From Streptomyces sp. NBC_00690 (GTDB lineage Bacteria > Actinomycetota > Actinomycetes > Streptomycetales > Streptomycetaceae), in NCBI RefSeq assembly GCF_036226685.1, contig NZ_CP109009.1:6723501-6787500 (forward strand): DNA of 64,000 bases, in the 5' to 3' direction. Below are positions 1 to 64,000 of the stretch, in pieces. Made by a program: the position numbers and the translations under genes. Below the pieces are notes generated by a model. That model searched no databases. It was not told the origin of the DNA and saw only the letters and a program-made list of their open reading frames with translations. Each line of letters opens with the position of its first letter. Within the stretch, counting starts at the first letter, position 1.

Positions 1-261
1 GGCGTGGCGGGCCTGTGCAATCTCCTCAACCCCGGCCTGGTCGTCCTCGGCGGGCCCATCGCCGCGGCGGGGGAACTCATCCTGGTGCCGATCCGTGAAT
101 CGGTGGCCCGCTATGCACTCCCCAGTGCCGCACAGCAACTGACCGTGGTGTCGGGAGCGCTCGGCGAGCGGGCGGAGGTGCTCGGCGCGCTCACCTTGGT
201 CCTGGGCGAACTCGGTGATTCCGACCTTCTGGACGAGGGGCGGGCACCGGCCTTCCGTTGA
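1..261 (+). CDS. ROK-family transcriptional regulator/sugar kinase, C-terminal end (partial)
   Basis: Only the last 86 codons are in the window; the gene begins upstream. The segment LCNLLNPGLVVLGGPIAAAG followed by a variable tail and ALGERAEVLGALTLVLGE matches the C-terminal end of ROK (repressor, ORF, kinase) proteins, where a 'NP..ivlGG' strand precedes the last helices. The N-terminal winged helix that would separate a repressor from a glucokinase is not visible. Its place just before dxs recalls the Rok7B7 regulator of Streptomyces from memory, but this cannot be tested here. The family call is good; the exact member is inference. Confidence 0.75.
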   Translation, partial: GVAGLCNLLNPGLVVLGGPIAAAGELILVPIRESVARYALPSAAQQLTVVSGALGERAEVLGALTLVLGELGDSDLLDEGRAPAFR

Positions 262-759
262 GCCCCACCGCGGCGATTTCCGGTGCCGCAGGGGTGGGAC
301 CCGCCCGAATGCACGCGTTTACAGGAAGAACTCATGGCAGCGTTGTCATTGCGTTGAGTGTTGAAGTCTTGACATCGGACGTTGTAGTTCCGTATCTCTT
401 GATCATTCCGTGAGCCGGCGATGGGAGCGTCAGCGATCGCCCGCAAAACCCAGCGGTGGGACTCCTCACAGTGCCCGGAAGCCGGGAACCACAGGGCCGG
501 TCCGAGCGTGGACGGATGCGGGGGGCGTGATCCGGTGGGACCGCGCCGTGTCCGTGCATCCCGCTCTCCCGCACCGTTCGCCCCGGAGCGAGGCGGCCCG
601 CATTGTCACGGACCGGAGTGGGTATCCGCCATTGGCGTGAGGCGGAACCCACCGCCCGATGACCCACGCCGGGCGCGGAACATTAGACTCGATCAAATCG
701 GCACTCTCGGCCGGTTCGATACGCAACGCTCGACCAGCTCAATACGCAAGGAGGCACGG
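262..759. other. Intergenic region upstream of dxs
   Basis: This 498-base gap has no open frame with convincing codon use. It starts with a weak imperfect stem (about 263-299) that may end the ROK transcript. At 300-410 it is relatively AT-rich and holds a promoter-like element (369-398). The rest is GC-rich leader up to the dxs ribosome binding site, so dxs may have a long 5' leader or a second promoter nearer 680. Confidence 0.5.
369..398 (+). promoter_or_regulatory. Possible vegetative promoter for dxs
   Basis: A perfect TTGACA (369-374) is followed after 18 bases by TATCTC (393-398), resembling a principal-sigma (HrdB) promoter. It would give a leader of about 350 bases before the dxs start, which is long; no experimental support. 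Confidence 0.35.
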
Positions 760-2700
760 GTGGCACTGCTTACCCGTATCAAGGGACCGCGCGATCTGGA
801 CCGACTCAACCCGGAGCAGCTCGATCAGCTGGCCGAAGAGATCCGGACCTTCCTCGTGGACGCCGTTTCCAAGACCGGAGGCCACCTAGGTCCCAACCTC
901 GGCGTGGTCGAGTTGACCATCGCCCTTCACCGGGTCTTCGACTCCCCGAAGGACAAGGTCCTCTGGGACACCGGGCACCAGAGCTATGTGCACAAGCTGC
1001 TCACCGGCCGTCATGACTTCTCGCGACTCAAGATGAAGGGCGGCCTCTCGGGCTACCCGGCCCGCGCCGAGTCCGACCACGACATCATCGAGAACTCGCA
1101 CGCCTCCACGGTCCTCGGTTGGGCCGACGGCCTCGCCAAGGCCAATGAGGTGCTCCGGCGCGACGACCACGTGGTCGCCGTCATCGGTGACGGCGCGCTC
1201 ACCGGCGGCATGGCCTGGGAGGCGCTGAACAACATCGCCGCCGCCAAGGACCGCCCGCTGGTCATCGTCGTCAACGACAACGAGCGCTCGTACGCACCCA
1301 CCATCGGCGGCCTCGCCAACCATCTGGCCACCCTGCGCACCACCGACGGGTACGAGCGGTTCCTCGCCCGCGGCAAGGACATCCTGGGTCGCACCCCCGT
1401 CGTCGGCAAGCCGCTCTACGAGACGTTGCACGGCGCGAAGAAGGGCCTCAAGGACTTCATCGCCCCGCAGGGCATGTTCGAGGACCTCGGTCTGAAGTAC
1501 GTCGGCCCGATCGACGGCCATGACATCGAGGCCCTGGAGTCGGCGCTCGCCCGCGCGAAGCGCTTCGGCGGCCCCGTGATCGTCCACTGCCTCACCGAGA
1601 AGGGCCGCGGCTACCAGCCCGCCCTCCAGGACGAGGCGGACCGCTTCCACGCCGTCGGCAAGATCCACCCTGACACCGGTCTGCCCATCGCCAGCTCGGG
1701 TCTGGACTGGACCTCCGTCTTCGGCGAGGAGATGGTCAAGCTCGGCCAGGAGCGCGAGGACATCGTGGCGATCACCGCCGCCATGCTCCAGCCCGTCGGC
1801 CTGGACAGGTTCGCCAAGGCGTTCCCCGACCGCGTCTACGACGTCGGCATCGCCGAACAGCACGGCGCGGTCTCCGCGGCGGGGCTGGCCACCGGTGGGG
1901 TCCACCCCGTCTTCGCCGTGTACGCCACCTTCCTCAACCGCGCCTTCGACCAGGTCCTCATGGATGTGGCCCTGCACAAGTGCGGGGTGACCTTCGTGTT
2001 GGACCGGGCGGGTGTGACGGGCACCGACGGCGCTTCCCACAACGGCATGTGGGACATGTCCATCCTCCAGATCGTGCCGGGTCTGCGGCTGGCCGCTCCT
2101 CGTGACGCCGACCAGGTCCGGGCCCAACTCCGCGAGGCCGTCGCCGTCGATGATGCGCCGACCGTGGTCCGCTTTTCCAAGGGAGCGGTCGGACCCGCGG
2201 TGAAGGCCGTGGGTCGCATCGGCGGAATGGACGTGCTGCGCCATGCGGGCACCGACCCCTCGGAGCGCCCCGACGTCCTGTTGGTCTCCGTGGGTGCGTT
2301 GGCGCCGATGTGTCTGGAGATCGCCGATCTCCTCGACAAGCAGGGCATCTCCACCACCGTCGTCGACCCGCGTTGGGTCAAGCCGGTGGACGAGGCGTTG
2401 GCGCCGCTCGCCGAGCGCCACCGGGTGGTCGTCACCGTCGAGGACAACATCCGCGTCGGTGGTGTGGGTTCCGCGGTGGCGCAGGCCCTGCGGGATGCGG
2501 GCGTCGACGTTCCACTGCGCGACTTCGGCATTCCGCCGAGGTTCCTCGACCACGCCACCCGCAATGAGGTGATGACGGAGATCGGCCTGACCGCTCCTGA
2601 CATCGCACGTCAGGTCACTGGTCTCGTCGCCAAGCTGGACGGTCGGTTCGCCGATGAGTCCACCACGGCCGGCGAGGCAGTGGAGCCGGTGCGCGACTGA
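760..2700 (+). CDS. dxs: 1-deoxy-D-xylulose-5-phosphate synthase
   Basis: Condenses pyruvate and glyceraldehyde-3-phosphate with thiamine diphosphate to make DXP, the first step of the MEP isoprenoid route and a precursor for thiamine and pyridoxal; cytosolic homodimer. The 646-aa product has the usual length. N-terminal thiamine-binding motif [16 protein letters not shown] lies near residue 145 with VVNDN following; the central pyrimidine-binding domain has VGIAEQHG and the transketolase C-terminal domain [11 protein letters not shown]. The frame is open upstream to 421, but the start is set at GTG 760 by AAGGAGG at 748-754 with a 5-base spacer and by alignment of [12 protein letters not shown] with family N-termini. 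A strong hairpin follows at 2747-2787, so it is probably monocistronic. Confidence 0.96.
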
Positions 2701-2746
2701 CACCACCCGTGCTCGTGCGAAGACATGAGCGCGTGAGGCATGAATC

Positions 2747-2787
2747 GGGCCGGAAGGGTCACCCTGGATGGGTGGTCCTTCCGGCCC
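2747..2787 (+). terminator. Rho-independent-type terminator after dxs
   Basis: Perfect 11-bp stem GGGCCGGAAGG (2747-2757) / CCTTCCGGCCC (2777-2787) with a 19-base loop containing a small inner ACCC/GGGT stem. It sits 47 bases past the dxs stop. There is no T run, which is normal in Streptomyces. Confidence 0.75.
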
Positions 2788-2870
2788 ATTCGCGTGAACC
2801 CCACCCGAAGGCCGCACCTGGGCCACCGCCCGTCCCGATCATGACGGGACGACGAGCGTGGAGGTGCGCG

Positions 2871-4397
2871 GTGAGCACACACACAGACCCCACAGGCCGA
2901 ACGGGTGTCTTGAGAACCAAGAGCATCGAGCAGTCCATCCGCGACACGGAGGAGCCGGAGCACGCGCTCACCAGATCGCTGTCCGCGCTGGACCTCACCG
3001 TCTTCGGAGTCGGTGTCATCATCGGCACCGGCATCTTCGTCCTCACCGGTGCGGTGGCCAAGGAGAACGCCGGTCCGGCGACCGCGATCGCCTTCGCCGT
3101 GGCCGGTGTGGTCTGCGGCCTCGCCGCCCTGTGCTACGCGGAGTTCGCGTCCACGGTCCCCGTCGCGGGGTCGGCGTACACCTTCGCCTTCGCCTCGCTG
3201 GGCGAGCTGCCGGCGTGGATCATCGGCTGGGACCTGGTGTTGGAGTTCGCGCTCGGTACGGCGGTGGTGGCCGTCGGCTGGTCCGGCTATGTCCGCTCGC
3301 TGATGGACAACGTGGGTTGGCACCTGCCGGACGCCCTCGCCGGGACCAATCACACCTACGGCTTCGCCTTCGACCTGCTGGCGTTTCTGCTCGTCCTGAT
3401 CCTGACCGGCGTACTGGTCCTCGGTATGAAGCTCTCCGCCCGGGTGACGTCCGTGGTCGTCGCCATCAAGGTGGCGGTCGTACTGATCGTCATCATCGCC
3501 GGCGCGTTCTTCGTGAAGGCGTCGAACTACAGCCCCTTCATCCCGCCGGCGGTGAAGACCGAAGGGGAGTCAGGGCTCCAGGAGCCCCTGATCCAGGTGC
3601 TGTTCGGGTATGCACCGACCAATTTCGGTGTCCTCGGCATCTTCACCGCTGCCTCGGTGGTCTTCTTCGCCTTCATCGGCTTCGACGTCGTGGCGACGGC
3701 GGCGGAGGAGACCAAGCTTCCGCAGCGGGACATGCCCCGTGGCATCCTCGGGTCGCTCTTGATCTGCACGACGCTGTACGTCGCCGTTTCAATCGTCGTC
3801 ACCGGGATGCAGCACTACACCGAACTGTCCATCGACGCGCCCCTCGCCGATGCCTTCAAGGCCACCGGCCACCCCTGGTACGCGGGCGTCATCAGCTTCG
3901 GCGCCGCTGTCGGACTGACGACCGTCTGCATGATCCTGCTGCTCGGCCAGACCCGGGTGTTCTTCGCGATGAGCCGTGACGGGCTGCTGCCGCGGTTCTT
4001 CTCCCGGGTGCACCCGCGTTTCCGGACGCCCTACCGGGCGACCGTTCTCCTCGGTGTACTGATCGCGATCATCGCCGGCTTCACCAGCATCGAGGAGCTG
4101 GCGACGCTGGTGAACATCGGCACCCTCTTCGCCTTCGTGGTGGTGGCCATCGGAGTGGTGATCCTGCGCCGCACCCGCCCCGATCTGCCGCGCGCCTTCC
4201 GTACACCACTGGTGCCCTGGCTGCCGATCGCCTCGGTCGCCGCTTCCGTCTGGCTGATGCTGAACCTGCCCACCGAGACCTGGCTGCGCTTCGGCATCTG
4301 GATGCTGCTGGGCGTGCTGGTCTACTTCTGTTACGGCCGACGCCACAGCCGTCTCGCCCCTCACCGGAACACCTCCTCCACCAAGGAGAGTTCCTAG
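2871..4397 (+). CDS. APC-family amino acid permease (cationic amino-acid transporter type)
   Basis: Predicted inner-membrane secondary transporter of 508 aa. The family signature GVGVIIGTGIFVLTG opens TM1 near residues 45-60, and about twelve hydrophobic segments follow, ending shortly before a basic tail (YGRRHSRLAPH). The N-terminal soluble stretch contains LRTKSIEQSIRDTEEPEHALTR, typical of the YfnA/CAT subgroup, which suggests a basic or branched amino-acid substrate, though this is not decided by sequence. Start GTG 2871 is preferred over ATG 2841 because GGAGG lies at 2860-2864 with a 6-base spacer. It stands alone between the dxs terminator and the convergent NYN gene, 16 bases from that gene's stop. 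Confidence 0.88.
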   Translation: MSTHTDPTGRTGVLRTKSIEQSIRDTEEPEHALTRSLSALDLTVFGVGVIIGTGIFVLTGAVAKENAGPATAIAFAVAGVVCGLAALCYAEFASTVPVAGSAYTFAFASLGELPAWIIGWDLVLEFALGTAVVAVGWSGYVRSLMDNVGWHLPDALAGTNHTYGFAFDLLAFLLVLILTGVLVLGMKLSARVTSVVVAIKVAVVLIVIIAGAFFVKASNYSPFIPPAVKTEGESGLQEPLIQVLFGYAPTNFGVLGIFTAASVVFFAFIGFDVVATAAEETKLPQRDMPRGILGSLLICTTLYVAVSIVVTGMQHYTELSIDAPLADAFKATGHPWYAGVISFGAAVGLTTVCMILLLGQTRVFFAMSRDGLLPRFFSRVHPRFRTPYRATVLLGVLIAIIAGFTSIEELATLVNIGTLFAFVVVAIGVVILRRTRPDLPRAFRTPLVPWLPIASVAASVWLMLNLPTETWLRFGIWMLLGVLVYFCYGRRHSRLAPHRNTSSTKESS

Positions 4398-4413
4398 CCG
4401 ATACGGACGGACG

Positions 4414-4812
4414 CTAGTCCGCCGCGGGACCGTACACCGTGCGCGGGCCCACGGTCTGGGCGCCCATCTGCGTCACCCGAAGTCGTAGCCCGCGGTCCGC
4501 CGTCACCACCACACAGGGGCGGTCGCGGGCCTCGGCGGCGAGATAGACGATGTGATCATCCCCACTTCCCCCGGCCTCGCTGACCGTCACCCCGGGCACG
4601 GACCGCACCCCGCGTGCCGCGCCCTCCACCACGAGCACGATCTCCAGATCACCGGGAAGTCCGGGGAAGCCGCTGGCCGCGGTGGCGGCCAGTCGGTCCC
4701 GCAGCCGTTCGGCCGCTCCATGCCGATCGCGCCACCAGCCGTCGGGGACCGACCCCATGACATTCGCCCCGTCCACGATCAGCAGGGTCGCCGGGCTTGG
4801 GGATTGGGGCAT
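4414..4812 (-). CDS. NYN/PIN-like (YacP-type) putative nuclease
   Basis: A 132-aa protein with the NYN pattern: LLIVDGANVMG at the N-terminus, a central GSGDDHIVYLA and VVVTADRGLRLRV near the C-terminus, supplying the acidic residues expected of a metal-dependent PIN-like RNase. No extra domain is present. The start ATG at 4812 overlaps the stop of the upstream membrane protein by one base (TGATG), so the two are translationally coupled. The frame remains open further upstream, but that part is the 3' end of the neighbour. Function is inferred from the fold only; its link to the neighbouring capsule locus is unknown. Confidence 0.75.
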   Translation of the reverse strand: MPQSPSPATLLIVDGANVMGSVPDGWWRDRHGAAERLRDRLAATAASGFPGLPGDLEIVLVVEGAARGVRSVPGVTVSEAGGSGDDHIVYLAAEARDRPCVVVTADRGLRLRVTQMGAQTVGPRTVYGPAAD

Positions 4813-5780
4813 CAGCGCGCCCAGTTGGCGGTCACGGTGTTCACGGCCGCGACCGCGCGGGCCGTGCGCTGCTCGCTGGTGCGCAGTCGATTGCTGAACT
4901 CGATGTGCAGGAAGGAGATGCCGTCGGCGGCGGCTTTGCGTCCCTGCACATTGGTGCGGCCCTCCAACGGGCAGTCGCGGACCCAACCCCGACACACGGC
5001 GAACCCCCGTGCCTTGAGCGCGTCGGCGAGGACGCGGCCCTCGGCCAGCGCCACCTTGCCCTTGCCCGTGGAGGCGACAACATCATGATCAGGTACGGAG
5101 TCGTCGGCGAAGCCGTGCACCTGGACTCCGGGCAGTCCGCGCTCGGTGAGTTCGTCGCAGACGGTGTCGAAGACCGTGTCCGTACGATGGGCGACATCGG
5201 CCTCGTCCCCCTCGCCGGCTTTGCGATGCGCACCAGCAATCACCAGCGCGCCCCCCGGTGAACCACGGAGCACCTGCGCCCCGAACTGTTCGGTGTTCTT
5301 GTCGGCGACGGGGTGGGGGACCTGGATCGACCAGCGGATCGGTGCGTCGAGCGCCAGATAGACCCGGCCCCAACCGCGGGCCGACGACTTCTCCTTGCGA
5401 TCGGCGATCTCGGCGAAGGACCGACCGCTGACCTCGTCGGAGACCGTGCGCACCTCGAACCCGATGCTCGCCAGACGGCGCTGTGCCTGGTCGCGTTGGC
5501 CGTCGAGGAAGAGTCCCACGCCTTCCGCCGCGGCCTTGCGCTCGGCTCGCGTGGGCGGTTGGTAGCCGCGCTCCTCCGCGAAGCCGGCGGTGTACCGCCC
5601 GATCCGCTTCACGAGGTCCTCCTCGACGGCGGAGGCTCGGCTACGGCCGTCCTTCTCTCCTTCGGATGTGTCTCGTTGGGAGCGTTCCTTTAGCACAAGA
5701 GTCATGGTGATTGCCAGAATGATCGCCAGTGCGATCATCATTGTTGCAATCGTTATCGTCTTGGTCCGGTTGACCATCAT
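4812..5780 (-). CDS. Membrane-anchored extracytoplasmic protein beside capA, function unknown
   Basis: A 322-aa protein with one N-terminal membrane segment (residues about 8-30, rich in I, A, L and M) and a charged linker, then an extracytoplasmic domain. Visible conserved-looking blocks are ALVIAGAHR, VAHRTDTVFDTV, GVQVHGFAD and a final FLHIEFSNRLR. The His/Glu-containing blocks ending in 'hiEfs..lR' faintly recall zinc-dependent poly-gamma-glutamate hydrolases (PF05908-like), which would fit the adjacent pgs genes, but this is inference. ATG codons at 5780 and 5777 are both possible. Divergent from capA with only 23 bases between starts, so promoter elements overlap. Followed directly by the NYN gene. 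Confidence 0.6.
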   Translation of the reverse strand: MMVNRTKTITIATMMIALAIILAITMTLVLKERSQRDTSEGEKDGRSRASAVEEDLVKRIGRYTAGFAEERGYQPPTRAERKAAAEGVGLFLDGQRDQAQRRLASIGFEVRTVSDEVSGRSFAEIADRKEKSSARGWGRVYLALDAPIRWSIQVPHPVADKNTEQFGAQVLRGSPGGALVIAGAHRKAGEGDEADVAHRTDTVFDTVCDELTERGLPGVQVHGFADDSVPDHDVVASTGKGKVALAEGRVLADALKARGFAVCRGWVRDCPLEGRTNVQGRKAAADGISFLHIEFSNRLRTSEQRTARAVAAVNTVTANWAR

Positions 5781-5785
5781 CGTTG

Positions 5786-5795
5786 TATAAAGATA
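5786..5795. promoter_or_regulatory. Overlapping divergent -10 elements between capA and the minus-strand gene
   Basis: Plus strand TATAAA at 5786-5791 and minus strand TATCTT at 5795-5790 overlap in an AT-rich patch. Each lies about 9-12 bases from its start codon (plus GTG 5801/ATG 5804; minus ATG 5780/5777), and neither gene has a Shine-Dalgarno sequence, suggesting leaderless or nearly leaderless transcripts that compete for the same DNA. Confidence 0.5.
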
Positions 5796-5803
5796 GCCGA
5801 GTG

Positions 5804-7003
5804 ATGAAACGCCCCTACCGCCGGTCGATGACGATCTCCGTGGCCCTCGTGGCAACGCTTTCCGGAGCCGTCGCCTGTGGCCCGTTCGGTTCCGATGACA
5901 AAGCCGTTTCCGGCGAACCCGCCTTCACGGTTGCTGCGGCCGGGGACATTCTCCCCCACCCCCAGTTGATCGAGCAGGCGCGCAAGGACGCGGCCAAGAC
6001 CGGCAAGGGGGAGGCGGGGCTCGACTTCGACCCGATGATGGAGGGGATCAAGCCCGTCATCAGCAAGGCGGATCTCGCCATCTGCCACTTCGAGCCGGTC
6101 GCCGGCAAACCCGAGGGGCCCTTCGTCGGCTTCCCCGACTTCATCGTGCCGCCGCAGATCGCCACGTCGATCAAGAACGTGGGATACGACACGTGCTCCA
6201 CCGCGTCCAATCACGCCCTCGATCACGGGGTGAAGGGCGTCAAGGACACCCTCGACGCCCTGGACAAGGCGAACCTGAAGCACACGGGGACGGCGCGTAC
6301 CGAGGAGGAGGGCGACCAGACGCTCATCCTGGACGTGAAGGGCGTCAAGGTGGCCCATCTCTCCTTCGCCTCCATGTTCAACGGGCGGGAGGTCCCCAAG
6401 GACGCCCCCTGGACGGCCAACCTGATCGACTTCAACGCGATCGCTGCGGCGGAGAAGAAGGCCAGGATGGAGGGGGCCCAGGTGGTGATCCTCAGCCTGC
6501 ACTGGGGTCGGGACAACTGGGCGAACCTCAGCAAGACACAGCTCACCCTGGGGCCTCAGATTGCTAGGAGGACCACCATCGACCTCATCGTCGGCCACCA
6601 CACGCACATCGTGCAGCCGATGGAGAAGGTGGACGGCACCTGGATCGCGTACGGACTCGGCAATCAACTCGCCCGACATGACGTGCCCTCCGGTCTCAGC
6701 GAGGAAGGCGTCATCGGCTGGTTCGAGTTCATCAAGAAGGGCAAGGGGTGGGACGTGCGCGCCCGGTACGTGCCCACGTACGTCGACATTCCACCGGACC
6801 CGGACGACACGGGCAATGTCCCCAAGGACGCGGTGAAGGACCATCGACTCGTCGATGTGGCCCGCATTCTTCGCGAGGACGACAAGCTGACCAAGGAGCA
6901 GCGGGCCCGGTATCGACTGGCTTTCGAACGTACGGCGGGCACCATGCTCAACCGTGGCGCGGGCGGCGACGACCTGAAACCGCTCCAGTCTCTTCCTGAC
7001 TGA
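5804..7003 (+). CDS. capA: CapA/PgsA-family poly-gamma-glutamate synthesis protein (putative lipoprotein)
   Basis: A 399-aa protein of the CapA metallophosphatase-like family, which with PgsB and PgsC makes and exports poly-gamma-glutamate. After a signal sequence with a possible lipobox (GAVAC, Cys about 25), motifs follow in family order: AAAGDILPHP, SNHALDHG, ILSLHWGRD and VGHHTHIVQP, ending with a region that binds the closing beta strands. Start ATG 5804 gives MKRPYRRS before the hydrophobic core; GTG 5801 is equally possible and no ribosome site is seen. It heads the plus-strand pgs cluster, but 167 bases with a possible ECF-type promoter separate it from the next gene. Confidence 0.88.
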   Translation: MKRPYRRSMTISVALVATLSGAVACGPFGSDDKAVSGEPAFTVAAAGDILPHPQLIEQARKDAAKTGKGEAGLDFDPMMEGIKPVISKADLAICHFEPVAGKPEGPFVGFPDFIVPPQIATSIKNVGYDTCSTASNHALDHGVKGVKDTLDALDKANLKHTGTARTEEEGDQTLILDVKGVKVAHLSFASMFNGREVPKDAPWTANLIDFNAIAAAEKKARMEGAQVVILSLHWGRDNWANLSKTQLTLGPQIARRTTIDLIVGHHTHIVQPMEKVDGTWIAYGLGNQLARHDVPSGLSEEGVIGWFEFIKKGKGWDVRARYVPTYVDIPPDPDDTGNVPKDAVKDHRLVDVARILREDDKLTKEQRARYRLAFERTAGTMLNRGAGGDDLKPLQSLPD

Positions 7004-7031
7004 GCAGTAGGCGTTTGAGGTCACATTCGCT

Positions 7032-7059
7032 GGAACTTGTACAACCCTTTTACCGTATT
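7032..7059 (+). promoter_or_regulatory. Candidate ECF-sigma promoter upstream of the Cache-HAMP gene
   Basis: GGAACTT (7032-7038) is followed 15 bases later by CGTATT (7054-7059), close to the GGAAC..CGT pattern of envelope-stress ECF sigma factors. It lies in the gap between capA and the next gene, 112 bases before the chosen start, in an unusually AT-rich stretch. Confidence 0.4.
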
Positions 7060-7170
7060 GTCAGTCAGATCCTTCCGGCACTGCGCTTTCGTGCAGCGCT
7101 GCGCATTGCCGCGCCCACCTGCCGTCGGGCGCCCCTGATGCGCAAGGATTTCCATGAGAGGAGCCCCCTG

Positions 7171-9438
7171 TTGGCCGCTTCGCAGTCGAAGCGGCGGCAC
7201 AAGGTCCGCCGACGGGCCGACATGTCGCTATTGGGCGGTATTCGCCCACCTATAGCAGTTCTGTCGGTTCTGCTCCTCGCCCTCGCGGGCGTCACCGCCC
7301 TCACCCTCGGACGGGTCGACCAAGAGCGCGTTCCGAAGGCCGTCCTCAACTCCCAGCAGTACTTCGCCGAGGACGGCGCCATCGCCCTGCGCGCCTCCAT
7401 CGACGAGAGCGTCACGGACCTCACCCGGACCGCCGACCTCTTCAGCGCCTCCGGGTCGGTGTCGCCCGACGCCGTGCTCGACAAGATCGGCAACGTCTAC
7501 CAAAAGTGGATGGGCACCGCCGTCGTAGAGATCGAGTCGGGCAAACTCCTCGCCGCCCGTGGGGAGAACGTCCCCCTGACGGTGGTCGACCGCTCCAAGC
7601 TCTCGGAGAAGAACGGCCTCGCACCCCGGATGGTTCGACTGGAGAACGGCGAGACCCGACTCCTCGCCTTCGCCGTCCTCACCTGGAAGGGCGAGCCGCA
7701 GAAGCTGCTCGTCGCCTCCAGCAGTCTCCGTTTTCCCGGAATCAGCCTCGGTAAACTTCGGGCCATCGCCGTGATCGACGAACGCGCGCAGGTCCTCAGC
7801 AGCGACGGCATCGATCCGGCCGAGCAAGTGATGACCGAGTTCCAGCGGCTGGAGATCAAAGACTCCAAGAAGCAGCTGAAGTCGTTCTCCAAGTACGCGG
7901 CCAAGAAGGCCAAGCAGAACCCCCTCCAGTCCAAGGAACCCGGCTCCGGCGGCTTCAAGGGCGTCAGCGGCAGCATCACCGGTGAACACTTCGCGGGCGA
8001 CCGGCTCGTGGCCGGCTATGCCACCCTCGCCGCGCCGGAACCCGGCGGCGCCACCGTCGCCACCAGCCTCGGACTCACCGTCATCGCCATGGTCAAGATC
8101 GCCGACCCGCCGATGGCCGCAGGCGGGCCTGGCTTCGGCCTCGCCGCCGCCGGTGCACTGCTGTTGATCGGGGGCATCACCGTCGCCCTGCTCCTCGGCA
8201 CCGTCCAGCGCCCGCTCATCCGGCTGTACCTGGAGAGTCGCCGCCTCACCCGGGGCGACCTCACCCGCCCCGTCACCGTGCCCAAGTACGGTGAGGCGGC
8301 CCGCATCGGCGACGCGCTCGAACGCATCCGCCGCCAGCTCCACGGCCAGGGCGACTCCGACGGCCCGACCCGCAAGCGACGCCTCGGCGCCCGCCCGCTG
8401 CTCGCCGTCGCAGCCGTGCTGCTGTTGGTCTGGTCGGCGCCCCTGATGCTGCTCCTCAACCGCGCGGGCGACTCCGTCGTCGTACCGCAGCAGATCATCA
8501 ACGACCAGCGCGAGCGCACCGACACCCTCACCGACCGGGTCAGGCGTGCCCTCAACGAAGGCCATGCGGACCTGCTCTCGGTGGCCTCGCTCGTCGGCAA
8601 CAACACCGAGCGCGCCGAGATGACCGACGTGCTGGAACGCACCCTCGCCCAGCACCTGCGCTACGAGTCGCTGTACGTCGTGGACAAGGAGGGCGAGGTC
8701 CTCGCCCGAGCCGGCGGCGATCCGCGCAGCGACGGCGTGGCACCCTCCACCCAGCCGGTCCGCATCCTCGACACCAAGTCCAAGGAACCCGTGATCGTCG
8801 GCACCGCCGAGATCTCCGGGCGCGGCGGGGCCGTCGTGGGCGAGTTCCGCATCGACTTCCTCAACTCGCTGCTCAAGCGCCCCGGCCTCGGTCAGGTGCG
8901 GGTCGTGGACGCCGAACGCCGGGTCATCGGCGGGAACACCGGCTACCTCGCGTTCGAGAAGCTCGCCAACAGCCGCCTCGACGCACTCGTCGCGGGCTCC
9001 AACCAGAAGGTCGGCCTCAGCGCACGCCCCAGCGGCGTCCTGTACCGCACCGGCGACGACATCCAGATCGCCGCTGCCGCGCCCTTCGTGGGCGGTGGCG
9101 CCGCCAAGTCGCTCGGCTGGACCGTGGTGAGCTACCAGCCCGCATCCGGCCTCGCGATCCCCGAGTACAGCCTGCAAAACCGCACCGTCCTGGCCGGACT
9201 GCTCGGCATCACCGCCGCAGCCGCCTGCCTCGGCTGGCTCCACATCGTGGTGGTGCGCCCCCTGCGTGCCGTCACCGACCAGGCCGAAGCCCTCGCGGGC
9301 GGAGACCGCCGTACCGTCCTCTACCCCCGTCACCACGACGAGGTCGGAGCCGTCACCCGCAGCCTGGAACTCCTCCGCCAGCAGTTGGCGGAGCTCCGCA
9401 AGCGCGACGGCGCCAAGACGCCGGCCGGAAGGAACTGA
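7171..9438 (+). CDS. Tandem Cache-like/HAMP membrane protein without output domain
   Basis: A 755-aa protein built as two similar halves. Each half has a membrane segment (about 26-46 and 408-428), an extracytoplasmic sensor-like domain of 250-270 residues, a second membrane segment (about 323-345 and 672-692) and a HAMP-like module (RPLIRLYLESRRLTRGDLTR; RPLRAVTDQAEALAGGDRRT). The second half ends a few residues past its HAMP. No kinase, methyl-accepting or cyclase domain follows. TTG 7171 is chosen because GAGAGGAG (7156-7163) precedes it by 7 bases and the resulting N-terminus is strongly basic; ATG 7222 is an alternative. Six bases before pgsB, hence in its operon; probably senses or scaffolds polymer synthesis (inference). 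Confidence 0.7.
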   Translation: MAASQSKRRHKVRRRADMSLLGGIRPPIAVLSVLLLALAGVTALTLGRVDQERVPKAVLNSQQYFAEDGAIALRASIDESVTDLTRTADLFSASGSVSPDAVLDKIGNVYQKWMGTAVVEIESGKLLAARGENVPLTVVDRSKLSEKNGLAPRMVRLENGETRLLAFAVLTWKGEPQKLLVASSSLRFPGISLGKLRAIAVIDERAQVLSSDGIDPAEQVMTEFQRLEIKDSKKQLKSFSKYAAKKAKQNPLQSKEPGSGGFKGVSGSITGEHFAGDRLVAGYATLAAPEPGGATVATSLGLTVIAMVKIADPPMAAGGPGFGLAAAGALLLIGGITVALLLGTVQRPLIRLYLESRRLTRGDLTRPVTVPKYGEAARIGDALERIRRQLHGQGDSDGPTRKRRLGARPLLAVAAVLLLVWSAPLMLLLNRAGDSVVVPQQIINDQRERTDTLTDRVRRALNEGHADLLSVASLVGNNTERAEMTDVLERTLAQHLRYESLYVVDKEGEVLARAGGDPRSDGVAPSTQPVRILDTKSKEPVIVGTAEISGRGGAVVGEFRIDFLNSLLKRPGLGQVRVVDAERRVIGGNTGYLAFEKLANSRLDALVAGSNQKVGLSARPSGVLYRTGDDIQIAAAAPFVGGGAAKSLGWTVVSYQPASGLAIPEYSLQNRTVLAGLLGITAAAACLGWLHIVVVRPLRAVTDQAEALAGGDRRTVLYPRHHDEVGAVTRSLELLRQQLAELRKRDGAKTPAGRN

Positions 9439-9444
9439 ACCACC

Positions 9445-11058
9445 GTGCTCTTCCTCTACACCGTGCTGGTGGTGTGCAGCGCGATCCTGCTTGCGGCGGG
9501 CGTCGTCGAGCAGCGGCGGCACTACACCAACCTCGACCAGATACCCACCCGGGTCCTGGTCAACGGCATCCGCGGCAAGTCGTCGATCACCCGACTGTGC
9601 GCGGGGGCGCTGCGCGGCGGTGGGCTGATCACCGTGGCCAAGACCACCGGAACCGCGGCGCGGTTCATCCACCCGGACGCGACCGAGGAACCGGTCTACC
9701 GGAAGTTCGGCATCGCCAACGTCGTGGAGCAGATCGGGATCGTCCGCCGCGCTGCCGCGTACCGTCCGCACGCCCTCGTCATCGAGTGCATGGCGGTGAT
9801 GCCGGCGCTCCAGGAGATCAACCAGTCGAAGCTGATCCGCTCCACGATCGGCGTCCTGTGCAACGTCCGTGAGGACCACCTCGCCGAGATGGGCCCCACC
9901 CTCGACGACGTGGCCCGCTCGCTGTGCCGCTCGATGCCCGAGGACGGGATCTGCGTCACCGCCGAGAAGGACCGCTTCCACATCCTTCAGGAAGAGGCCG
10001 ACGCCCGTAACTGCAAGCTGATCTACGCAGACCCGGAGACGGTCAGCGACGAGGAGCTGCGCGGCTTCAGCTGGTTCACCTTCAAGGAGAACGTGGCGAT
10101 CGCCCTCACCGTCGCCGATCTGCTGGGAGTCGAACGGGAGACCGCGCTCCAGGGCATGTACGACGCCCCGCCGGACCCGGGTGTGCTCTCCGTCGAGCGC
10201 TACGTCACCGAGGACGACAAGCGGCTGCGCTTCGCCAACGTCTTCGCGGCCAACGACCCCGAGTCGACGCTGATGAACATCAACCAGTTGCTCGACCTCG
10301 GCGCCATCCACCGGCCCCTGAACGTGGTCATCAACTGCCGCCCCGACCGGGTGGAGCGCAATGGCCAGATGGGCGAGATCATCCCCGAGCTCGACCCGGA
10401 GAAGGTGTTCGTGATCGGACACCCCGCCAAGTCCGCCATCGACGCCATCCCGGCCGAGTTCCGCTCCCGCGCGGTCGACCTCGGCGGCGACCGACGGGAT
10501 CCGGAGGAGTTCATGGCCGCGCTGATCAACCAGCTGAGCCCCAACTCCTCCCTGGTCGCCATCGGCAATATCCACGGCCAGGGCGAGGTGCTGTTGGAGC
10601 ACCTCGCCGAACTGCCCGCCGACGAGACCCCCGACGACAGCACCACACCGGGCGGCAAGAAGCCGGCCCCGACGAAGACCGAGGCAGTACCCCAGCGCAC
10701 CGTCGACCCGTCGGAGACGATGCAGCTGTACGCGCCCCGGATCGACCCGTACCAGCAGTACTCGGAGGCGTACGAGTCCCGCTACTCCACCCAGCAGATG
10801 CCCCGCGTCGTGATTCCGGAGCAGCCCGCGGGCGGCCACTACCAGCAGCAGTACGCCGCCCCGGCGCAGGACTACCGTCCCGAGCCCGGCCCACAAGGCG
10901 ACCCGGCGGCGCCCAGGGAACCCTGGCCGACTACGGTCCACAACGGACCCGCCCCCTACGGCGAGCAGCCGCAGGAGCGCGGCCTCTTCGAACCCCGCCG
11001 CCCACCCGCCCCGCCCGCCGACGACCATCAGTGGCACAGCCCAGGAGACCAGCGTTGA
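9445..11058 (+). CDS. pgsB: Poly-gamma-glutamate synthase subunit PgsB/CapB
   Basis: ATP-dependent amide ligase of the Mur-ligase superfamily that polymerises glutamate through gamma-amide bonds at the membrane. One N-terminal membrane helix (2-20) is followed by TRVLVNGIRGKSSITRL (about 35-51) holding the family's P-loop, KTTGTAA, then NVREDHLAEMGPTLDD and NVVINCRPDRVERNGQM. The homologous part ends near residue 392. The remaining ~145 residues form a Pro/Gln/Tyr/Glu-rich tail absent from Bacillus PgsB (about 393 aa), presumably disordered. Start GTG 9445; the stop TGA overlaps the TTG start of pgsC by two bases. The substrate (D- or L-Glu, or another amino acid) cannot be read from sequence. 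Confidence 0.9.
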   Translation: MLFLYTVLVVCSAILLAAGVVEQRRHYTNLDQIPTRVLVNGIRGKSSITRLCAGALRGGGLITVAKTTGTAARFIHPDATEEPVYRKFGIANVVEQIGIVRRAAAYRPHALVIECMAVMPALQEINQSKLIRSTIGVLCNVREDHLAEMGPTLDDVARSLCRSMPEDGICVTAEKDRFHILQEEADARNCKLIYADPETVSDEELRGFSWFTFKENVAIALTVADLLGVERETALQGMYDAPPDPGVLSVERYVTEDDKRLRFANVFAANDPESTLMNINQLLDLGAIHRPLNVVINCRPDRVERNGQMGEIIPELDPEKVFVIGHPAKSAIDAIPAEFRSRAVDLGGDRRDPEEFMAALINQLSPNSSLVAIGNIHGQGEVLLEHLAELPADETPDDSTTPGGKKPAPTKTEAVPQRTVDPSETMQLYAPRIDPYQQYSEAYESRYSTQQMPRVVIPEQPAGGHYQQQYAAPAQDYRPEPGPQGDPAAPREPWPTTVHNGPAPYGEQPQERGLFEPRRPPAPPADDHQWHSPGDQR

Positions 11059-11537
11059 TCCCGTCCGTCCTCACCCCAGAGATCGCCGCCATCGGTATCG
11101 CTCTGGGCCTGCTCTTCTCGCTGGTCTGCTATCTGACGACCAATCTCTCACCCGGCGGAATGATCACCCCGGGTTGGTTGGCGCTCACATTGGTCGAGGA
11201 CCTTCAGCGCGCGGCCATGGTGCTCGGTGTCACCGTGCTCACCTATGTGTCGACCCTGGTGATGCAGAAGTTCATCATCCTGTACGGAAAGCGCCTGTTC
11301 GCGGCGGTCGTGCTCACCGGTGTGATGCTCCAGGCCACCGTGATGATCATCCTCTCGCTCGAATTCCCGCTGATGTACAGCAACCAGACCCTCGGATTCA
11401 TCGTCCCCGGCCTGATCGCCTACCAGCTGGTCCGCCAGCCGAAGGGGCCGACGCTGTTGGCGACCGGTTCGGTCACCTTGATGGCGTACGTCGTCCTCAC
11501 CGCCGGAATCCTCCTCGGCGTCATGCCGACCGCCTGA
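11055..11537 (+). CDS. pgsC: Poly-gamma-glutamate biosynthesis membrane protein PgsC/CapC
   Basis: A 160-aa polytopic membrane protein matching PgsC in length (about 150 aa) and pattern: four to five hydrophobic segments and the conserved SPGGMITPGWLAL near residue 35, plus NQTLGFIVPGLIAYQ. Forms the membrane core of the PgsBCA synthase/export complex. Start TTG 11055 overlaps the pgsB stop (TTGA) and is preceded by AGGAGA (11043-11048) with a 6-base spacer, indicating translational coupling. Confidence 0.92.
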   Translation: MIPSVLTPEIAAIGIALGLLFSLVCYLTTNLSPGGMITPGWLALTLVEDLQRAAMVLGVTVLTYVSTLVMQKFIILYGKRLFAAVVLTGVMLQATVMIILSLEFPLMYSNQTLGFIVPGLIAYQLVRQPKGPTLLATGSVTLMAYVVLTAGILLGVMPTA

Positions 11538-11558
11538 TCACCCATTGGAGCCGATCCC

Positions 11559-12629
11559 ATGAGCCCCAAGAAGAAACGCCCCGTCGTCCACGGAGTCACC
11601 GTCCTCGCGCTGCTCGCCGGCAGTGCGTATCTCACCGTGGAACTCCGCAAGGACGAGCAAGCCAAGGCGCCCAAGGTGCAGGCGGTCACCGACACCCCCA
11701 AGTTGCAGGGTGCCGCGACCGGCAAGAGCGGCGCCCAGACCTGGGAGCGCTTGAAGAACCCCGAGCGCTCCGTCCTGAGGGACGGCAGCGGGGAGGTGCT
11801 CGCCACCTTCACCGACAAGGCGCGCACCGCCACCTTGAAGGGCCCCTCCCGCACCTTCTCCGAGCCCACCAACACCAAGACCCGGGTGGTGACGGAGAAC
11901 TGGGTCCGGCTGATGCCGGAGCCGTGGCGCAAGGGCGCGGAGAAGGAGAAGTGGTTCAAGGACTGGTTCAAGGAGTTCTTCGGGAGCCAGGAGGACGACA
12001 TCTTCGCCATGGGCTTCCAGTACGTCCAGGACCAGCCCGTCAAGAAGGACGACGAGGGCCTCGCCTACGCGGGTGACGCCAACTTCGGGCCGCTGAACCC
12101 CAACGGAAGTTCCGGCAACGACCTCCGCGAGGAACTGTCCGACTTCTACGACTACCTCGGCATCTCGTACACCTTCCGGGACGGCGTCACCGCCCAGTCG
12201 GAGACCAGGCGGGCCCGCTCCGCCGACTGTTCCGGCTTTATGCGGCTCCTGCTCGGCTACCGCGCCCGCTACCCGCTGGCCTCGTCGGACAAGTCGGGCG
12301 ACGGACTGCCGCGCACGGCCAACGGCATGGCGCGGTCCGACCTCGGCGCCAACGTCATACCGCTCACCAGCGTGGGCCCTGAGGGCCGGCCGAAGTCGAT
12401 CGACCTGCTTCAGCCCGGTGACCTCGTCTTCTTCAAGCTGGACGCCCGCACCAAGCAGCGCCTCGACCACATGGGGATCTACCTGGGCCATGACACGGAA
12501 GGCAACATGATCTTCCTGTCCAGCCGGGAAGAGGTCAACGGGCCCACGATCGGCGACAAGGGCGGCGCATCGCGGCTCAACGGCAACGGCTACTACGCCA
12601 AGACGCTGCGCAGCGCCAAGCGCCTGTGA
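11559..12629 (+). CDS. NlpC/P60-like secreted or membrane-anchored hydrolase of the pgs locus
   Basis: A 356-aa protein with an N-terminal signal anchor (VVHGVTVLALLAGSAYLTV, residues 9-27), a charged region and a C-terminal papain-like domain. The probable nucleophile is in SADCSGFMRLLL (Cys about 224) and the histidine in RLDHMGIYLGHD (about 303), the NlpC/P60 arrangement; GDLVFF lies between as in that family. It follows pgsC by 21 bases with GGAG at 11547 and closes the operon before a strong terminator. In Bacillus this position holds PgsE or a gamma-glutamyl hydrolase (PgdS-like), so release or trimming of the polymer, or of peptidoglycan at the export site, is a reasonable inference. 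Confidence 0.7.
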   Translation: MSPKKKRPVVHGVTVLALLAGSAYLTVELRKDEQAKAPKVQAVTDTPKLQGAATGKSGAQTWERLKNPERSVLRDGSGEVLATFTDKARTATLKGPSRTFSEPTNTKTRVVTENWVRLMPEPWRKGAEKEKWFKDWFKEFFGSQEDDIFAMGFQYVQDQPVKKDDEGLAYAGDANFGPLNPNGSSGNDLREELSDFYDYLGISYTFRDGVTAQSETRRARSADCSGFMRLLLGYRARYPLASSDKSGDGLPRTANGMARSDLGANVIPLTSVGPEGRPKSIDLLQPGDLVFFKLDARTKQRLDHMGIYLGHDTEGNMIFLSSREEVNGPTIGDKGGASRLNGNGYYAKTLRSAKRL

Positions 12630-12685
12630 GTACGCCTGCCGGGCGCCCCTAGGGCTTCGTAGCCCAGCCGGTGCCGCCCGCGTCG

Positions 12686-12719
12686 AAGGGGCCGTACGGA
12701 GTCTTCCGTACGGCCCCTT
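12686..12719. terminator. Bidirectional terminator between the pgs operon and fadB
   Basis: Perfect 15-bp stem, AAGGGGCCGTACGGA (12686-12700) pairing with 12705-12719 around the tetraloop GTCT. Lies between two convergent genes, 56 bases from the hydrolase stop and 19 from the fadB stop. Confidence 0.88.
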
Positions 12720-12738
12720 CGGTCGTTCAGCCGGTCGT

Positions 12739-14865
12739 TCAGGCGGGCACGCTCGCCACACCCGCGGCCAGGAACGGCTTTCCGTTGACCCGCTGGGACA
12801 CGCCTTCCCGGTCCAGGTACGGGGTGATGCCGCCCAGGTGGAAGGGCCAGCCCGCACCCGTGATCAGACAGAGGTCGATGTCCTGGGCCTCGGCCACCAC
12901 GCCCTCGGCCAACATCAGCCCGATCTCCTGGGCAACCGCGTCCAGCACCCGGGCCCGGGTCTGCTCCTCAGTCAGGACGACATCGCCCTGGACCAGCAGC
13001 GCCGCGACCTCCGGGTCCAACTCGGGACGTCCGGAGTCGTACACGTAGAAGCCGCGCTTGCCCGCTTCGACGACTGCCTTCAGGTTCGGGGAGACCGTGA
13101 AACGGTCGGGGAAGGACCGGTTGAGGGTCTCGGACACGTGCAGTCCGATCGCCGGACCCACGAGTTCCAGCAGGACCAGCGGAGACATCGGAAGGCCCAG
13201 TGGCGCCACGGCCCGCTCCGCCACGACGACCGGAGTGCCCTCGTCGATGACGTTCTGGATCTCGCCCATGAAGCGCGTCAGGATGCGGTTCACCACGAAC
13301 GCCGGTGCGTCCTTGACCAGGACGGCGGTCTTCCGCAGCTTCTTCGCCACACCGAAGGCCGTCGCCAGGGCGGCGTCGTCGGTCTGCACCCCGCGCACGA
13401 TCTCCAACAGCGGCAGGATCGCCACCGGGTTGAAGAAGTGGAAGCCGACGACCCGCTCCGGGTGCTTCAGCTTCGACGCCATCTCGGACACCGAGAGCGA
13501 CGAGGTGTTGGTGGCGAGGATCGCATGGGCGGGGGCGACGGCCTCCACCTCGGCGAACACCTGCTGCTTGACCGCCATCTCCTCGAAGACGGCCTCGATG
13601 ATGAAGTCGGCGTCGGCGAAGCCCTCCGCCTTGTCCAGAACACCGGTCACCAGAGCCTTGAGCCGATTGCTCTGGTCCTGGTTGATCCGCTTCTTGGCCA
13701 GCAGTTTGTCGATCTCGCCGTGGACATAACCCACGCCCCTGTCGATCCGCTCCTGGTCGATGTCGGTGAGCACCACCGGCACCTCAAGGCGGCGCAGGAA
13801 GAGGAGTGCGAGCTGAGAGGCCATCAGGCCGGCGCCCACGACGCCCACCTTGGTGACGGGCCGGGCCAGGGCCCGGTCCGGGGCGCCGACCGGACGCTTG
13901 GCGCGCTTCTGCACCAGATGGAACGCGTAGATACCGCTGCGTAGTTCGCCGCCCATGATCAGGTCGGCCAGGGCGCGGTCCTCGGCGTCGAAACCGGCCT
14001 GGAGGTCCCCGTCCTTGGCCGCGGCCACGATGTCGAGGGCGCGGTAGGCGGCGGGGGCCGCGCCGTGCACCTTGGCGTCGGCGATGGCCCGCCCGCGCGC
14101 CACAGCCGCATCCCAGGGCTCACCCCGGTCCACCTCGGCCCGCTGGATGGCGATCTCGCCCTTGAGGACGGCCGCGGTCCAGGTCAGCGACTGCTCCAGG
14201 AAGTCCGCGCCTTCGAAGATCGCGTCGGCGATGCCCAGTTCGAAGACCTGGCGCCCCTTGAGCTGGCGGTTCTGGTTGAGCGAGTTCTCGATGATGACCG
14301 TGACCGCACGGTCAGCGCCGATCAGGTTCGGCAGCAGGGTGCAGCCTCCCCAACCGGGCACCAGCCCGAGGAACACCTCGGGCAGCGAGAACGCGGGCAC
14401 CGCGCTGGAGACCGTACGGTACGAGCAGTGCAGCCCGACCTCGACGCCGCCGCCCATCGCGGCACCGTTGTAGTACGCGAAGGTGGGCACGGCGAGCCCG
14501 GAGAACCGCTTGAAGACGTCGTGGCCGCCCTTGCCGATGGCGAGTGCGTCCTCGTGGCGCTTCAGCAGTTCCACGCCCTTGAGATCGGCGCCGACCGCGA
14601 AGATGAACGGCTTGCCGGTGAGCCCGACCCCGACGATCGAGCCCTCGGCCGCCTCCCGCTCGACCTGGTCGATCGCCGCGTTCAGATTGGCCAGGGACTT
14701 CGGGCCGAAGGTGGTGGGCTTGGTGTGGTCGAGCCCGTTGTCGAGGGTGATCAGCGCGAACCGGCCGGCGGCGAGCGGCAGATCGAGATGGCGTACGTGG
14801 GCGCTGGTGACGACCTCGTCGGCGAACAGTTCGGCTGCGCCCTTCAGCAGCTCAGCGGTACTCAC
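12739..14865 (-). CDS. fadB: Fatty-acid oxidation multifunctional protein (enoyl-CoA hydratase / 3-hydroxyacyl-CoA dehydrogenase)
   Basis: A 708-aa cytosolic beta-oxidation enzyme. The N-terminal crotonase domain shows FAVGADLKG, GAAMGGGVEVGLHC and FLGLVPGWGGC; the dehydrogenase domain has the NAD-binding VGVVGAGLMASQLALLF (about 345-361), ATNTSSLSVSEMA and GFHFFNPV with the catalytic His. Substrate chain length is not evident. Start GTG 14865 has GGAGG at a 6-7 base distance and overlaps the stop of the upstream thiolase by four bases (GTGA), giving a coupled fadAB operon on the minus strand. The longer frame upstream only re-reads the thiolase end. Confidence 0.93.
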   Translation of the reverse strand: MSTAELLKGAAELFADEVVTSAHVRHLDLPLAAGRFALITLDNGLDHTKPTTFGPKSLANLNAAIDQVEREAAEGSIVGVGLTGKPFIFAVGADLKGVELLKRHEDALAIGKGGHDVFKRFSGLAVPTFAYYNGAAMGGGVEVGLHCSYRTVSSAVPAFSLPEVFLGLVPGWGGCTLLPNLIGADRAVTVIIENSLNQNRQLKGRQVFELGIADAIFEGADFLEQSLTWTAAVLKGEIAIQRAEVDRGEPWDAAVARGRAIADAKVHGAAPAAYRALDIVAAAKDGDLQAGFDAEDRALADLIMGGELRSGIYAFHLVQKRAKRPVGAPDRALARPVTKVGVVGAGLMASQLALLFLRRLEVPVVLTDIDQERIDRGVGYVHGEIDKLLAKKRINQDQSNRLKALVTGVLDKAEGFADADFIIEAVFEEMAVKQQVFAEVEAVAPAHAILATNTSSLSVSEMASKLKHPERVVGFHFFNPVAILPLLEIVRGVQTDDAALATAFGVAKKLRKTAVLVKDAPAFVVNRILTRFMGEIQNVIDEGTPVVVAERAVAPLGLPMSPLVLLELVGPAIGLHVSETLNRSFPDRFTVSPNLKAVVEAGKRGFYVYDSGRPELDPEVAALLVQGDVVLTEEQTRARVLDAVAQEIGLMLAEGVVAEAQDIDLCLITGAGWPFHLGGITPYLDREGVSQRVNGKPFLAAGVASVPA

Positions 14866-16082
14866 TTGTCGCCTCCGTTGAAGTGGGGGTTCTCCCAGAT
14901 GACCGATGCGCCCATGCCGAAGCCGACACACATGGTGGTCAGGCCGTAGCGGACGTGCGGCTGCTCCTCGAACTGCCGGGCCAGCTGGGTCATCAGCCGG
15001 ACGCCGGAGGAGGCCAGCGGGTGGCCGTAGGCGATGGCGCCCCCGTACTGGTTGACGCGCGCATCGTCGTCGGCGATGCCGTAGTGCTCAAGGAAGGCCA
15101 GCACCTGGACGGCGAACGCCTCGTTGATCTCGAAGAGTCCGAGGTCGTCGATCGACAGACCGGCCTTGGCGAGCGCCTTCTCCGTCGCCGGGATGGGTCC
15201 GTATCCCATGACCTCAGGCTCGACACCGGTGTAGGCGAAGGAGACGAGTCGCATCCGCACCGGCAGGTCGTGCTCGCGGGCGAACTCCTCGGAGGCGATC
15301 AGGGAGGCGGTGGCACCGTCGTTGAGCCCCGCCGCGTTGCCCGCGGTGACCCGGCCGTGGGGTCGGAAGGGGGTCTTCAGCGAGGCCAGGTTCTCCAGGG
15401 TGGTGCCCGGGCGCATCGGCTCGTCCTGGGTCGCGAGTCCCCAGCCGGTCTCACCGCTTTCGGGGGAGGTGCGGCGCACCGAGATCGGCACCAGGTCCTG
15501 CTGGATCTTCCCGTTCGCGTACGCCTTGGCGGCCTTCTCCTGGGAGCGCACCGCGTACTCGTCGGCGCGCGCCTTGGTGATGGTCGGGTAGCGGTCGTGG
15601 AGGTTTTCCGCGGTCATGCCCATGAACAGGGCCGACTCGTCGACGAGCTTCTCGCTCACGAACCGCGGGTTCGGGTCGACGCCCTCGCCCATCGGGTGGC
15701 GGCCCATGTGCTCCACCCCGCCCGCGATCACCGCGTCGTAGGCGCCGAAGGCGATGGCGCCCGCGGTGGTGGTGACGGCGGTCATCGCGCCGGCGCACAT
15801 CCGGTCGATGGAGTAGCCGGGCACGGACTGGGGCAGTCCGGCGAGGATGCCGGCGGTGCGTCCGATGGTCAGGCCCTGGTCGCCGATCTGGGTGGTGGCG
15901 GCGATGGCCACCTCGTCGATCCGGGCGGGGTCGAGGCCGGGGTTTCGGCGCAGCAGTTCCCGGATGGCCTTGACGACGAGGTCGTCGGCCCGGGTCTCGT
16001 GATAAATGCCCTTCGGGCCCGCCTTGCCGAACGGGGTGCGGACGCCGTCGACGAAGACGACGTCCCTGACGGTACGAGGCAC
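14862..16082 (-). CDS. fadA: Acetyl-CoA C-acyltransferase (3-ketoacyl-CoA thiolase)
   Basis: A 406-aa type II thiolase that cleaves 3-ketoacyl-CoA in beta-oxidation. Active-site nucleophile Cys in SIDRMCAGAMTAV (about residue 95), NEAFAVQ, YGGAIAYGHPLASSG with the catalytic His, and TMCVGFGMG with the second Cys. GTG start at 16082 has GGAGGAG a few bases upstream and no competing start. First gene of the fadA-fadB operon, translationally coupled to fadB. Confidence 0.94.
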   Translation of the reverse strand: MPRTVRDVVFVDGVRTPFGKAGPKGIYHETRADDLVVKAIRELLRRNPGLDPARIDEVAIAATTQIGDQGLTIGRTAGILAGLPQSVPGYSIDRMCAGAMTAVTTTAGAIAFGAYDAVIAGGVEHMGRHPMGEGVDPNPRFVSEKLVDESALFMGMTAENLHDRYPTITKARADEYAVRSQEKAAKAYANGKIQQDLVPISVRRTSPESGETGWGLATQDEPMRPGTTLENLASLKTPFRPHGRVTAGNAAGLNDGATASLIASEEFAREHDLPVRMRLVSFAYTGVEPEVMGYGPIPATEKALAKAGLSIDDLGLFEINEAFAVQVLAFLEHYGIADDDARVNQYGGAIAYGHPLASSGVRLMTQLARQFEEQPHVRYGLTTMCVGFGMGASVIWENPHFNGGDK

Positions 16083-16425
16083 GATGGCTCTCCTCCAGGG
16101 TGCGGGGTGGCACTGCTGCGGGACGCGGCTGAGCGCGCGCTTTCCTCCCCCATGCTACTTGCGGGTAACCATCGTGCCCAGCCCCCTCCCGGTGAGCGTC
16201 GAAGGTCACAACCGCAGCTGCCGGTGCGGGGGAGGGCTTTCGACGGTCGTGAGCGCGGACCCGGGCGCGACGGAAGAACCGTGCCACGGCCCGGGTGGGC
16301 GGGCGTGGCACGGTTCGTGGGCGTGTCTCGATCGGTTCGCGCTCGATACGGGGGCGGGACCGGTGTCGGCAGAGCTGCGGCCGGTCGAGCAGCGGCCGGC
16401 CGGCACTGGCGGCGTCCAGCGCCGG
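16083..16425. other. Gap between fadA and the RNase D gene
   Basis: Contains the thiolase leader and probable promoter (an AT-richer patch around 16147-16175 reading TAGCAT on the minus strand) and the RNase D terminator hairpin at 16276-16316. No supported reading frame. Confidence 0.5.
16276..16316 (-). terminator. Terminator after RNase D gene
   Basis: Perfect 13-bp stem GAACCGTGCCACG (16276-16288) / CGTGGCACGGTTC (16304-16316), with a small GCCC/GGGC stem in the loop. Lies 110 bases beyond the minus-strand RNase D stop and upstream of the fadA promoter region. Confidence 0.75.
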
Positions 16426-17709
16426 TCAGTCGGTGACCGTCACCGCCTGGGCCAGCAGCGGAGCCACCAGCTCCACCTGCCATGGCCGCGCTCCGAGCTC
16501 CGTCAGCGCTTGGGCCACCGCTTCGACGGAGTGGTCGCCCGGGGGTTCCCAGCAGACCCTGCGGACCGTGTCCGGCGTGATCAGGTTCTCCTGCGGCAGA
16601 TTGAGCTCCTCCGCCAGCGCCGAAACCGCGGTCCGTGCCGCCGACAGGCGTGCCGCAGCGGCCGGATCCTTGTCGGCCCAGGACCGCGGCGGCGGCGGAC
16701 CATTCAGCGGCTGACCGGGCTGGGGCAGCTCCGCATCGGGCAGGGCCTTCGCCCGGTCGACCGCCGCCTGCCACTGCTCCAGCTGTCGACGTCCCATCCG
16801 ATGGCCGAAACCGGTGAGCGCCGTGAGCGCCTGTACGTTCGGCGGCACGGACAGGGCGGCCTCGATGATGGCACTGTCGCTCAGCACCTTGCCCGGTGAG
16901 ACGTCGCGGCGCTGGGCGACCGTGTCACGGGCCGTCCACAGCTCGCGCACGACCGCCATCTGACGGCGCCTGCGCACCTTGTGCATGCCCGACGTACGCC
17001 GCCAGGGGTCCTTGCGCGGCGGGGCCGGTGGGGCACTGGCGATGGCGTCGAACTCCTGGTGGGCCCAGTCCAGCTTGCCCTGCCGGTCCAGCTCCTTCTC
17101 CAGTTCGTTGCGCAGGTCGACGAGCAGTTCCACGTCGAGGGCCGCGTACCTGAGCCAGGGCTCGGGCAGCGGGCGGGTGGACCAGTCGACTGCGGAGTGG
17201 CCCTTCTCCAGGGCGTAGCCGAGTACCGACTCGACCATCGCGCCGAGTCCGACCCGGGGGAAGCCTGCCAGCCGCCCGGCCAGTTCGGTGTCGAAGATCT
17301 GGGTCGGCACCATGCCTATGTCCCGCAGGCAGGGCAGGTCCTGGGTGGCTGCGTGGAGGATCCACTCCGTGTCGGCGAGGACGTCGCCCAATGCGGAGAG
17401 GTCGGGGCAGCCGACGGGGTCGATCAGTGCGCTGCCGGCGCCTTCCCGGCGCAGCTGCACCAGATACGCGCGCTGGCCGTAGCGGTAGCCCGAGGCCCGC
17501 TCGGCGTCGACGGCCACGGGGCCGGTACCGGCGGCGAACGCCGAGATCACCTCGGCGAGCGCGTCGGCGTCCGCGACCACCGGGGGGATGCCTTCTCGGG
17601 GCTCCAGCAGGGCGACGGGGGGTACTTCGGCTGCGACGCCGTCGTCCGGGGGAGCGCCCCCGGTGGTTCGCAGTGCGGTCTTAGCTGCGGGGTCATGGGC
17701 GTCGGTCAC
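16426..17709 (-). CDS. rnd: Ribonuclease D-like 3'-5' exonuclease with HRDC domain
   Basis: A 427-aa DEDD-family exoribonuclease. Exo motifs: VAVDAERA (Asp and Glu of ExoI), LHAATQDLPCL (ExoII) and YAALDVELL (ExoIII), followed by an HRDC nucleic-acid-binding module with ELWTARDTVAQRRDVSPGKVLSD and a C-terminal helical segment. Expected role is tRNA and structured-RNA 3' trimming. GTG start at 17709 has no ribosome site; a minus-strand GATACC hexamer (17723-17718) lies 8 bases before it, fitting a leaderless mRNA. The N-terminal ~45 residues are a low-complexity extension. Confidence 0.88.
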   Translation of the reverse strand: MTDAHDPAAKTALRTTGGAPPDDGVAAEVPPVALLEPREGIPPVVADADALAEVISAFAAGTGPVAVDAERASGYRYGQRAYLVQLRREGAGSALIDPVGCPDLSALGDVLADTEWILHAATQDLPCLRDIGMVPTQIFDTELAGRLAGFPRVGLGAMVESVLGYALEKGHSAVDWSTRPLPEPWLRYAALDVELLVDLRNELEKELDRQGKLDWAHQEFDAIASAPPAPPRKDPWRRTSGMHKVRRRRQMAVVRELWTARDTVAQRRDVSPGKVLSDSAIIEAALSVPPNVQALTALTGFGHRMGRRQLEQWQAAVDRAKALPDAELPQPGQPLNGPPPPRSWADKDPAAAARLSAARTAVSALAEELNLPQENLITPDTVRRVCWEPPGDHSVEAVAQALTELGARPWQVELVAPLLAQAVTVTD

Positions 17710-17796
17710 GTGTCAAGGGTATCTGTCAGCGGAGCGCGCCCGTCGACGTAACGTTCCGTCGACGGGCGCGTACGGGATTGAGTGGGGGCGGAGGGG

Positions 17797-18462
17797 TCAG
17801 TGGATGATGCCCGTGCGCAGGGCCACGGCCACCATTCCGGCGCGGTCGCCCGTGCCGAGCTTGCGCGCGATTCGGGCGAGATGGCTCTTGACCGTCAGGG
17901 CGGAGAGCCCCATCGAGACACCGATCGCCTTGTTGGACTGGCCTTCGGCGACCAGCCTGAGGACCTCGACCTCGCGGCCTGAGAGCTCACGGTAGCCACC
18001 CGGGTGGCTCGGAGCACCCGGGGGACGACGGTGGCCGAGACGGGCCGCTGCGGCGCCGATGGGGGCGGCGCCGGGGCGAGTGGGATGCCCGATGTTGGTT
18101 CGGGTCCCGGTGACGACATATCCCTTGACACCGCCGGCGAGCGCATTGCGCACGGCGCCGATGTCATCGGCCGCGGAGAGGGCGAGGCCGTTGGGCCAGC
18201 CCGCCGCGCGGGTTTCGGACAGAAGGGTCAGCCCGGATCCATCGGGCAGGTGGACGTCGGCAACGCAGATGTCGCGCGGGTTGCCGACGCGGGGACGCGC
18301 CTCCGCGATGGACGACGCCTCGATCACGTCGCGCACACCGAGCGCCCACAGATGGCGGGTCACGGTGGAGCGGACGCGCGGGTCGGCCACGACGACCATG
18401 GCCGTCGGTTTGTTCGGGCGGTAGGCGACCAGGCTTGCGGGCTGCTCAAGTAGAACGGACAC
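17797..18462 (-). CDS. LuxR-type response regulator (orphan)
   Basis: A 221-aa protein with an N-terminal receiver and a C-terminal LuxR helix-turn-helix. The receiver has ICVADVHLPDGSG (phospho-acceptor Asp), LALSA and GGVKGYV (conserved Lys), but only one acidic residue in VVVADPRV, so phosphorylation capacity is uncertain. The effector domain reads SGREVEVLRLVAEGQSNKAIG and LTVKSHLARIARKLG. GTG 18462 is preceded by AGGAGG. No histidine kinase is adjacent, so it is an orphan regulator. Its promoter region is the AT-rich stretch to 18630. Confidence 0.85.
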   Translation of the reverse strand: MSVLLEQPASLVAYRPNKPTAMVVVADPRVRSTVTRHLWALGVRDVIEASSIAEARPRVGNPRDICVADVHLPDGSGLTLLSETRAAGWPNGLALSAADDIGAVRNALAGGVKGYVVTGTRTNIGHPTRPGAAPIGAAAARLGHRRPPGAPSHPGGYRELSGREVEVLRLVAEGQSNKAIGVSMGLSALTVKSHLARIARKLGTGDRAGMVAVALRTGIIH

Positions 18463-19061
18463 CAGGCCTCCTGAGGAAGGTGCGGGACGGGCCGGCTCGG
18501 GGATGAAGCCGGGGCGAACCGTGCAGTTAGGGTCACTGACCTCTTCGGCACCGAAGCCGGTCGCCTTTAGAGAATGATCACGATTTGGTGAGTAACAATT
18601 GGTGCAATTAGGACGGGTGATCGATCATCCTACGAATGAGCTGACGGGTTGTTACCCACGGGGCCATCGCTGATGAGGGGCGTTGTGAGGCCGCTGAATC
18701 CGCCCCGGAAGGGTGTGCCGGGTGAGGCGGTTTCCACAGGGGGAGCGGTCGCTCCGAAGGCGGGTCGGCGCCGCGCCCGAGCCAGGTCGGGTGGCGCGAC
18801 AGCCCTATCGACCGACGCACTGTTGCGTCAGCCGAGGTAGCCGCATCGGTTGAGCTGACCGTATCGCCTTTTGCCGCTGACCACGGCGTACGTCGGCGGG
18901 GGCGGCGAGCGGACGTGGCGGGTCCCGAAGGGTCCGTGGCCGGATCCGTTCCCGGGGCTGCGCGGGGCGGGGCGCACTGCCCCTGTCGTCCCGCGCAGCC
19001 GTCCCGCGCCGCCGTCCGAAAGGGGCGATGGCGCGGTGCGAGCCGCCCCTCAGTTCTCAGT
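18463..19061. other. Gap upstream of the orphan response regulator
   Basis: About 600 bases without a convincing gene. 18560-18630 is clearly AT-rich for this genome and contains a perfect palindrome TGATCGATCA (18618-18627), probably part of the regulator's control region on the minus strand. The rest (18660-19061) is GC-rich, has frames open only by base composition, and should hold the end of the DUF3000 transcript; I found no strong hairpin. Confidence 0.45.
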
Positions 19062-19784
19062 TCACCGGTGCTGCGGCCCCCGGCGCTGCGGCAACGACAC
19101 CACACCGGCACCCGGCTCCACCCCGACCGCGGCTGGCGGGAGCCCGGCGATCTGGCAGAGCAGATCACACCAGGCGGCCAGGTGAGCAGCCGTGTCGGGC
19201 ACACCGTCCCGGCCCTCCCGGGGCGTCCACGAAGCCCGGATCTCGATCTGGGTCGCGGGCCGGCGCTCGGCGAGTCCGCCGAAGTAGTGCGACCCGGCGC
19301 GGGTCACCGTCCCGCTGGGTTCGCCGTACGCCAGCCCGCGGGCCTCCAGCGCCCCCGTCAGCCACGACCAGGACACCTCGGGCAGCAGGGGGTCCGCCGC
19401 CATCTCCGGCTCCAGCTCGGCGCGGATCAGGGTCACCAACCGGAACGTGCCCTGCCAGGCGTCGTGCCCGGCCGGATCGTGCAGCAGGACCAGCCGCCCG
19501 TCCGCCAGGTCCTCGTCGTCCTCCACGACCGCGGCCTCCAGCGCGTACGCATGCGGGGCGAGCCGCTGCGGCGGGCGGGTGGGGTCCACTTCGATCCCGG
19601 GCCGCAGTCGCGCGGACCGCAGCCCTTCGACCGCGAGCCGGAACGCGCGGGGCACAGTGTCCTGCGTGCCGTCGTCAGCACCGTCCTTGTCGTCCCCGCC
19701 CGAGCCGGGCGAACCGGATTGCGCGTGATGTGACTGATCAGACTGGTCAGAATGATCCGAATAACGTCCCTGAGCCGCGGCCAT
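19062..19784 (-). CDS. DUF3000 family protein
   Basis: A 240-aa actinobacterial protein of unknown role, recognised by PRAFRLAVEGLRSA..RPGIEVDPTRPPQRLAPHAYAL and the block LLPEVSWSWLTGALE, and by its typical place next to hemE. The first ~40 residues are Ser/Asp/Gln/His-rich. ATG 19784 has no ribosome site but a TACTCT hexamer (19797-19792, minus strand) 7 bases upstream, so probably leaderless. Divergent from hemE with 92 bases between them. Confidence 0.8.
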   Translation of the reverse strand: MAAAQGRYSDHSDQSDQSHHAQSGSPGSGGDDKDGADDGTQDTVPRAFRLAVEGLRSARLRPGIEVDPTRPPQRLAPHAYALEAAVVEDDEDLADGRLVLLHDPAGHDAWQGTFRLVTLIRAELEPEMAADPLLPEVSWSWLTGALEARGLAYGEPSGTVTRAGSHYFGGLAERRPATQIEIRASWTPREGRDGVPDTAAHLAAWCDLLCQIAGLPPAAVGVEPGAGVVSLPQRRGPQHR

Positions 19785-19876
19785 GCGGGGAAGAGTAGGC
19801 GGAACGGGCCCTGAGCGCAGGGAAGGACACCCGGCCCGGGGCAGCCACTTCCACCCGGCGTGCGAAGATTTGGGGC

Positions 19877-20941
19877 GTGAGCGTCAACGACCGCCCCACG
19901 GGCCAGCAGCCGAAGCCGTACGAATCCGCCTTCCTCAAGGCGTGCCGGCGGGAGCCCGTCCCGCACACACCGGTCTGGTTCATGCGCCAGGCCGGCCGTT
20001 CCCTGCCCGAGTACCTGAAGGTGCGCGAGGGCACGGCGATGCTGGAATCGTGCATGCGGCCCGAGTTGGTCACCGAGATCACGCTCCAGCCGGTCCGCCG
20101 CCACAAGGTCGACGCCGCGATCTACTTCAGCGACATCGTGGTCCCCCTCAAGGCGATCGGCGTGGACCTCGACATCAAGCCCGGCGTCGGCCCGGTCGTT
20201 GCCGACCCCATCCGCACCCGCGCCGACCTGACCCGGCTCAGGGACCTCACACCCGAGGACGTCTGGTACGTGACCGAGGCGATCGGCCTGCTCACGGCCG
20301 AGCTCGGCACCACCCCGCTCATCGGGTTCGCCGGCGCGCCCTTCACGCTCGCCAGCTACCTCGTGGAGGGCGGGCCCTCCCGCAACCACGAGCACACCAA
20401 GGCGATGATGTACGGCGACCCGCAGCTGTGGGCCGATCTGCTGGACCGTCTCGCCGAGATCACCTCGGCGTTCTTGAAGGTGCAGATCGAAGCCGGAGCC
20501 AGCGCCGTCCAGCTCTTCGACTCCTGGGTCGGCGCACTCGCACCGGCCGACTACCGTCGCTCCGTGATGCCCGCCTCGACCAAGGTGTTCGATGCGGTGG
20601 CCTCCTACGGGGTGCCCCGGATCCACTTCGGCGTGGGCACCGGTGAGCTCCTCGGCCTCATGGGTGAGGCCGGCGCCGATGTGGTGGGCGTGGACTGGCG
20701 CGTTCCGCTGGACGAGGCTGCCCGACGGGTCGGCCCGGGCAAGGCGCTCCAGGGCAACCTCGACCCCGCGGTGCTGTTCTCCTCCCGCGAGGCGGTGGAG
20801 AGCAAGACCCGAGAGGTGCTCGACGCGGCGGAGGGCCTGGAAGGCCACATCTTCAATCTGGGCCACGGTGTGCTCCCCACGACCGACCCGGACGCGCTGA
20901 CGCGTCTGGTGGCATCGGTCCACGAGCAGACGGCCCGCTGA
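19877..20941 (+). CDS. hemE: Uroporphyrinogen III decarboxylase
   Basis: Decarboxylates the four acetate side chains of uroporphyrinogen III to give coproporphyrinogen III in heme synthesis. The 354-aa product has normal length and carries [13 protein letters not shown] (substrate-binding Arg), [24 protein letters not shown] and [11 protein letters not shown] 19877 is supported by family alignment; GAAGAT (19864-19869) sits 7 bases upstream and no Shine-Dalgarno is seen, so it is probably leaderless. With cgoX and chdC a few kilobases away, the window carries three heme steps. Confidence 0.96.
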
Positions 20942-21030
20942 ACCTGCGCGCCCGCGCACGGCGTCCAAGGCGCAATCACGCCTTCCGGCAAGGCCGTTGA
21001 CGTCTCACAGGGAACTGCTGCGGATGCCGT

Positions 21031-21060
21031 GGGCAGGGGAGCCACCCGGACCCCCTGCCC
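21031..21060. terminator. Bidirectional terminator between hemE and the flavoprotein gene
   Basis: Stem GGGCAGGGG (21031-21039) / CCCCTGCCC (21052-21060), loop 12 bases, between two convergent genes; 7 bases from the minus-strand stop. Confidence 0.75.
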
Positions 21061-21067
21061 GGGGCCG

Positions 21068-22453
21068 TCAGCCCGCCCGTACCGCCGTGGCCGCCTTGCG
21101 GGCCGCCACCAGCACCGGGTCCCAGACCGGGGAGAACGGGGGCGCGTACCCGAGGTCCAGGGCGGTCATCTGCTCGACCGTCATCCCGGCCGTCAGCGCC
21201 ACCGCCGCGATGTCCACCCGCTTCGCCGCGCCCTCACGGCCCACGATCTGCACGCCCAGCAGCCGCCCCGTACGGCGCTCGGCGATCATCTTCACCGTCA
21301 TCAGGGCGGCCCCGGGGTAGTAGCCGGCCCGGCTGGTGGACTCGACCTTCGCCGTCACGAACTGTAGGCCCACCGCCGATGCCTCCCGCTCCCGCAGACC
21401 GGTTCGGGCGATCTCCAGCTCACAGACCTTGCTGACCGCCGTGCCCACCACGCCCGGGAACGTGCCGTAGCCCCCGGCCACGTTGGAGCCGATGATCTGG
21501 CCGTGCTTGTTGGCATGGGTGCCGAGGGGGACATGGCGATCCCGGCCCGAGACCAGGTCGAGCACCTCGACGCAGTCCCCACCGGCCCAGATGCGGTCCT
21601 CGCCGCGCACCCGCATCGACAGGTCCGTGAGCAGCCCCCCGTAGGCGCCCAGCGGTAGTCCCGCGGCCTTCGCCAGCGAGGTCTCGGGCTCCACACCCAT
21701 GCCGAGGACCACGACATCCGCCGGATGGACGGCGTCACGCGTGGCGACCGCACAGGCCCGGCCCGCGTCATCGGTGTGGATCGCGGTCACCTCGGCGCGA
21801 TTCACCGTGGTGATACCCAGGCCGTCCATCGCCTGGTGCACCAGGGAACCCATGTCCGGGTCGAGCGTCGCCATCGGCTGCTCGCCACGGTTGAGCACCG
21901 TCACCTCGAAGCCCCGGTTCAGCAGGGCCTCCGCCATCTCCACACCGATATAGCCGGCGCCGATCACCACCGCGCGGCGCCCCTCGGTGGCCGCGAGCGT
22001 GTCCAGCAGTGCCTGGCCGTCGTCGAGGTTCTGCACACCGTGCACACCAGGGGCGTCGATGCCGGGCAGCGGCGGTCGCACGGGGCGCGCCCCGGTGGCC
22101 AGTACAAGCCTGTCGTAGCCGGTCCACGCGTGCGCGCCGCTCTCCAGATCGCGCGAGCGCACCCGCCCGCGCGCCGTGTCGATCTCCACGACCTCCGTAC
22201 GCATCCGGAGGTCGATCGCGCGCTCGCGGTGCTCGGCCGGCGTACGGGCGATCAGATCGGCGCGCTCGTCGACCTGGCCGCCGATCCAGTACGGGATCCC
22301 GCACGCCGAGAACGAGCTGAAGTGGCCGCGTTCGAACGCGACGATCTCCAACTCGTCCGGCCCCTTGAGCCTGCGTGCCTGCGATGCGGCGGACATGCCC
22401 GCCGCATCGCCTCCGATGACCACCAGTCGCTCGACCGTTCTGGGACTCGTCAT
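21068..22453 (-). CDS. CoA-disulfide reductase / NADH oxidase-like flavoprotein
   Basis: A 461-aa pyridine nucleotide-disulfide oxidoreductase. FAD-binding VVIGGDAAGMSAASQ (about 11-25), a single redox Cys in SFSACGIPYWIGG (about 51), NAD-binding VVIGAGYIGVEMAEAL (about 161) and IWAGGDCVEV, plus a C-terminal dimerisation domain with HANKHGQIIGSNVAGG. The single active-site Cys places it with CoA-disulfide reductase, persulfide reductase or NADH oxidase rather than glutathione-type reductases; the natural substrate is open. ATG 22453 has TAGCGT (22465-22460) 6 bases upstream and is probably leaderless. Confidence 0.85.
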   Translation of the reverse strand: MTSPRTVERLVVIGGDAAGMSAASQARRLKGPDELEIVAFERGHFSSFSACGIPYWIGGQVDERADLIARTPAEHRERAIDLRMRTEVVEIDTARGRVRSRDLESGAHAWTGYDRLVLATGARPVRPPLPGIDAPGVHGVQNLDDGQALLDTLAATEGRRAVVIGAGYIGVEMAEALLNRGFEVTVLNRGEQPMATLDPDMGSLVHQAMDGLGITTVNRAEVTAIHTDDAGRACAVATRDAVHPADVVVLGMGVEPETSLAKAAGLPLGAYGGLLTDLSMRVRGEDRIWAGGDCVEVLDLVSGRDRHVPLGTHANKHGQIIGSNVAGGYGTFPGVVGTAVSKVCELEIARTGLREREASAVGLQFVTAKVESTSRAGYYPGAALMTVKMIAERRTGRLLGVQIVGREGAAKRVDIAAVALTAGMTVEQMTALDLGYAPPFSPVWDPVLVAARKAATAVRAG

Positions 22454-22480
22454 GCCCCCACGCTACGGGGGAGTGCCTGG

Positions 22481-23443
22481 TCAGCTGCGGTCAGGTTCCT
22501 CCTGTTCGGTCTGCGGGGGCGTCGCCGCGTAGGCGGGCAGGGGAGCGGGTGACGGCTCCGGGACTGACCGGCGTCCGTTCAGCCGGGGGCGCACCGCCCA
22601 CCGCCACAGCGCGTACAACAGGCCCAGCAGAGCGGCGAACGGCGCCGCCGCACCGAGCACCACCACGGTCCAGCGCAGCGAGGTCACCAGGGCGTCCCAG
22701 CCGCCCTCCAGCGCGTCCAGGAAGCCCGGGTCGCCCTCTTCCTCGTCCTTCGGTTCCTCGGTCTCGGAGAGCGTGAGCTCGATCGTCGACAGACTCGTCC
22801 GGTCCTTCAGTGACGCCTGTCGGGCGAGCAGCGACTCTAGTTCCGCCTGACGGCTGCTGAGCTGCCCCTCCAGGGTCACCACGTCGGCGAGCTTGTCGGC
22901 CCGGTCCATGAGCGCCCGCACCCGGGTCACGCTCGCCCGCTGGGTGGCGATGCGGCTCTCCACGTCGACGACCTCATCGGTCACATCGGTGGCGTTCGAG
23001 GTCCGCAGCAGGAGCTTTCCCGCGCCCGCCAACTCGGCCAGCACCCCGTCGTAGCGTTCCTGCGGAACGCGCAGGACCACCCGCGTGTCCATCTCGTCGT
23101 CGCCGATGCGCTCGGTGGACTCCTCGGCGACATGGCCGCCCACCTGCTCGGCGGTCCTGCGGGCGGCGGTCAGTGCCTTCGCAGAGTCCTTGACCCGGAC
23201 CCGCAGTTCGGCGGTGCGGATGATGTGCGAGGGCGCCAGTTTGAGAGCCGGTGCCGCCTTCGGGGACCCCTGTTGGTCCGACTTCGGATCGGTTGCCGCC
23301 TCCTTGGCGCCGCCCACCGCCGCCCGTTGGGCCGCGGCGTCGACCGCCTTGGCCGATTTGTTGTCCCCGTCATCCGCGGCGCAGCCCGCCACCGCGAGTG
23401 AGGCGGTCAGCAGAACTACGGCGCACGTACGTCGTGCACGCAT
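22481..23443 (-). CDS. DUF4349 lipoprotein
   Basis: A 320-aa putative lipoprotein: RARRTCAVVLLTASLAVAGC gives a signal peptide with lipobox, then an Ala/Lys linker, the DUF4349 domain beginning IIRTAELRVRVKDSAKA, a coiled-coil block (about 170-225, VTRVRALMDRADKLADVVTLEG) and one C-terminal membrane helix (VVLGAAAPFAALLGLLYALW) with a Pro-rich cytoplasmic tail. Role unknown, probably envelope-associated. ATG 23443 is taken as start; in-frame ATG 23455 is possible. 27 bases separate its stop from the flavoprotein start on the same strand, so they may be co-transcribed. Confidence 0.75.
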   Translation of the reverse strand: MRARRTCAVVLLTASLAVAGCAADDGDNKSAKAVDAAAQRAAVGGAKEAATDPKSDQQGSPKAAPALKLAPSHIIRTAELRVRVKDSAKALTAARRTAEQVGGHVAEESTERIGDDEMDTRVVLRVPQERYDGVLAELAGAGKLLLRTSNATDVTDEVVDVESRIATQRASVTRVRALMDRADKLADVVTLEGQLSSRQAELESLLARQASLKDRTSLSTIELTLSETEEPKDEEEGDPGFLDALEGGWDALVTSLRWTVVVLGAAAPFAALLGLLYALWRWAVRPRLNGRRSVPEPSPAPLPAYAATPPQTEQEEPDRS

Positions 23444-23704
23444 ATGGCCCCCCATATCGATTCCGTCGCTGGATATCGCCCTTTCGACGGGGGGTTCCTG
23501 CGTCCGGTTTCCTCCCGGCGGTAGCGAACCGGTCACGGTCAGGACTCGAATCGGATCGGACGGGACATGGGACGCAAGACATGCGACACGGGAAGCGACA
23601 CGACCCGAAGAGACCCGACGTGAACTGAAGAGAACCCAAGAGAACCGAATGGTGCGCAACCGGTCGCTCAAGGCCGCCCCAAGCAGATCTGAGACAGTGG
23701 AGGC

Positions 23705-25156
23705 ATGCAGTCTTCCCAGGACACCGGTACCGGACCCCGGACGGACCCCGGGCACGTCGTCGTCATCGGGGGCGGGATCACCGGGCTCGCCGCCGCACAC
23801 CGGCTCGTCGGCGCGGGGGTCAGGGTCACCCTCCTTGAGTCCACCGACAGGCTCGGCGGCAAACTGCTCGTCGGAGAGATCGAAGGCGCCCCGATCGACC
23901 TCGGCGCCGAGTCCCTGCTCGCCCGACGCCCCGAAGCGATCGACCTCGCCCGGGCGGTCGGCCTCGGCGACAGACTCCAGGCGCCCGCCACGGCCACCGC
24001 TGCACTGTGGACCCGCGACGCCCTGCGCCCCATGCCCAAGGGACATGTGATGGGAGTCCCCGGGACCCCCGAGGCGCTCGCCGGAATCCTGTCGCCGCGC
24101 GGTGTCGCACGCATCGCAGAGGAGCGCGACCTGCCCGCCGCCGAACTCGACGAGGACGTGGCCATCGGCGCCTTCGCCGCCGAACGCCTCGGCCGTGAAG
24201 TCGTCGACCGCCTAGTGGAACCCCTGCTCGGAGGTGTGTACGCGGGTGACGCCTATCGGATCTCCATGCAGGCCGCCGTGCCCCACCTCTACGCCGCGGC
24301 CAAGAAGCGGGGCTCCTTGCTCGCGGGCGTCCAGGAGGTGCAGCGCAGGGCCCGGGAACAGCAGCAGGACGGGCCCGTGTTCCTCGGCATCGAAGGCGGT
24401 GTCGGCACCCTGCCGGAAGCGGTCGCCGACGCGGTGCGCGCGGGCGGTGGCGAGATCCTCCACCGCACGCCCGTCATCGCGCTGAACCGCCGCTCGGACG
24501 GCTGGGAAGTCCGCCTCACGGACCGGACCCTGACCGCCGACGCCGTGGTCCTCGCGGTGCCTGCAGGCCCCGCGGCGACCCTGCTCGCCGCCGAGTCCCC
24601 CGCCGCAGCCGCCGAGGTCGACCGGATCGAGTACGCCTCGATGGCCCTGGTCACCCTCGCCTTCCCGCGCTCCGCGATGACCGGCCTCCCCGCCGGTAGC
24701 GGCTTCCTCGTCCCTCCGATCGAGGGCCGCACCATCAAGGCGTCCACCCTCTCCACCCAGAAGTGGCAGTGGGTCGGCGACCGCTCGCCCGAACTCTTCG
24801 TGCTGCGCGCCTCCATCGGTCGCCACGGCGAGGAGGAGCAGTTGCAGCGCGAGGACGCCGAGTTGATCGACGTGGCATCGGGCGACCTCCGCCAGGCGAC
24901 CGGGGTCACGGCCACTGCCGTCGCCGCCACCGTCACCCGATGGACGCGAGGACTTCCCCAGTACCCGGTGGGCCATCCCGCCCGGGTCGCGCGCATCCAC
25001 CGGGAGGTCGCCAAGCTGCCCGGTCTGGCGCTCTGCGGCGCGGCCTACGACGGCGTCGGCATCCCTGCCTGCATCGCCGGTGGGCAGCGCGCCGCTGACG
25101 AGATCCTCGCCACGCACACCCTGGCGCGGGGCACCGATCGGGGCGCGGGACAATAG
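23705..25156 (+). CDS. cgoX: Coproporphyrinogen III oxidase, CgoX type (HemG/HemY family)
   Basis: A 483-aa FAD enzyme. [17 protein letters not shown] (about 18-34) is the dinucleotide-binding site; [13 protein letters not shown] and the C-terminal [15 protein letters not shown] are family hallmarks. In actinobacteria, which use the coproporphyrin-dependent route, this protein oxidises coproporphyrinogen III to coproporphyrin III, although many databases still call it protoporphyrinogen oxidase. The chdC gene four bases downstream supports that reading. Start ATG 23705; GACAGT lies 6 bases upstream and GGAGG is too close to act as a ribosome site, so probably leaderless. Confidence 0.93.
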
Positions 25157-25160
25157 CCCC

Positions 25161-25874
25161 ATGAGCGCACCTGAAAAGATTCCGAACGCCGGCAAGAAGG
25201 CCAAGGACCTCAACGAGGTCATCCGCTACACGCTGTGGTCCGTCTTCAAGCTGCGCGACGTGCTGCCCGAGGCCCGCTCCGGTTACGCCGACGAGGTCCA
25301 GGAGCTGTTCGACCAGCTCGCCGCCAAGGACATCACGGTGCGCGGCACGTACGACCTCTCCGGGCTGCGCGCCGACGCCGACGTGTTGATCTGGTGGCAC
25401 GCCGAGACCTCGGACGAGCTCCAGGAGGCGTACAACCTCTTCCGTCGCACCCGCCTCGGTCGGGCGCTGGACCCGGTCTGGTCGAACATGGCCCTGCACC
25501 GGCCCGCCGAGTTCAACAAGTCGCACATCCCGGCGTTCCTCGCCGACGAGAACCCGCGCGACTACGTCAGCGTCTATCCCTTCGTCCGCTCCTTCGACTG
25601 GTACCTGCTGCCCGACGAGGACCGTCGACGCATGCTCGCCGACCACGGCAAGATGGCCCGCGGTTACCCGGACGTCCGCGCCAACACGGTCGCCTCGTTC
25701 TCCCTCGGCGACTACGAGTGGATCCTCGCCTTCGAGGCGGACGAACTGCACCGGATCGTCGATCTGATGCGTCATCTGCGGGCGTCCGAGGCCCGGATGC
25801 ACGTGCGCGAGGAGGTCCCGTTCTACACGGGCCGCCGCAAGGAGGTCTCCGAACTGGTGGCTTCGCTCGCCTGA
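25161..25874 (+). CDS. chdC: Coproheme decarboxylase
   Basis: Final enzyme of the coproporphyrin-dependent heme pathway: oxidative decarboxylation of two propionates of coproheme to heme b. The 237-aa chlorite-dismutase-fold protein has [11 protein letters not shown] with the catalytic Tyr, [18 protein letters not shown] with the heme-ligand His, and [18 protein letters not shown] 25161 follows the cgoX stop by 4 bases, so the two genes form an operon. Formerly HemQ. The long frame upstream is the cgoX end. Confidence 0.95.
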
Positions 25875-25929
25875 CGGGTCTCCACCCGTTCCGGGCGCCG
25901 CGCCTCAGCGGCCCCGGACATGACGAAGG

Positions 25930-25955
25930 CCGGGACCGCACACCAGCGGCCCCGG
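25930..25955. terminator. Hairpin between chdC and the frameshifted hydrolase gene
   Basis: CCGGGACCGC (25930-25939) and GCGGCCCCGG (25946-25955) form a 10-bp stem with one mismatch and a 6-base loop between convergent genes. Confidence 0.5.
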
Positions 25956-25973
25956 TCTGTCCGACCCGGAAGG

Positions 25974-27576
25974 TCAGACGGCGTTCGGCAGCCTGCGCTG
26001 CTCGCTCCGCCGCTCCAGCGACACCGGGTCCGGCTCCGGGTGCGGCGCGCACGACGCGCGCCGCACCGGCGTCCTCCCCTGAAGGAGGTACTCCTCCAGA
26101 TGGGCGTTCACACAGGCGTTGGCGCCGCCGCCGATGCCGTGCGTACCGGCGTCCTCCTCGGTGATCAGGACCGCCCCCTTCAACCGGCGCGTCAGTTCCT
26201 TCGCCCCTTCGTACGGGGTCGCCCCGTCCCGCTCCGCCGCGAGGATCAGCACCGGCGGCAGCGCGCCCCGCCGGGTGCCCACGTCCAGGGGCTCCTGTCG
26301 AGGCCCCTGCCAGAAGGCACAGGGCAGGTTCATCCAGGCGTTGTCCCAGGTCTCGAAGGGCGCGGTACGGGCGAGTTCCGTGTTGTCCCGGTCCCACACC
26401 GCCCAGTCGGTGGGCCAGGGGGCGTCGTTGCACTCGATGGCGGAGTAGACGGCCCGCGCGTTCTCCGACTCCTTCGCCGCCCCGGTCCGCGGTGCGGCCT
26501 GAGCGATCAACGGCTTGTCGTTGCCGCGCAGATACTCCGAGAGGGCCGTGGCCCTCGGTACCCAGTAGTCGTCGTAGTACCCCGCGCCCAGGAACGCCCC
26601 GTGCAACTCGCCCGGTCCCACCGTGCCCCCCGCGGGCTCCACGGCCAGTCGGGCACTCGCCCGTTCATAGCTGCGCGCCACCGCATCGGGGGTCGCGCCC
26701 AGCCCGTAGACGTCGTCGTGTTTGGCGATCCAGGTGCGGAAGTCCGTCCAGCGGCGCTCGAAGGCGGTGTTCTGGTCGAGGTTGCTCCGGTACCAGATCT
26801 TCTCCGGGGCCGGGTTCACCGCCGAGTCGAAGACCATGCGACGCACGTGGGAGGGGAAGAGGGTGGCGTACACCGCACCGAAGTAGGTGCCGTAGGAAGC
26901 TCCCATGAAGGTCAGTCGCTGCTGGCCGAGTGCGGCCCGCAGCACATCGAGGTCACGCGCGTTGTTCAATGAGGTGTAGTGCCGCAGCGCGCTGCCGTTC
27001 CGTCGGGCACAGCCCTCGGCGTATGCCTTTGCCCCGGCGATCCGCCGCTGCTTGTCGGCGGGGGAGGGGTGGGTCGGATCCGGGGTCGGGCCCTGGGCCC
27101 GCTCGGACGGCTCCTCACAGGACAGCGGCGCGGAACGTGCGACACCGCGGGGCGCGTAGCCCACCAGGGTCGTAGGCGCGGGCGATGCGCTTCCACTCCG
27201 GGAGTTGTCCGGCCAGGGGGAAGTACATGCTGGATGCGCCGGGACCGCCCGGGTTGTAGACGAACGCGCCCTGGTAGTCGGCCGGATCACCGCTCGCCGG
27301 GACCCGACTGACCGTGAGGGAGATCTGCCGGCCCGACGGCTGTGCGTAGTCCAACGGCACTTCGACGGCGCCGCATTTCACCGAGGAGGGGAGCCGCTCC
27401 ACCTCGGGGCAGGCATCGAACGAGATGCCCGCGCTGGCGGCCCGTGCGGCTGCGATGGCGGTGCCGTGGGACTCGGGCACGGTGGTCGTGGCGCCGCCCG
27501 CGGGCGGGACGATCAACGTGCTGATCGCCAGGGAGCCGAGGCCGATGAGGACCCCGTGTCGTGCGCGTGCTCTCAT
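25974..27576 (-). pseudogene. Secreted TAP-like alpha/beta hydrolase, frameshifted
   Basis: Two overlapping minus-strand frames together make one protein. The first (from ATG 27576) gives a signal peptide, DACPEVERLPSSVKCGAVEVPLDYA, FVYNPGGPGASS (oxyanion loop) and ERIARAYD-like sequence; the second carries on as LVGYAPRGVARSAPLSC, GASYGTYFG (nucleophile elbow), LILAAERDGATPYEGA (Asp) and DAGTHGIGG (His). They join if one base is removed from the GGG run at 27167-27169, so the break is a single-base insertion. The family includes secreted tripeptidyl aminopeptidases of Streptomyces. It may be a recent true pseudogene, a phase-variable site or a sequencing error; intact length would be about 520 aa. 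Confidence 0.8.
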
Positions 27577-27804
27577 CCAGATCCCTTCGTCGCCCGCCGT
27601 CCTCGGTTCGTGTGCGGACGGCGGTCAAGGGATCGATCCTTCGTGGCGCTTCGGGGCGAGTAAAGCACCGCCGAACGGTGTCGCGGTCAATGACTCCGAT
27701 GCGCCCTTCGGCCTCCAGTGCGCCCCCGTGATGCGGTGTCGAGCCCCGTGCGGCGCCCAGGCCGGGGAGCCACCGGGGGCGTCGGGTCGATGGCCGTCGG
27801 GGGG

Positions 27805-28653
27805 TCAGCCGCAGCCGCAGCCGCCGCACCCTCCGCAGCCGTCGCCACCACCGCCGTCTCCGCCACCGTCCCCGCCCCCTGTCGTGGCGGCCATCAGGGG
27901 CACCGCCACGGAAGCGGCGAGGAGCGTCCGCAGCAGCGGATGACCCGCGGCGCTCGCCCCCTGCACCGCCACCCGCTGCCCGGGAGCCGTGGAGCCTGCG
28001 GAGCGTCGGCCGTAGTCGCGCAGGGCCCGCAGCCCCGCCTTCGTCACCCGCCGACTGACCCGGCGCGCCATCAGATGCCCGGTCACGATGCCCCAGACCA
28101 GCGCCGGCAGCACCAACAGGACGAAGGGCAGGGCGGGACGGTCCCAATCATGGACATGGCTGACGACGGTGAGCGTGGTAGCGGTCGTCAGCCCCATCCA
28201 GCACAGGGTCGCCTGGCCGTGCCCCCAGAGAACGGGCCCCGCGCCGATGCGCCGGAGCGACATCATCAGTCCGCGATCGGTCAGCCCACTGGCGATGCCG
28301 GTCACCGCTGGCTTGCGCATCACCTTGTACCGCAGCGTGTTCAGTTGGTGGTCGTCGGAGTTCGCCAGATGTGTGAGCACGGCCCGCTCCACGGGATCGT
28401 GGGAGACGTCGTTGTGTACGCCCACGATGCCAGGTCCGCCTATCTGTAGGCGTCCGTCCGCGTGCATGGCTGTCACCGCTGTGTCCACAACCCGTACCGG
28501 ACCGCCACTTAGGAAGGCCGCCTCGTAGACACTGCGGATCTCCTCCGCCACCCCACGGGCCCGACTGTCCCGTTGGGCCCGGACGACGGTGACGATCAGC
28601 GGGATCGACGAGGCCGCGATCGCGATCCAGACCAACACGGCTGCTGCGTCCAT
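27805..28653 (-). CDS. TIGR04222-domain membrane protein with Gly/Asp/Cys C-terminal tail (putative MNIO substrate)
   Basis: A 282-aa protein: N-terminal membrane helix (about 4-25), a soluble TIGR04222-type domain with AAFLSGGPVRVVDTAVTAM and GRLQIGGPG (46-80), a membrane hairpin (about 146-192), a basic region, a last hydrophobic segment (240-257) and a 24-residue tail of only Gly, Asp and Cys (259-282) with Cys 273, 276, 279 and 281. ATG 28653 lies 3 bases after the MNIO stop, with GGAGG 7 bases upstream inside the MNIO end, so translation is coupled. I infer that the tail is the peptide modified by the partner enzyme. No known function for the globular part. Confidence 0.78.
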   Translation of the reverse strand: MDAAAVLVWIAIAASSIPLIVTVVRAQRDSRARGVAEEIRSVYEAAFLSGGPVRVVDTAVTAMHADGRLQIGGPGIVGVHNDVSHDPVERAVLTHLANSDDHQLNTLRYKVMRKPAVTGIASGLTDRGLMMSLRRIGAGPVLWGHGQATLCWMGLTTATTLTVVSHVHDWDRPALPFVLLVLPALVWGIVTGHLMARRVSRRVTKAGLRALRDYGRRSAGSTAPGQRVAVQGASAAGHPLLRTLLAASVAVPLMAATTGGGDGGGDGGGGDGCGGCGGCGCG

Positions 28654-28656
28654 GGA

Positions 28657-29988
28657 CTACCTCCGTAGAAGTCTCATCCGTGCCGCCCGGGCGATCCGTG
28701 CGGCACGCCCGGGTGGGCGGGTTGCGATGCGATCCTCCCACCACCGGGTGAGCTGGCGCCGGGCCCGAGCGTTGGCGGGCCGGCCGGAAATCAGCAGGTG
28801 TTCGGCGAAGGAGAGTGCGTCCTTGCGGTATCCCGAGCCCATCGGGCGACCCTTGGCGTACGCGAGGAACGCGGGCCGGTAGCCGGGGCCGAGGATCTCG
28901 GGCAGTTCCGGGGCGATGCGGGCGACGACGGACGCCCGCTTGGCGGCGAGCGCCCGCCGCTGCACCCGCAACCGCTGGTGGTCGAAGCCCTCGGGGGCCG
29001 GACCGCCCGCCACCAGGGAGGCGAGGAGCGCCGTCTGGCAGATGCCGAGCCGGTCCCGGGCCGATGGATCGGCCGATCCGGGCGATCCGGGCGATGCGTC
29101 GGCTTCCCGGTCGGTCGCGGTCGCCGAAGCCGGGCGGGTTGCCGGCGGAGCCTGCACCGCGCCTCCCACCGCCTCCCTGATCGCCGCCAACTCACCCGCC
29201 AGCGCGCCATGCACCTGGTCGGATGGCGGAAAGTCGTCGTCCCGCTCCAGCAGCACCCCCGGCGGGCTGACCCGGGACGCGAGTTCCCGCAGCACCTCCA
29301 GGACGGGTTCGGTGACCGGATGGGCGTGGGTGTCGTGCCAGACGCCGTCCCGTTCCTCGCCGCCTGCCACATGGACGTACGCGATCGCTTCCACCGGGAG
29401 TTCGGCGAGGGCCTTTGCCGGGTCCTCGCCACGGTTGACGTGGTTCGTGTGCAGGTTCGCCACGTCGATCAACAGGCCAACCCCGGTGCGCTCGACGAGT
29501 TCGGCGAGGAACTGCCCCTCCGTCAGCTCCTCGTCGGGCCAGGAGATCAGTGCGGCGATGTTCTCCAGCGCCAGCGGTACGGGCAGGGAGTCCTGCGCGA
29601 TCCGGACGTTCTCAACCAGGACCTTCAGGGCGTCCCAGGTCCTTGGCACCGGGAGCAGATGACCGGCCTCCAACTGCGGGGACGCGGTCAGTTTCCCCCC
29701 GGCCCGCACGAACGCGATGTGCTCCGTGACCAGGGGCGCGCCCAGTGCGGTCGCCCGCTCGGCGAGGTCCTTGAGCCGCTGCTCGGACGGCCGGTCGGCG
29801 TCGCCGAGCCCCAGGGACACCCCGTGTGGCACGACGGTCAGACCGCGTGCCAGCAGCCGGGACAGCGAGTCGGGCAGATGGCAGGGGCAGATGTTCTCCG
29901 CCACCACCTCGACCCAGTCGAGCCCCGACAACTCCTCCACGGTCCGTGCTATCTCCGGACGCCAACCGATGCCCATGCCGAGTGCCAT
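28657..29988 (-). CDS. MNIO-family (DUF692) multinuclear iron oxidative enzyme with C-terminal extension
   Basis: A 443-aa protein of the MbnB/TglH family, TIM-barrel enzymes with two or three irons that oxidise cysteine-containing ribosomal peptides. Candidate ligands are VPHGVSLG (His55), TEHIAF (Glu89/His90), LENIAAL (Glu142, Asn143), [11 protein letters not shown] (Asp175, His180, His183), YVHVAGG (His206), DTHAHP (Asp219, His221, His223) and LLERDD (Glu248). Residues 281-310 are an acidic/Pro-rich linker and 311-443 an added helical domain ending in a very basic tail. Start ATG 29988 places GIGWRPE at residue 6, as usual; in-frame ATG 30060 would add 24 residues. It is directly followed by, and coupled to, the TIGR04222 gene. 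Confidence 0.87.
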
Positions 29989-30062
29989 GCCGCCCCCTGC
30001 GGTGTGTCCCCAACTCCCGGTCGCGCCTCGGTCACCGCCGAGGACGCGTGGTGGTGTCATCG

Positions 30063-30078
30063 CCCTGTAAGGACAGGG
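30063..30078 (-). promoter_or_regulatory. Small hairpin just upstream of the MNIO reading frame
   Basis: CCCTGT (30063-30068) AAGG ACAGGG (30073-30078) is a 6-bp stem with a tetraloop, two bases before the alternative MNIO start at 30060 and 75 bases before the preferred one. It may be a leader element, an operator or a weak terminator for the upstream DUF4142 gene. Confidence 0.35.
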
Positions 30079-30142
30079 TAAATCCCGGGGGTGAGACGTT
30101 CAGAGGTGGATTTGAGGTTCCCGACGAGTAGGGATTGCAAGG

Positions 30143-30922
30143 TCAGGGGCTGAGCGAGGGCTCCGGCCTGCCGGTGTTGATGGCGCCGGGAGGGCCGGGT
30201 GGTACGGACGGCTGGGAGGTCAGCTGCTGGCTGCCGTTGGGCTCCACCGGCTGCGGAGCGGCGGGCACGTTCCCGCCCGGCGGCGGCGGCCCGGTGGGGC
30301 TCGCCTTCGCACCCCCGGCCGCTTCGTTGGCGATGGCGTCGAAGTCGACCATGCCGGTCCCCTCCAACATGGTGATGTGGTCCAGCACCGTCTGGTTGGC
30401 ATCGCTCGCCAACTGCCGTATCAGCGTGTTGCGCGTGGTGTGCCGGACCTGGGCGATCAGCGAGAAGACCTTGCCATGGGCGTTGCGCAGGATGTTGGCG
30501 AACTTGAACTCGTACTCGCGTCCGCTCGCCGCCGACAGCTCCCGCAGCCACGCCTGCTGCTGCTCGTTCGGCTGGTTGGGCAACTCCACCCCGAGCTTGC
30601 CCGCCACCTCGCGGGCCCGTCGGTCGAGATCGGCGTGGCCGACGACGAGGTGGTCGCCCGTGTCCTTGATCGCCTTGGTCGGGGCCCGCTCGATCGCCTG
30701 CTGTCCCGCCGGCAGCTCCCAGAGCCCGGCCAGCCGGACCTTCACCAGGAAGTCCCGGTCGGTGGCCGACAGCGGGCCCCACTGCGTCGCCACGGTCGAG
30801 GCGTTCAGATTGTCCTGACCGGTTCCCGAACGGTCCGCGTACGACCACACCGGGAAGGCCAGGGCCCCCACGGTGGCGACCAGGGCCGCAATGATCAGAG
30901 CCGTCCCGTTGATGCGCCGCAA
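30143..30922 (-). CDS. DUF4142 (ferritin-like fold) exported protein
   Basis: A 259-aa exported protein: signal peptide ALIIAALVATVGALAFPVW, then DUF4142 (LSATDRDFLVKVRLAGLWELPAGQQA about 52-77; NEQQQAWLRELSAASGREYEFKFANI) and a Pro/Gly-rich tail from about 205. Start TTG 30922 (second of two TTG codons) has GGGAGG at a proper 7-base distance; ATG 30961 upstream lacks one. It is on the same strand as the MNIO pair but 154 bases away, with a small hairpin between, so co-transcription is uncertain. Confidence 0.78.
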   Translation of the reverse strand: MRRINGTALIIAALVATVGALAFPVWSYADRSGTGQDNLNASTVATQWGPLSATDRDFLVKVRLAGLWELPAGQQAIERAPTKAIKDTGDHLVVGHADLDRRAREVAGKLGVELPNQPNEQQQAWLRELSAASGREYEFKFANILRNAHGKVFSLIAQVRHTTRNTLIRQLASDANQTVLDHITMLEGTGMVDFDAIANEAAGGAKASPTGPPPPGGNVPAAPQPVEPNGSQQLTSQPSVPPGPPGAINTGRPEPSLSP

Positions 30923-31029
30923 CAAAGTACCTCCCGAGCTGATGTGCCAGAGGCCAACCAACCGTCAACGGAGCCTGGGCGCCATCGTTTTGGCGGTACT
31001 GAGAGGTACGCAACCTACCCGTCGGGCGT

Positions 31030-31791
31030 TCAGCGGTACAGCGCGGGATGATCAGCGATCACTGTCCGTGACCCGGCTTCGATCTCGGTGAAGCCGGCGT
31101 CCCGGACGACCGGCAACCCACTGGACGCCAGGCGCGCCCAACGCTCCGCGTCCGCCGTGCGCACGGCCAACGGGAAGCCTGCCTTCGCCCACTCGGTGCG
31201 GTCCGCGTCCGATAGCTCCCACCAGGCGAGCTGGGCGCCGTGCCCGGCCTGTGCCATCGCCTTGCCCGCCGACATCTCCACCTCCGGGCTGAGCCACAGC
31301 ACCGGCACTCCCGCTGCCGGCTGAGCGGGCGGCTCCGGGTCCTCCAGATCCGTCCCCGACACCTGGAGCTTGGCCAGTTCCTTGGGCCAGCCGTCCAACG
31401 GGACCGGAGGGAAGACCCGTACCTCGCACTCCCGCCCGGTGACCGTGATGCCCGGCAGGGCGGACGCCTTGCGCCACTCCGCACCGCGCGCCCGCCGCAC
31501 CACCTTGCGGATCCGGGCGTCCTGCCAGTCGCTGACCGCCCGCGCCCATTCCCCCTCGCCCACCGACCGCTCGTCGCCGAGCAGGGTGAGCACCGCGCGG
31601 GCCGCGGTCTCCAGCGCATCCGTGCGGGCCGGGGGAGCCGTCTTCTCGATCCGCACCACCAGCGGCAGGACGAACTGGGGCGCCGTGTCGCGATCGACGT
31701 TCTCGTGCTGGAACGGACTGTCCTGGCTTGGCGGGACATTTGAAGCGGACGGGTTCGCGGGATTGGCGGGTTCTACGTTTTCGCTGCTCAC
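31030..31791 (-). CDS. Peptidyl-tRNA hydrolase, PTH2-like
   Basis: A 253-aa protein whose C-terminal ~95 residues match PTH2: VLWLSPEVEMSAGKAMAQAGHG corresponds to the family's 'KMSxGKxAAQxxHA' motif. PTH2 proteins release peptides from stalled peptidyl-tRNA. The N-terminal ~140 residues (LPLVVRIEKTAPPARTDALE, DWQDARIRKVVRRARGAEW) are an actinobacterial extension. GTG 31791 has no ribosome site but CACACT (31804-31799, minus strand) 7 bases upstream, so probably leaderless. Divergent from the AIM24 gene. Confidence 0.8.
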   Translation of the reverse strand: MSSENVEPANPANPSASNVPPSQDSPFQHENVDRDTAPQFVLPLVVRIEKTAPPARTDALETAARAVLTLLGDERSVGEGEWARAVSDWQDARIRKVVRRARGAEWRKASALPGITVTGRECEVRVFPPVPLDGWPKELAKLQVSGTDLEDPEPPAQPAAGVPVLWLSPEVEMSAGKAMAQAGHGAQLAWWELSDADRTEWAKAGFPLAVRTADAERWARLASSGLPVVRDAGFTEIEAGSRTVIADHPALYR

Positions 31792-31873
31792 AGCTGCCAG
31801 TGTGCCAGCAGTGCACGGTGCAACCATGGGAACGGCTTGGCGGAACCCCGACCTCCGGGTGAGGATGCACTCC

Positions 31874-32551
31874 ATGAAAAGCGACCTCTTCGCCTCCGAG
31901 AATATGGCGCAGCAAGCCACCGTTCCCGGAATGACCCAGCAGAACGCCAAGTCGATCAAGTACGCCGTGAACGGCGAGATGCACGCGCGCCAGGGATCGA
32001 TGATCGCCTTCCGGGGCAATCTCCAGTTCGAGCGCAAGGGTCAGGGCATCGGCGGCATGCTCAAGCGTGCGGTCACCGGTGAGGGGCTGCCGCTGATGGC
32101 CGTGCGCGGACAGGGCGAGGCATGGTTCGCCCACGAGGCCGCCAACTGCTTCATCGTCGACATCGAGCCCGGTGACGCCCTCACGATCAACGGGCGCAAC
32201 GTCCTGTGCTTCGACGCATCCCTCTCGTACGAGATCAAAACGGTGAAGGGTGTCGGCTCGGCCGGTGGCGGACTCTTCAACAGCGTCTTCACCGGCCACG
32301 GCAAACTCGCCATCATCTGCGAGGGCAACCCCATCGTCATACCCGTCACCGCCCAGCAGCCCGTCTACGTCGACACGGACGCGGTCGTCGGGTGGAGCGC
32401 CAGTCTCACCACCTCCCTCAACCGCTCGCAGTCCTTCGGCTCCATGATCCGCGGCGGCTCCGGCGAAGCGGTCCAGCTGATGCTCCAGGGCGAGGGTTTC
32501 GTCATCGTCCGGCCCAGCGAGCTGGTCCCGCAGAAGGCGGCGTCCAACTGA
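31874..32551 (+). CDS. AIM24 family protein
   Basis: A 225-aa member of the AIM24 (TIGR00266/DUF124-like) beta-rich family, seen in KYAVNGEMHARQGSMIAFRG, GEAWFAHEAANCFIVDIE and QSFGSMIRGGSGEAVQLMLQ. Bacterial function is not established. ATG 31874 has GAGG nine bases upstream; ATG 31865 and GTG 31859 are alternatives. First gene of a three-gene operon: its TGA overlaps the CTG start of an ABC ATPase. Confidence 0.8.
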   Translation: MKSDLFASENMAQQATVPGMTQQNAKSIKYAVNGEMHARQGSMIAFRGNLQFERKGQGIGGMLKRAVTGEGLPLMAVRGQGEAWFAHEAANCFIVDIEPGDALTINGRNVLCFDASLSYEIKTVKGVGSAGGGLFNSVFTGHGKLAIICEGNPIVIPVTAQQPVYVDTDAVVGWSASLTTSLNRSQSFGSMIRGGSGEAVQLMLQGEGFVIVRPSELVPQKAASN

Positions 32552-33420
32552 TACTCCAGTCGGTCGGCCGCCGCTACGGACTGCGCGGCCCCTGGGTACT
32601 GCGCGGAGTGGATCTCGAACTCCCGGCACGCACCCTGGTCCGGATCTCCGGGACCAACGGCACCGGAAAGTCCACCCTGCTCCGGCTGATCGCCGGGATC
32701 GACGCGCCCAGCGAGGGCCGGATCGACGGCCGGCCCCGCACGGCGTACGTCCCCGAACGGTTCCCGGGCGTACTGCCGTTCACCGCCGTGGGCTATCTGC
32801 GCCACATCGGGCGCATCCACGGTCTCGACCGCCGTACGGCGGCCACGCGCGCCCATGAGTGGCTGGAGCGCTTCGGCGCGTCCGAGCACGCGGGCACGCC
32901 CCTCGCCGAGCTCTCCAAGGGCACCAGCCAGAAGGTGGCCGTCGCCCAAGCGCTGCTGGCCGAGCCCGAGTTGCTCGTCCTGGACGAGGCATGGACCGGA
33001 CTCGACGCGGCAGCCCGGGCCGAACTCGACCGCGCGGTGGCCGAACGGGTCGCGGCGGGTGCCACCGCGGTCTACGTCGACCACGACCCGCTGCGGCTGG
33101 CCGACGCGGCCGACGCGGTCCACTCGGTGAGCGCGGGCACCCTCATCCCGGCGCCGGCGTCGATACCGGGCGCCCCACCCCCCTCGGCGACGGCGGCTGG
33201 ACCGCAGGTGCAGATCATCGCCTCGGGTCCTCCCGGTGAACCCCCGCCCGACGGACTGCCCGGCACACCCGAGCACGAGGTGCGGCCCGACGGCGACATC
33301 GTGTTCACGGTCACCGCCCCCTACTCCGACTCGCTGCTCAGAGCCCTGCTCTCGGCCCGTCCGCCCTGGCACGTCCGCCAGGTCGAACACCGCGAGGCCA
33401 CGAAGGTGAGCCAAGGATGA
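32548..33420 (+). CDS. ABC transporter ATP-binding protein (probable CTG start)
   Basis: A 290-aa ATPase: Walker A GTNGTGKSTLL (about 31-41), LSKGTSQKVAVAQALL (signature region, degenerate 'LSKGTSQK'), Walker B LLVLDEAWTGLD and the H-loop VYVDHDP. The C-terminal ~90 residues are a Pro-rich linker and a small domain. The first beta strand (LILQSVGRRYGLRGP) is encoded right after the AIM24 gene, where no in-frame ATG, GTG or TTG exists. CTG 32548 overlaps the AIM24 stop as CTGA and has AAGGCGG upstream, so a CTG start by translational coupling is the best choice. Its stop overlaps the permease start (ATGA). Confidence 0.8.
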   Translation: MILQSVGRRYGLRGPWVLRGVDLELPARTLVRISGTNGTGKSTLLRLIAGIDAPSEGRIDGRPRTAYVPERFPGVLPFTAVGYLRHIGRIHGLDRRTAATRAHEWLERFGASEHAGTPLAELSKGTSQKVAVAQALLAEPELLVLDEAWTGLDAAARAELDRAVAERVAAGATAVYVDHDPLRLADAADAVHSVSAGTLIPAPASIPGAPPPSATAAGPQVQIIASGPPGEPPPDGLPGTPEHEVRPDGDIVFTVTAPYSDSLLRALLSARPPWHVRQVEHREATKVSQG

Positions 33421-34121
33421 GTGCGCTCTTCGCGCTGCTCGGCTACCAGTCCGCCCTGCTGCTGCGCTCCCAGCGCTGGCTGCCGCCGTTCCTGCTGTAC
33501 GGGATCATCCTCGCCGTGGGCATCCAACCGGGCCGCCCCGTGCTGGATGCGCTCGGCTACTCGGCCGCCGCGCTGCTGCCGGTCACCGCCTGGCTGGTCC
33601 GGGTCTGTGTCACCCAGGAGCCCACGTCCGCCCGGGATATCACCTCGGCGGCTACCAGCCCCCAGCGCGTCCAGTTGGCACCGCTGCTCACCGCGCTCAT
33701 GGGCGCCGGGCTGCTGGGATGCGTGGGCACCACGGTGGTGGTGCTGGTCAGCAAGGCGATGGGCGCCGACAACCGGACCGTGGTCCCCCTGCCGGAGGCC
33801 ACCTTCGCCGGGCTGCTGGCGGCGGCCGTCTGCGCGCTGACGGGCGCGGCGGTTGCGGCGCTGTGCACCCGGCCGCTGCTCTACTCGCGCGGCTGGTCGC
33901 TCGCCCTCACCGCACTCGGTTCGCTCCTCGCGCTGGTGACCACCGGTTCGCCCGCCAAGTACGCGGTGACGGTGTTGGTCTCCGGCTCCCGGACCGGTGA
34001 CCCCCGGCTGCCCCTGCTCGCCTTCGCCGGGGCGCTGCTGTTCGCGGTCCTCGCCGGGGCGGCGGCCTGTGCGATGGGTCCGCTGCGCGGCACCGACGTG
34101 GCGACGGAGACCAGCGGCTGA
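33417..34121 (+). CDS. ABC transporter permease
   Basis: A 234-aa membrane protein with about six hydrophobic segments and no recognised catalytic motif; the ATG start overlaps the ATPase stop (ATGA), so it is the membrane partner of the preceding ATPase. The substrate is unknown; the arrangement is like small drug, lantibiotic or lipid exporters. Together with AIM24 it forms a tightly coupled operon. Confidence 0.78.
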   Translation: MSALFALLGYQSALLLRSQRWLPPFLLYGIILAVGIQPGRPVLDALGYSAAALLPVTAWLVRVCVTQEPTSARDITSAATSPQRVQLAPLLTALMGAGLLGCVGTTVVVLVSKAMGADNRTVVPLPEATFAGLLAAAVCALTGAAVAALCTRPLLYSRGWSLALTALGSLLALVTTGSPAKYAVTVLVSGSRTGDPRLPLLAFAGALLFAVLAGAAACAMGPLRGTDVATETSG

Positions 34122-34179
34122 CAGCGGGGGCGCCGCCTGCCGGGGGATGGCCGCTTCAGCGATCGTTGAGCACCACCCG

Positions 34180-34185
34180 TAGGCT
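34180..34185 (+). promoter_or_regulatory. Leaderless -10 hexamer TAGGCT
   Basis: TAGGCT is 7 bases before ATG 34193, with no ribosome site between. Same spacing as for hemE and several other genes in the window. Confidence 0.5.
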
Positions 34186-34192
34186 CGGTGTC

Positions 34193-34390
34193 ATGGGTGT
34201 CATGGACCAGCCGGACGAGGCGTACTGCGCAACACCGGAACGACCCGAAGCGGCCCCGGACGAGGGGCCGCCCTTCGCGGAGTGCGTGCTCTGTCGGGAG
34301 CCGACGGAGTATCCGGAGTCGGTGCGGGGCAGCACGCTCTGCCCGGTCTGCGAATGGCAGGAGGCACAGCGGACGGCGTGCTCCGGCTGA
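34193..34390 (+). CDS. Small zinc-ribbon-like protein
   Basis: A 65-aa acidic protein with AECVLCREPTEYPES and TLCPVCEWQEA, two CxxC pairs about 20 residues apart that could bind one zinc. No other domain. ATG 34193 fits a leaderless mRNA; ATG 34202 is the alternative. Convergent with the deacetylase gene, 12 bases from its stop. Confidence 0.65.
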   Translation: MGVMDQPDEAYCATPERPEAAPDEGPPFAECVLCREPTEYPESVRGSTLCPVCEWQEAQRTACSG

Positions 34391-34402
34391 GCCGTCCATG
34401 GG

Positions 34403-35269
34403 TCATCCGGTGGTCGCCCCGCGCATCACGTCGGAGACCCTGACCATGCGGTAGCCGCGTTCCCTCAGCTTCGGCACGATGGTGCGGATCGCCTGCTCGG
34501 TGACGGGCGCCGCGCTGCGCGTGCAGTGCATGACCACCACGGAGCCGGGCTTCACTCCCGCGAGCACCTGCTCGGCCACGGCGTCCGCATCGCTGGCGAA
34601 CGCGTCCCCGCTGACCACGTCCCATTGCACGGCCGTCACCCCGGTGGGTGCGATCGCGCGCAGTGCGGTCGTGTCGTAGCAGCCCCCCGGGAACCGGAAG
34701 TACGGCACCACCCGTTCCGCGCCGACCTTGCGGAATGCGGTGAACGCCCGTTCCACATCGGCCCGCATGGCGTCCTTGGCGACGGTCGGCAGGCCGTAGC
34801 AGGGAGCGGCGAAGGCGTGATGGCTGTAGGAGTGGTTGGCGATCTCGAAGAGGGGATCGGTGCCGATCGACTTCGCCTGCGCCGGGTACTCCTCGGCCCA
34901 GCGGCCGGTCATGAAGATCGTCGCGGGGACCTTGAGGCGTCGCAGAGTGCTGATGAGTTCCGGGTTGTCGAAGTGTTCGCCGCGGGCTGCCCGTGGACCC
35001 TGGTCGGCGGTCATGTCGGCGTCGAAGGTGAGTGCCACGGTCTTCGGCGCCGTCGCCGAGGCGGGGGCGCGCTCGAAGACCGGTGTGAGGCCGGAGCGCG
35101 GTCGCGCGAGTTGGGGCGCGGGCGCTGCCTCGGGGGCGGCACGGGGACCGGCCCCGGTGCGGGGGGCAGTCGGTTCGGTTCGGTCGGTGGGCTCCCGTGC
35201 ACCGCCGCAGGCGACGAGTGCCGCACCGAGGACCGCCACGGCGAAGAGTCTTCGTACGGAAATGATCAC
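34403..35269 (-). CDS. Polysaccharide deacetylase (NodB) lipoprotein
   Basis: A 288-aa putative lipoprotein: signal with lipobox VLGAALVAC (Cys about 21), a Pro/Ala/Arg linker, then a NodB domain with VALTFDADMT (metal Asp), ANHSYSHHAF (His pair), YFRFPGGCYDTT and VVVMHCTR. Family members remove acetyl groups from peptidoglycan or other sugars at the cell surface. The first motif reads TFDADM rather than TFDDG, as in a recognised subgroup. GTG 35269 has no Shine-Dalgarno; TATATT (35283-35278, minus strand) is 8 bases upstream, so leaderless. Confidence 0.85.
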   Translation of the reverse strand: MIISVRRLFAVAVLGAALVACGGAREPTDRTEPTAPRTGAGPRAAPEAAPAPQLARPRSGLTPVFERAPASATAPKTVALTFDADMTADQGPRAARGEHFDNPELISTLRRLKVPATIFMTGRWAEEYPAQAKSIGTDPLFEIANHSYSHHAFAAPCYGLPTVAKDAMRADVERAFTAFRKVGAERVVPYFRFPGGCYDTTALRAIAPTGVTAVQWDVVSGDAFASDADAVAEQVLAGVKPGSVVVMHCTRSAAPVTEQAIRTIVPKLRERGYRMVRVSDVMRGATTG

Positions 35270-35277
35270 TGGTCAAA

Positions 35278-35283
35278 AATATA
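35278..35283 (-). promoter_or_regulatory. Leaderless -10 hexamer TATATT for the deacetylase gene
   Basis: On the minus strand TATATT ends 8 bases before GTG 35269, inside an AT-rich patch that also carries two ATGATCA repeats (35262-35268 and 35283-35289) which may be an operator. Confidence 0.45.
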
Positions 35284-35368
35284 TGATCAGTAGGGCAATC
35301 TGCTGATATGTCGCTTCTGTGTCGGGACTACGATCCCTACGCCGGATCCCACCCCCAGGAGGAGTGAC

Positions 35369-35851
35369 ATGGCCCAGGTCTCCGCAGCCGGAGTGCTCGT
35401 CCGATGGACCGAGGTGGCCGATGTGCCGGCCGACCGCGGCGGAGCGCTGTGGCGGCTCGAAGCCGCGGGCCGGCAGTTGGACGCCAATGTCGTCCGTCTC
35501 CCCGCGGGCGAGCGGGTCGAGACGCACGAAGAAGGGGACCTCGACGTACTGCTGTGCGTGCTCAGCGGCGACGGCGAGGTGGAGATCGACGGCCAGCGCC
35601 AGGCCCTCGCCGTCGACAGTCTGGTCTGGCTGCCGCGCGGTGCCCGTCGATCGCTGCGGGCGGGGGGCGACGGGCTCGTCTACCTCACCGCGCACCGTCG
35701 GCGCCCCGGCCTCGCCATCACCGGCGCGCAGGGCCTTGAGGGCGGGGAGTCGGCCTGCATGCTCAACCGCCTCTGCCCCTCCTGCGACCGCCCGGCGGAC
35801 GACCCCGGCGCCCGTTTCTGCGCACGATGCGGAATGCAACTTTCCCTCTGA
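35369..35851 (+). CDS. Cupin-domain protein with C-terminal zinc ribbon
   Basis: A 160-aa protein: a small beta-barrel cupin (VRLPAGERVETHEEGDLDVLL, then LAVDSLVWLPRGARRSL) followed by a zinc-ribbon RLCPSCDRPADDPGARFCARCG with two CxxC. Metal ligands of the cupin are poorly conserved (one His in ETHEE), so a catalytic role is doubtful; a ligand-sensing or binding role fits better. ATG 35369 has AGGAGGAG a few bases upstream. Confidence 0.72.
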   Translation: MAQVSAAGVLVRWTEVADVPADRGGALWRLEAAGRQLDANVVRLPAGERVETHEEGDLDVLLCVLSGDGEVEIDGQRQALAVDSLVWLPRGARRSLRAGGDGLVYLTAHRRRPGLAITGAQGLEGGESACMLNRLCPSCDRPADDPGARFCARCGMQLSL

Positions 35852-35942
35852 GGAAGCCCGTTTCGGTGCCCGTCCATCGCTGTGCTCGGCGCAGGTCCGC
35901 GCGGTCCGATGGCCCGACGAGCGGTGGAGTTCCGTACGGCTC

Positions 35943-35957
35943 CTGACGGACCATCAG
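35943..35957 (+). promoter_or_regulatory. Near-palindrome upstream of the serine protease gene
   Basis: CTGACGGACCATCAG is an inverted repeat with one mismatch in 7-base arms, about 118 bases before the protease start, in an otherwise gene-free 223-base gap. It could be an operator for protease expression. Confidence 0.35.
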
Positions 35958-36074
35958 TCAACTCACCCGTCTCCACATTGAGCACACCACACGACTCATC
36001 CGTACCAAGGGGCGGACGCGTCCTCCGGTGCTCAGCCGGATCGGACCCCATCACCCCCCACAGGAGGCGGCGAG

Positions 36075-37592
36075 TTGACTCACAGGCGCATACCCAAGCG
36101 GAAGGCGGCTCTGGCGGGAGCCGCGGCCATCTCCATCACGGCCGCGGCCGTACTGCTGCCCCAGGCGTACGCATCCCAGGACGGCTCCGACGCAGCTGGA
36201 TCCAACGCTCCCAAGACCATGAGCGCGACCTCGGCCGCCGACCTCCTCCAAGAACTCGACGGCACCCTCGGCGACTCCTACGGGGGCGCGTACTACGACG
36301 CCAAGAAGAAGCGACTCGTCGTCAACATCGCCGGCGACGACAGCAAGGCCGTGGAACGGGTGACGAAGGCCGGGGCGGTGGCGCGCGAAGTGCGCAACAG
36401 TGCCAGCACCCTGCTGAGCGCACGCCGCACGCTGGCACGTGAGGCCACGATCCCGGGCACTTCCTGGGCCCTGGATCCCCGGACCAATCAGGTTCTGGTG
36501 ATGGCCGACCGTACGGTGACGGGCGAGCGCTGGGACAGACTGGAGACCGCGGTACAGGGCCTCGGCCCCGGAGTCGCGCGCATCAAGAAGTCCGCGGGGG
36601 AGTTCAAGACCTTCCTCGAAGGCGGTGACGCCATCTTCGGCGGCGGCGCGCGCTGCTCGCTGGGCTTCAACGTGACCCTCCAGGACGGCGGCTCCGGCTT
36701 CCTGACCGCAGGTCACTGCGCCGTGGCCGCCGAGCGCTGGTCCGAGACCCAGGGCGGCGCTCCCGTCGGTACCGTACGGTCGGCGACCTTCCCCGGAGCC
36801 GGTGACTTCGCCCTCGTGACGTACGACGACCCGGCGACCCAGGCACCGAGCAGCGTCGACGTCGGCGGTGGCGAACTCCTGGCGATCAACAGAGTCGTGG
36901 ATGCCACCGTCGGGCAGGAAGTGGCCCGGATGGGAAGCACCACGGGTCTGCGGAACGGGCAGGTCACCGGGCTCGACGCCACCGTGAACTACCCGGAGGG
37001 CACCGTCACCGGTCTCATCCAGACCAATGTGTGCGCGGAACCCGGCGACAGCGGTGGTGCCCTGTTCGGGAGCGACGGCAGCGCGATCGGCCTGACCTCG
37101 GGCGGCAGCGGCAACTGCACCAGCGGTGGGGAGACCTTCTTCCAGCCGGTGACCACGGCACTGACCGCGGTGGGCGCCCAGATCGGCGACGGTACGGGCT
37201 CCGACACCGGTGGTGGCGAGGGCGGCGAAGAGGGCGCGGATCAGGGCGCTGACGGTGGTGGCGGGGGCGGCGAGGAAGGCGCGGATCAGGGCGCTGACGG
37301 TGGTGGCGGGGGCGGCGAGGAAGGCGCGGATCAGGGCGCTGACGGTGGTGGTGAGGGCGGCGAGGAAGGCGCGGATCAGGGCGCTGACGGTGGTGGCGGG
37401 GGCGGCGAGGAAGGCGCGGATCAGGGCGCTGACGGTGGTGGCGAGGGCGGCGAGGAAGGCGCGGATCAGGGCGCTGACGGTGGTGGCGAGGGCGGCGAGG
37501 AAGGCGCGGATCAGGGCGCTGACGGTGGTGGTGAAGGTGGCGAAGAAGCCACCGGTGGAGCCGCGGGGACGGATTCCGTGTACCGCTTCTGA
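36075..37592 (+). CDS. Secreted S1 (streptogrisin/alpha-lytic type) serine protease with acidic Gly repeat tail
   Basis: A 505-aa preproprotein: signal peptide (about 11-33), propeptide to about 185, then a mature chymotrypsin-fold domain with TAGHC (His214), GDFALVTYDD (Asp244) and CAEPGDSGGALF (Ser326), and Cys pairs typical of streptogrisins. After residue 378 comes Gly/Glu/Asp sequence of seven 15-residue repeats (385-489) and a short end GTDSVYRF. TTG 36075 has GGAGG 7 bases upstream. The repeat tail replaces the carbohydrate-binding or absent C-terminus of relatives and may extend or tether the enzyme in the wall. Confidence 0.88.
   Translation: MTHRRIPKRKAALAGAAAISITAAAVLLPQAYASQDGSDAAGSNAPKTMSATSAADLLQELDGTLGDSYGGAYYDAKKKRLVVNIAGDDSKAVERVTKAGAVAREVRNSASTLLSARRTLAREATIPGTSWALDPRTNQVLVMADRTVTGERWDRLETAVQGLGPGVARIKKSAGEFKTFLEGGDAIFGGGARCSLGFNVTLQDGGSGFLTAGHCAVAAERWSETQGGAPVGTVRSATFPGAGDFALVTYDDPATQAPSSVDVGGGELLAINRVVDATVGQEVARMGSTTGLRNGQVTGLDATVNYPEGTVTGLIQTNVCAEPGDSGGALFGSDGSAIGLTSGGSGNCTSGGETFFQPVTTALTAVGAQIGDGTGSDTGGGEGGEEGADQGADGGGGGGEEGADQGADGGGGGGEEGADQGADGGGEGGEEGADQGADGGGGGGEEGADQGADGGGEGGEEGADQGADGGGEGGEEGADQGADGGGEGGEEATGGAAGTDSVYRF
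37227..37541 (+). repeat. Minisatellite, seven 45-bp direct repeats inside the protease gene
   Basis: Seven head-to-tail units of 45 bp encode the 15-residue unit EEGADQGADGGGGGG or, in units 3, 5, 6 and 7, EEGADQGADGGGEGG. Units differ by only a few bases, so the array is recent and likely to vary in copy number by recombination or slippage. Confidence 0.95.
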
Positions 37593-37778
37593 CCTCGGAA
37601 GGCGCCGATCGGGACGTCCGTACCGCGGTCCGTCCGCAAGGGTCGTTCTTCTACCTCGGGCGGGATGCCGACCCCGCCCGCTGGTCCTTGCCCTTCGAAC
37701 GGACCGGTCCCGGTGAAGCAGACGCCGTGTGCTCCTGACTCCGCTCCGATGTCAGGCCAGACCGGGTGCCGAGGGGAA

Positions 37779-37818
37779 CGGCACTGCCCGCCTCGAAACA
37801 CCGGGGCGGGCAGTGCCG
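37779..37818. terminator. Bidirectional terminator after the protease gene
   Basis: Perfect 14-bp stem CGGCACTGCCCGCC (37779-37792) / GGCGGGCAGTGCCG (37805-37818), 12-base loop, between convergent genes. Confidence 0.85.
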
Positions 37819-37869
37819 CGTCGCCGCGCGATGCCCATGCTGTGTGCGCACCAGTGCGCTGAGAACGAC

Positions 37870-39237
37870 CTAGCGCCAGGGGCCGGTGACCGCGAAGGTC
37901 GTCCCCGGTCGATAGACGTTGACGTACATCGTCTCCCCGTCCGGTGCGAAGGTCACTCCGGCGAACTCACCCCAGCGGGGCGCCTGCGGGGTGCCGATGG
38001 ACTGTCGATTGCGGGCCACCTCGTACACCGTGCCGTGCCGGGTCAGTCCGTACACGTGCTGCCCGCCGCCGCCGTCCTCGCACACCATCAACCCACCGCT
38101 CGGAGCGAGGCAGATGTTGTCGGGTGATTCACCGGGCAGTTGGACGTCGGTGCCCGGGCCGAAGACGATGACCAGGGTGAGCCTTCGGTGGGCCGGCTCG
38201 TAGCGCCACACCTGACCGTGGTGGTCACCCGCGGATCCCTCCGCGCTGCGGGCGTAGCTGGAGACGAAGTAGACGGAGCGTCCGCCCCAGTAGCAGCCCT
38301 CCAGCTTCTGGGCGTGGGTGATGCCGCGCGTGCCGAAGTCCTGGAGTCGGATGGGTGTCTGCTGCGCCTGACTGTCGGGCACCGGGACCCACTCGACGCC
38401 TTCGAAGACGGCCCCCGGCTCGTCGATCGCCGAGAGGTCGGGCACGTTGGGAACCCGCATCGCCTCCAGCACCCCACCCGCGCGCAGCGAGCCGGTACCG
38501 CCGAGCGGTTTGCGCGGCAGGAAGCGGTAGAAGAGCCCGAAGGGACGGTCGAAGGCGTCCTCGGTCTCGTACACGATCCCGGTGCGGGGATCGAGGGCGA
38601 TGGCCTCGTGCTGGAAGCGGCCCATGGAGGTGAGGGGGACGGCGCCCGTGCGATGGGGAGCGATCGGGTCGACCTCGAAGATGAAGCCGTGGTCCTTGGT
38701 GTATCCGTTGGTGCCGGCCCGGTCCTCGTTCTCCTCGCAGGTCAGCCAGGTTCCCCAGGGGGTCGAGCCGCCGGCGCAGTTGACGGCGGTGCCGGCGATC
38801 GCGACGCGTTCGGCGAGCACCTCGCCCTCGTCGTCGAGTTCCAGGGCCGTACAGCCGCCCTTGGCCGTCGGGTCGTAGGTGAGCCCGGTGATCGGTGGGA
38901 CGCCGAGTCGGGCCGAGTGGCGGTTCTCGTGGTTGCGGACGAGATGGGTCCGGCCGTGTCGGCCGTGGAAGGCTCCCATGCCGTCGTGGTTGCCGGGGAC
39001 GGTTCCCTCACCGGAGCGCAGTGGGTCGCCCTCCCGGGAGAGGACCCGGTAGCGAAAGCCCCGGGGGAGGTCGAGCAGCCCTGCGGGGTCGGGAACCAGC
39101 GGGCCGTAGCCGTGTTCCCCGCTGTGGCCGCTGCCGACCGCGGTGCCGGCGAAGAGTTCGGACAGGGCACCGGTGAACGCGATCTGGGTACTTAATAACC
39201 CCGCGCGGGCGAGGACATGGCGTCGTGTCACTGACAT
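37870..39237 (-). CDS. PhoX-like (DUF839) phosphatase, Tat-exported
   Basis: A 455-aa protein with twin-arginine signal SVTRRHVLARAG and a beta-propeller of the PhoX/DUF839 family: LPRGFRYRVLSREGDPL, VPGNHDGMGAF, LVRNHEN, WGTWLTCEENE, GIVYETEDAF and SPDNICLAPSGGLMVCED. PhoX enzymes are calcium/iron alkaline phosphatases outside the membrane. ATG 39237 has GGGAG upstream; the longer frame adds an unlikely Arg/Cys-rich segment before the Tat motif. No Pho-box-like repeat is evident in the short upstream gap. Confidence 0.85.
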   Translation of the reverse strand: MSVTRRHVLARAGLLSTQIAFTGALSELFAGTAVGSGHSGEHGYGPLVPDPAGLLDLPRGFRYRVLSREGDPLRSGEGTVPGNHDGMGAFHGRHGRTHLVRNHENRHSARLGVPPITGLTYDPTAKGGCTALELDDEGEVLAERVAIAGTAVNCAGGSTPWGTWLTCEENEDRAGTNGYTKDHGFIFEVDPIAPHRTGAVPLTSMGRFQHEAIALDPRTGIVYETEDAFDRPFGLFYRFLPRKPLGGTGSLRAGGVLEAMRVPNVPDLSAIDEPGAVFEGVEWVPVPDSQAQQTPIRLQDFGTRGITHAQKLEGCYWGGRSVYFVSSYARSAEGSAGDHHGQVWRYEPAHRRLTLVIVFGPGTDVQLPGESPDNICLAPSGGLMVCEDGGGGQHVYGLTRHGTVYEVARNRQSIGTPQAPRWGEFAGVTFAPDGETMYVNVYRPGTTFAVTGPWR

Positions 39238-39361
39238 GAGGCGCTCCCTGTTGGGGGACAGGAGATGTGACCCGCACCGGTCTACCACGCCCCGTGGGAC
39301 AGGTGAACAGTGCGGGCCACAACGCCTCATGTGTCGCGTGGTGCGACAGGCGTCACTGCCG

Positions 39362-39787
39362 CTACGCCAGTTCGGCGGTCAGCGTGATCGTCGTGCCCGT
39401 GAGCGCCTGGCTCACCGGGCAGTTCTTCTTGGCGTCCTCGGCCGCGGAGGCGAAGGCATCCGCGTCCAGACCGGGCACCTCGCCACGAACGGTGAGGTGG
39501 ATGCCGGTGATGCCCTCGCCGGGCTGGAAGGTCACGTCGGCCTTGGTCTCCAGCCGGGTGGGCGGGTTGCCGGCGCCGGTCAGCCCGTGCGAGAGAGCCA
39601 TCGAGAAGCAGCTGGAGTGGGCGGCGGCGATCAGCTCTTCGGGGCTGGTCTTGCCATTGGCCTGCTCGGCGCGGGACGGCCAGGAGACCGGCTGTGATCC
39701 GATGCCGGAAGAGTCGAAGGTGACGGTGCCCGAGCCCTTGAGGAGCTCGCCTTCCCAGACCGTGTGCGCCGTGCGCGTGGTGGCCAT
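39362..39787 (-). CDS. OsmC/Ohr-family peroxiredoxin-like protein
   Basis: A 141-aa OsmC-family protein. The two redox cysteines are in AAHSSCFSMAL (about 59) and KKNCPVSQALTGT (about 122), with TSPEELIAAAHSSC typical of OsmC. Reduces organic hydroperoxides with thiol cofactors. ATG 39787 has GAAGGGAA upstream. Monocistronic to appearance; 124 bases from the PhoX gene. Confidence 0.9.
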   Translation of the reverse strand: MATTRTAHTVWEGELLKGSGTVTFDSSGIGSQPVSWPSRAEQANGKTSPEELIAAAHSSCFSMALSHGLTGAGNPPTRLETKADVTFQPGEGITGIHLTVRGEVPGLDADAFASAAEDAKKNCPVSQALTGTTITLTAELA

Positions 39788-39843
39788 GCTGATGGTTCCC
39801 TTCTGACGGAAAAGCTGGGTGGAGCAGGGTTACACCCCCGAAC

Positions 39844-40926
39844 CTAGCGCCCTGTCAGCCCCTTTGCGTCACGGGCCAGCGCTGTCAGCCGGGAGATGGC
39901 GCGGAAATACTTCTTGCGGTAGCCGCCGTTGAGCATCTCTTCGCTGAACAACCGGTCGAAGGGCTGCCCGGAGGCGAGCACCGGGACCTCACGGTCGTAC
40001 AGACGGTCGGCGAGTACCACCAGGCGCAATGCGGTCGACTGGTCGGGCACCGGACCCACGTCGGTGAGGCACACCGTCTCCACCCCGTCGATCAGTGCGC
40101 CGTACCGACTCGGATGCACCTTGGCCAGATGGTCGAGGAGATGGGGGAAGTCGTCGAGGGAGGAGCCGTCGGTGGCGTAGGCGCTCTTGGCGACCACCTC
40201 GTCCGAGTACGGCATCGGCGCCTCGGGCAAGCCGCGGTGGCGGTAGTCCTGCCCGTCGATGCGCAGTGGCTGGAAGTGGGCGGAGAGACCCTGGATCTCG
40301 CGCAGGAAGTCGGCGGAGGCGAACCTGCCCTCGCCCAGCTTGCCCGGCAGGGTGTTGGAGGTGGCGGCGAGCGCCACTCCCGCCTCGACCAGCTTGCGCA
40401 GCAGGGACGAGACCAGGACCGTGTCACCGGGGTCGTCCAACTCGAACTCGTCGATGCACAGCAGTCGGTGCCCGCTCAGGGTCTGCACCGTCTGCTGGAA
40501 GCCGAGGGCGCCGACCAGATTGGTCAGTTCCACGAAGGTGCCGAATGCTTTCAGCGCGGGCTCGGCCGAGGTGGCGTGCCACAGCGATGCCAGCAGATGG
40601 GTCTTGCCGACGCCGTAGCCGCCGTCCAGATAGACGCCCCGGACGGGCGCGGGAGCCGGGGGCTTGCGGCTGAACCACCGGCGGCGGCCCGAGCCGCTGG
40701 CGTGCGCGCCACCGCCCAGACTCGCCGCGAAGCTGCTCAGCGCGGTGACCGCCGCGCTCTGGCTCGGCTGCTGGGGATCGGGTACGTAGGTGTCGAAGCG
40801 GACGGCGTCGAAGCGTGGCGGAGGGACCATCTCCGCGACGAGTCGGTCGGCAGGGACGTACGGCTCGCGGGCGCACAGCGAGATGGGTACTGCTTCGGCT
40901 ATTGCGCTGGTGGCACGGGTCGACAC
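39844..40926 (-). CDS. zapE: ZapE/AFG1-like AAA-type ATPase
   Basis: A 360-aa P-loop ATPase: GGYGVGKTHLLASLWHA (Walker A, about 107-123), LLCIDEFELDDPGD (Walker B), VALAATSNTLPGKLGEGRF and LYDREVPVLASGQPFDRLF. E. coli ZapE acts at the Z-ring; the mitochondrial relative AFG1 works in protein quality control, and the role in Streptomyces is not established. A 40-residue insertion lies before Walker A. GTG 40926 is preferred over TTG 40935 because TACAGT (40940-40935, minus) lies 8 bases upstream, a leaderless pattern, and homologues start at this residue from memory. Confidence 0.85.
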   Translation of the reverse strand: MSTRATSAIAEAVPISLCAREPYVPADRLVAEMVPPPRFDAVRFDTYVPDPQQPSQSAAVTALSSFAASLGGGAHASGSGRRRWFSRKPPAPAPVRGVYLDGGYGVGKTHLLASLWHATSAEPALKAFGTFVELTNLVGALGFQQTVQTLSGHRLLCIDEFELDDPGDTVLVSSLLRKLVEAGVALAATSNTLPGKLGEGRFASADFLREIQGLSAHFQPLRIDGQDYRHRGLPEAPMPYSDEVVAKSAYATDGSSLDDFPHLLDHLAKVHPSRYGALIDGVETVCLTDVGPVPDQSTALRLVVLADRLYDREVPVLASGQPFDRLFSEEMLNGGYRKKYFRAISRLTALARDAKGLTGR

Positions 40927-40963
40927 AAGGTCCAACTGTAAGCGCCATGCCAGACTGCTACCT

Positions 40964-41737
40964 ATGCGACGCCTGCTCCCTGTGACCGATCAGACACTCG
41001 GCACGGACCGCGAATGGAACCTCGACGAGTTGGCGGACGCCTATGCGTACCCCGAGGAGACCGGGGGTTCGGCGACCCCCTGGCTGCGGGCAAACATGGT
41101 CTCCTCGCTGGACGGGGCGGCCCAGCACGACGGTCGTTCGCAGCCCCTTTCCTGCTCCGCCGACATGCGGATCTTCGGCACGCTCCGAGGGCTGGCCGAT
41201 GCGGTCGTAGTCGGTGCAGAAACGGTACGCCAAGAGGGTTACCGGCCAGCCAGGGCCCGGGATGCCTTCGCTGCCCGCCGCCTCGCCGCGGGTCAGGGTC
41301 CGGCGCCGGCGATCGCCGTGGTCAGCGCCTCGCTCGGGCTCGACTTCTCGCTGCCCCTGTTCACCGAGCCGCTGGTGCCCACCGTGGTGCTCACGGGGGC
41401 CCAGGCGCCCGCGGAACGGGTTCGGGCGGCCCGGGCGGCGGGCGTCGATGTGGTGGTGGCGGGGGACGGGCCCGGTGTGGATCCGTCGAGGGCGCTCGTG
41501 GCGCTCGCGGACCGCGGCCTAGTCCGCCTGCTCACCGAGGGCGGGCCGCGGTTGCTGGGGCAGTTCGTCGCCTCCGGGACCCTCGACGAGTTCTGTCTGA
41601 CCCTGTCGCCGACGATGACGGCGGGTGATGCCCAGCGGATCGCGGGCGGGCCCGCGGTGGCCGTGCCGGAGCAGTTCGCCCTCGTGGGGCTGCTGGAAGA
41701 GGCGGGGTTCCTTTTCACCCGCTACCGTCGCATCTGA
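40964..41737 (+). CDS. Pyrimidine reductase family protein (RibD C-terminal/dihydrofolate reductase-like)
   Basis: A 257-aa protein of the RibD C-terminal fold, NADPH-dependent. Signs: WLRANMVSSLDGAAQHDGRS, LADAVVVGAETVRQEGYRPAR and RLLTEGGPRLLGQFVASGTLDEFCLTLSP. In riboflavin synthesis it would reduce the ribosylamino-pyrimidine, but there is no deaminase domain or rib gene here, so the substrate is open. ATG 40964 has CAGACT (40951-40956) exactly 7 bases upstream and no ribosome site. Divergent from zapE; their promoter elements sit within 40 bases. Confidence 0.83.
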   Translation: MRRLLPVTDQTLGTDREWNLDELADAYAYPEETGGSATPWLRANMVSSLDGAAQHDGRSQPLSCSADMRIFGTLRGLADAVVVGAETVRQEGYRPARARDAFAARRLAAGQGPAPAIAVVSASLGLDFSLPLFTEPLVPTVVLTGAQAPAERVRAARAAGVDVVVAGDGPGVDPSRALVALADRGLVRLLTEGGPRLLGQFVASGTLDEFCLTLSPTMTAGDAQRIAGGPAVAVPEQFALVGLLEEAGFLFTRYRRI

Positions 41738-41744
41738 CAATCAG

Positions 41745-41761
41745 CGGAATTTACCGTTCCG
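41745..41761. promoter_or_regulatory. Small inverted repeat CGGAA-N7-TTCCG
   Basis: CGGAA (41745-41749) and TTCCG (41757-41761) flank 7 bases in the AT-richer gap before the gene at 41844. Possibly an operator or a weak promoter; support is only its symmetry and position. Confidence 0.3.
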
Positions 41762-41843
41762 GTTAGCTTCGGCTGGGCAGACTTACTCTCGCAGACCCCG
41801 TGCGGGCACGGGGAAGGATGGTTTCCGCAGAAGGGGTTCCGAC

Positions 41844-42314
41844 GTGTTCACGAGCGTACTGATGATCGAGAAGCCCCTGACCTCGGAAGACGTGGACTTC
41901 GTCACCACCCTCCACGGGGCGGAAGGCGTGTCCTTCTTCGTACTGATGCAGCCCCGCGGAGATCAGGCCGACGTCCTGCTCCGCGCGATCGACGACATGG
42001 CGCTCGGCGAGGTCGACCAGGCGGTGCACGAGGGGGACGAGCCCGAAGGGCACGAGGCGAAGGCACCGGCCGAGCGGGCCTTGGAGCACTCCGTGGCCGC
42101 CCTGCGTCAAGCGGGTTGCCAAGCCGATGGGGAGGTGGTGGAAGACCACCCGCTGGACCGGCTGAAGGCCGTCGTGGAGGACAAGGGCGCGGACGAAGTG
42201 ATCGTGCTGACCGCCCCGCACTACGTGGAGGAGTTCTTCCACCGGGACTGGGCATCCAGGGCCCGCCACAAGGTGGGCGTACCCGTCCTGAAGCTCTTCG
42301 CGCACAGCGAGTAG
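41844..42314 (+). CDS. Conserved small protein, UspA-like
   Basis: A 156-aa protein with an alternating alpha/beta pattern: MFTSVLMIEKPLT start, EGVSFFVLMQP, an acidic Glu/Asp/Ala helix, KAVVEDKGADEVIVLTAPHYVEEFFHRDWASRARHKVGVPVLKLFAH. The last strand-helix-strand resembles the universal stress protein/HUP fold. Some Streptomyces annotations call this family indole-3-glycerol phosphate synthase, which the sequence does not support. GTG 41844 has AAGGGG a few bases upstream. Function unknown. Confidence 0.6.
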   Translation: MFTSVLMIEKPLTSEDVDFVTTLHGAEGVSFFVLMQPRGDQADVLLRAIDDMALGEVDQAVHEGDEPEGHEAKAPAERALEHSVAALRQAGCQADGEVVEDHPLDRLKAVVEDKGADEVIVLTAPHYVEEFFHRDWASRARHKVGVPVLKLFAHSE

Positions 42315-42502
42315 GCCGCGCAGCCGTCGGGGCGCCCGGTCACGACGGCTCGCCGCTCCGCCCGGCTTCATTCGAGCTGGGCGGCCCGGTGGGGTTCGCG
42401 GTCGGGCGCTCACACCGGGCGCCGTTCCCGCCGACGCCGCGGCTCCTGCCGGTGGTGGCCACTGCGGAACGCCGGTGCGCCGCCCACGTCACCGCCAGCG
42501 CA

Positions 42503-42508
42503 TAGGCT
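42503..42508 (+). promoter_or_regulatory. Possible -10 hexamer TAGGCT before murC
   Basis: TAGGCT (42503-42508) is the only strong -10-like sequence in the 272-base gap upstream of murC and would give a leader of about 70 bases; the -35 is unclear. Confidence 0.35.
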
Positions 42509-42586
42509 GGACCCGCCCGCACGTGCCCTCAGCAGCGCGTCCGCGGCGCGGTCAGCACCATCCGTACACCGTGGGGAGACACACGC

Positions 42587-43999
42587 ATGGCACCCGCCGT
42601 CCCTGGCACTCTGGAGCGCCCGCACTTCATCGGCATCGGCGGCGCCGGGATGTCGGGCATCGCCAAGATCCTCGCCCAGCGGGGGGCCAAGGTCGCCGGC
42701 AGCGACGCCAAGGACTCGCCCACGGCAGAAGCCCTGCGCGCCCTCGGTGCGACCGTCCACATCGGCCACGCCCCTGCCCACCTCGCCGAGGACGCCAGCT
42801 GTGTCGTGGTCTCCAGCGCCATTCGCGCCGACAACCCCGAACTGGTGCGCGCCGGCGAGCTCGCCATTCCGGTGGTGCACCGCTCCGACGCCCTCGCCTC
42901 GGTCATGACCGGTCTGCGCTCCATCGCGGTGGCGGGCACCCACGGCAAGACCACCACCACGTCCATGCTGGCCGTCGCACTCTCCGGGCTCGACCTGGAC
43001 CCCTCGTACGCCATCGGCGGCGATCTGGAGGGCCCCGGGACGAACGCCGGCCACGGCAGCGGCGACATCTTCGTCGCCGAGGCGGACGAGAGCGACCGCA
43101 GCTTCCAGAAGTACGACCCCGAGGTCGCGATCGTCCTCAACGTGGAGCTGGACCACCACGCGAACTACGCCTCGATGGACGAGATCTACGAATCGTTCGA
43201 GACCTTCATCGGCAAGATCGTCCCGGGTGGCACCCTGGTGATCTCCGCCGACCAGCCGGGCGCGGTCGAACTGACCTCGCGGGTGCGCGACCGCTCCGGA
43301 CTCAACGTCGTCACCTACGGCGAGTCCGAGAACGCCGACGTACGCATCCACAAGATCACCCCGCGCGGGCTCACCAGCGAGGTCACGATCCTGCTGGCCG
43401 GCCGCTTCCTGACCTTCACCGTCTCCGTCCCCGGCCGGCACTACGCCAACAACGCGGTGGCCGCACTGGCGGCGGGCGTCGCCCTCGGTATCCCCGCGCA
43501 CAACCTCGCCTCGGCGATCGGCGGCTACACCGGGGTCAAGCGCCGGCTCCAGTTGAAGGGCGAGGCCGCGGGCGTCCAGGTCATCGACTCCTACGCCCAC
43601 CACCCGACCGAGATGACGGCCGACCTGGAGGCCATGCGCTCGGCCGTCGCCGCGGGCACCCGGCTCGTCGTCGTCTTCCAGCCGCACCTGTTCTCGCGCA
43701 CCCAGGAACTCGGCACCGAGATGGGACAGGCACTGGCCCTGGCCGACGCCTCCATCGTCCTGGACATCTATCCGGCGCGCGAAGACCCGATCCCGGGCGT
43801 CACCAGCGAGCTGATTGTCAATGCCGCACTGGCGGCGAGCGCCGCGGTCACCGCCGTCCACGACAAGGCGGCCGTCCCCGTGGCCGTCGCGGGAATGGTC
43901 AAGCCCGGTGATCTCGTTCTCACCATGGGCGCCGGAGACGTCACGGACCTCGGTCCGGCGATCCTGGCGCATCTGACGCACTCGGGCCCGGCGAACTGA
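42587..43999 (+). CDS. murC: UDP-N-acetylmuramate--L-alanine ligase
   Basis: A 470-aa cytosolic Mur ligase that adds L-Ala to UDP-MurNAc, first peptide step of peptidoglycan synthesis. FIGIGGAGMSGIA (UDP-binding, 14-26), VAGTHGKTTTTSML (P-loop, about 118), EADESDRSF, NVELDHHANY and DSYAHHPTEM are diagnostic of MurC. ATG 42587 has GGGGAG upstream. It lies outside the division/cell-wall cluster here and is followed by msrB after 12 bases. Confidence 0.96.
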   Translation: MAPAVPGTLERPHFIGIGGAGMSGIAKILAQRGAKVAGSDAKDSPTAEALRALGATVHIGHAPAHLAEDASCVVVSSAIRADNPELVRAGELAIPVVHRSDALASVMTGLRSIAVAGTHGKTTTTSMLAVALSGLDLDPSYAIGGDLEGPGTNAGHGSGDIFVAEADESDRSFQKYDPEVAIVLNVELDHHANYASMDEIYESFETFIGKIVPGGTLVISADQPGAVELTSRVRDRSGLNVVTYGESENADVRIHKITPRGLTSEVTILLAGRFLTFTVSVPGRHYANNAVAALAAGVALGIPAHNLASAIGGYTGVKRRLQLKGEAAGVQVIDSYAHHPTEMTADLEAMRSAVAAGTRLVVVFQPHLFSRTQELGTEMGQALALADASIVLDIYPAREDPIPGVTSELIVNAALAASAAVTAVHDKAAVPVAVAGMVKPGDLVLTMGAGDVTDLGPAILAHLTHSGPAN

Positions 44000-44011
44000 G
44001 GGAGCCGCTTC

Positions 44012-44416
44012 ATGGCGTACGACATCGAGAAGCCCGACGAGCAGTGGCAGACGGAACTGAGCCCTGCCGAATTCCAGGTGCTCCGCAGGGCCGGCACGGA
44101 ACCGGCCTTCACCGGTGAGTACACGGACACGAAGACCGCAGGGGTGTACTCCTGTCGCGCGTGCGGTGCGGAGCTGTTCCGCTCCGACACCAAATTCGAG
44201 TCCCACTGCGGATGGCCGTCGTTCTTCGACCCCAAGGACACGGACGCGGTCGAACTGATCGAGGACCGGTCCCACGGGATGGCCCGCACCGAGGTGCGCT
44301 GCGCCCGCTGTGGATCGCACCTCGGCCATGTGTTCGCGGGGGAGGGGTATCCCACCCCGACCGACCAGCGGTACTGCATCAACAGCATTTCGCTGAAGCT
44401 GACGCCGGACGAGTGA
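44012..44416 (+). CDS. msrB: Peptide methionine-R-sulfoxide reductase
   Basis: A 134-aa MsrB that reduces R-methionine sulfoxide. Two zinc-binding CxxC (YSCRACG and VRCARCGSHLGHVF), HCGWPSFFDP, and the catalytic Cys in QRYCINSISL. Normal length, no fusion to MsrA. Follows murC by 12 bases with GGGAG before ATG 44012, so likely the same transcript, which ends at the hairpin 44451-44484. Confidence 0.95.
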   Translation: MAYDIEKPDEQWQTELSPAEFQVLRRAGTEPAFTGEYTDTKTAGVYSCRACGAELFRSDTKFESHCGWPSFFDPKDTDAVELIEDRSHGMARTEVRCARCGSHLGHVFAGEGYPTPTDQRYCINSISLKLTPDE

Positions 44417-44450
44417 TCGGATGGCCCCCGGGCCCTCCCGGCGCGTCCGG

Positions 44451-44484
44451 AACCGCACCCCGTCCGCAGCGATCGGGTGCGGTT
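44451..44484 (+). terminator. Terminator after msrB
   Basis: AACCGCACCC (44451-44460) pairs with GGGTGCGGTT (44475-44484), 14-base loop; closes the murC-msrB unit. Confidence 0.7.
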
Positions 44485-44607
44485 CGGCCCCCTGCGTAGG
44501 GGCCCCACCGGCGATCGGCACCTGCGTCCCGTCGGGAGTCATGCGTGTCGGAGTCATACGTAACACCTCTGGGGCTCGGGAGGGTGCGCATGCGTGACAA
44601 TGTCCCC

Positions 44608-45231
44608 ATGCGCACCGTCCCAACCCCCTTGCTGGCCCGGGCCCGAGCCCTGGCGGTGCCCGGAACACGGCGGCTGTTGGGGATCGCCGGAGCCCCGGGA
44701 TCGGGAAAGTCCACGCTCGCCGCCCGCCTCGTCGAGGCCCTCGACGGCCGGGCCGCCCTTGTACCCATGGACGGATTCCACCTCGCCCAGGCGGAACTGC
44801 TCCGGTTGGGCCGTGCCGGACGCAAGGGCGCGCCCGACACCTTCGACGCCGATGGATACCTCGCGCTCCTGACCCGACTGCGCACCCCCACGCCGGCCTC
44901 CACCGTCTATGCCCCGGCCTTCGACCGAAGGCTGGAGGAGCCCGTCGCCGGCAGCATCCCCGTCGATCCGGACGTGCCACTGGTCATCACCGAGGGGAAC
45001 TACCTCCTGTACGACGAAGGCCCCTGGGCGGCGGTCCGTCCCCTGCTCGATGACGTCTGGTTCCTGGAACTGGACGACCAGGTGCGCCACCGGCGGTTGA
45101 TCGGCCGACATGTGCGCCACGGGAAGGAACACCCCGCCGCCGAGCGCTGGGTGCGCGGGTCCGACGAGTCCAACGCCCGACTGGTCGCCCCGGGGCGGGA
45201 CCGCGCCGACCTGATCGTGTCGATGGACTGA
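44608..45231 (+). CDS. P-loop nucleoside/pantothenate-kinase-like protein
   Basis: A 207-aa kinase of the uridine kinase/pantothenate kinase superfamily: GIAGAPGSGKSTLAARL (Walker A), ALVPMDGFHLAQ, YAPAFDRRLEEPVAG, VITEGNYLLYDE and the lid RRLIGRHVRHGKEHPAAERWV. Relatives include fructokinase-like and YggC/YfdG-type nucleoside kinases; substrate unknown. ATG 44608 fits a leaderless start, GACAAT at 44596-44601; ATG 44590, 18 bases earlier, has GGGAGGG upstream and is a real alternative. Confidence 0.8.
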   Translation: MRTVPTPLLARARALAVPGTRRLLGIAGAPGSGKSTLAARLVEALDGRAALVPMDGFHLAQAELLRLGRAGRKGAPDTFDADGYLALLTRLRTPTPASTVYAPAFDRRLEEPVAGSIPVDPDVPLVITEGNYLLYDEGPWAAVRPLLDDVWFLELDDQVRHRRLIGRHVRHGKEHPAAERWVRGSDESNARLVAPGRDRADLIVSMD

Positions 45232-45545
45232 CGGTCGGGGAGCGGGGCAGCACGGCCATCGGCATCCGATCCATCGGTGGACGCGCCCGGCCTCGCCATC
45301 GGTGTTCGACGCCCGACGTCGCGATCAACGCCCGGCCTCACGGTGCCGATCCCCCCGCCCAAGCCCGTAGAGCCGCCTCTTGATTCCGACGCAGGCCCGT
45401 TTCCCCGTGCCCGGCACCCGTGGTGAGTAGCCGTGATGACACCCTCTGCGATGAGGGGTGTCAGTCGCGGTGGGTAGGCTCGAAAGCGGGCAGGGATCGG
45501 CGCAGGAGCGCAGGTGGGTGGAGCGTCGGATGAAAGGCGGTTGAT
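45232..45545. other. Gap before the conserved protein at 45546
   Basis: A 314-base gene-free region. It repeats ACGCCCGGCCTC-like runs around 45282-45336, has an imperfect inverted repeat at 45437-45463 and a TAGGCT -10-like hexamer at 45475-45480, probably the promoter of the next gene with the inverted repeat as its operator. Confidence 0.45.
45437..45463. promoter_or_regulatory. Inverted repeat near a TAGGCT promoter element
   Basis: TGACACCCTC (45437-45446) faces GAGGGGTGTCA (45453-45463) with one bulged base and a 6-base loop, 12 bases before TAGGCT (45475-45480). The position over the -35 region suggests a repressor site. Confidence 0.4.
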
Positions 45546-46496
45546 GTGGGGTTGTTCCGGCGAGGGCCGAAGCGGGATCGACAGGATGCACCCCGGGACG
45601 CCGAGTTTCCCTACTTTTCCGTCGATGAGGGCGCTCGATTCCGTGGGCAGGTGCGCGAGGCGTTCGCCGAGCAGGGGTTGGAAGTGACGGTCTTCGCGGA
45701 TGCCGTGACCGACAGTGCGGGCCGTCAGTTCGGTCTGGCCAATCTCGCCGCCGTACTGCACAACGACGATCGGGGTCCGCGCTCCTGGCCGGAGTTGGTC
45801 CGCAGACACGTCGGCATGGTGTTGCGGACGATGGACGCGCCCTCGGCGCTCGACACGCTCCCCACCGAACAGATCCGGGCCCAGCTCTACCCCAGGGTGC
45901 TGGGCGCCGACGGCTTCGACCCGCGGAACTTCGCGTATGCGCGGGCGCTCGCCCCCGGACTCCACGAGATCATCGCGCTGGACCTTCCCGAGAGCGTCAT
46001 GATGCTCACCGACGAGGCGCTCGAACCCCTCGGTGACCTTCCCTATCTGCGGGAACAGGCCCTCTACAACCTCCGCGGACTGCCCATCGAAGCCCATGAG
46101 ACCGTCAAGGGCGATGACGGCATGCGCTTCGAGGTCATCCTCGGTGACTCCTTCTACACGGCGAGTCGGGTGCTGGCCCTAGAGAGCGTGGTCCGTGAGG
46201 TGACCGGAGACACCCTCACGGGCGACGGCGCGTTGGTGGCGATGCCCTTCCGCCATCAGTTGGCCTTCCACGTCATCCGGGACACCCGGGTGATCCCGGC
46301 ACTCAATGCCATGGCTTCCTTCGCCGCCTCCGGGTTCACGGACACGCCCGGTGCGATCAGCCCCTATGTCTACTGGTGGCACGACGGTGTGCTCACCCAG
46401 CTCAGCGACCGCGAGGAGGACGGCGACGGACTGCGGATCGTCGTCGGCGAGGAGTTCCGGGCGCTGCTGGAGCGACTGGTGGCCGACGACGACTGA
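45546..46496 (+). CDS. Conserved actinobacterial protein of unknown function
   Basis: A 316-aa soluble protein without a domain I can name. It begins MGLFRRGPKRDRQD, then VTVFADAVTDSAGRQFGLANLA, GPRSWPELVRRHV, RNFAYARALAPGLHEIIALDLPESV and FHVIRDTRVIPALNAM. The charged basic start and the block 'YAR.LAPGL.e.lalD.P..V' are regular in Streptomyces from memory. GTG 45546; an out-of-frame ATG at 45544 overlaps it. No link to neighbours is evident. Confidence 0.65.
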   Translation: MGLFRRGPKRDRQDAPRDAEFPYFSVDEGARFRGQVREAFAEQGLEVTVFADAVTDSAGRQFGLANLAAVLHNDDRGPRSWPELVRRHVGMVLRTMDAPSALDTLPTEQIRAQLYPRVLGADGFDPRNFAYARALAPGLHEIIALDLPESVMMLTDEALEPLGDLPYLREQALYNLRGLPIEAHETVKGDDGMRFEVILGDSFYTASRVLALESVVREVTGDTLTGDGALVAMPFRHQLAFHVIRDTRVIPALNAMASFAASGFTDTPGAISPYVYWWHDGVLTQLSDREEDGDGLRIVVGEEFRALLERLVADDD

Positions 46497-46579
46497 GGGC
46501 CGCATCCGCGGTGGGTCCCGGGGCCGATGCCCGGCGGTGCGCGGTCGCGTCCCCTGCCGGGCGGGGGGAGTATGGGCTC

Positions 46580-47704
46580 ATGTCCACCACGCCCGCGCCC
46601 TTCACCGCAGCCGACTACCGGGCCCGGATGGCGCGCGCCGCCCGAGCCGCCGCGGACGCGGGACTCGCCGGTGTGCTGGTCGCGCCCGGCCCCGATCTGG
46701 TCCACCTCACCGGCTACCGGCCCACGGCGGCCACCGAGCGGCTCACCGTCCTCGTCCTGCGGGACGGCCGGGATCCGGTGCTGGTCGTCCCCACGCTGGA
46801 AGCTCCCGATGCCGAGCAGGCCGCGGGTGCCGCGGCGCTCACCCTGCGGGACTGGACCGACGGCCACGACCCGTATGCCGTGACCGCCCCGCTGCTGGTG
46901 TCCGACGGCAGGTTCGCCGTCAGCGACAACACCTGGGCGATGCATCTCCTCGGTCTTCAACAACTCCTGCCGGCCAGTTCCTACATCGCCCTGACCGAGG
47001 TACTGCCCATGCTGCGGGCCGTCAAGGACGCCCATGAGCTGGAACGGCTCGCCGCGGCTGGCGCAGCGGCCGACGCCACCTATGAAGAGATCATCAAGGT
47101 CCCGTTCGCCGGCCGCAGGGAGACCGAGGTCGCCGGCGACCTCGCCGACCTGCTGCGGCAGTTCGGCCACTCCCAGGTCGACTTCACCGTCGTCGGTTCC
47201 GGCCCCAACGGAGCCAACCCCCACCACGAGGCATCGGACCGGACCATCGACGTCGGCGACATGGTCGTCCTCGACTTCGGCGGCCTCAAACACGGGTACG
47301 GCTCCGACACCACCCGCACGGTGCACGTCGGCGAGCCGTCCCCAGCCGAGCAGCACATCCACGACGTCGTACGGGAGGCACAGGAGGCGGGCTTCGCGGC
47401 GGTGCGCCCCGGGGTCGCCTGCCAGGAGGTGGACCGGGCCGCCCGCGAGATCATCGAAGAGGCGGGATACGGAGACCTGTTCATCCACCGCACGGGCCAC
47501 GGCATCGGGGTCACCACCCATGAGCCGCCCTACATGATCGAGGGTGAGGAACAGCCCCTCGTACCCGGGATGTGTTTCTCCGTGGAGCCCGGAATCTACC
47601 TTCCGGGCCGGTTCGGGGTCCGTATCGAGGACATCGTCACGGTGACGGACGACGGCGGGCGCCGACTGAACAACACCGACCATGCGATGGCGATCGTCGG
47701 CTGA
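46580..47704 (+). CDS. Xaa-Pro aminopeptidase/dipeptidase, M24 family
   Basis: A 374-aa metallopeptidase. The creatinase-like N-terminal half is followed by the pita-bread domain with metal ligands in VVLDFGGLKHGY (Asp), YGSDTTRTV (Asp), HRTGHGIGV (His), FSVEPGIYLPG (Glu) and VRIEDIVTV (Glu). Cleaves the bond before or after proline in short peptides. ATG 46580 has a GGGGAG run upstream; ATG 46572 is out of frame. Ends in a strong bidirectional terminator. Confidence 0.92.
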   Translation: MSTTPAPFTAADYRARMARAARAAADAGLAGVLVAPGPDLVHLTGYRPTAATERLTVLVLRDGRDPVLVVPTLEAPDAEQAAGAAALTLRDWTDGHDPYAVTAPLLVSDGRFAVSDNTWAMHLLGLQQLLPASSYIALTEVLPMLRAVKDAHELERLAAAGAAADATYEEIIKVPFAGRRETEVAGDLADLLRQFGHSQVDFTVVGSGPNGANPHHEASDRTIDVGDMVVLDFGGLKHGYGSDTTRTVHVGEPSPAEQHIHDVVREAQEAGFAAVRPGVACQEVDRAAREIIEEAGYGDLFIHRTGHGIGVTTHEPPYMIEGEEQPLVPGMCFSVEPGIYLPGRFGVRIEDIVTVTDDGGRRLNNTDHAMAIVG

Positions 47705-47710
47705 ACCGGA

Positions 47711-47756
47711 CGGTGTCGGGGCGGCCCCCGGATGCTGCCGGGCCGCCCCGACACCG
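47711..47756. terminator. Strong bidirectional terminator
   Basis: Perfect 17-bp stem, 47711-47727 pairing with 47740-47756 (CGGTGTCGGGGCGGCCC and complement), 12-base loop, between the convergent M24 peptidase and SDR genes. Confidence 0.92.
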
Positions 47757-47779
47757 CCCCGAAACCATCGCGCGGAACA

Positions 47780-48754
47780 CTACGCCCTGCTCGGCTGGAC
47801 CATCTTGCGCCCGGCCGAGACCCCGCCGTCCACGGACACCGAAGCGCCCGTCATATAGGCGAAGTCGTCCGACGCCAGCCCGAGGACGGCTCGGGCGATC
47901 TCGTCCGCCTCCGCCATGCGCTCCAGACCGTCGATGTTGAGCGGCCCGAACGCCGCCTTGTACTGCGCCCATCCCGTGTCGGGGATGCCAGCGGGGCGGA
48001 CGAAGGGCGTGTCCGTCGTCCCCGGCAGCAAGGCGTTGACCCGGATCCCGCTGGGCCCGTAGGCGAGGGCGGCGGCCTTCACGATGCCCTGGACGGCGCG
48101 TTTGCTCGCGGTGTACGCGGACCCGGTGGGCCGCGCCTGTTCGGCGGCCGACGACGAGGTGCAGATGATGACGCCGCGGCCCGCTTCGAGCATGTGGGGG
48201 ATCACGTACTTGATGGCGAGGAAGACCCCCCGGACATTGGTGGACTGCACGTCGTCCCACTCCTCGACGCTGAGTTCGTGGGGGAGCCGATTGCTGCCGA
48301 TGCCCGCGTTGTTGAACGCCACGTCGATGCGGCCGTACCGGTTCGCCACCTCGTCGACGAAGCTCCGCACCTGCTCGGGCACCCGGACGTCGGCCCGTAC
48401 GTAGAGGGCTTCGCCGCCCGCGGCCCGGATCTCCCGCTCCACCTGTCGTCCCAACTCCTCGCGCCTGCCGCAGAATCCGACCCGGGCGCCGGCCGCGGCG
48501 AACGCCTTTGCACTCGCCCTGCCGATGCCCGAGGTGGCGCCCGTGATGAGGACCGTCCTGTCCCGGAAACGGCCTCCACCGCGAGGCGCCCGTGGACTCG
48601 CCGCGGCCCGGGTCGCCCCTGCACCCGTGACACCCGCGACTCCCAGCGCCGCCGCGCCACCGATGAGGGACCTGCGTCCCACCGGGCCCACCGGGCCCGG
48701 GCGCTCTGCGGGGGTTGGGTTCTCCTGTGTACTCGTATGTGGTGTGGTGTTCAT
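47780..48754 (-). CDS. Short-chain dehydrogenase with Tat signal
   Basis: A 324-aa SDR. A twin-arginine-like signal (GRRSLIGGAAALGVAG, about 26-41) precedes the Rossmann domain: VLITGATSGIGRASAKAF (about 68-85), FNNAGIG, SSSSAAEQ and YTASKRAVQGIVKAAALAYG (catalytic Tyr and Lys), and VSVDGGVSAG. Export of an NAD(P)-dependent dehydrogenase is unusual, since the cofactor must be bound before Tat transport. ATG 48754; divergent from the histidine kinase, 130 bases between. Confidence 0.82.
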   Translation of the reverse strand: MNTTPHTSTQENPTPAERPGPVGPVGRRSLIGGAAALGVAGVTGAGATRAAASPRAPRGGGRFRDRTVLITGATSGIGRASAKAFAAAGARVGFCGRREELGRQVEREIRAAGGEALYVRADVRVPEQVRSFVDEVANRYGRIDVAFNNAGIGSNRLPHELSVEEWDDVQSTNVRGVFLAIKYVIPHMLEAGRGVIICTSSSAAEQARPTGSAYTASKRAVQGIVKAAALAYGPSGIRVNALLPGTTDTPFVRPAGIPDTGWAQYKAAFGPLNIDGLERMAEADEIARAVLGLASDDFAYMTGASVSVDGGVSAGRKMVQPSRA

Positions 48755-48871
48755 GGCACCGACCCTCGCAGGGCGCCGGGGCGAGCGGCTCCACCGTTCG
48801 GGCCGAGGTCGCGGCCAGTGGGAGGAGTCGCCTCCTCCCACGGCAGGACCCGGTGCCGCCCGTGCCCGCCC

Positions 48872-48877
48872 TATCGT
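48872..48877 (+). promoter_or_regulatory. Leaderless -10 hexamer TATCGT for the sensor kinase
   Basis: TATCGT ends 7 bases before GTG 48885 and no ribosome site lies between. Confidence 0.5.
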
Positions 48878-48884
48878 GGGGCGG

Positions 48885-50219
48885 GTGAACCGCCCAAGGG
48901 TTGAGCTGGCGTTCGACGAGAGATTCGCTGTGCTGCGCGTCGTGGTGACCGGTGCCGCGCTGATCGGCAATGTGCTGCTGGTGGAGTCGGTGTCCGGCTG
49001 GCGGGAGTGGTGGCCTGCTGCGGTTGGCCTGCTGCTGAGCCTGATCGGTATCCGCTGGGCGCTTGCGGCGCTGCTCGCGCAGTCGTGCCTGCTCATGGCT
49101 GCGCACGCGCTGGGCTCGGAGGTGGTTCCCGCGCTGAAGGTGCTCGCCGCCATCACCCTCTTCGAGTTGGCCCTGCGCCACCGGGGCGCCCGGCTGGTCG
49201 TCGGCACGATGGCCCTGGCCGCCGCGGTGGCCGCCAACCGGTGGGCGGACCTGCCGCAGGAACTCCCCACGGTCCTCTACAAGATGGGGATCGTCGCCGG
49301 GGTGCCGCTCCTGATGGGCTCCTACGTACGGGTCGCCCGCGATGCCGCCGAGCAGGCCCGCGACCGGACCCGGCAGGAGGAGCAGCGCCAGGAGGAGCGG
49401 CTGTTGGCCGTTCGGGCCGCCGAACGCACCGCGATCGCACGGGAGTTGCACGATCTGGTGGCGCACCATGTGTCGTCCATGGTGTTGCGCGTCGGGGTGG
49501 CCCGGCATGTCATCCTCGACGCACGGACACCCCACACCACGGAGTGCGTCCCGGTGCCCTCGGGCCCGAATTCCACCACTAGGACGAGCGAAAGCCGCGC
49601 CGGAGCAGGCGCAGAACCCGCCACAGCCACCGGTTCAGGCACCGGCACGGCGATGGGGAGCTCACCCGTGGACCCGAGGATCGTGGAGGTCTTCGACGAC
49701 CTCCACACCAGCGGCAGCGCAGCCCTCGCGGACCTCAGACGTCTGGTCGCGGTGCTGCGCGATCCCGACGGTGTGGAACGCGGAGACGCCACCGTCGTCA
49801 CGCCCGGATCGCTGACCGCCGCCCTGGAAGCGGTGGTGGCCCGCAGCGGACCCACCGGATTGGCCGTCGACGCCACGCTGGACCCGGCCGTCGCCCGGCT
49901 GGACGTGGTCCGCGGGCTCGCCGTGCTCCGACTCGTCCAGGAGGGCCTGGCCAACGCAGCCCGGCACGCCGGGCCGGGAGCACGCGCGAAGTTGACCGTA
50001 CGGATGGCTGACGACGGGGCCGCGCTCATCACCGTCCAGGACGACGGCCCCACCGATGGGGGACCGCCTGCGGCGCACACGGACGGGCACGGGCTGATCG
50101 GCATGCGGGAGCGCGTGGAACTCCTGGGCGGACGCTTGGACGCCGGCCCCTCGGGCACCGGTTGGCGCCTCGCAGCCGAACTGCCACCGCCCGCACCGGA
50201 ACGGGAGCCGCGCCGATGA
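48885..50219 (+). CDS. Sensor histidine kinase (HisKA_3 / NarL-partner type)
   Basis: A 444-aa kinase. Five or so membrane helices fill residues 15-150, then a charged coiled coil, the H-box AIARELHDLVAHHVSSMVLR (phospho-acceptor His) and a C-terminal ATPase with LRLVQEGLANAARHAGPGA, VQDDGP and GHGLIGMRERVELLGG. An insertion of about 60 low-complexity residues (Thr/Ser/Ala/Gly) splits the helical domain after the H-box. Overlaps the response regulator by 4 bases (ATGA), an obligate two-component pair. Signal unknown. Confidence 0.9.
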   Translation: MNRPRVELAFDERFAVLRVVVTGAALIGNVLLVESVSGWREWWPAAVGLLLSLIGIRWALAALLAQSCLLMAAHALGSEVVPALKVLAAITLFELALRHRGARLVVGTMALAAAVAANRWADLPQELPTVLYKMGIVAGVPLLMGSYVRVARDAAEQARDRTRQEEQRQEERLLAVRAAERTAIARELHDLVAHHVSSMVLRVGVARHVILDARTPHTTECVPVPSGPNSTTRTSESRAGAGAEPATATGSGTGTAMGSSPVDPRIVEVFDDLHTSGSAALADLRRLVAVLRDPDGVERGDATVVTPGSLTAALEAVVARSGPTGLAVDATLDPAVARLDVVRGLAVLRLVQEGLANAARHAGPGARAKLTVRMADDGAALITVQDDGPTDGGPPAAHTDGHGLIGMRERVELLGGRLDAGPSGTGWRLAAELPPPAPEREPRR

Positions 50220-50878
50220 TCGGTCTGCTCGTGGTCGACGACCAGCAACTCGTCCGCATGGGCCTGCGCATGCTCTTCGAGCAGGCGGTCGACATCGAGA
50301 TCCTGGGCGAGGCGGGCAGCGGCGCCGAAGGCGTGCGGTTGGCCGCCCACCTGACGCCCGACGTCGTCCTCATGGACCTGCGGATGCCCGGCATGGATGG
50401 CATCACGGCCACCCAGCGCATCCTGGCGGCCCGGCCCGCCACCCGGGTCGTCGCCCTGACCACCTTCGACGACGACGACCACCTCTATCCGGCCCTGGCC
50501 GCGGGAGCCTGCGGATTCCTCGTCAAGGACACCCCGCCGGCCGAACTGCTCGACGGAGTGCGCAGGGCCGCCGCAGGGGAGGCACCCTTCAGCCGGGCGG
50601 TGCTGGGCCGGTTGGTCACCCGGGCGGTCCACATCACGCACACCGCCCGCGAAGACGGCCCCGACCTGCTGACCCGGCAGCTCACCCCGCGGGAACGCGA
50701 GGTGCTCGCCCTGGTCGGAGCCGGACTGGCGAACAAGGACATCGCCGACCGGCTGCATCTGGGGGTGACGACCGTGAAGACCCATATCGCCAACCTGATG
50801 GCGAAGACGGGTCGGGACAACCGCATCCGCCTGGCCGTGCTCGCCGTCCGTGCGGGCATCGTGGCGGAGCCGGAGTGA
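50216..50878 (+). CDS. NarL/LuxR-type response regulator
   Basis: A 220-aa partner of the upstream kinase. Receiver: LLVVDDQQLVRMG (acidic pair), VVLMDLRMPGMDGI (phospho-Asp about 54), LTTF and GFLVKDTPP (Lys). C-terminal LuxR HTH: LTPREREVLALVGAGLANKDIA and LGVTTVKTHIANLMAKTGR. Start ATG 50216 overlaps the kinase stop. Ends 25 bases from the convergent treZ stop, with no room for a strong terminator. Confidence 0.93.
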   Translation: MIGLLVVDDQQLVRMGLRMLFEQAVDIEILGEAGSGAEGVRLAAHLTPDVVLMDLRMPGMDGITATQRILAARPATRVVALTTFDDDDHLYPALAAGACGFLVKDTPPAELLDGVRRAAAGEAPFSRAVLGRLVTRAVHITHTAREDGPDLLTRQLTPREREVLALVGAGLANKDIADRLHLGVTTVKTHIANLMAKTGRDNRIRLAVLAVRAGIVAEPE

Positions 50879-50903
50879 GAGCCGACCGGGTCAAGGGCGT
50901 TCA

Positions 50904-52649
50904 TCAGAAGTCCGCCAGGACCGCGCAGGAGTGTCCGGGCAGTTCCAGCAGTCCGTCCGGACCCGGCGCCGACACCTCGTCCCAGGCCGCGAGGACGCGT
51001 CCGCCGCGACCGAGCGGAATCGCCGCGCGCTCAGGGGACAGATTGACGGCGATCCTCAGATCGCCCCGGCGCACCGCCAACCACCGCGCCTGTTCGTCGT
51101 ACGCCACCTTCACCGCCGCGAGGTCGGGGTCGGCCAGGTCGGACTGGGCGCGGCGCAGGGCGATGAGCTCGCGGTACCAGGCCAACAGTCGGGCGTGCGG
51201 TTCCCGGTCGCGTTCGGAGCGGTCCAGCCGTGAGCGGTCCCATGTGGCCGGGTCCTGAGGGTCGGGGACCTCTGACTCCGCCCATCCGTGCGCGGCGAAC
51301 TCCCGCCGTCTGCCGTCCCGTACGGCCGCGGCGAGTTCGGGATCGGTGTGATCGGTGAAGAACTGCCAGGGGGTGCCCGCGCCCCACTCCTCGCCCATGA
51401 ACAGCATCGGAGTGTAGGGACCGGTCAGTACCAGCACGGCGGCGCAGGCCAGCAACCCGGGGGAGAGGGAGGCGGAAAGCCGGTCGCCGAGTGCGCGGTT
51501 GCCGATCTGGTCGTGGGTCTGTGCGTAGCCGACGAAGCGGTGGGCGGGGGTGCGGGTCACATCGACCGGCCGGCCGTGCGCGCGCCCGCGGAAGGTCGAA
51601 TAGGTACCGTCGTGGAAGAAGCCGTGGGTGAGCGTCTTGGCGAGTGCCGCGAGGGGTGCGGTGGCGAAGTCCGCGTAGTAGCCCTGGGCCTCACCCGTCA
51701 ACGCGGTGTGCACGGCGTGGTGGACGTCGTCGTTCCACTGGGTGTGCAGTCCGATGCCACCGGCCTCGCGAGGGGTGGTGGTCCGTGGGTCGCAGCGGTC
51801 CGATTCGGCGATCAGCGACAGCGGACGCCCCAACTCCCGGGAGAGCGCGTCGACGTCGGTGGACAACTCCTCCAGGAAGGTCAGGGCCCGGTCGTCGACG
51901 AGCGCGTGGACCGCGTCCAGCCGCAGACCGTCGAGCCGGTAGTCGCGCAGCCAGGCCAGTGCGCTGCCCGACAGATAGGCGCGGACTTCGTCCGAGCCCG
52001 GCGCATCCAGGTTCACCGCGGCTCCCCACGGCGTCGTGCGCGCGGGGTTGAAGTACGGTCCGAAGGACGGCAGATGATTGCCGGAGGGGCCCAGATGGTT
52101 GTGGACGACGTCCAACACCACGCCGAGGCCGTGCTCATGGGCCGTGTCGACGAACCGCTTCAGCGCCGCGGGGCCGCCGTAGGGTTCGTGCACCGCCCAG
52201 GGGGCCACACCGTCGTAACCCCAGCCGCGCACTCCGGGGAAGGGACACAGCGGCATCAACTCCACATGGGTGATGCCGAGGTCGGCGAGTTCGTCCAAGC
52301 GGGCGGCTGCCGCGTCCAAGGTGCCCTCGGGCGTGTAGGTGCCGATGTGCAGTTCGTAGAGCACCGCGTGGCGCAGGTCCAGCCCCGCCCAGCCGTGGCG
52401 CCAGACATGGGTGTCGGGCAGGACCACGGCGCTGGGTCCGTCCGGCCCGTCGGGTTGTCGGCGTGAGCGGGGGTCGGGCAGGACCACTCCGTCGTCCAGG
52501 GCGAAGCCGTAGCGTGCTCCCTCGCCCGCATCGGCTTCGACGCTCCACCACCCGTCCCGGTCCGGCGTCCGGGCCATCGCCTTCTCGGTGCCGTCCAGCC
52601 ACAGCGTCACCCGTGCCGTGGCCCGTGGTGCCCATACGTCGAACTGCAC
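50904..52649 (-). CDS. treZ: Malto-oligosyltrehalose trehalohydrolase
   Basis: Releases trehalose from malto-oligosyltrehalose made by TreY. The 581-aa GH13 protein has an N-terminal carbohydrate-binding fold (FDVWAPRATARVTLWLDG), HIGTYTPEGTLDAAAARLDELADLG, VVHNHLGPSGN, the nucleophile in DGLRLDAVHAL, the acid in LIAESDRCD and the third Asp in YAQTHDQIGNR. GTG 52649 is supported by GAGGGG upstream and by family alignment at FDVWAP; the upstream ATG frame adds nothing conserved. On the same strand as treY and glgX but about 3.8 kb downstream of treY. Confidence 0.95.
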   Translation of the reverse strand: MQFDVWAPRATARVTLWLDGTEKAMARTPDRDGWWSVEADAGEGARYGFALDDGVVLPDPRSRRQPDGPDGPSAVVLPDTHVWRHGWAGLDLRHAVLYELHIGTYTPEGTLDAAAARLDELADLGITHVELMPLCPFPGVRGWGYDGVAPWAVHEPYGGPAALKRFVDTAHEHGLGVVLDVVHNHLGPSGNHLPSFGPYFNPARTTPWGAAVNLDAPGSDEVRAYLSGSALAWLRDYRLDGLRLDAVHALVDDRALTFLEELSTDVDALSRELGRPLSLIAESDRCDPRTTTPREAGGIGLHTQWNDDVHHAVHTALTGEAQGYYADFATAPLAALAKTLTHGFFHDGTYSTFRGRAHGRPVDVTRTPAHRFVGYAQTHDQIGNRALGDRLSASLSPGLLACAAVLVLTGPYTPMLFMGEEWGAGTPWQFFTDHTDPELAAAVRDGRRREFAAHGWAESEVPDPQDPATWDRSRLDRSERDREPHARLLAWYRELIALRRAQSDLADPDLAAVKVAYDEQARWLAVRRGDLRIAVNLSPERAAIPLGRGGRVLAAWDEVSAPGPDGLLELPGHSCAVLADF

Positions 52650-52838
52650 TGGTGGTCCCCTCGTCGTCGGTACCCGGCCCGCCACGATCACCGGAAGGGG
52701 TCAGACCGTGCGGCGTCTGCTTCCGGTGGAACCATCCTGGCAACCAACGGTGTCCGAAGCGGGGCGCCCGCGCCGATGATGCGCCGAACGACAGCGACCC
52801 GTCGGAGCGCGGGCCGCGGACGGTCCCCCGGTCGGCCG

Positions 52839-54425
52839 TCAGTCCTTCCCTCGGCCGGACCCCTTTGCCACGGCCGCCCGGGCGATGTTGCGGGCCATCC
52901 CGCCGAAGACGACGGAGTGGAACGGCGACACGCTCCACCAGTAGGCGTGGCCCAGCAGCCCGCGAGGATGGAAGACGGCCCGCTGTCGGTACCTCGTACG
53001 GCCCCGGTCGTCCTGATCGGCGCGCATCTCCAGCCAGGCGAGACCCGGCAGCCGCATCTCCGCCCGCAGCCGCAGTAGTCGTCCTGGTTCGATCTCCTCG
53101 ACCCGCCAGAAGTCCAGTGAGTCGCCCACCCGCAGTCGCTGTGCGTCGCGGCGTCCCCGACGTAGGCCCACCCCGCCGACGAATCGATCCAGCCATCCGC
53201 GGACCGCCCATGCGAGCGGGAAGGAGTACCAGCCGTTGTCCCCGCCGATGCCCTCGATCACCCGCCACAGGTCCTGTGGTGAGGCGTCGACCAGCAGTTG
53301 CCGCCGGTCGGTGTAGAGGCTTCCGCCGGCCCAGTCGGGGTCCGTCGGCAGGGGGTCGCTGGGCGCTCCGGGGAGGGACGCGGAGGACCAGCGCGTGGTC
53401 ACATTGGCGTCCTGGACCCGCTGGAGCGCGAGCGTCAGCGCCTTCTGGAAGCCGAACGGCCGCCCGGGTGCATCCGGGACGTACTGTGCGATGTCGTGTT
53501 CCCGGCAGATCACCTCGTGCCGCAGGGACTCCGTGAGCGGACGGGCGATGGAGTGCGGTACGGGGGTGACCAGGCCGACCCAGTGGCTCGACAGCCGGGG
53601 GGTGAGCACCGGGACCGGAACGATGAGCCGTCGGGGCAGCTTCGCGATGGCCGCGTACCCCCGCATCATGTCGAGGTAGGTGATGACGTCCGGTCCGCCG
53701 ATGTCGAAGGTGCGGTTGACGTCCGCGGGCATCCGGGCCGAGCCGACCAGGTAGCGCAGTACGTCCCTGACGCCGATCGGTTGGATCCGCGTCCGTACCC
53801 AACTGGGGGTGACCATCACCGGGAGGCGCTCGGTCAGATAGCGCAGCATCTCGAAGGAGGCCGAGCCCGATCCGATGATCACCGCGGCCCGGAGCACCGC
53901 GGTCGGCACCGGTGAGTCCAGCAGGATCCGGCCCACCTCCGCCCGGGAGCGCAGATGGGGCGAGAGGGTGTGCACGGGAACCCCCTGCGGGGTGAGCCCG
54001 CCCAGATAGACGATGCGGCGTACTCCCGCCGCGTGGGCCTGTTCGGCGAAGATCCGGGCGGCCTCCCGGTCGGTGCGTTCGAAGTCCGATCCGGTGCCCA
54101 GGGCGTGGACCAGGTAGTACGCCACGTCGATGCCCTCCATCGCACGCGCCATGGAGTCCGCGTCGAGCACATCGCCGCGGACCGTCTCCACGTCCTTCGC
54201 CCAGGGGTGGTCGCGCAGCTTCTCGGGGGAGCGGGCGACCGTACGCACCGAATGGCCCGCATCCAGCAGTTCCGGCACCAGTCGGCCCCCGATGTACCCG
54301 GTGGCTCCGGTCACCAGAGTGCGCAGGGCCGGGCCCGGTTCCGCCGTGGAGCCTTCGGCTCCTCGCCGGGGGTCCGAGCCGTCCGTGTGCGGCGGGTGGG
54401 GGTCCTGCGGTCCGTCCGTCGTCAT
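52839..54425 (-). CDS. NAD(P)-binding epimerase-like protein fused to DUF2867
   Basis: A 528-aa fusion. The N-terminal Rossmann domain has TLVTGATGYIGGRLVPELLDAGH (about 36), VRGDVLD, AYYLVHALG and VYLGGLTPQG; the C-terminal half (about 365-520) is DUF2867, with LWRVIEGIGGDNGWYSFPLAWAVRG and HPRGLLGHAYWW. This pair is widespread in actinobacteria; function unknown, possibly lipid- or quinone-related redox. ATG 54425 has GGAGGGAG upstream. Confidence 0.83.
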   Translation of the reverse strand: MTTDGPQDPHPPHTDGSDPRRGAEGSTAEPGPALRTLVTGATGYIGGRLVPELLDAGHSVRTVARSPEKLRDHPWAKDVETVRGDVLDADSMARAMEGIDVAYYLVHALGTGSDFERTDREAARIFAEQAHAAGVRRIVYLGGLTPQGVPVHTLSPHLRSRAEVGRILLDSPVPTAVLRAAVIIGSGSASFEMLRYLTERLPVMVTPSWVRTRIQPIGVRDVLRYLVGSARMPADVNRTFDIGGPDVITYLDMMRGYAAIAKLPRRLIVPVPVLTPRLSSHWVGLVTPVPHSIARPLTESLRHEVICREHDIAQYVPDAPGRPFGFQKALTLALQRVQDANVTTRWSSASLPGAPSDPLPTDPDWAGGSLYTDRRQLLVDASPQDLWRVIEGIGGDNGWYSFPLAWAVRGWLDRFVGGVGLRRGRRDAQRLRVGDSLDFWRVEEIEPGRLLRLRAEMRLPGLAWLEMRADQDDRGRTRYRQRAVFHPRGLLGHAYWWSVSPFHSVVFGGMARNIARAAVAKGSGRGKD

Positions 54426-54569
54426 AGCGGTCTCCCTCCGTCCCCATCCTCGGGGATCGCTGCGCTGCCCGCGCTTCGGGCGGCCGGCCCCTGTCGACGG
54501 CCGGCTGCCCGGACCCGGCCACCACCATGCACGATTCGTTGGGCCGTCCCGGGCGACGGCCCTGGAAGG

Positions 54570-54610
54570 TGCCGCCGTGGTGGCCGGTACGACCGGGCAC
54601 CACGGCGGCA
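54570..54610 (-). terminator. Terminator after the GNAT gene
   Basis: Perfect 13-bp stem TGCCGCCGTGGTG (54570-54582) / CACCACGGCGGCA (54598-54610), with an inner CCGG pairing; 7 bases beyond the GNAT stop. Confidence 0.88.
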
Positions 54611-54617
54611 GGAGGGG

Positions 54618-55517
54618 TCAGGGCTTCGACGGGCCGGTGACCAGATGGATGCGCTCCCGGACCACCGGGTGTCCGGCCCTGGCGAAGTTCGCCGCCATCG
54701 GGAAGTTCCCCTGATCGGTGGCCCCCGCGATGAACTCGGCTCCCTGGGCGACCAGCACCTGGGTGCACTCGACCAGCAGGTCGTAGGCGTAGCCGTGGCC
54801 GCGTTGCTCAGGGACGACACCGATGAAGCCGATACAGGGGCCGGACGGGTTGTGGGCGGGGATGTGCAGGCCCACGAGTTCGCCGCCGGGGGTGTACGCC
54901 AACTGCCACCAGTTGCGCGGTGAGGGACACCAGTGGAAGAAGTCCAACTCCTCCTGGGCCGCTTGGTCGAGCCCTCCTTCCTCGATCGCGCGCAGGGCGT
55001 GTGCGTCGAGCGTCGACGAGTGGACCCGGCGCAGCACGTCCAGGATCACCGCGTCATCGGGCTCGGGCCGGAACACCAGCCGTCCGGGTCGTTCCGGCAG
55101 CCCGCAGTCGGGCGTCCAGCGGTACTGGTAGCGCTCCACGAAGGGGTGCAGGCCCGCTGCCCGCGCGACCCTGAGCCGGGTCTCACCGGCCGTGAGGAGC
55201 ACCGGGTCGTCCCGCCAGCCGGCGGGCAGACTGAGCAGGTACTCGACCGCGTACGGGGAGGTGCGCAGCAGCTCTGCGCCCGCCTCCTCCTCGCCCTCGG
55301 CGACATCGAGCCAGTTCAGACTGAGGGGAGCGGTGTCCTCGGGACCGCCCCACCAGGCGGCCCGTGCGACGACCTCACCGTCGCGCAGGGCGACCCGCTG
55401 CCACTCGGGGCGGAAGGTCACATGGGACATCGCCTCGCCCACGCGGAGCGGGTCGGGCAGGGAGTCGAAGAGATGTGCGTCGCGCTCGCCGAGCGCGCGG
55501 ATGACCAGATCGGTCAT
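54618..55517 (-). CDS. GNAT-family N-acetyltransferase
   Basis: A 299-aa protein with the acetyl-CoA site GPCIGFIGVVPEQRGHGYAYDLLVECTQVL (motif A, ending in the Q/R-x-x-G-x-G/A loop 'RGHGYA') and AGATDQGNFPMAANFARAGH (motif B). The first ~200 residues may form a second degenerate GNAT half. Substrate unknown. ATG 55517 has GGAGG upstream. Confidence 0.85.
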   Translation of the reverse strand: MTDLVIRALGERDAHLFDSLPDPLRVGEAMSHVTFRPEWQRVALRDGEVVARAAWWGGPEDTAPLSLNWLDVAEGEEEAGAELLRTSPYAVEYLLSLPAGWRDDPVLLTAGETRLRVARAAGLHPFVERYQYRWTPDCGLPERPGRLVFRPEPDDAVILDVLRRVHSSTLDAHALRAIEEGGLDQAAQEELDFFHWCPSPRNWWQLAYTPGGELVGLHIPAHNPSGPCIGFIGVVPEQRGHGYAYDLLVECTQVLVAQGAEFIAGATDQGNFPMAANFARAGHPVVRERIHLVTGPSKP

Positions 55518-55814
55518 GGAGAAGCCTCCGGGAAGAGATGCGTGAGCGCTCCCGGTCAGACTGCGAACGCCGGGCGGACGGGGCGGGAGCGCGGGAACTG
55601 TGAGATGTGCACGGCACTCGCCTCCTCTCCGTCGGACCTGGGCGTTGATGATCACGCTAGCCCTTCGGTGCGTGTGCCGTCCACTCATTTCCGGTGGGGG
55701 CCTAGTGAGTGCCGCCTGGCCGTCCAGGAGGTCCCCACCGGTGCCAACCGGCCATGGAGTGCCACTGTTGCTTTTTTCTGGACACCTTCCGCCCGGCCGC
55801 GGACAATTGAGGAT
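55518..55814. other. Gap between GNAT and DUF1707-FHA genes
   Basis: Holds the GNAT leader on the minus strand and the FHA-gene promoter on the plus strand (GACAAT at 55802-55807). The stretch 55640-55760 is AT-richer, ending in a T-run near 55770. No supported reading frame. Confidence 0.5.
55802..55807 (+). promoter_or_regulatory. Leaderless -10 hexamer GACAAT
   Basis: GACAAT ends 7 bases before GTG 55815, the same geometry as other leaderless genes here. Confidence 0.5.
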
Positions 55815-56369
55815 GTGACGTCGCCCCCCGAGTTCCCCACGTACTCCGCTCCCGTACGGCTTTCGGACGCCGAGCGGGATCGGGTCGTCGGTGTGCTCAG
55901 GGAGGGCGCTGCCCAGGGCAAGCTGTCGCACGACACGTTCCTGCGCCGGATGGAACTGGCCCTGGTGGCCCACCGTCCCGAGGATCTGAAGGCCCTGACC
56001 GCGGACCTCGGAGCCGAGGGGAGGCTCTCGCACCGCGTTGTCGGCGCCGTCAGCGGAGTGTCCGCGTTCTTCGTCCGGTTGCGCAGGGCCTGGCACACGG
56101 AGAAGTTGCCACCGCTGTTGTTCCCGGAGCCGGGCCCCTATCCCCTGCGCATCGGTCGCGACCCGGGCAACGGTCTGCGGTTGAGCCATGAGAGCGTCTC
56201 GCGGTCGCACGCGGAACTGATCCTGAACAACAGCGTCTGGCTGCTGCGCGATCTAGGTTCCACCAACGGGACCACGGTCAACGGTCGGCGGGTCACGGGC
56301 GCGGTGCCGGTGCGGGACGGTGACATGGTCGGGTTCGGCCATATGTGCTTCCGGTTGACCGCTCGCTGA
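55815..56369 (+). CDS. DUF1707-FHA protein
   Basis: A 184-aa protein: an N-terminal DUF1707 (VRLSDAERDRVVGVLREGAAQGKLSHDTFLRRMELALVA type, 15-60; the region is longer than quoted), a basic linker and a C-terminal FHA phosphothreonine-binding domain with LRIGRDPGNGLRLSHESVSRSHAELI and LRDLGSTNGTTVNGRRV. Probable reader of Ser/Thr-kinase phosphorylation. GTG 55815 is a likely leaderless start, although TGAGG also precedes it. Confidence 0.85.
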   Translation: MTSPPEFPTYSAPVRLSDAERDRVVGVLREGAAQGKLSHDTFLRRMELALVAHRPEDLKALTADLGAEGRLSHRVVGAVSGVSAFFVRLRRAWHTEKLPPLLFPEPGPYPLRIGRDPGNGLRLSHESVSRSHAELILNNSVWLLRDLGSTNGTTVNGRRVTGAVPVRDGDMVGFGHMCFRLTAR

Positions 56370-56481
56370 TCGGTTGTGACCACTGGCCGGGGCTTGATCG
56401 TGTACCGGGGGCGGGACGGCCGTGCGCCGCGCCGGACGGTCGGGATCGATGGGCAGAGACGTGGCACGGGTCGCCGGCACC

Positions 56482-58815
56482 TCAGCGCTCGGCCCGCACC
56501 AGGAGCGCGACGGGCCCCGGTCCGAAGAGGTCCGCCGCCCGTACCGGACCACCCGTCAGCTGCCGTCCCGCCGTCAGGAGATCGCTCCACACCCCCTCCG
56601 GCAGCAGTACCTCGGTGTCCTCCCAGCCGCCCGCCCGCTCCAGCCGCAGCGACAGCCGGGTGACGGCCACCACCACCTGTCCCGTACGGGAATAGGCGAC
56701 GCAGTGGGCCGCGGCTGCTCCGCGCACCGCCAGTGGTGCGTAGGTCCCCGAGGCACCGAAGACCTCCGGGCGCTCCGCGCGCAGCCGCAGTGCCGCGCAG
56801 GTGAGCGCGGTCTTCTCGTCCGCGGCCTCTTCTGTGAACGGGTCCCGGTTGTCCGGATCAACCAGGGCGAGATAGGTGCGTTCGGTGCCCTGGTAGAGGT
56901 CGGGCACCCCCGGCACGGTCAGTTGGAGCAGGGTCGCCGCCAGCACCTGGGCCCGTACATGGGGAGTCAGCGCCCGCGCGAAGAGGGCCACCGAGTGCAG
57001 TGGATGTCCGGCCGGGCCGGCGGCCACGAAATCGGCGAGGGCCTGCTCATAGGCGGGGTTCGGCTCGGTCCAACCGGTCTGGAGGGCGGCCTCCCGAGCG
57101 CCTTTGAGCAGGGCGGACCGCAGTCGCTCCCCGTAGGGGAAGCCGAATCCGATCGCAGTCTGCCAGGTGACCCACGCCAGCTGCGGGTCGGGCGCCCTAC
57201 CCCCCTCCTGGTGGGCGGTCTCCGCGGTGATCTGGCGCAAGAACTCCTCCCACCGTTCCGGGCACTGGGACAGCACCGCGATCCGCGCTCGGACGTCGGC
57301 GCTCCGCTTGGTGTCATGGGTGGTCAGCACCACACCGCCGGTGGGCCAGTCACGGGCCAGCCGCGCACAGTGCGCATGGAACTCGTCCGGCCCGACCGCC
57401 GGCCGTCCCGGATCGCCACCGACCTCGTTGGCCGAGACCAACGGCGTGTACCGGTAGAACGCGGTGTCCTCGACGGCCTTGGCCCGCACCGCGGAACAGG
57501 TCTGGGCGAACCGCACCCGGAAGGCGACCCGGTCAGGGCTTTCACCGAGTCGTCCGAGGGCGAGATCCCGCACGGTGTCCACGGCCTTGGCCTCCTCGGC
57601 CACCGAGAAGGTCGCCCGGGCGCTCGCCGCCGCCTTCAACGGCAGCGCCACCTCGTCCCCGCTGCCGTACGGGCGGTAGACCGGTACCCGCACCAGCAGC
57701 TCGCGCACCGCCGCGCGCAGCGCCCACGGCGCATGGTCCCGAAGGGCCATGTCCTCGGCGCACGCCCGCTCGGCCAATCGGGTCAGCGCCGCTGTCTCGG
57801 CCGCCAGTTCCCGGGTGACGACCCGGTGGGCAGCGCGGCGGACCGTCGCATCCCAGTACCCGCCGCGATCACCGGCCGGGTTGGCGTACCGCCGGAATTG
57901 GCCGGCGAGCGCGTCCGCGCCCACCGGGTCGGTGAGGAGCCCGTCGATGTGCCGCAACGTGTCGTACCCGGTCGTTCCCGCCACCGGCCAGGTCGCAGGC
58001 AGCTGCTCGGCGCCGGTGAGGATCTTCTCGACCACGGTCCAGCAGGCGCCACCGGTGGCCGTGTCGAGCCGATGGAGATAGCCCTCCGGGTCGGCGAGCC
58101 CGTCCGGGTGGTCGATCCGCAGTCCGCTCACGACACCGTCGCGGACCAGTTCGACGACCTTCGCATGGGTGGCGTCGAACACCTCGGGGTCCTCCACCCG
58201 CACCCCGATCAGCTCGGAGACGGTGAAGAACCTTCGGTACGTCAGTTCCGTGCGGGCCAGGCGCCACCAGCCGAGCCGGTAGAACTGGGCGTCCAGCAGC
58301 GCGGGCAGCGGCAGTCCTTCGGTGCCGGCCCGCAGCGGGAACCGGTGGTCGCCGTAGTGCAGCTCGGCGCCGTCGACGCTCAGCGCCCCGAGTTCGTCCC
58401 CGATCGGCCCACCGAGCACCGGCAGCAGCACCCGGTCGCCGCCCGCGGCCCAGTCGATGTCGAACCAGCGTGCGTACGGCGACGACGGCCCCTCGCGCAG
58501 GACCTCCCACAGCGCGGGGTTGTACCGCGGCACCGCGGCCATGTGGTTCGGCACCAGGTCGAGCACGAGCCCGAGGCCGTGCTCGCGGGCCGTGGCCGCG
58601 AGTGCCCGCAGACCCTCCTCACCGCCCAGCTCCGCCCGCACCCGGGTCGGATCGGTGACGTCGTACCCGTGCGTCGATCCCGGCACCGCCTCCCACACCG
58701 GTGACAGATGCAGATGGGAGATGCCGAGGGAGGCGAGGTAGGGCACGGCCGCCGCGGCGGCGGCGAACGGAAAGGAGGGCTGGAGCTGGAGGCGGTAGGT
58801 GGCATTGGGCGTCAT
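56482..58815 (-). CDS. treY: Malto-oligosyltrehalose synthase
   Basis: Converts the reducing end of malto-oligosaccharides to an alpha,alpha-1,1 (trehalose) linkage. 777 aa, normal for TreY. Motifs: ATYRLQLQPSFPFAAAAAAVPYLASLG, LGISHLHLSPVW, LDLVPNHMA, the nucleophile in VVSGLRIDHPDGL, the acid Glu in VVEKILTGAEQLP, and LTTHDTKRSADVRAR. ATG 58815 matches family N-termini. With GlgX and TreZ it forms the glycogen-to-trehalose route; the three genes share the strand but are separated by two unrelated genes on the same strand and one opposite. Confidence 0.95.
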   Translation of the reverse strand: MTPNATYRLQLQPSFPFAAAAAAVPYLASLGISHLHLSPVWEAVPGSTHGYDVTDPTRVRAELGGEEGLRALAATAREHGLGLVLDLVPNHMAAVPRYNPALWEVLREGPSSPYARWFDIDWAAGGDRVLLPVLGGPIGDELGALSVDGAELHYGDHRFPLRAGTEGLPLPALLDAQFYRLGWWRLARTELTYRRFFTVSELIGVRVEDPEVFDATHAKVVELVRDGVVSGLRIDHPDGLADPEGYLHRLDTATGGACWTVVEKILTGAEQLPATWPVAGTTGYDTLRHIDGLLTDPVGADALAGQFRRYANPAGDRGGYWDATVRRAAHRVVTRELAAETAALTRLAERACAEDMALRDHAPWALRAAVRELLVRVPVYRPYGSGDEVALPLKAAASARATFSVAEEAKAVDTVRDLALGRLGESPDRVAFRVRFAQTCSAVRAKAVEDTAFYRYTPLVSANEVGGDPGRPAVGPDEFHAHCARLARDWPTGGVVLTTHDTKRSADVRARIAVLSQCPERWEEFLRQITAETAHQEGGRAPDPQLAWVTWQTAIGFGFPYGERLRSALLKGAREAALQTGWTEPNPAYEQALADFVAAGPAGHPLHSVALFARALTPHVRAQVLAATLLQLTVPGVPDLYQGTERTYLALVDPDNRDPFTEEAADEKTALTCAALRLRAERPEVFGASGTYAPLAVRGAAAAHCVAYSRTGQVVVAVTRLSLRLERAGGWEDTEVLLPEGVWSDLLTAGRQLTGGPVRAADLFGPGPVALLVRAER

Positions 58816-58996
58816 GGTGGCGTACGTACCCGCCCGCGCGGGTTCTGTGTCACGACGGGCAGCGGCGGACGGGTGGCGGACGGGTGGTGGACGGCACCGG
58901 GGTCGGCGGACGGGTGGGACGGTTCCGGGCCCGATGGACCGTCCCGGGGCGGCAGCACACCCGCGAACCGATGCCCCTACCGCGGTGGAACGACCC

Positions 58997-61150
58997 CTAC
59001 GCGGGCCGGCGCAGCACCACCAGACTGCGCCCCGCCAAGGTCACCCGCTCGCCTGCGGCCACCTTCTCTCCTTCTGCCAGTTCATCCAGTTCCTCCAGCG
59101 AAACGGCCCGGGCGCGTGCGGTGTCCACGATGATCCGCCAGAGCGGGCCGTGGCTGACCGGCACCCCGAAGTCCACCTCCCCGGGGCCGGCGTTGAACAT
59201 CAACAGGAAGGAGTCATCGCGGATGCGCTCCCCCCGGGGACCGGGTTCGGAGACGGAGTTCCCGTTCAGGAACACCGACAGGGCCCGGGTGTGCCGGGAC
59301 TGCCAGTCCCGCTGGGTCATCTGCTCTCCTGCCGGATTGAACCAGGCGATGTCGGTGAGCTCGTCCTGGCTGTCGTCGACCGGACCGCCGCGGAAGAACC
59401 GTCTGCGCCGGAAGACGGGGTGCTCGCGCCGTAGCCACACCATCGCCCGGGTGAACGAGAGCAGGGACTCCCCGCCGTCGTCCCCCTCCATCTCCCCGGG
59501 CGTGGGCCAGCGCACCCAGGAGACCTCGTTGTCCTGGCAGTACGCATTGTTGTTGCCGCCTTGGGTGCGGCCGAACTCATCGCCGTGGCTGAGCATGGGC
59601 ACCCCCTGCGACAGCATCAACGTGGCGATGAAGTTGCGCATCTGACGCATCCGCAGCTCCCGCACCCGTGGATCGTCGGTCTCCCCCTCGACACCGCAGT
59701 TCCAGGAGCGGTTGTGGCTCTCGCCGTCCCGGTTCGACTCGCCGTTCGACTCGTTGTGCTTCTCGTCGTACGAGACCAGGTCGCGCAGGGTGAAGCCGTC
59801 GTGGCAGGTGGCGAAGTTGACGGAGGCGAGCGGGCGTCGACCGTCGTTCTGGTAGAGGTCGGACGATCCGGTCAGCCGGGAGGCGAACTCCGCGAGCGTG
59901 CGCGGTTCCCCCCGCCACAGATCGCGCACGCAGTCGCGGTACTTGCCGTTCCACTCGGTCCACAGCGGGGGGAAGTTCCCGACCTGATAGCCGCCCTCGC
60001 CCAGGTCCCACGGCTCGGCGATCAACTTCACCTGGCTGACGACGGGATCCTGCTGGACGAGGTCGAAGAACGACGAGAGCCGGTCCACCTCGTGGAACTG
60101 CCGCGCCAAGGTGGCGGCCAGATCGAAGCGGAAACCGTCCACGTGCATCTCGGTCACCCAGTACCGAAGCGAGTCCATGATCAGCTGGAGTACATGGGGG
60201 CTGCGCATCAGCAGTGAGTTCCCGGTGCCGGTCGTATCGGTGTACAGCCGGCGGTCCTCCTCGGCGAGACGGTAGTAGGAGGCGTTGTCCAGACCGCGGA
60301 AGGAGAGGGTCGGGCCGAGCTCATTGCCCTCCGCGGTGTGGTTGTAGACCACGTCGAGGATGACTTCGATGCCCGCCCGGTGCAGTGCCCGTACCGCTTC
60401 CTTGAACTCGGTGACCTGTTCGCCCCGGTCACCACGGGAGGCATACGCATTGTGGGGGGCGAAGAACCCGATCGTGTTGTAGCCCCAGTAGTTGTTCAGA
60501 CCCGCGTCGACGAGCCGATGGTCGTGGATGAACTGGTGCACCGGCATCAGTTCGAGCGTCGTCACGCCCAGTTCCGTCAGATGCGAGATCACCGCGGGGT
60601 GGGCCAGTCCCGCGTAGGTGCCGCGCACCTCCGGCGGCAGCTCCGGGTGCAGCATGGTCAGGCCCTTGACGTGCGCCTCGTACATCACGGTGCGGTGGTA
60701 GTCGATGCGCGGGGGCCGGTCGTCCCCCCAGTCGAAGGAGGGGTCGACCACGACGGAGGCCATCGTGTGCGGGGCGGAGTCCAGCTCGTTGGGGGAGTCC
60801 GGTCGATCGAAGCGATAGCCGTACACCGACTCGCCCCAGTCGATGCTTCCGCTCATGGCACGGGCATACGGGTCCAGCAACAACTTGGCCGAGTTGCATC
60901 GATGCCCCCGATCCGGCGCATACGGACCGTGCACCCGGAAGCCGTACCGCTGCCCCGGCATCACCCCCGGTAGATAGGCGTGTCGCACGAAGGCGTCGGC
61001 CTCGCGCAGCTCCACCCTGCTCTCCGAACCGTCGTCGTGCAGCAGACAGAGCTCGATGCGCCTCGCGGCCTCCGAGTACACCGCGAAGTTGGTGCCCGCG
61101 CCGTCGTGGGTGGCGCCGAGGGGATACGCCTGTCCTGGCCAGACCTGCAT
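58997..61150 (-). CDS. glgX: Glycogen debranching enzyme GlgX/TreX
   Basis: A 717-aa isoamylase-type GH13 enzyme that removes alpha-1,6 branches, giving linear chains for TreY. N-terminal CBM48-like domain (GATHDGAGTNFAVYSEAARRI), YEAHVKGLT, VVYNHTAEGNE, nucleophile in DGFRFDLAATL, acid in KLIAEPWDLG, NFATCHDGFTLRDLV, and LSHGDEFGRTQGGNNNAYCQ. ATG 61150 has GGAAGGG upstream. Its stop is 181 bases from treY start, so treY may have its own promoter. Confidence 0.95.
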   Translation of the reverse strand: MQVWPGQAYPLGATHDGAGTNFAVYSEAARRIELCLLHDDGSESRVELREADAFVRHAYLPGVMPGQRYGFRVHGPYAPDRGHRCNSAKLLLDPYARAMSGSIDWGESVYGYRFDRPDSPNELDSAPHTMASVVVDPSFDWGDDRPPRIDYHRTVMYEAHVKGLTMLHPELPPEVRGTYAGLAHPAVISHLTELGVTTLELMPVHQFIHDHRLVDAGLNNYWGYNTIGFFAPHNAYASRGDRGEQVTEFKEAVRALHRAGIEVILDVVYNHTAEGNELGPTLSFRGLDNASYYRLAEEDRRLYTDTTGTGNSLLMRSPHVLQLIMDSLRYWVTEMHVDGFRFDLAATLARQFHEVDRLSSFFDLVQQDPVVSQVKLIAEPWDLGEGGYQVGNFPPLWTEWNGKYRDCVRDLWRGEPRTLAEFASRLTGSSDLYQNDGRRPLASVNFATCHDGFTLRDLVSYDEKHNESNGESNRDGESHNRSWNCGVEGETDDPRVRELRMRQMRNFIATLMLSQGVPMLSHGDEFGRTQGGNNNAYCQDNEVSWVRWPTPGEMEGDDGGESLLSFTRAMVWLRREHPVFRRRRFFRGGPVDDSQDELTDIAWFNPAGEQMTQRDWQSRHTRALSVFLNGNSVSEPGPRGERIRDDSFLLMFNAGPGEVDFGVPVSHGPLWRIIVDTARARAVSLEELDELAEGEKVAAGERVTLAGRSLVVLRRPA

Positions 61151-61493
61151 GCGTAGAGCCCTTCCGCGTCTGTTTCGGCGATCGTCGATTCAGACCGGGC
61201 GCACCAGGGGGCGCTTGGTCCGAATTCTCCCGGAAAGTATCGCTGGATCCTCCCGTGGGAACGGTGGGCGACGCGGTTGCGCCCGCTGTCAACCTGGCGA
61301 AGGTGGGCGTCCCCCGGAGGAGGAGCAGGGTCGTACCCCTATGAATCACCTCACTACGGTTGATCTCGCCAGCAAGAACGCACCTGAGACAGAAGGGAGT
61401 TGGGAAATGAGCGCGCCGATCGGGCTGCACCCCGTCCCCTCGGGCGAGTAGTCTTCCTTGATCGTTGGGTGGGGGACGGAAGGCGGTGCGCGG
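61151..61493. other. Divergent regulatory region between glgX and the SAV2148-type gene
   Basis: A 343-base gap. 61205-61260 and 61335-61410 are AT-richer and probably carry the divergent promoters. A 36-codon frame (61341-61451) lies inside the right half. No strong hairpin was seen. Confidence 0.45.
61341..61451 (+). CDS. Candidate small ORF, 36 aa
   Basis: ATG 61341 to TAG 61451 in the divergent gap. The product is acidic and polar with a Pro-rich end (MSAPIGLHPVPSGE from internal ATG 61407). The internal start has AGAAGGGAG about 9 bases upstream, a plausible ribosome site; the first ATG has only GGAGGAGGAG at a distance of 15. It could be a leader peptide for the downstream gene, a small peptide or chance. 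Confidence 0.3.
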   Translation: MNHLTTVDLASKNAPETEGSWEMSAPIGLHPVPSGE

Positions 61494-62729
61494 GTGAGCT
61501 CTGGAGGGCTGGAGCTACCCCCCGGTGACACGGGTCACGAGGGGGGCGCCCCCGAGATCCCGCCCGGTGCGGTCTCGCTCGCCCGGCCCCTGGAGATCGG
61601 GGCCGAGCTGGAGTGGGACGCCGAAGCCTGGAGCGAAGTGCGGACCCGCGCCCAGCGGGCGGGGCGGGCCTACATCTGGCTGAATCTGGTGGAACAGCGG
61701 CTGCGTGCCGTCGTGGCCGGCGTGCTGCGCCCCATCTACGAGCCGGTGCACGGCAGCGAGGACTGGGTGGTGGCCGCGGCAGGTCCCGCCGGACAGGAAT
61801 GGGTGCAGCGGGCCGTCGCGGTGCGCGAGGTCTCCCGCCGAAAGGGCTATCTGCTCGACCCAGCCGACGACAACGTCCTCTCCTTTCTGACCCTGCCCCA
61901 GCTACGGGAACTGATGCTCCAACACTGGCCGTGCTTCGAGCCGTACTTCGACGAGCGGCGCGATGTGGAATTGGCGCTGGACGAGCTGGAAGTCACGCGC
62001 AACGTCGTATCCCGCAACCGTGCCCTCAACGAAGCCGTCCTGGCCCAGGCCGAACGGGCGTCCGCCCGGCTGCTGGACATGCTCGGGAGCGGGATCGGCA
62101 CCCGCTCGTCGGACCGGCTGCCCGTGGACGCGGTCGAGGACCTCGTTGGAGACCGCTACGCCGATGTGGTCTCCGTGCACCCGGACCGGGTGCGGCTCCA
62201 GCGGCAACTGCCGGCCGAGGACCTGTTCGGAGGCGCACGGCGGGTGGACGCCGTCGGGATCGGCCTCAACCTCCTCGTGCAGAACTTCTCCGGCCGCCGA
62301 CTGGTCCGGCTCGCCGAGTCGGGCTGCCGGGTACGACTGCTCTTCCTCAACCCGGCCAGCAGCTCGGTCAAGCGGCGCGAACGAGAGCTGGGCATCAGGA
62401 AGGGCGAGCTGAGCCGCACGGTGGAGATGAACATCCTCCATATGCGGCGGGTGCGCTCCCGGCTGCGCGACCCCGGTGCGTTCGAGATCCAGGTTTTCGA
62501 CGAGACCCCCCGCTTCACCGCCTATCTGGTGGACGGGGACGGGCCCGACGGAGTGGCCGTGGTGCAGACGTATCTGCGCAAGGCGCGCGGCATGGAGGCG
62601 CCCGTCCTGGTGCTGCGCGGCGGGGCCCGCAGCGTGGTGCGACCGGGGGCCGAGGGAGAGCACGGGTTGTTCCAGACCTACCGCGAGGAGTTCGAGTCCA
62701 TCTGGGCCGACTCGCGGCCGGTCTCCTGA
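61494..62729 (+). CDS. SAV2148-type protein: HEPN-like N-terminus and phospholipase-D-like C-terminus
   Basis: A 411-aa protein. The helical N-terminal part (about 60-200: AYIWLNLVEQRLRAVVAGVLRP, LPQLRELMLQHWPCFEPYF, NVVSRNRALNEAVLAQAERAS) resembles a HEPN four-helix bundle, with RNRALNE in the place where active HEPN RNases have RNxxxH. The C-terminal part (about 225-411: GIGLNLLVQNFSGRRLVRLAESGCRVRLLFLNP, FEIQVFDETPRFTAYL) has the strand order of PLD/DUF5919-like domains without clear HKD motifs. Function unknown. GTG 61494 has GGAAGG upstream; TTG 61458 is an alternative. Confidence 0.7.
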   Translation: MSSGGLELPPGDTGHEGGAPEIPPGAVSLARPLEIGAELEWDAEAWSEVRTRAQRAGRAYIWLNLVEQRLRAVVAGVLRPIYEPVHGSEDWVVAAAGPAGQEWVQRAVAVREVSRRKGYLLDPADDNVLSFLTLPQLRELMLQHWPCFEPYFDERRDVELALDELEVTRNVVSRNRALNEAVLAQAERASARLLDMLGSGIGTRSSDRLPVDAVEDLVGDRYADVVSVHPDRVRLQRQLPAEDLFGGARRVDAVGIGLNLLVQNFSGRRLVRLAESGCRVRLLFLNPASSSVKRRERELGIRKGELSRTVEMNILHMRRVRSRLRDPGAFEIQVFDETPRFTAYLVDGDGPDGVAVVQTYLRKARGMEAPVLVLRGGARSVVRPGAEGEHGLFQTYREEFESIWADSRPVS

Positions 62730-62796
62730 AACGCCCGGACGGCACCCTGACAAACGCCCGGACGACGTCCGGACAAATGCCCGGACCGTACGCACC
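62728..62796. repeat. Three direct repeats with 23-bp period
   Basis: ACGCCCGGAC at 62731, ACGCCCGGAC at 62754 and ATGCCCGGAC at 62777, each preceded by AA or CAA, spaced exactly 23 bases. They begin at the stop codon of the SAV2148-type gene and precede the exonuclease gene by about 200 bases. Confidence 0.8.
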
Positions 62797-62998
62797 CTCG
62801 GGAGGCGTCCGAGGCCCCACGCCTGGCGCCATCGACCGGGAACGGCAGCGCCCCTCGCGGGACCCGTTCCCGCCGTCGCCCACCCTTCGAGACCCCACCT
62901 CGTGCCATCGGCCCGGAACTCGGAGTCGTTGTCAGTGGCCCGTGCGAAGGTGGGAACCCACTGGGGGAGAGCACCACAGCACACAGGAGGGGGCCACG

Positions 62999-63721
62999 AT
63001 GGCTTGGCATGCAAAACCGCTGGTCGGCTTCGACCTGGAGACGACGGGGACCGATCCGCTGCAAGCGAGGATCGTGACCGCGGCCGTCGTCCAGGTGGGA
63101 GAGCGCGATCCGCTGGAGCTGCGCTTCTGGCTTGCGGACCCGGGGGTCCGCATCCCCGAGCAGGCATCGGCGATCCATGGGATCAGCAGCGAACGGGCAG
63201 CGGCGGAAGGCCGCCCTGCGCGCGAAGTGGCGGACGAGATAGCGAGCGCGCTGTGCGCGCACTGGGAGCGCGATGTCCCGGTCGTCGCCTACAACGCCGC
63301 CTTCGATCTCACCCTGCTCTCGGCCGAGTTGCAGCGGCACGGACTGCCCTCCCTGAGCGAGCGTCTTCAGGGTCGGTCCATCGGCCCGGTGATAGACCCG
63401 TACACGATCGATCGTGCCGTGGACCGGTACCGCAAGGGCAAGCGGACTCTTGAGGCCGTCTCCGCCGAGTACGGCACACCGCTTGACGACGCCCACGACG
63501 CGATATCGGACGCCGTCGCCGCCGTACGGGTGGCCAGGGCGCTGGCGAAGCGTCACGCCCAGGTGGCGGCGCTCGATCCTGCGGAGCTCCATCAGCGTCA
63601 GATCGGCTGGTACGCGCAGTGGGCGCAGGACTTCGAGGCGTTCTTGCGCAGCAAGGGCACGGCTGATGCCTCCGTCGACGGCGCATGGCCGTTGCGGGAC
63701 CTTGCGCCGGCGATCACATGA
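62999..63721 (+). CDS. DnaQ-like DEDD 3'-5' exonuclease
   Basis: A 240-aa exonuclease: GFDLETTGTDPLQARIVTAA (ExoI Asp and Glu, about 10-29), VVAYNAAFDLTLL (ExoII Asp) and LDDAHDAISDAVAAVRVAR (ExoIII with His and Asp). Related to the epsilon subunit and to DinG/EXOIII-type proofreading or repair exonucleases; no polymerase-binding motif visible. ATG 62999 has AGGAGG 7-8 bases upstream. Followed by a hairpin at 63827-63850. Confidence 0.88.
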   Translation: MAWHAKPLVGFDLETTGTDPLQARIVTAAVVQVGERDPLELRFWLADPGVRIPEQASAIHGISSERAAAEGRPAREVADEIASALCAHWERDVPVVAYNAAFDLTLLSAELQRHGLPSLSERLQGRSIGPVIDPYTIDRAVDRYRKGKRTLEAVSAEYGTPLDDAHDAISDAVAAVRVARALAKRHAQVAALDPAELHQRQIGWYAQWAQDFEAFLRSKGTADASVDGAWPLRDLAPAIT

Positions 63722-63826
63722 CGGCTCGTTGAGCGACCTCGTAACGCTCTGGCCCGGGTGTGGGTCGCCCGCTGCCGAGTCGCCGGGGAATCCCTGCCCA
63801 GGGCGGAGTTGAGGTGTTCGTCCCGT

Positions 63827-63850
63827 CCTCGCCCCGCTGGTGGGGCGGGG
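63827..63850 (+). terminator. Terminator after the exonuclease gene
   Basis: CCTCGCCCC (63827-63835) pairs with GGGGCGGGG (63842-63850) through one wobble pair; 6-base loop. Confidence 0.55.
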
Positions 63851-63928
63851 TGGTGTCCCACCGCCGTGGCCGGGTCGGTGCCCACCCGCGAGTAGCGTGG
63901 TGAGCCCAGTTGCATCGAGAGGGTGGCC

Positions 63929-64000
63929 ATGAGTAGTGGAGAACAGGTGGTCGAGGCGTTCTTCGCGGCCTTGACCCGGATGGACGCGGACGAGCTCGCG
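63929..64000 (+). CDS. NTF2/SnoaL-like protein, N-terminal end (partial)
   Basis: Only 24 codons are in the window: MSSGEQVVEAFFAALTRMDA continues with DELA. The pattern 'vv.aFf.al...D.d.la' is the first helix of the SnoaL/NTF2-like fold, which includes limonene-epoxide hydrolase and ketosteroid isomerase. ATG 63929 has GAGAGGG upstream. The family call is tentative because the rest lies outside. Confidence 0.5.
   Translation, partial: MSSGEQVVEAFFAALTRMDADELA

Follow-up and report, generated by a model that had tools for sequence, protein, structure and literature searches.

A Streptomyces MNIO enzyme with a fused putative partner domain beside a cysteine-tailed TIGR04222 membrane protein: a conserved pair whose enzyme is often kept without the tail

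Introduction

MNIO proteins are iron enzymes that oxidise cysteines. In the 64,000-nucleotide stretch of Streptomyces sp. NBC_00690 analysed here (the window), the gene for one of them is followed by the gene for a TIGR04222 membrane protein that ends in glycine, aspartate and cysteine, which raises the question of whether the end of a resident membrane protein is what this enzyme oxidises. A reading made from the letters of the window (the sequence-only reading) had proposed as much and knew of no characterised member. Cys-tailed TIGR04222 proteins have been proposed as MNIO substrates by in silico genome mining (Antoine et al. 2025, PMC12452194), so the core of that inference is a known prediction; its statement on characterised members stands in that none was found, and has to be amended in that the idea is in print. 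The locus belongs to a real, conserved system of the predicted kind, as a variant with a built-in putative partner domain, and no characterised member was found in the literature. What is new here is the fused domain and the many relatives that keep the enzyme without the tail, the pairing itself having been predicted in PMC12452194.

The locus and its neighbours

Features of the locus are collected in Table 1. The MNIO and TIGR04222 genes are separated by 3 bases, a spacing given by the sequence-only reading and reproduced by the ORF coordinates, and we infer that they are co-transcribed; a scan for promoters and terminators was uninformative. An in-frame upstream ATG at 30060 would give an MNIO of 467 aa instead. 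The last 24 residues of the TIGR04222 protein (GGGDGGGDGGGGDGCGGCGGCGCG) are made up of Gly, Asp and Cys only, again as first read. In a profile search, the genome (9.17 Mb, two contigs) matched MNIO once and TIGR04222 twice, the second TIGR04222 copy (C1:8241383) being unlinked and having no Cys in its last 60 residues.

Table 1. Features of the MNIO-TIGR04222 locus, in window positions
Feature	Position	Strand	Residues	Basis or remark
MNIO ORF	28657-29988	-	443 aa	ATG at 29988, stop ends at 28657
MNIO (PF05114) barrel	29206..29979	-	4-261	Pfam E 1.1e-74
Putative iron ligands/active-site residues of the barrel			E27 E31 H55 H90 E142 D175 N178 H206 D219 H221 E248 D250	
Low-complexity linker, A/P/D/S-rich	29068..29205	-	262-307	Sequence reading
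Putative fused partner domain (PF26136, SCO6045-like C-terminal; DUF2063-like)	28657..29067	-	~308-443	HMM, alignment
TIGR04222 membrane protein ORF	27805-28653	-	282 aa	
TIGR04222 domain	27949..28635	-	7-235	NCBIfam 115.9 bits, cut-off 43
Hydrophobic segment directly before the tail	27886..27936	-	240-256	Kyte-Doolittle scan
Gly/Asp/Cys tail, putative substrate	27808..27879	-	259-282	Cys 273/276/279/281
DUF4142 protein, upstream, same direction	30143..30961	-		Pfam E 4.2e-18; start uncertain
PTH2-like protein, upstream	31030..31791	-		PF01981 E 4.3e-8

DUF4142-like genes, whose products we take to be ferritin-like, also stand beside the MNIO in several Streptomyces loci. AIM24, protoporphyrinogen oxidase and HemQ are encoded nearby, with an alpha/beta hydrolase gene downstream, in an order similar to that of the compared loci; no metal transporter or copper sensor was found among the neighbours scanned, a point against the reading favoured below. 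The alpha/beta hydrolase gene (window 25974-27576, - strand) is read as two overlapping frames (27115-27576 and 25974-27290) and is one long ORF in the compared loci, the split in the window being a frameshift or a sequencing error. An arrangement of peptidyl-tRNA hydrolase family, MNIO and TIGR04222 genes is named adjamnio-II in Table 2 of PMC12452194, the text of which names PF01195; in our own reading, the PTH2-like gene of the window (PF01981) is the peptidyl-tRNA hydrolase gene of that arrangement.

Pairing of the tail and the MNIO across genomes

Pairing was surveyed in 296 genomes of the class, a TIGR04222 gene being counted as linked when it lay on the same strand within 4 kb of an MNIO gene. 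MNIO matches came to 88 rows, of which 5 weak ones were dropped to leave 83; TIGR04222 rows weaker than about E 5e-7 were dropped, as a rule nine candidates were scored per genome, and 109 TIGR04222 rows were examined for tails. Linkage was found for 54 of the 83 MNIO matches; the pairing, which the sequence-only reading had put up for checking, is thus conserved. The MNIO gene comes first in all 23 Streptomyces loci and the TIGR04222 gene in all 31 others, and the pair has therefore been kept through a change of gene order; in PMC12452194, the TIGR04222 subset with C-proximal Cys follows rather than precedes the MNIO in >10% of cases. Outside Streptomyces, 30 of 31 linked loci encode one or more TIGR04222 proteins with at least 3 Cys among the last 60 residues.

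An MNIO is present in 45 of the 47 genomes that have a Cys tail. The two in which none was found are a draft of 270 contigs (G067) and a genome in which the protein end looks unlike a tail (G162). Over the 85 genomes whose TIGR04222 genes were examined, the counts were 45, 2, 17 and 21 (Fisher p 1.4e-7, the species not being independent). That table excludes 13 MNIO genomes in which no TIGR04222 gene was examined; these are included in the following per-genome counts: 18 of the 28 Streptomyces MNIO genomes and 12 of the 47 non-Streptomyces ones gave no Cys tail, some of the MNIO proteins in these genomes being of other types (e.g. DUF2063-linked, G211 and G268). In five genomes (G085, G095, G177, G261 and G285), a Cys-tailed TIGR04222 gene and an MNIO gene are both present, more than 4 kb apart. 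According to PMC12452194, a third of TIGR04222 genomes are without MNIO genes, and tail-less or MNIO-less TIGR04222 proteins are listed there as well.

The MNIO barrel and its fused partner domain

The barrel is a member of PF05114 (251.4 bits, cut-off 25). Its 12 putative ligand residues (Table 1), of a kind that binds iron in MbnB and TglH, are invariant in 74/74 actinobacterial and 107/107 Streptomyces-type loci and make up the conserved His/Asp/Glu/Asn set of the superfamily. The closest named NCBIfam models are BufB, HvfB-type and ApyH. Identity with each model was rejected on its equivalog cut-off: BufB scored 171.6 bits against 310, HvfB 135.1 against 360, ApyH 104.5 against 400, ChrH 43.9 against 600 and MbnB 33.2 against 325.

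The protein extends about 180 residues beyond the barrel, and the last ~135 of these resemble a separate post-MNIO protein of other Actinobacteria (alignment pattern L..AQ..LL.ALVAG..P.GFD..RL..Q..AL..KR...VA...P.L...LG..F...F..YA..RP). An HMM built from the post-barrel part of Streptomyces-like MNIO proteins had two kinds of match: in other families it recovered a separate same-strand ORF adjoining the MNIO (E 1.7e-3 to 9e-29), and in family f16 it placed the domain inside the frame of the MNIO itself (E 1.6e-5 to 4e-13). A PF26136-type partner was fused or adjacent in 52 of the 54 linked loci, fused in 30 (22 Streptomyces, 8 of f16) and separate in 22 (1 Streptomyces, 21 others); the HMM did not find it in the remaining two (L094, L118). 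Every MNIO carried the fusion among the 80 best-scoring of 549 named loci, of which only one is not titled Streptomyces. In two Streptomyces loci, L066 (G230) and L098 (G254), the partner is a frame apart from the MNIO, as a natural split or through a sequencing error.

PF26136 is an existing Pfam family, 'SCO6045-like C-terminal domain', and did not appear in the Pfam copy scanned, in which no family matched the partner stretch of the window. Its stand-alone homologues include, among the matches listed, proteins of Thermomonospora, Nocardia, Cryptosporangium, Micromonospora and Planomonospora, and 4 of 120 listed are also labelled PF09836. A DUF2063 match was obtained in one of 18 partner-domain members (E 0.096). 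Alignment of the domain with five DUF2063 proteins by hhalign gave a score of 27.0 over 44 columns in a sensible register, with a probability of only 17%; 30 column shuffles reached at most 16.8, and because the profile of the unrelated MNIO barrel also scored 19.1, the likeness is only suggestive. Comparison of the partner profile with PDB chains gave no significant sequence match (best E 0.2, unrelated). On its position and its DUF2063 resemblance, the C-terminal domain was taken as a putative partner domain: its place next to or joined to the MNIO is that expected of a PME-type 2 partner (DUF2063-like structure, no DUF2063 signature), its DUF2063 likeness by hhalign is weak, and the link to DUF2063 is moderate at most. 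If it has the partner role that we infer, the separate partner protein usual for MNIO enzymes is not absent here; HMM, alignment and homologues suggest that it is fused to the enzyme. The passages of PMC12452194 on fusions and two-domain proteins make no mention of an MNIO-partner fusion, and no other paper on one was found in a literature search short of most subscription journals. SCO6045, the namesake of the family, is in a transcript table of PMC4991794 (M 1.59, fold 3.01), which gives a weak hint of redox regulation.

True DUF2063 is rare, scoring above cut-off in 1 of 246 genomes of the phylum and in 3 of 30 chosen MNIO genomes (a plasmid search for DUF2063 gave 2 records, one of which was used). 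Four loci, L277, L278, L279 and L293 (G211, G268, G230 and G390), have a Cys-bearing protein of 169-207 aa, an MNIO and a true DUF2063 protein in that order, with one further gene after the DUF2063 gene in L277, L278 and L293. These clusters are a rare actinobacterial type, separate from that of the window.

Taken as a whole, the reading that we tentatively favour is that the MNIO, with its joined DUF2063-like partner, oxidises Cys of the tail of the adjacent TIGR04222 protein. A cytosolic oxidase, covalently joined to its partner, would act on the Gly/Asp(Ser)/Cys tail, and the tail Cys would probably be converted to thio-oxazole- or thioamide-type groups.

Retention of the MNIO without the tail in Streptomyces

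The main, perhaps ancestral, substrate of the Streptomyces MNIO may instead lie elsewhere, in a protein acting in trans or in a TIGR04222 paralogue, with the tail as an optional second substrate or an unmodified thiol buffer. We regard this as possible, if doubtful, and the evidence on it comes mainly from loci in which the enzyme is present and the tail is not. Streptomyces have two linked TIGR04222 paralogues, A with a Cys tail and B without. The best 80 of the 549 named loci comprised 66 with tailed A, 10 with none and 4 unclassified (L224, L227 and L249, cut by a contig end, and L255, not classifiable). As these 80 lean to relatives of the window, an even Streptomyces sample was drawn, in which 10 of 27 loci with the window MNIO type had A and 17 were without a linked Cys tail. 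Loss of the tail Cys from most homologues beside an intact MNIO, which the sequence-only reading had named in advance as refuting its proposal, is therefore what this even sample shows. Among all 103 classified loci, 27 have an intact window-type MNIO and no linked Cys tail, and the two genes do not form an obligate enzyme-substrate pair in which the MNIO decays once the tail is absent. One genome with its MNIO at a contig end (G187) was scored tail-less by genome search; without it, the counts are 26/102 and 16/26.

On an MNIO tree (FastTree), the tail label needs at least 7 changes, 4 of which are forced by starred branches; one starred clade is tail-less in 20 of 20 rows, and further tail-less rows are scattered. 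Median dN/dS of the barrel was 0.144 without the tail and 0.165 with it, which speaks for purifying selection on the enzyme, and the partner domain is somewhat faster (0.347 without, 0.256 with); all four are simple estimates from non-independent pairs. In G296-G299, a window-type MNIO is present and no TIGR04222 match was obtained with every candidate scored (assembly completeness not given). Neither A nor B is linked in 8 of the 103 loci, one of which is G187, with B on another contig. An MNIO that is intact and unrelaxed in tail-less loci seems to be maintained by some role other than one on the linked tail. Of the new results, this retention tells us most, and it speaks for a second substrate: the MNIO very probably has one besides the tail, whose modification would then not be its only job. 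The tail-less non-Streptomyces MNIO genomes point the same way.

Paralogue B is one candidate for the second substrate. Its TM1 C-x3-C and TM3 Cys are conserved in 64, 63 and 61 of 66 proteins, inside predicted membrane segments, and would suit a main substrate other than the tail; against this, B too is absent wherever the MNIO is found by itself. Examples of B-type genes are L103:2532-3326:- and L250:7044-7817:+. A small conserved two-CxxC protein (AECVLCREPTE...CPVCEWQEAQRTACSG; window about 34280-34480, + strand) is encoded near many Streptomyces MNIO loci. As a replacement substrate, this zinc-ribbon-like neighbour was rejected because it is present with and without tails, close to 48 of the 76 loci that have a tail and 15 of the 27 that do not (flank lengths differ, and absence is not proof). 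Eight small ORFs of L219, L220, L246 and L256 whose last 40 residues contain 4 or more Cys were judged implausible by eye.

Sites coding for CGGCGG were collected from seven genomes without linked TIGR04222 (76 sites) and from three comparison genomes, and showed no enrichment relative to the reversed pattern. In 30 loci, 40 stretches and L113 (part of the sites), nothing was recognised as a replacement CGGCGG tail, and none of 13 inspected closely had a convincing frame with a Cys-rich end. The coding score is a weak guide here (0.09 per codon for the window's own gene), and an SSC-type tail escapes the CGGCGG pattern. No conserved alternative substrate gene was found beside the MNIO, which, with the presence of the enzyme, usually as a neighbour, in nearly all tail genomes, tells against a main substrate elsewhere.

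The tail, its placement and the remaining alternatives

The terminal CGGCGGCGCG of the window protein recurs in relatives 81% and 70% alike (P0122, P0123), in P0132, P0135, P0137 and P0158, and in three named species (L184, L186, L190) with Gly codons that are partly different, and so the tail is not a matter of chance or a frame artefact. The expectation that the tail Cys would stay while the Gly run varied held, with CGGCGGCGCG constant and the preceding Gly/Asp run variable. Across 108 tails, the last 40 residues contain 3-7 Cys, and 509 of 515 Cys are followed by Gly or Ser.

Topology was read from hydropathy and charge. Mean numbers of positive residues were 0-0.3 before and 2.9-4.1 after TM1, 2.4-3.3 before and 0.2-1.2 after TM2, and 0.3-1.0 before and 3.2-3.9 after TM3, a pattern that predicts an outer N-terminus and an inner large domain. 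Three segments were found in 27 of 30 SSC-type proteins; their tails would therefore be cytoplasmic, where the MNIO would be, and 27 of 40 related tails were placed there. Nine of 10 CGGCG-type proteins had four segments, the tenth being that of the window, with three above threshold (the one before the tail included) and one near residue 150 below it. The pre-tail segment was present in all 10, and because of this further hydrophobic segment the window tail would lie outside. Among 33 non-Streptomyces tail proteins, 19 had three segments, 10 four, 1 five, 2 two and 1 none, and both placements may occur. Under the favoured reading, modification of the short tail of the window's CGGCG-type protein would precede insertion of the last hydrophobic segment, after which the tail, now on the outer side, would be a soft-metal ligand or redox-active patch fixed to the membrane.

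MNIO enzymes need iron, and a tail that the charge pattern puts inside in most SSC-type proteins could be an iron or copper donor that loads the enzyme rather than its substrate. This is improbable: the MNIO persists without the tail, and therefore loading by the tail cannot be essential, and Cys-rich proteins encoded beside characterised MNIOs are described in PMC12452194 as precursors to be modified. It is similarly hard to credit that the two genes are neighbours without a functional link and that the tail is low-complexity drift, at high genomic GC, of an end rich in Gly. Gly-rich ends are frequent in unlinked TIGR04222 proteins too, and tails differ widely in length and Cys spacing; but of 24 unlinked proteins in MNIO-free genomes, 21 have 0-2 Cys in their last 60 residues, against 3-7 in the last 40 for linked tails, CGGCGGCGCG is kept despite some changed codons, and the pairing is kept in many families despite opposite gene order.

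Significance

That a one-chain MNIO and partner modifies the tail of a multi-span protein, leaving a RiPP-like product in the membrane as a metal or redox appendage, and that a second substrate is hidden in Streptomyces, is conceivable as a combined statement, though we would not expect all of it to hold. If it is true, the substrates of MNIO enzymes extend beyond small exported precursors to the tails of resident membrane proteins. Assays could then use the natural MNIO-PF26136 fusion (SCO6045 type), an enzyme in a single chain, and the Streptomyces sets with and without the tail, in which the enzyme is equally conserved, make the substrate question directly testable. The tail-less set suggests that a widespread Streptomyces enzyme still has a missing substrate.

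Comparison with known systems

The clusters of Antoine et al. (PMC12452194) have the same MNIO beside a TIGR04222 protein with a C-terminal Cys/Gly-rich tail. DUF2063 genes are described as absent from them and PME-type 2 partners as present in at least 10%, whereas here PF26136 is fused in the window and accompanies nearly all linked loci; retention of a window-type MNIO without the tail does not appear in the passages of that paper examined. Tails are placed in the periplasm there, with which the charge bias found here would agree for four-segment forms such as the window's but not for three-segment forms.

The nearest named models are those of bufferins and oxazolins (BufB, HvfB-type MNIO, DUF2063-RRE partner), the substrates of which likewise contain Cys; bufferins bind copper (PMC12452194). 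Unlike in the window system, the precursors there carry Sec signals and the PME-type 1 partner is a protein of its own (PMC12452194). TglHI (PDB 8hci/8hi7) and MbnBC (7dz9, 7tcr) have homologous barrels (phmmer E 9e-21 and 3e-7) and are likewise enzyme-partner pairs, but with the partner as a separate protein (PMC12452194). As with the lipidated MNIO products DybA and NedA (PMC12636315, preprint), the product proposed here would stay attached to the membrane; the anchor of DybA and NedA is a lipoprotein signal, whereas that of the window would be a multi-span membrane protein.
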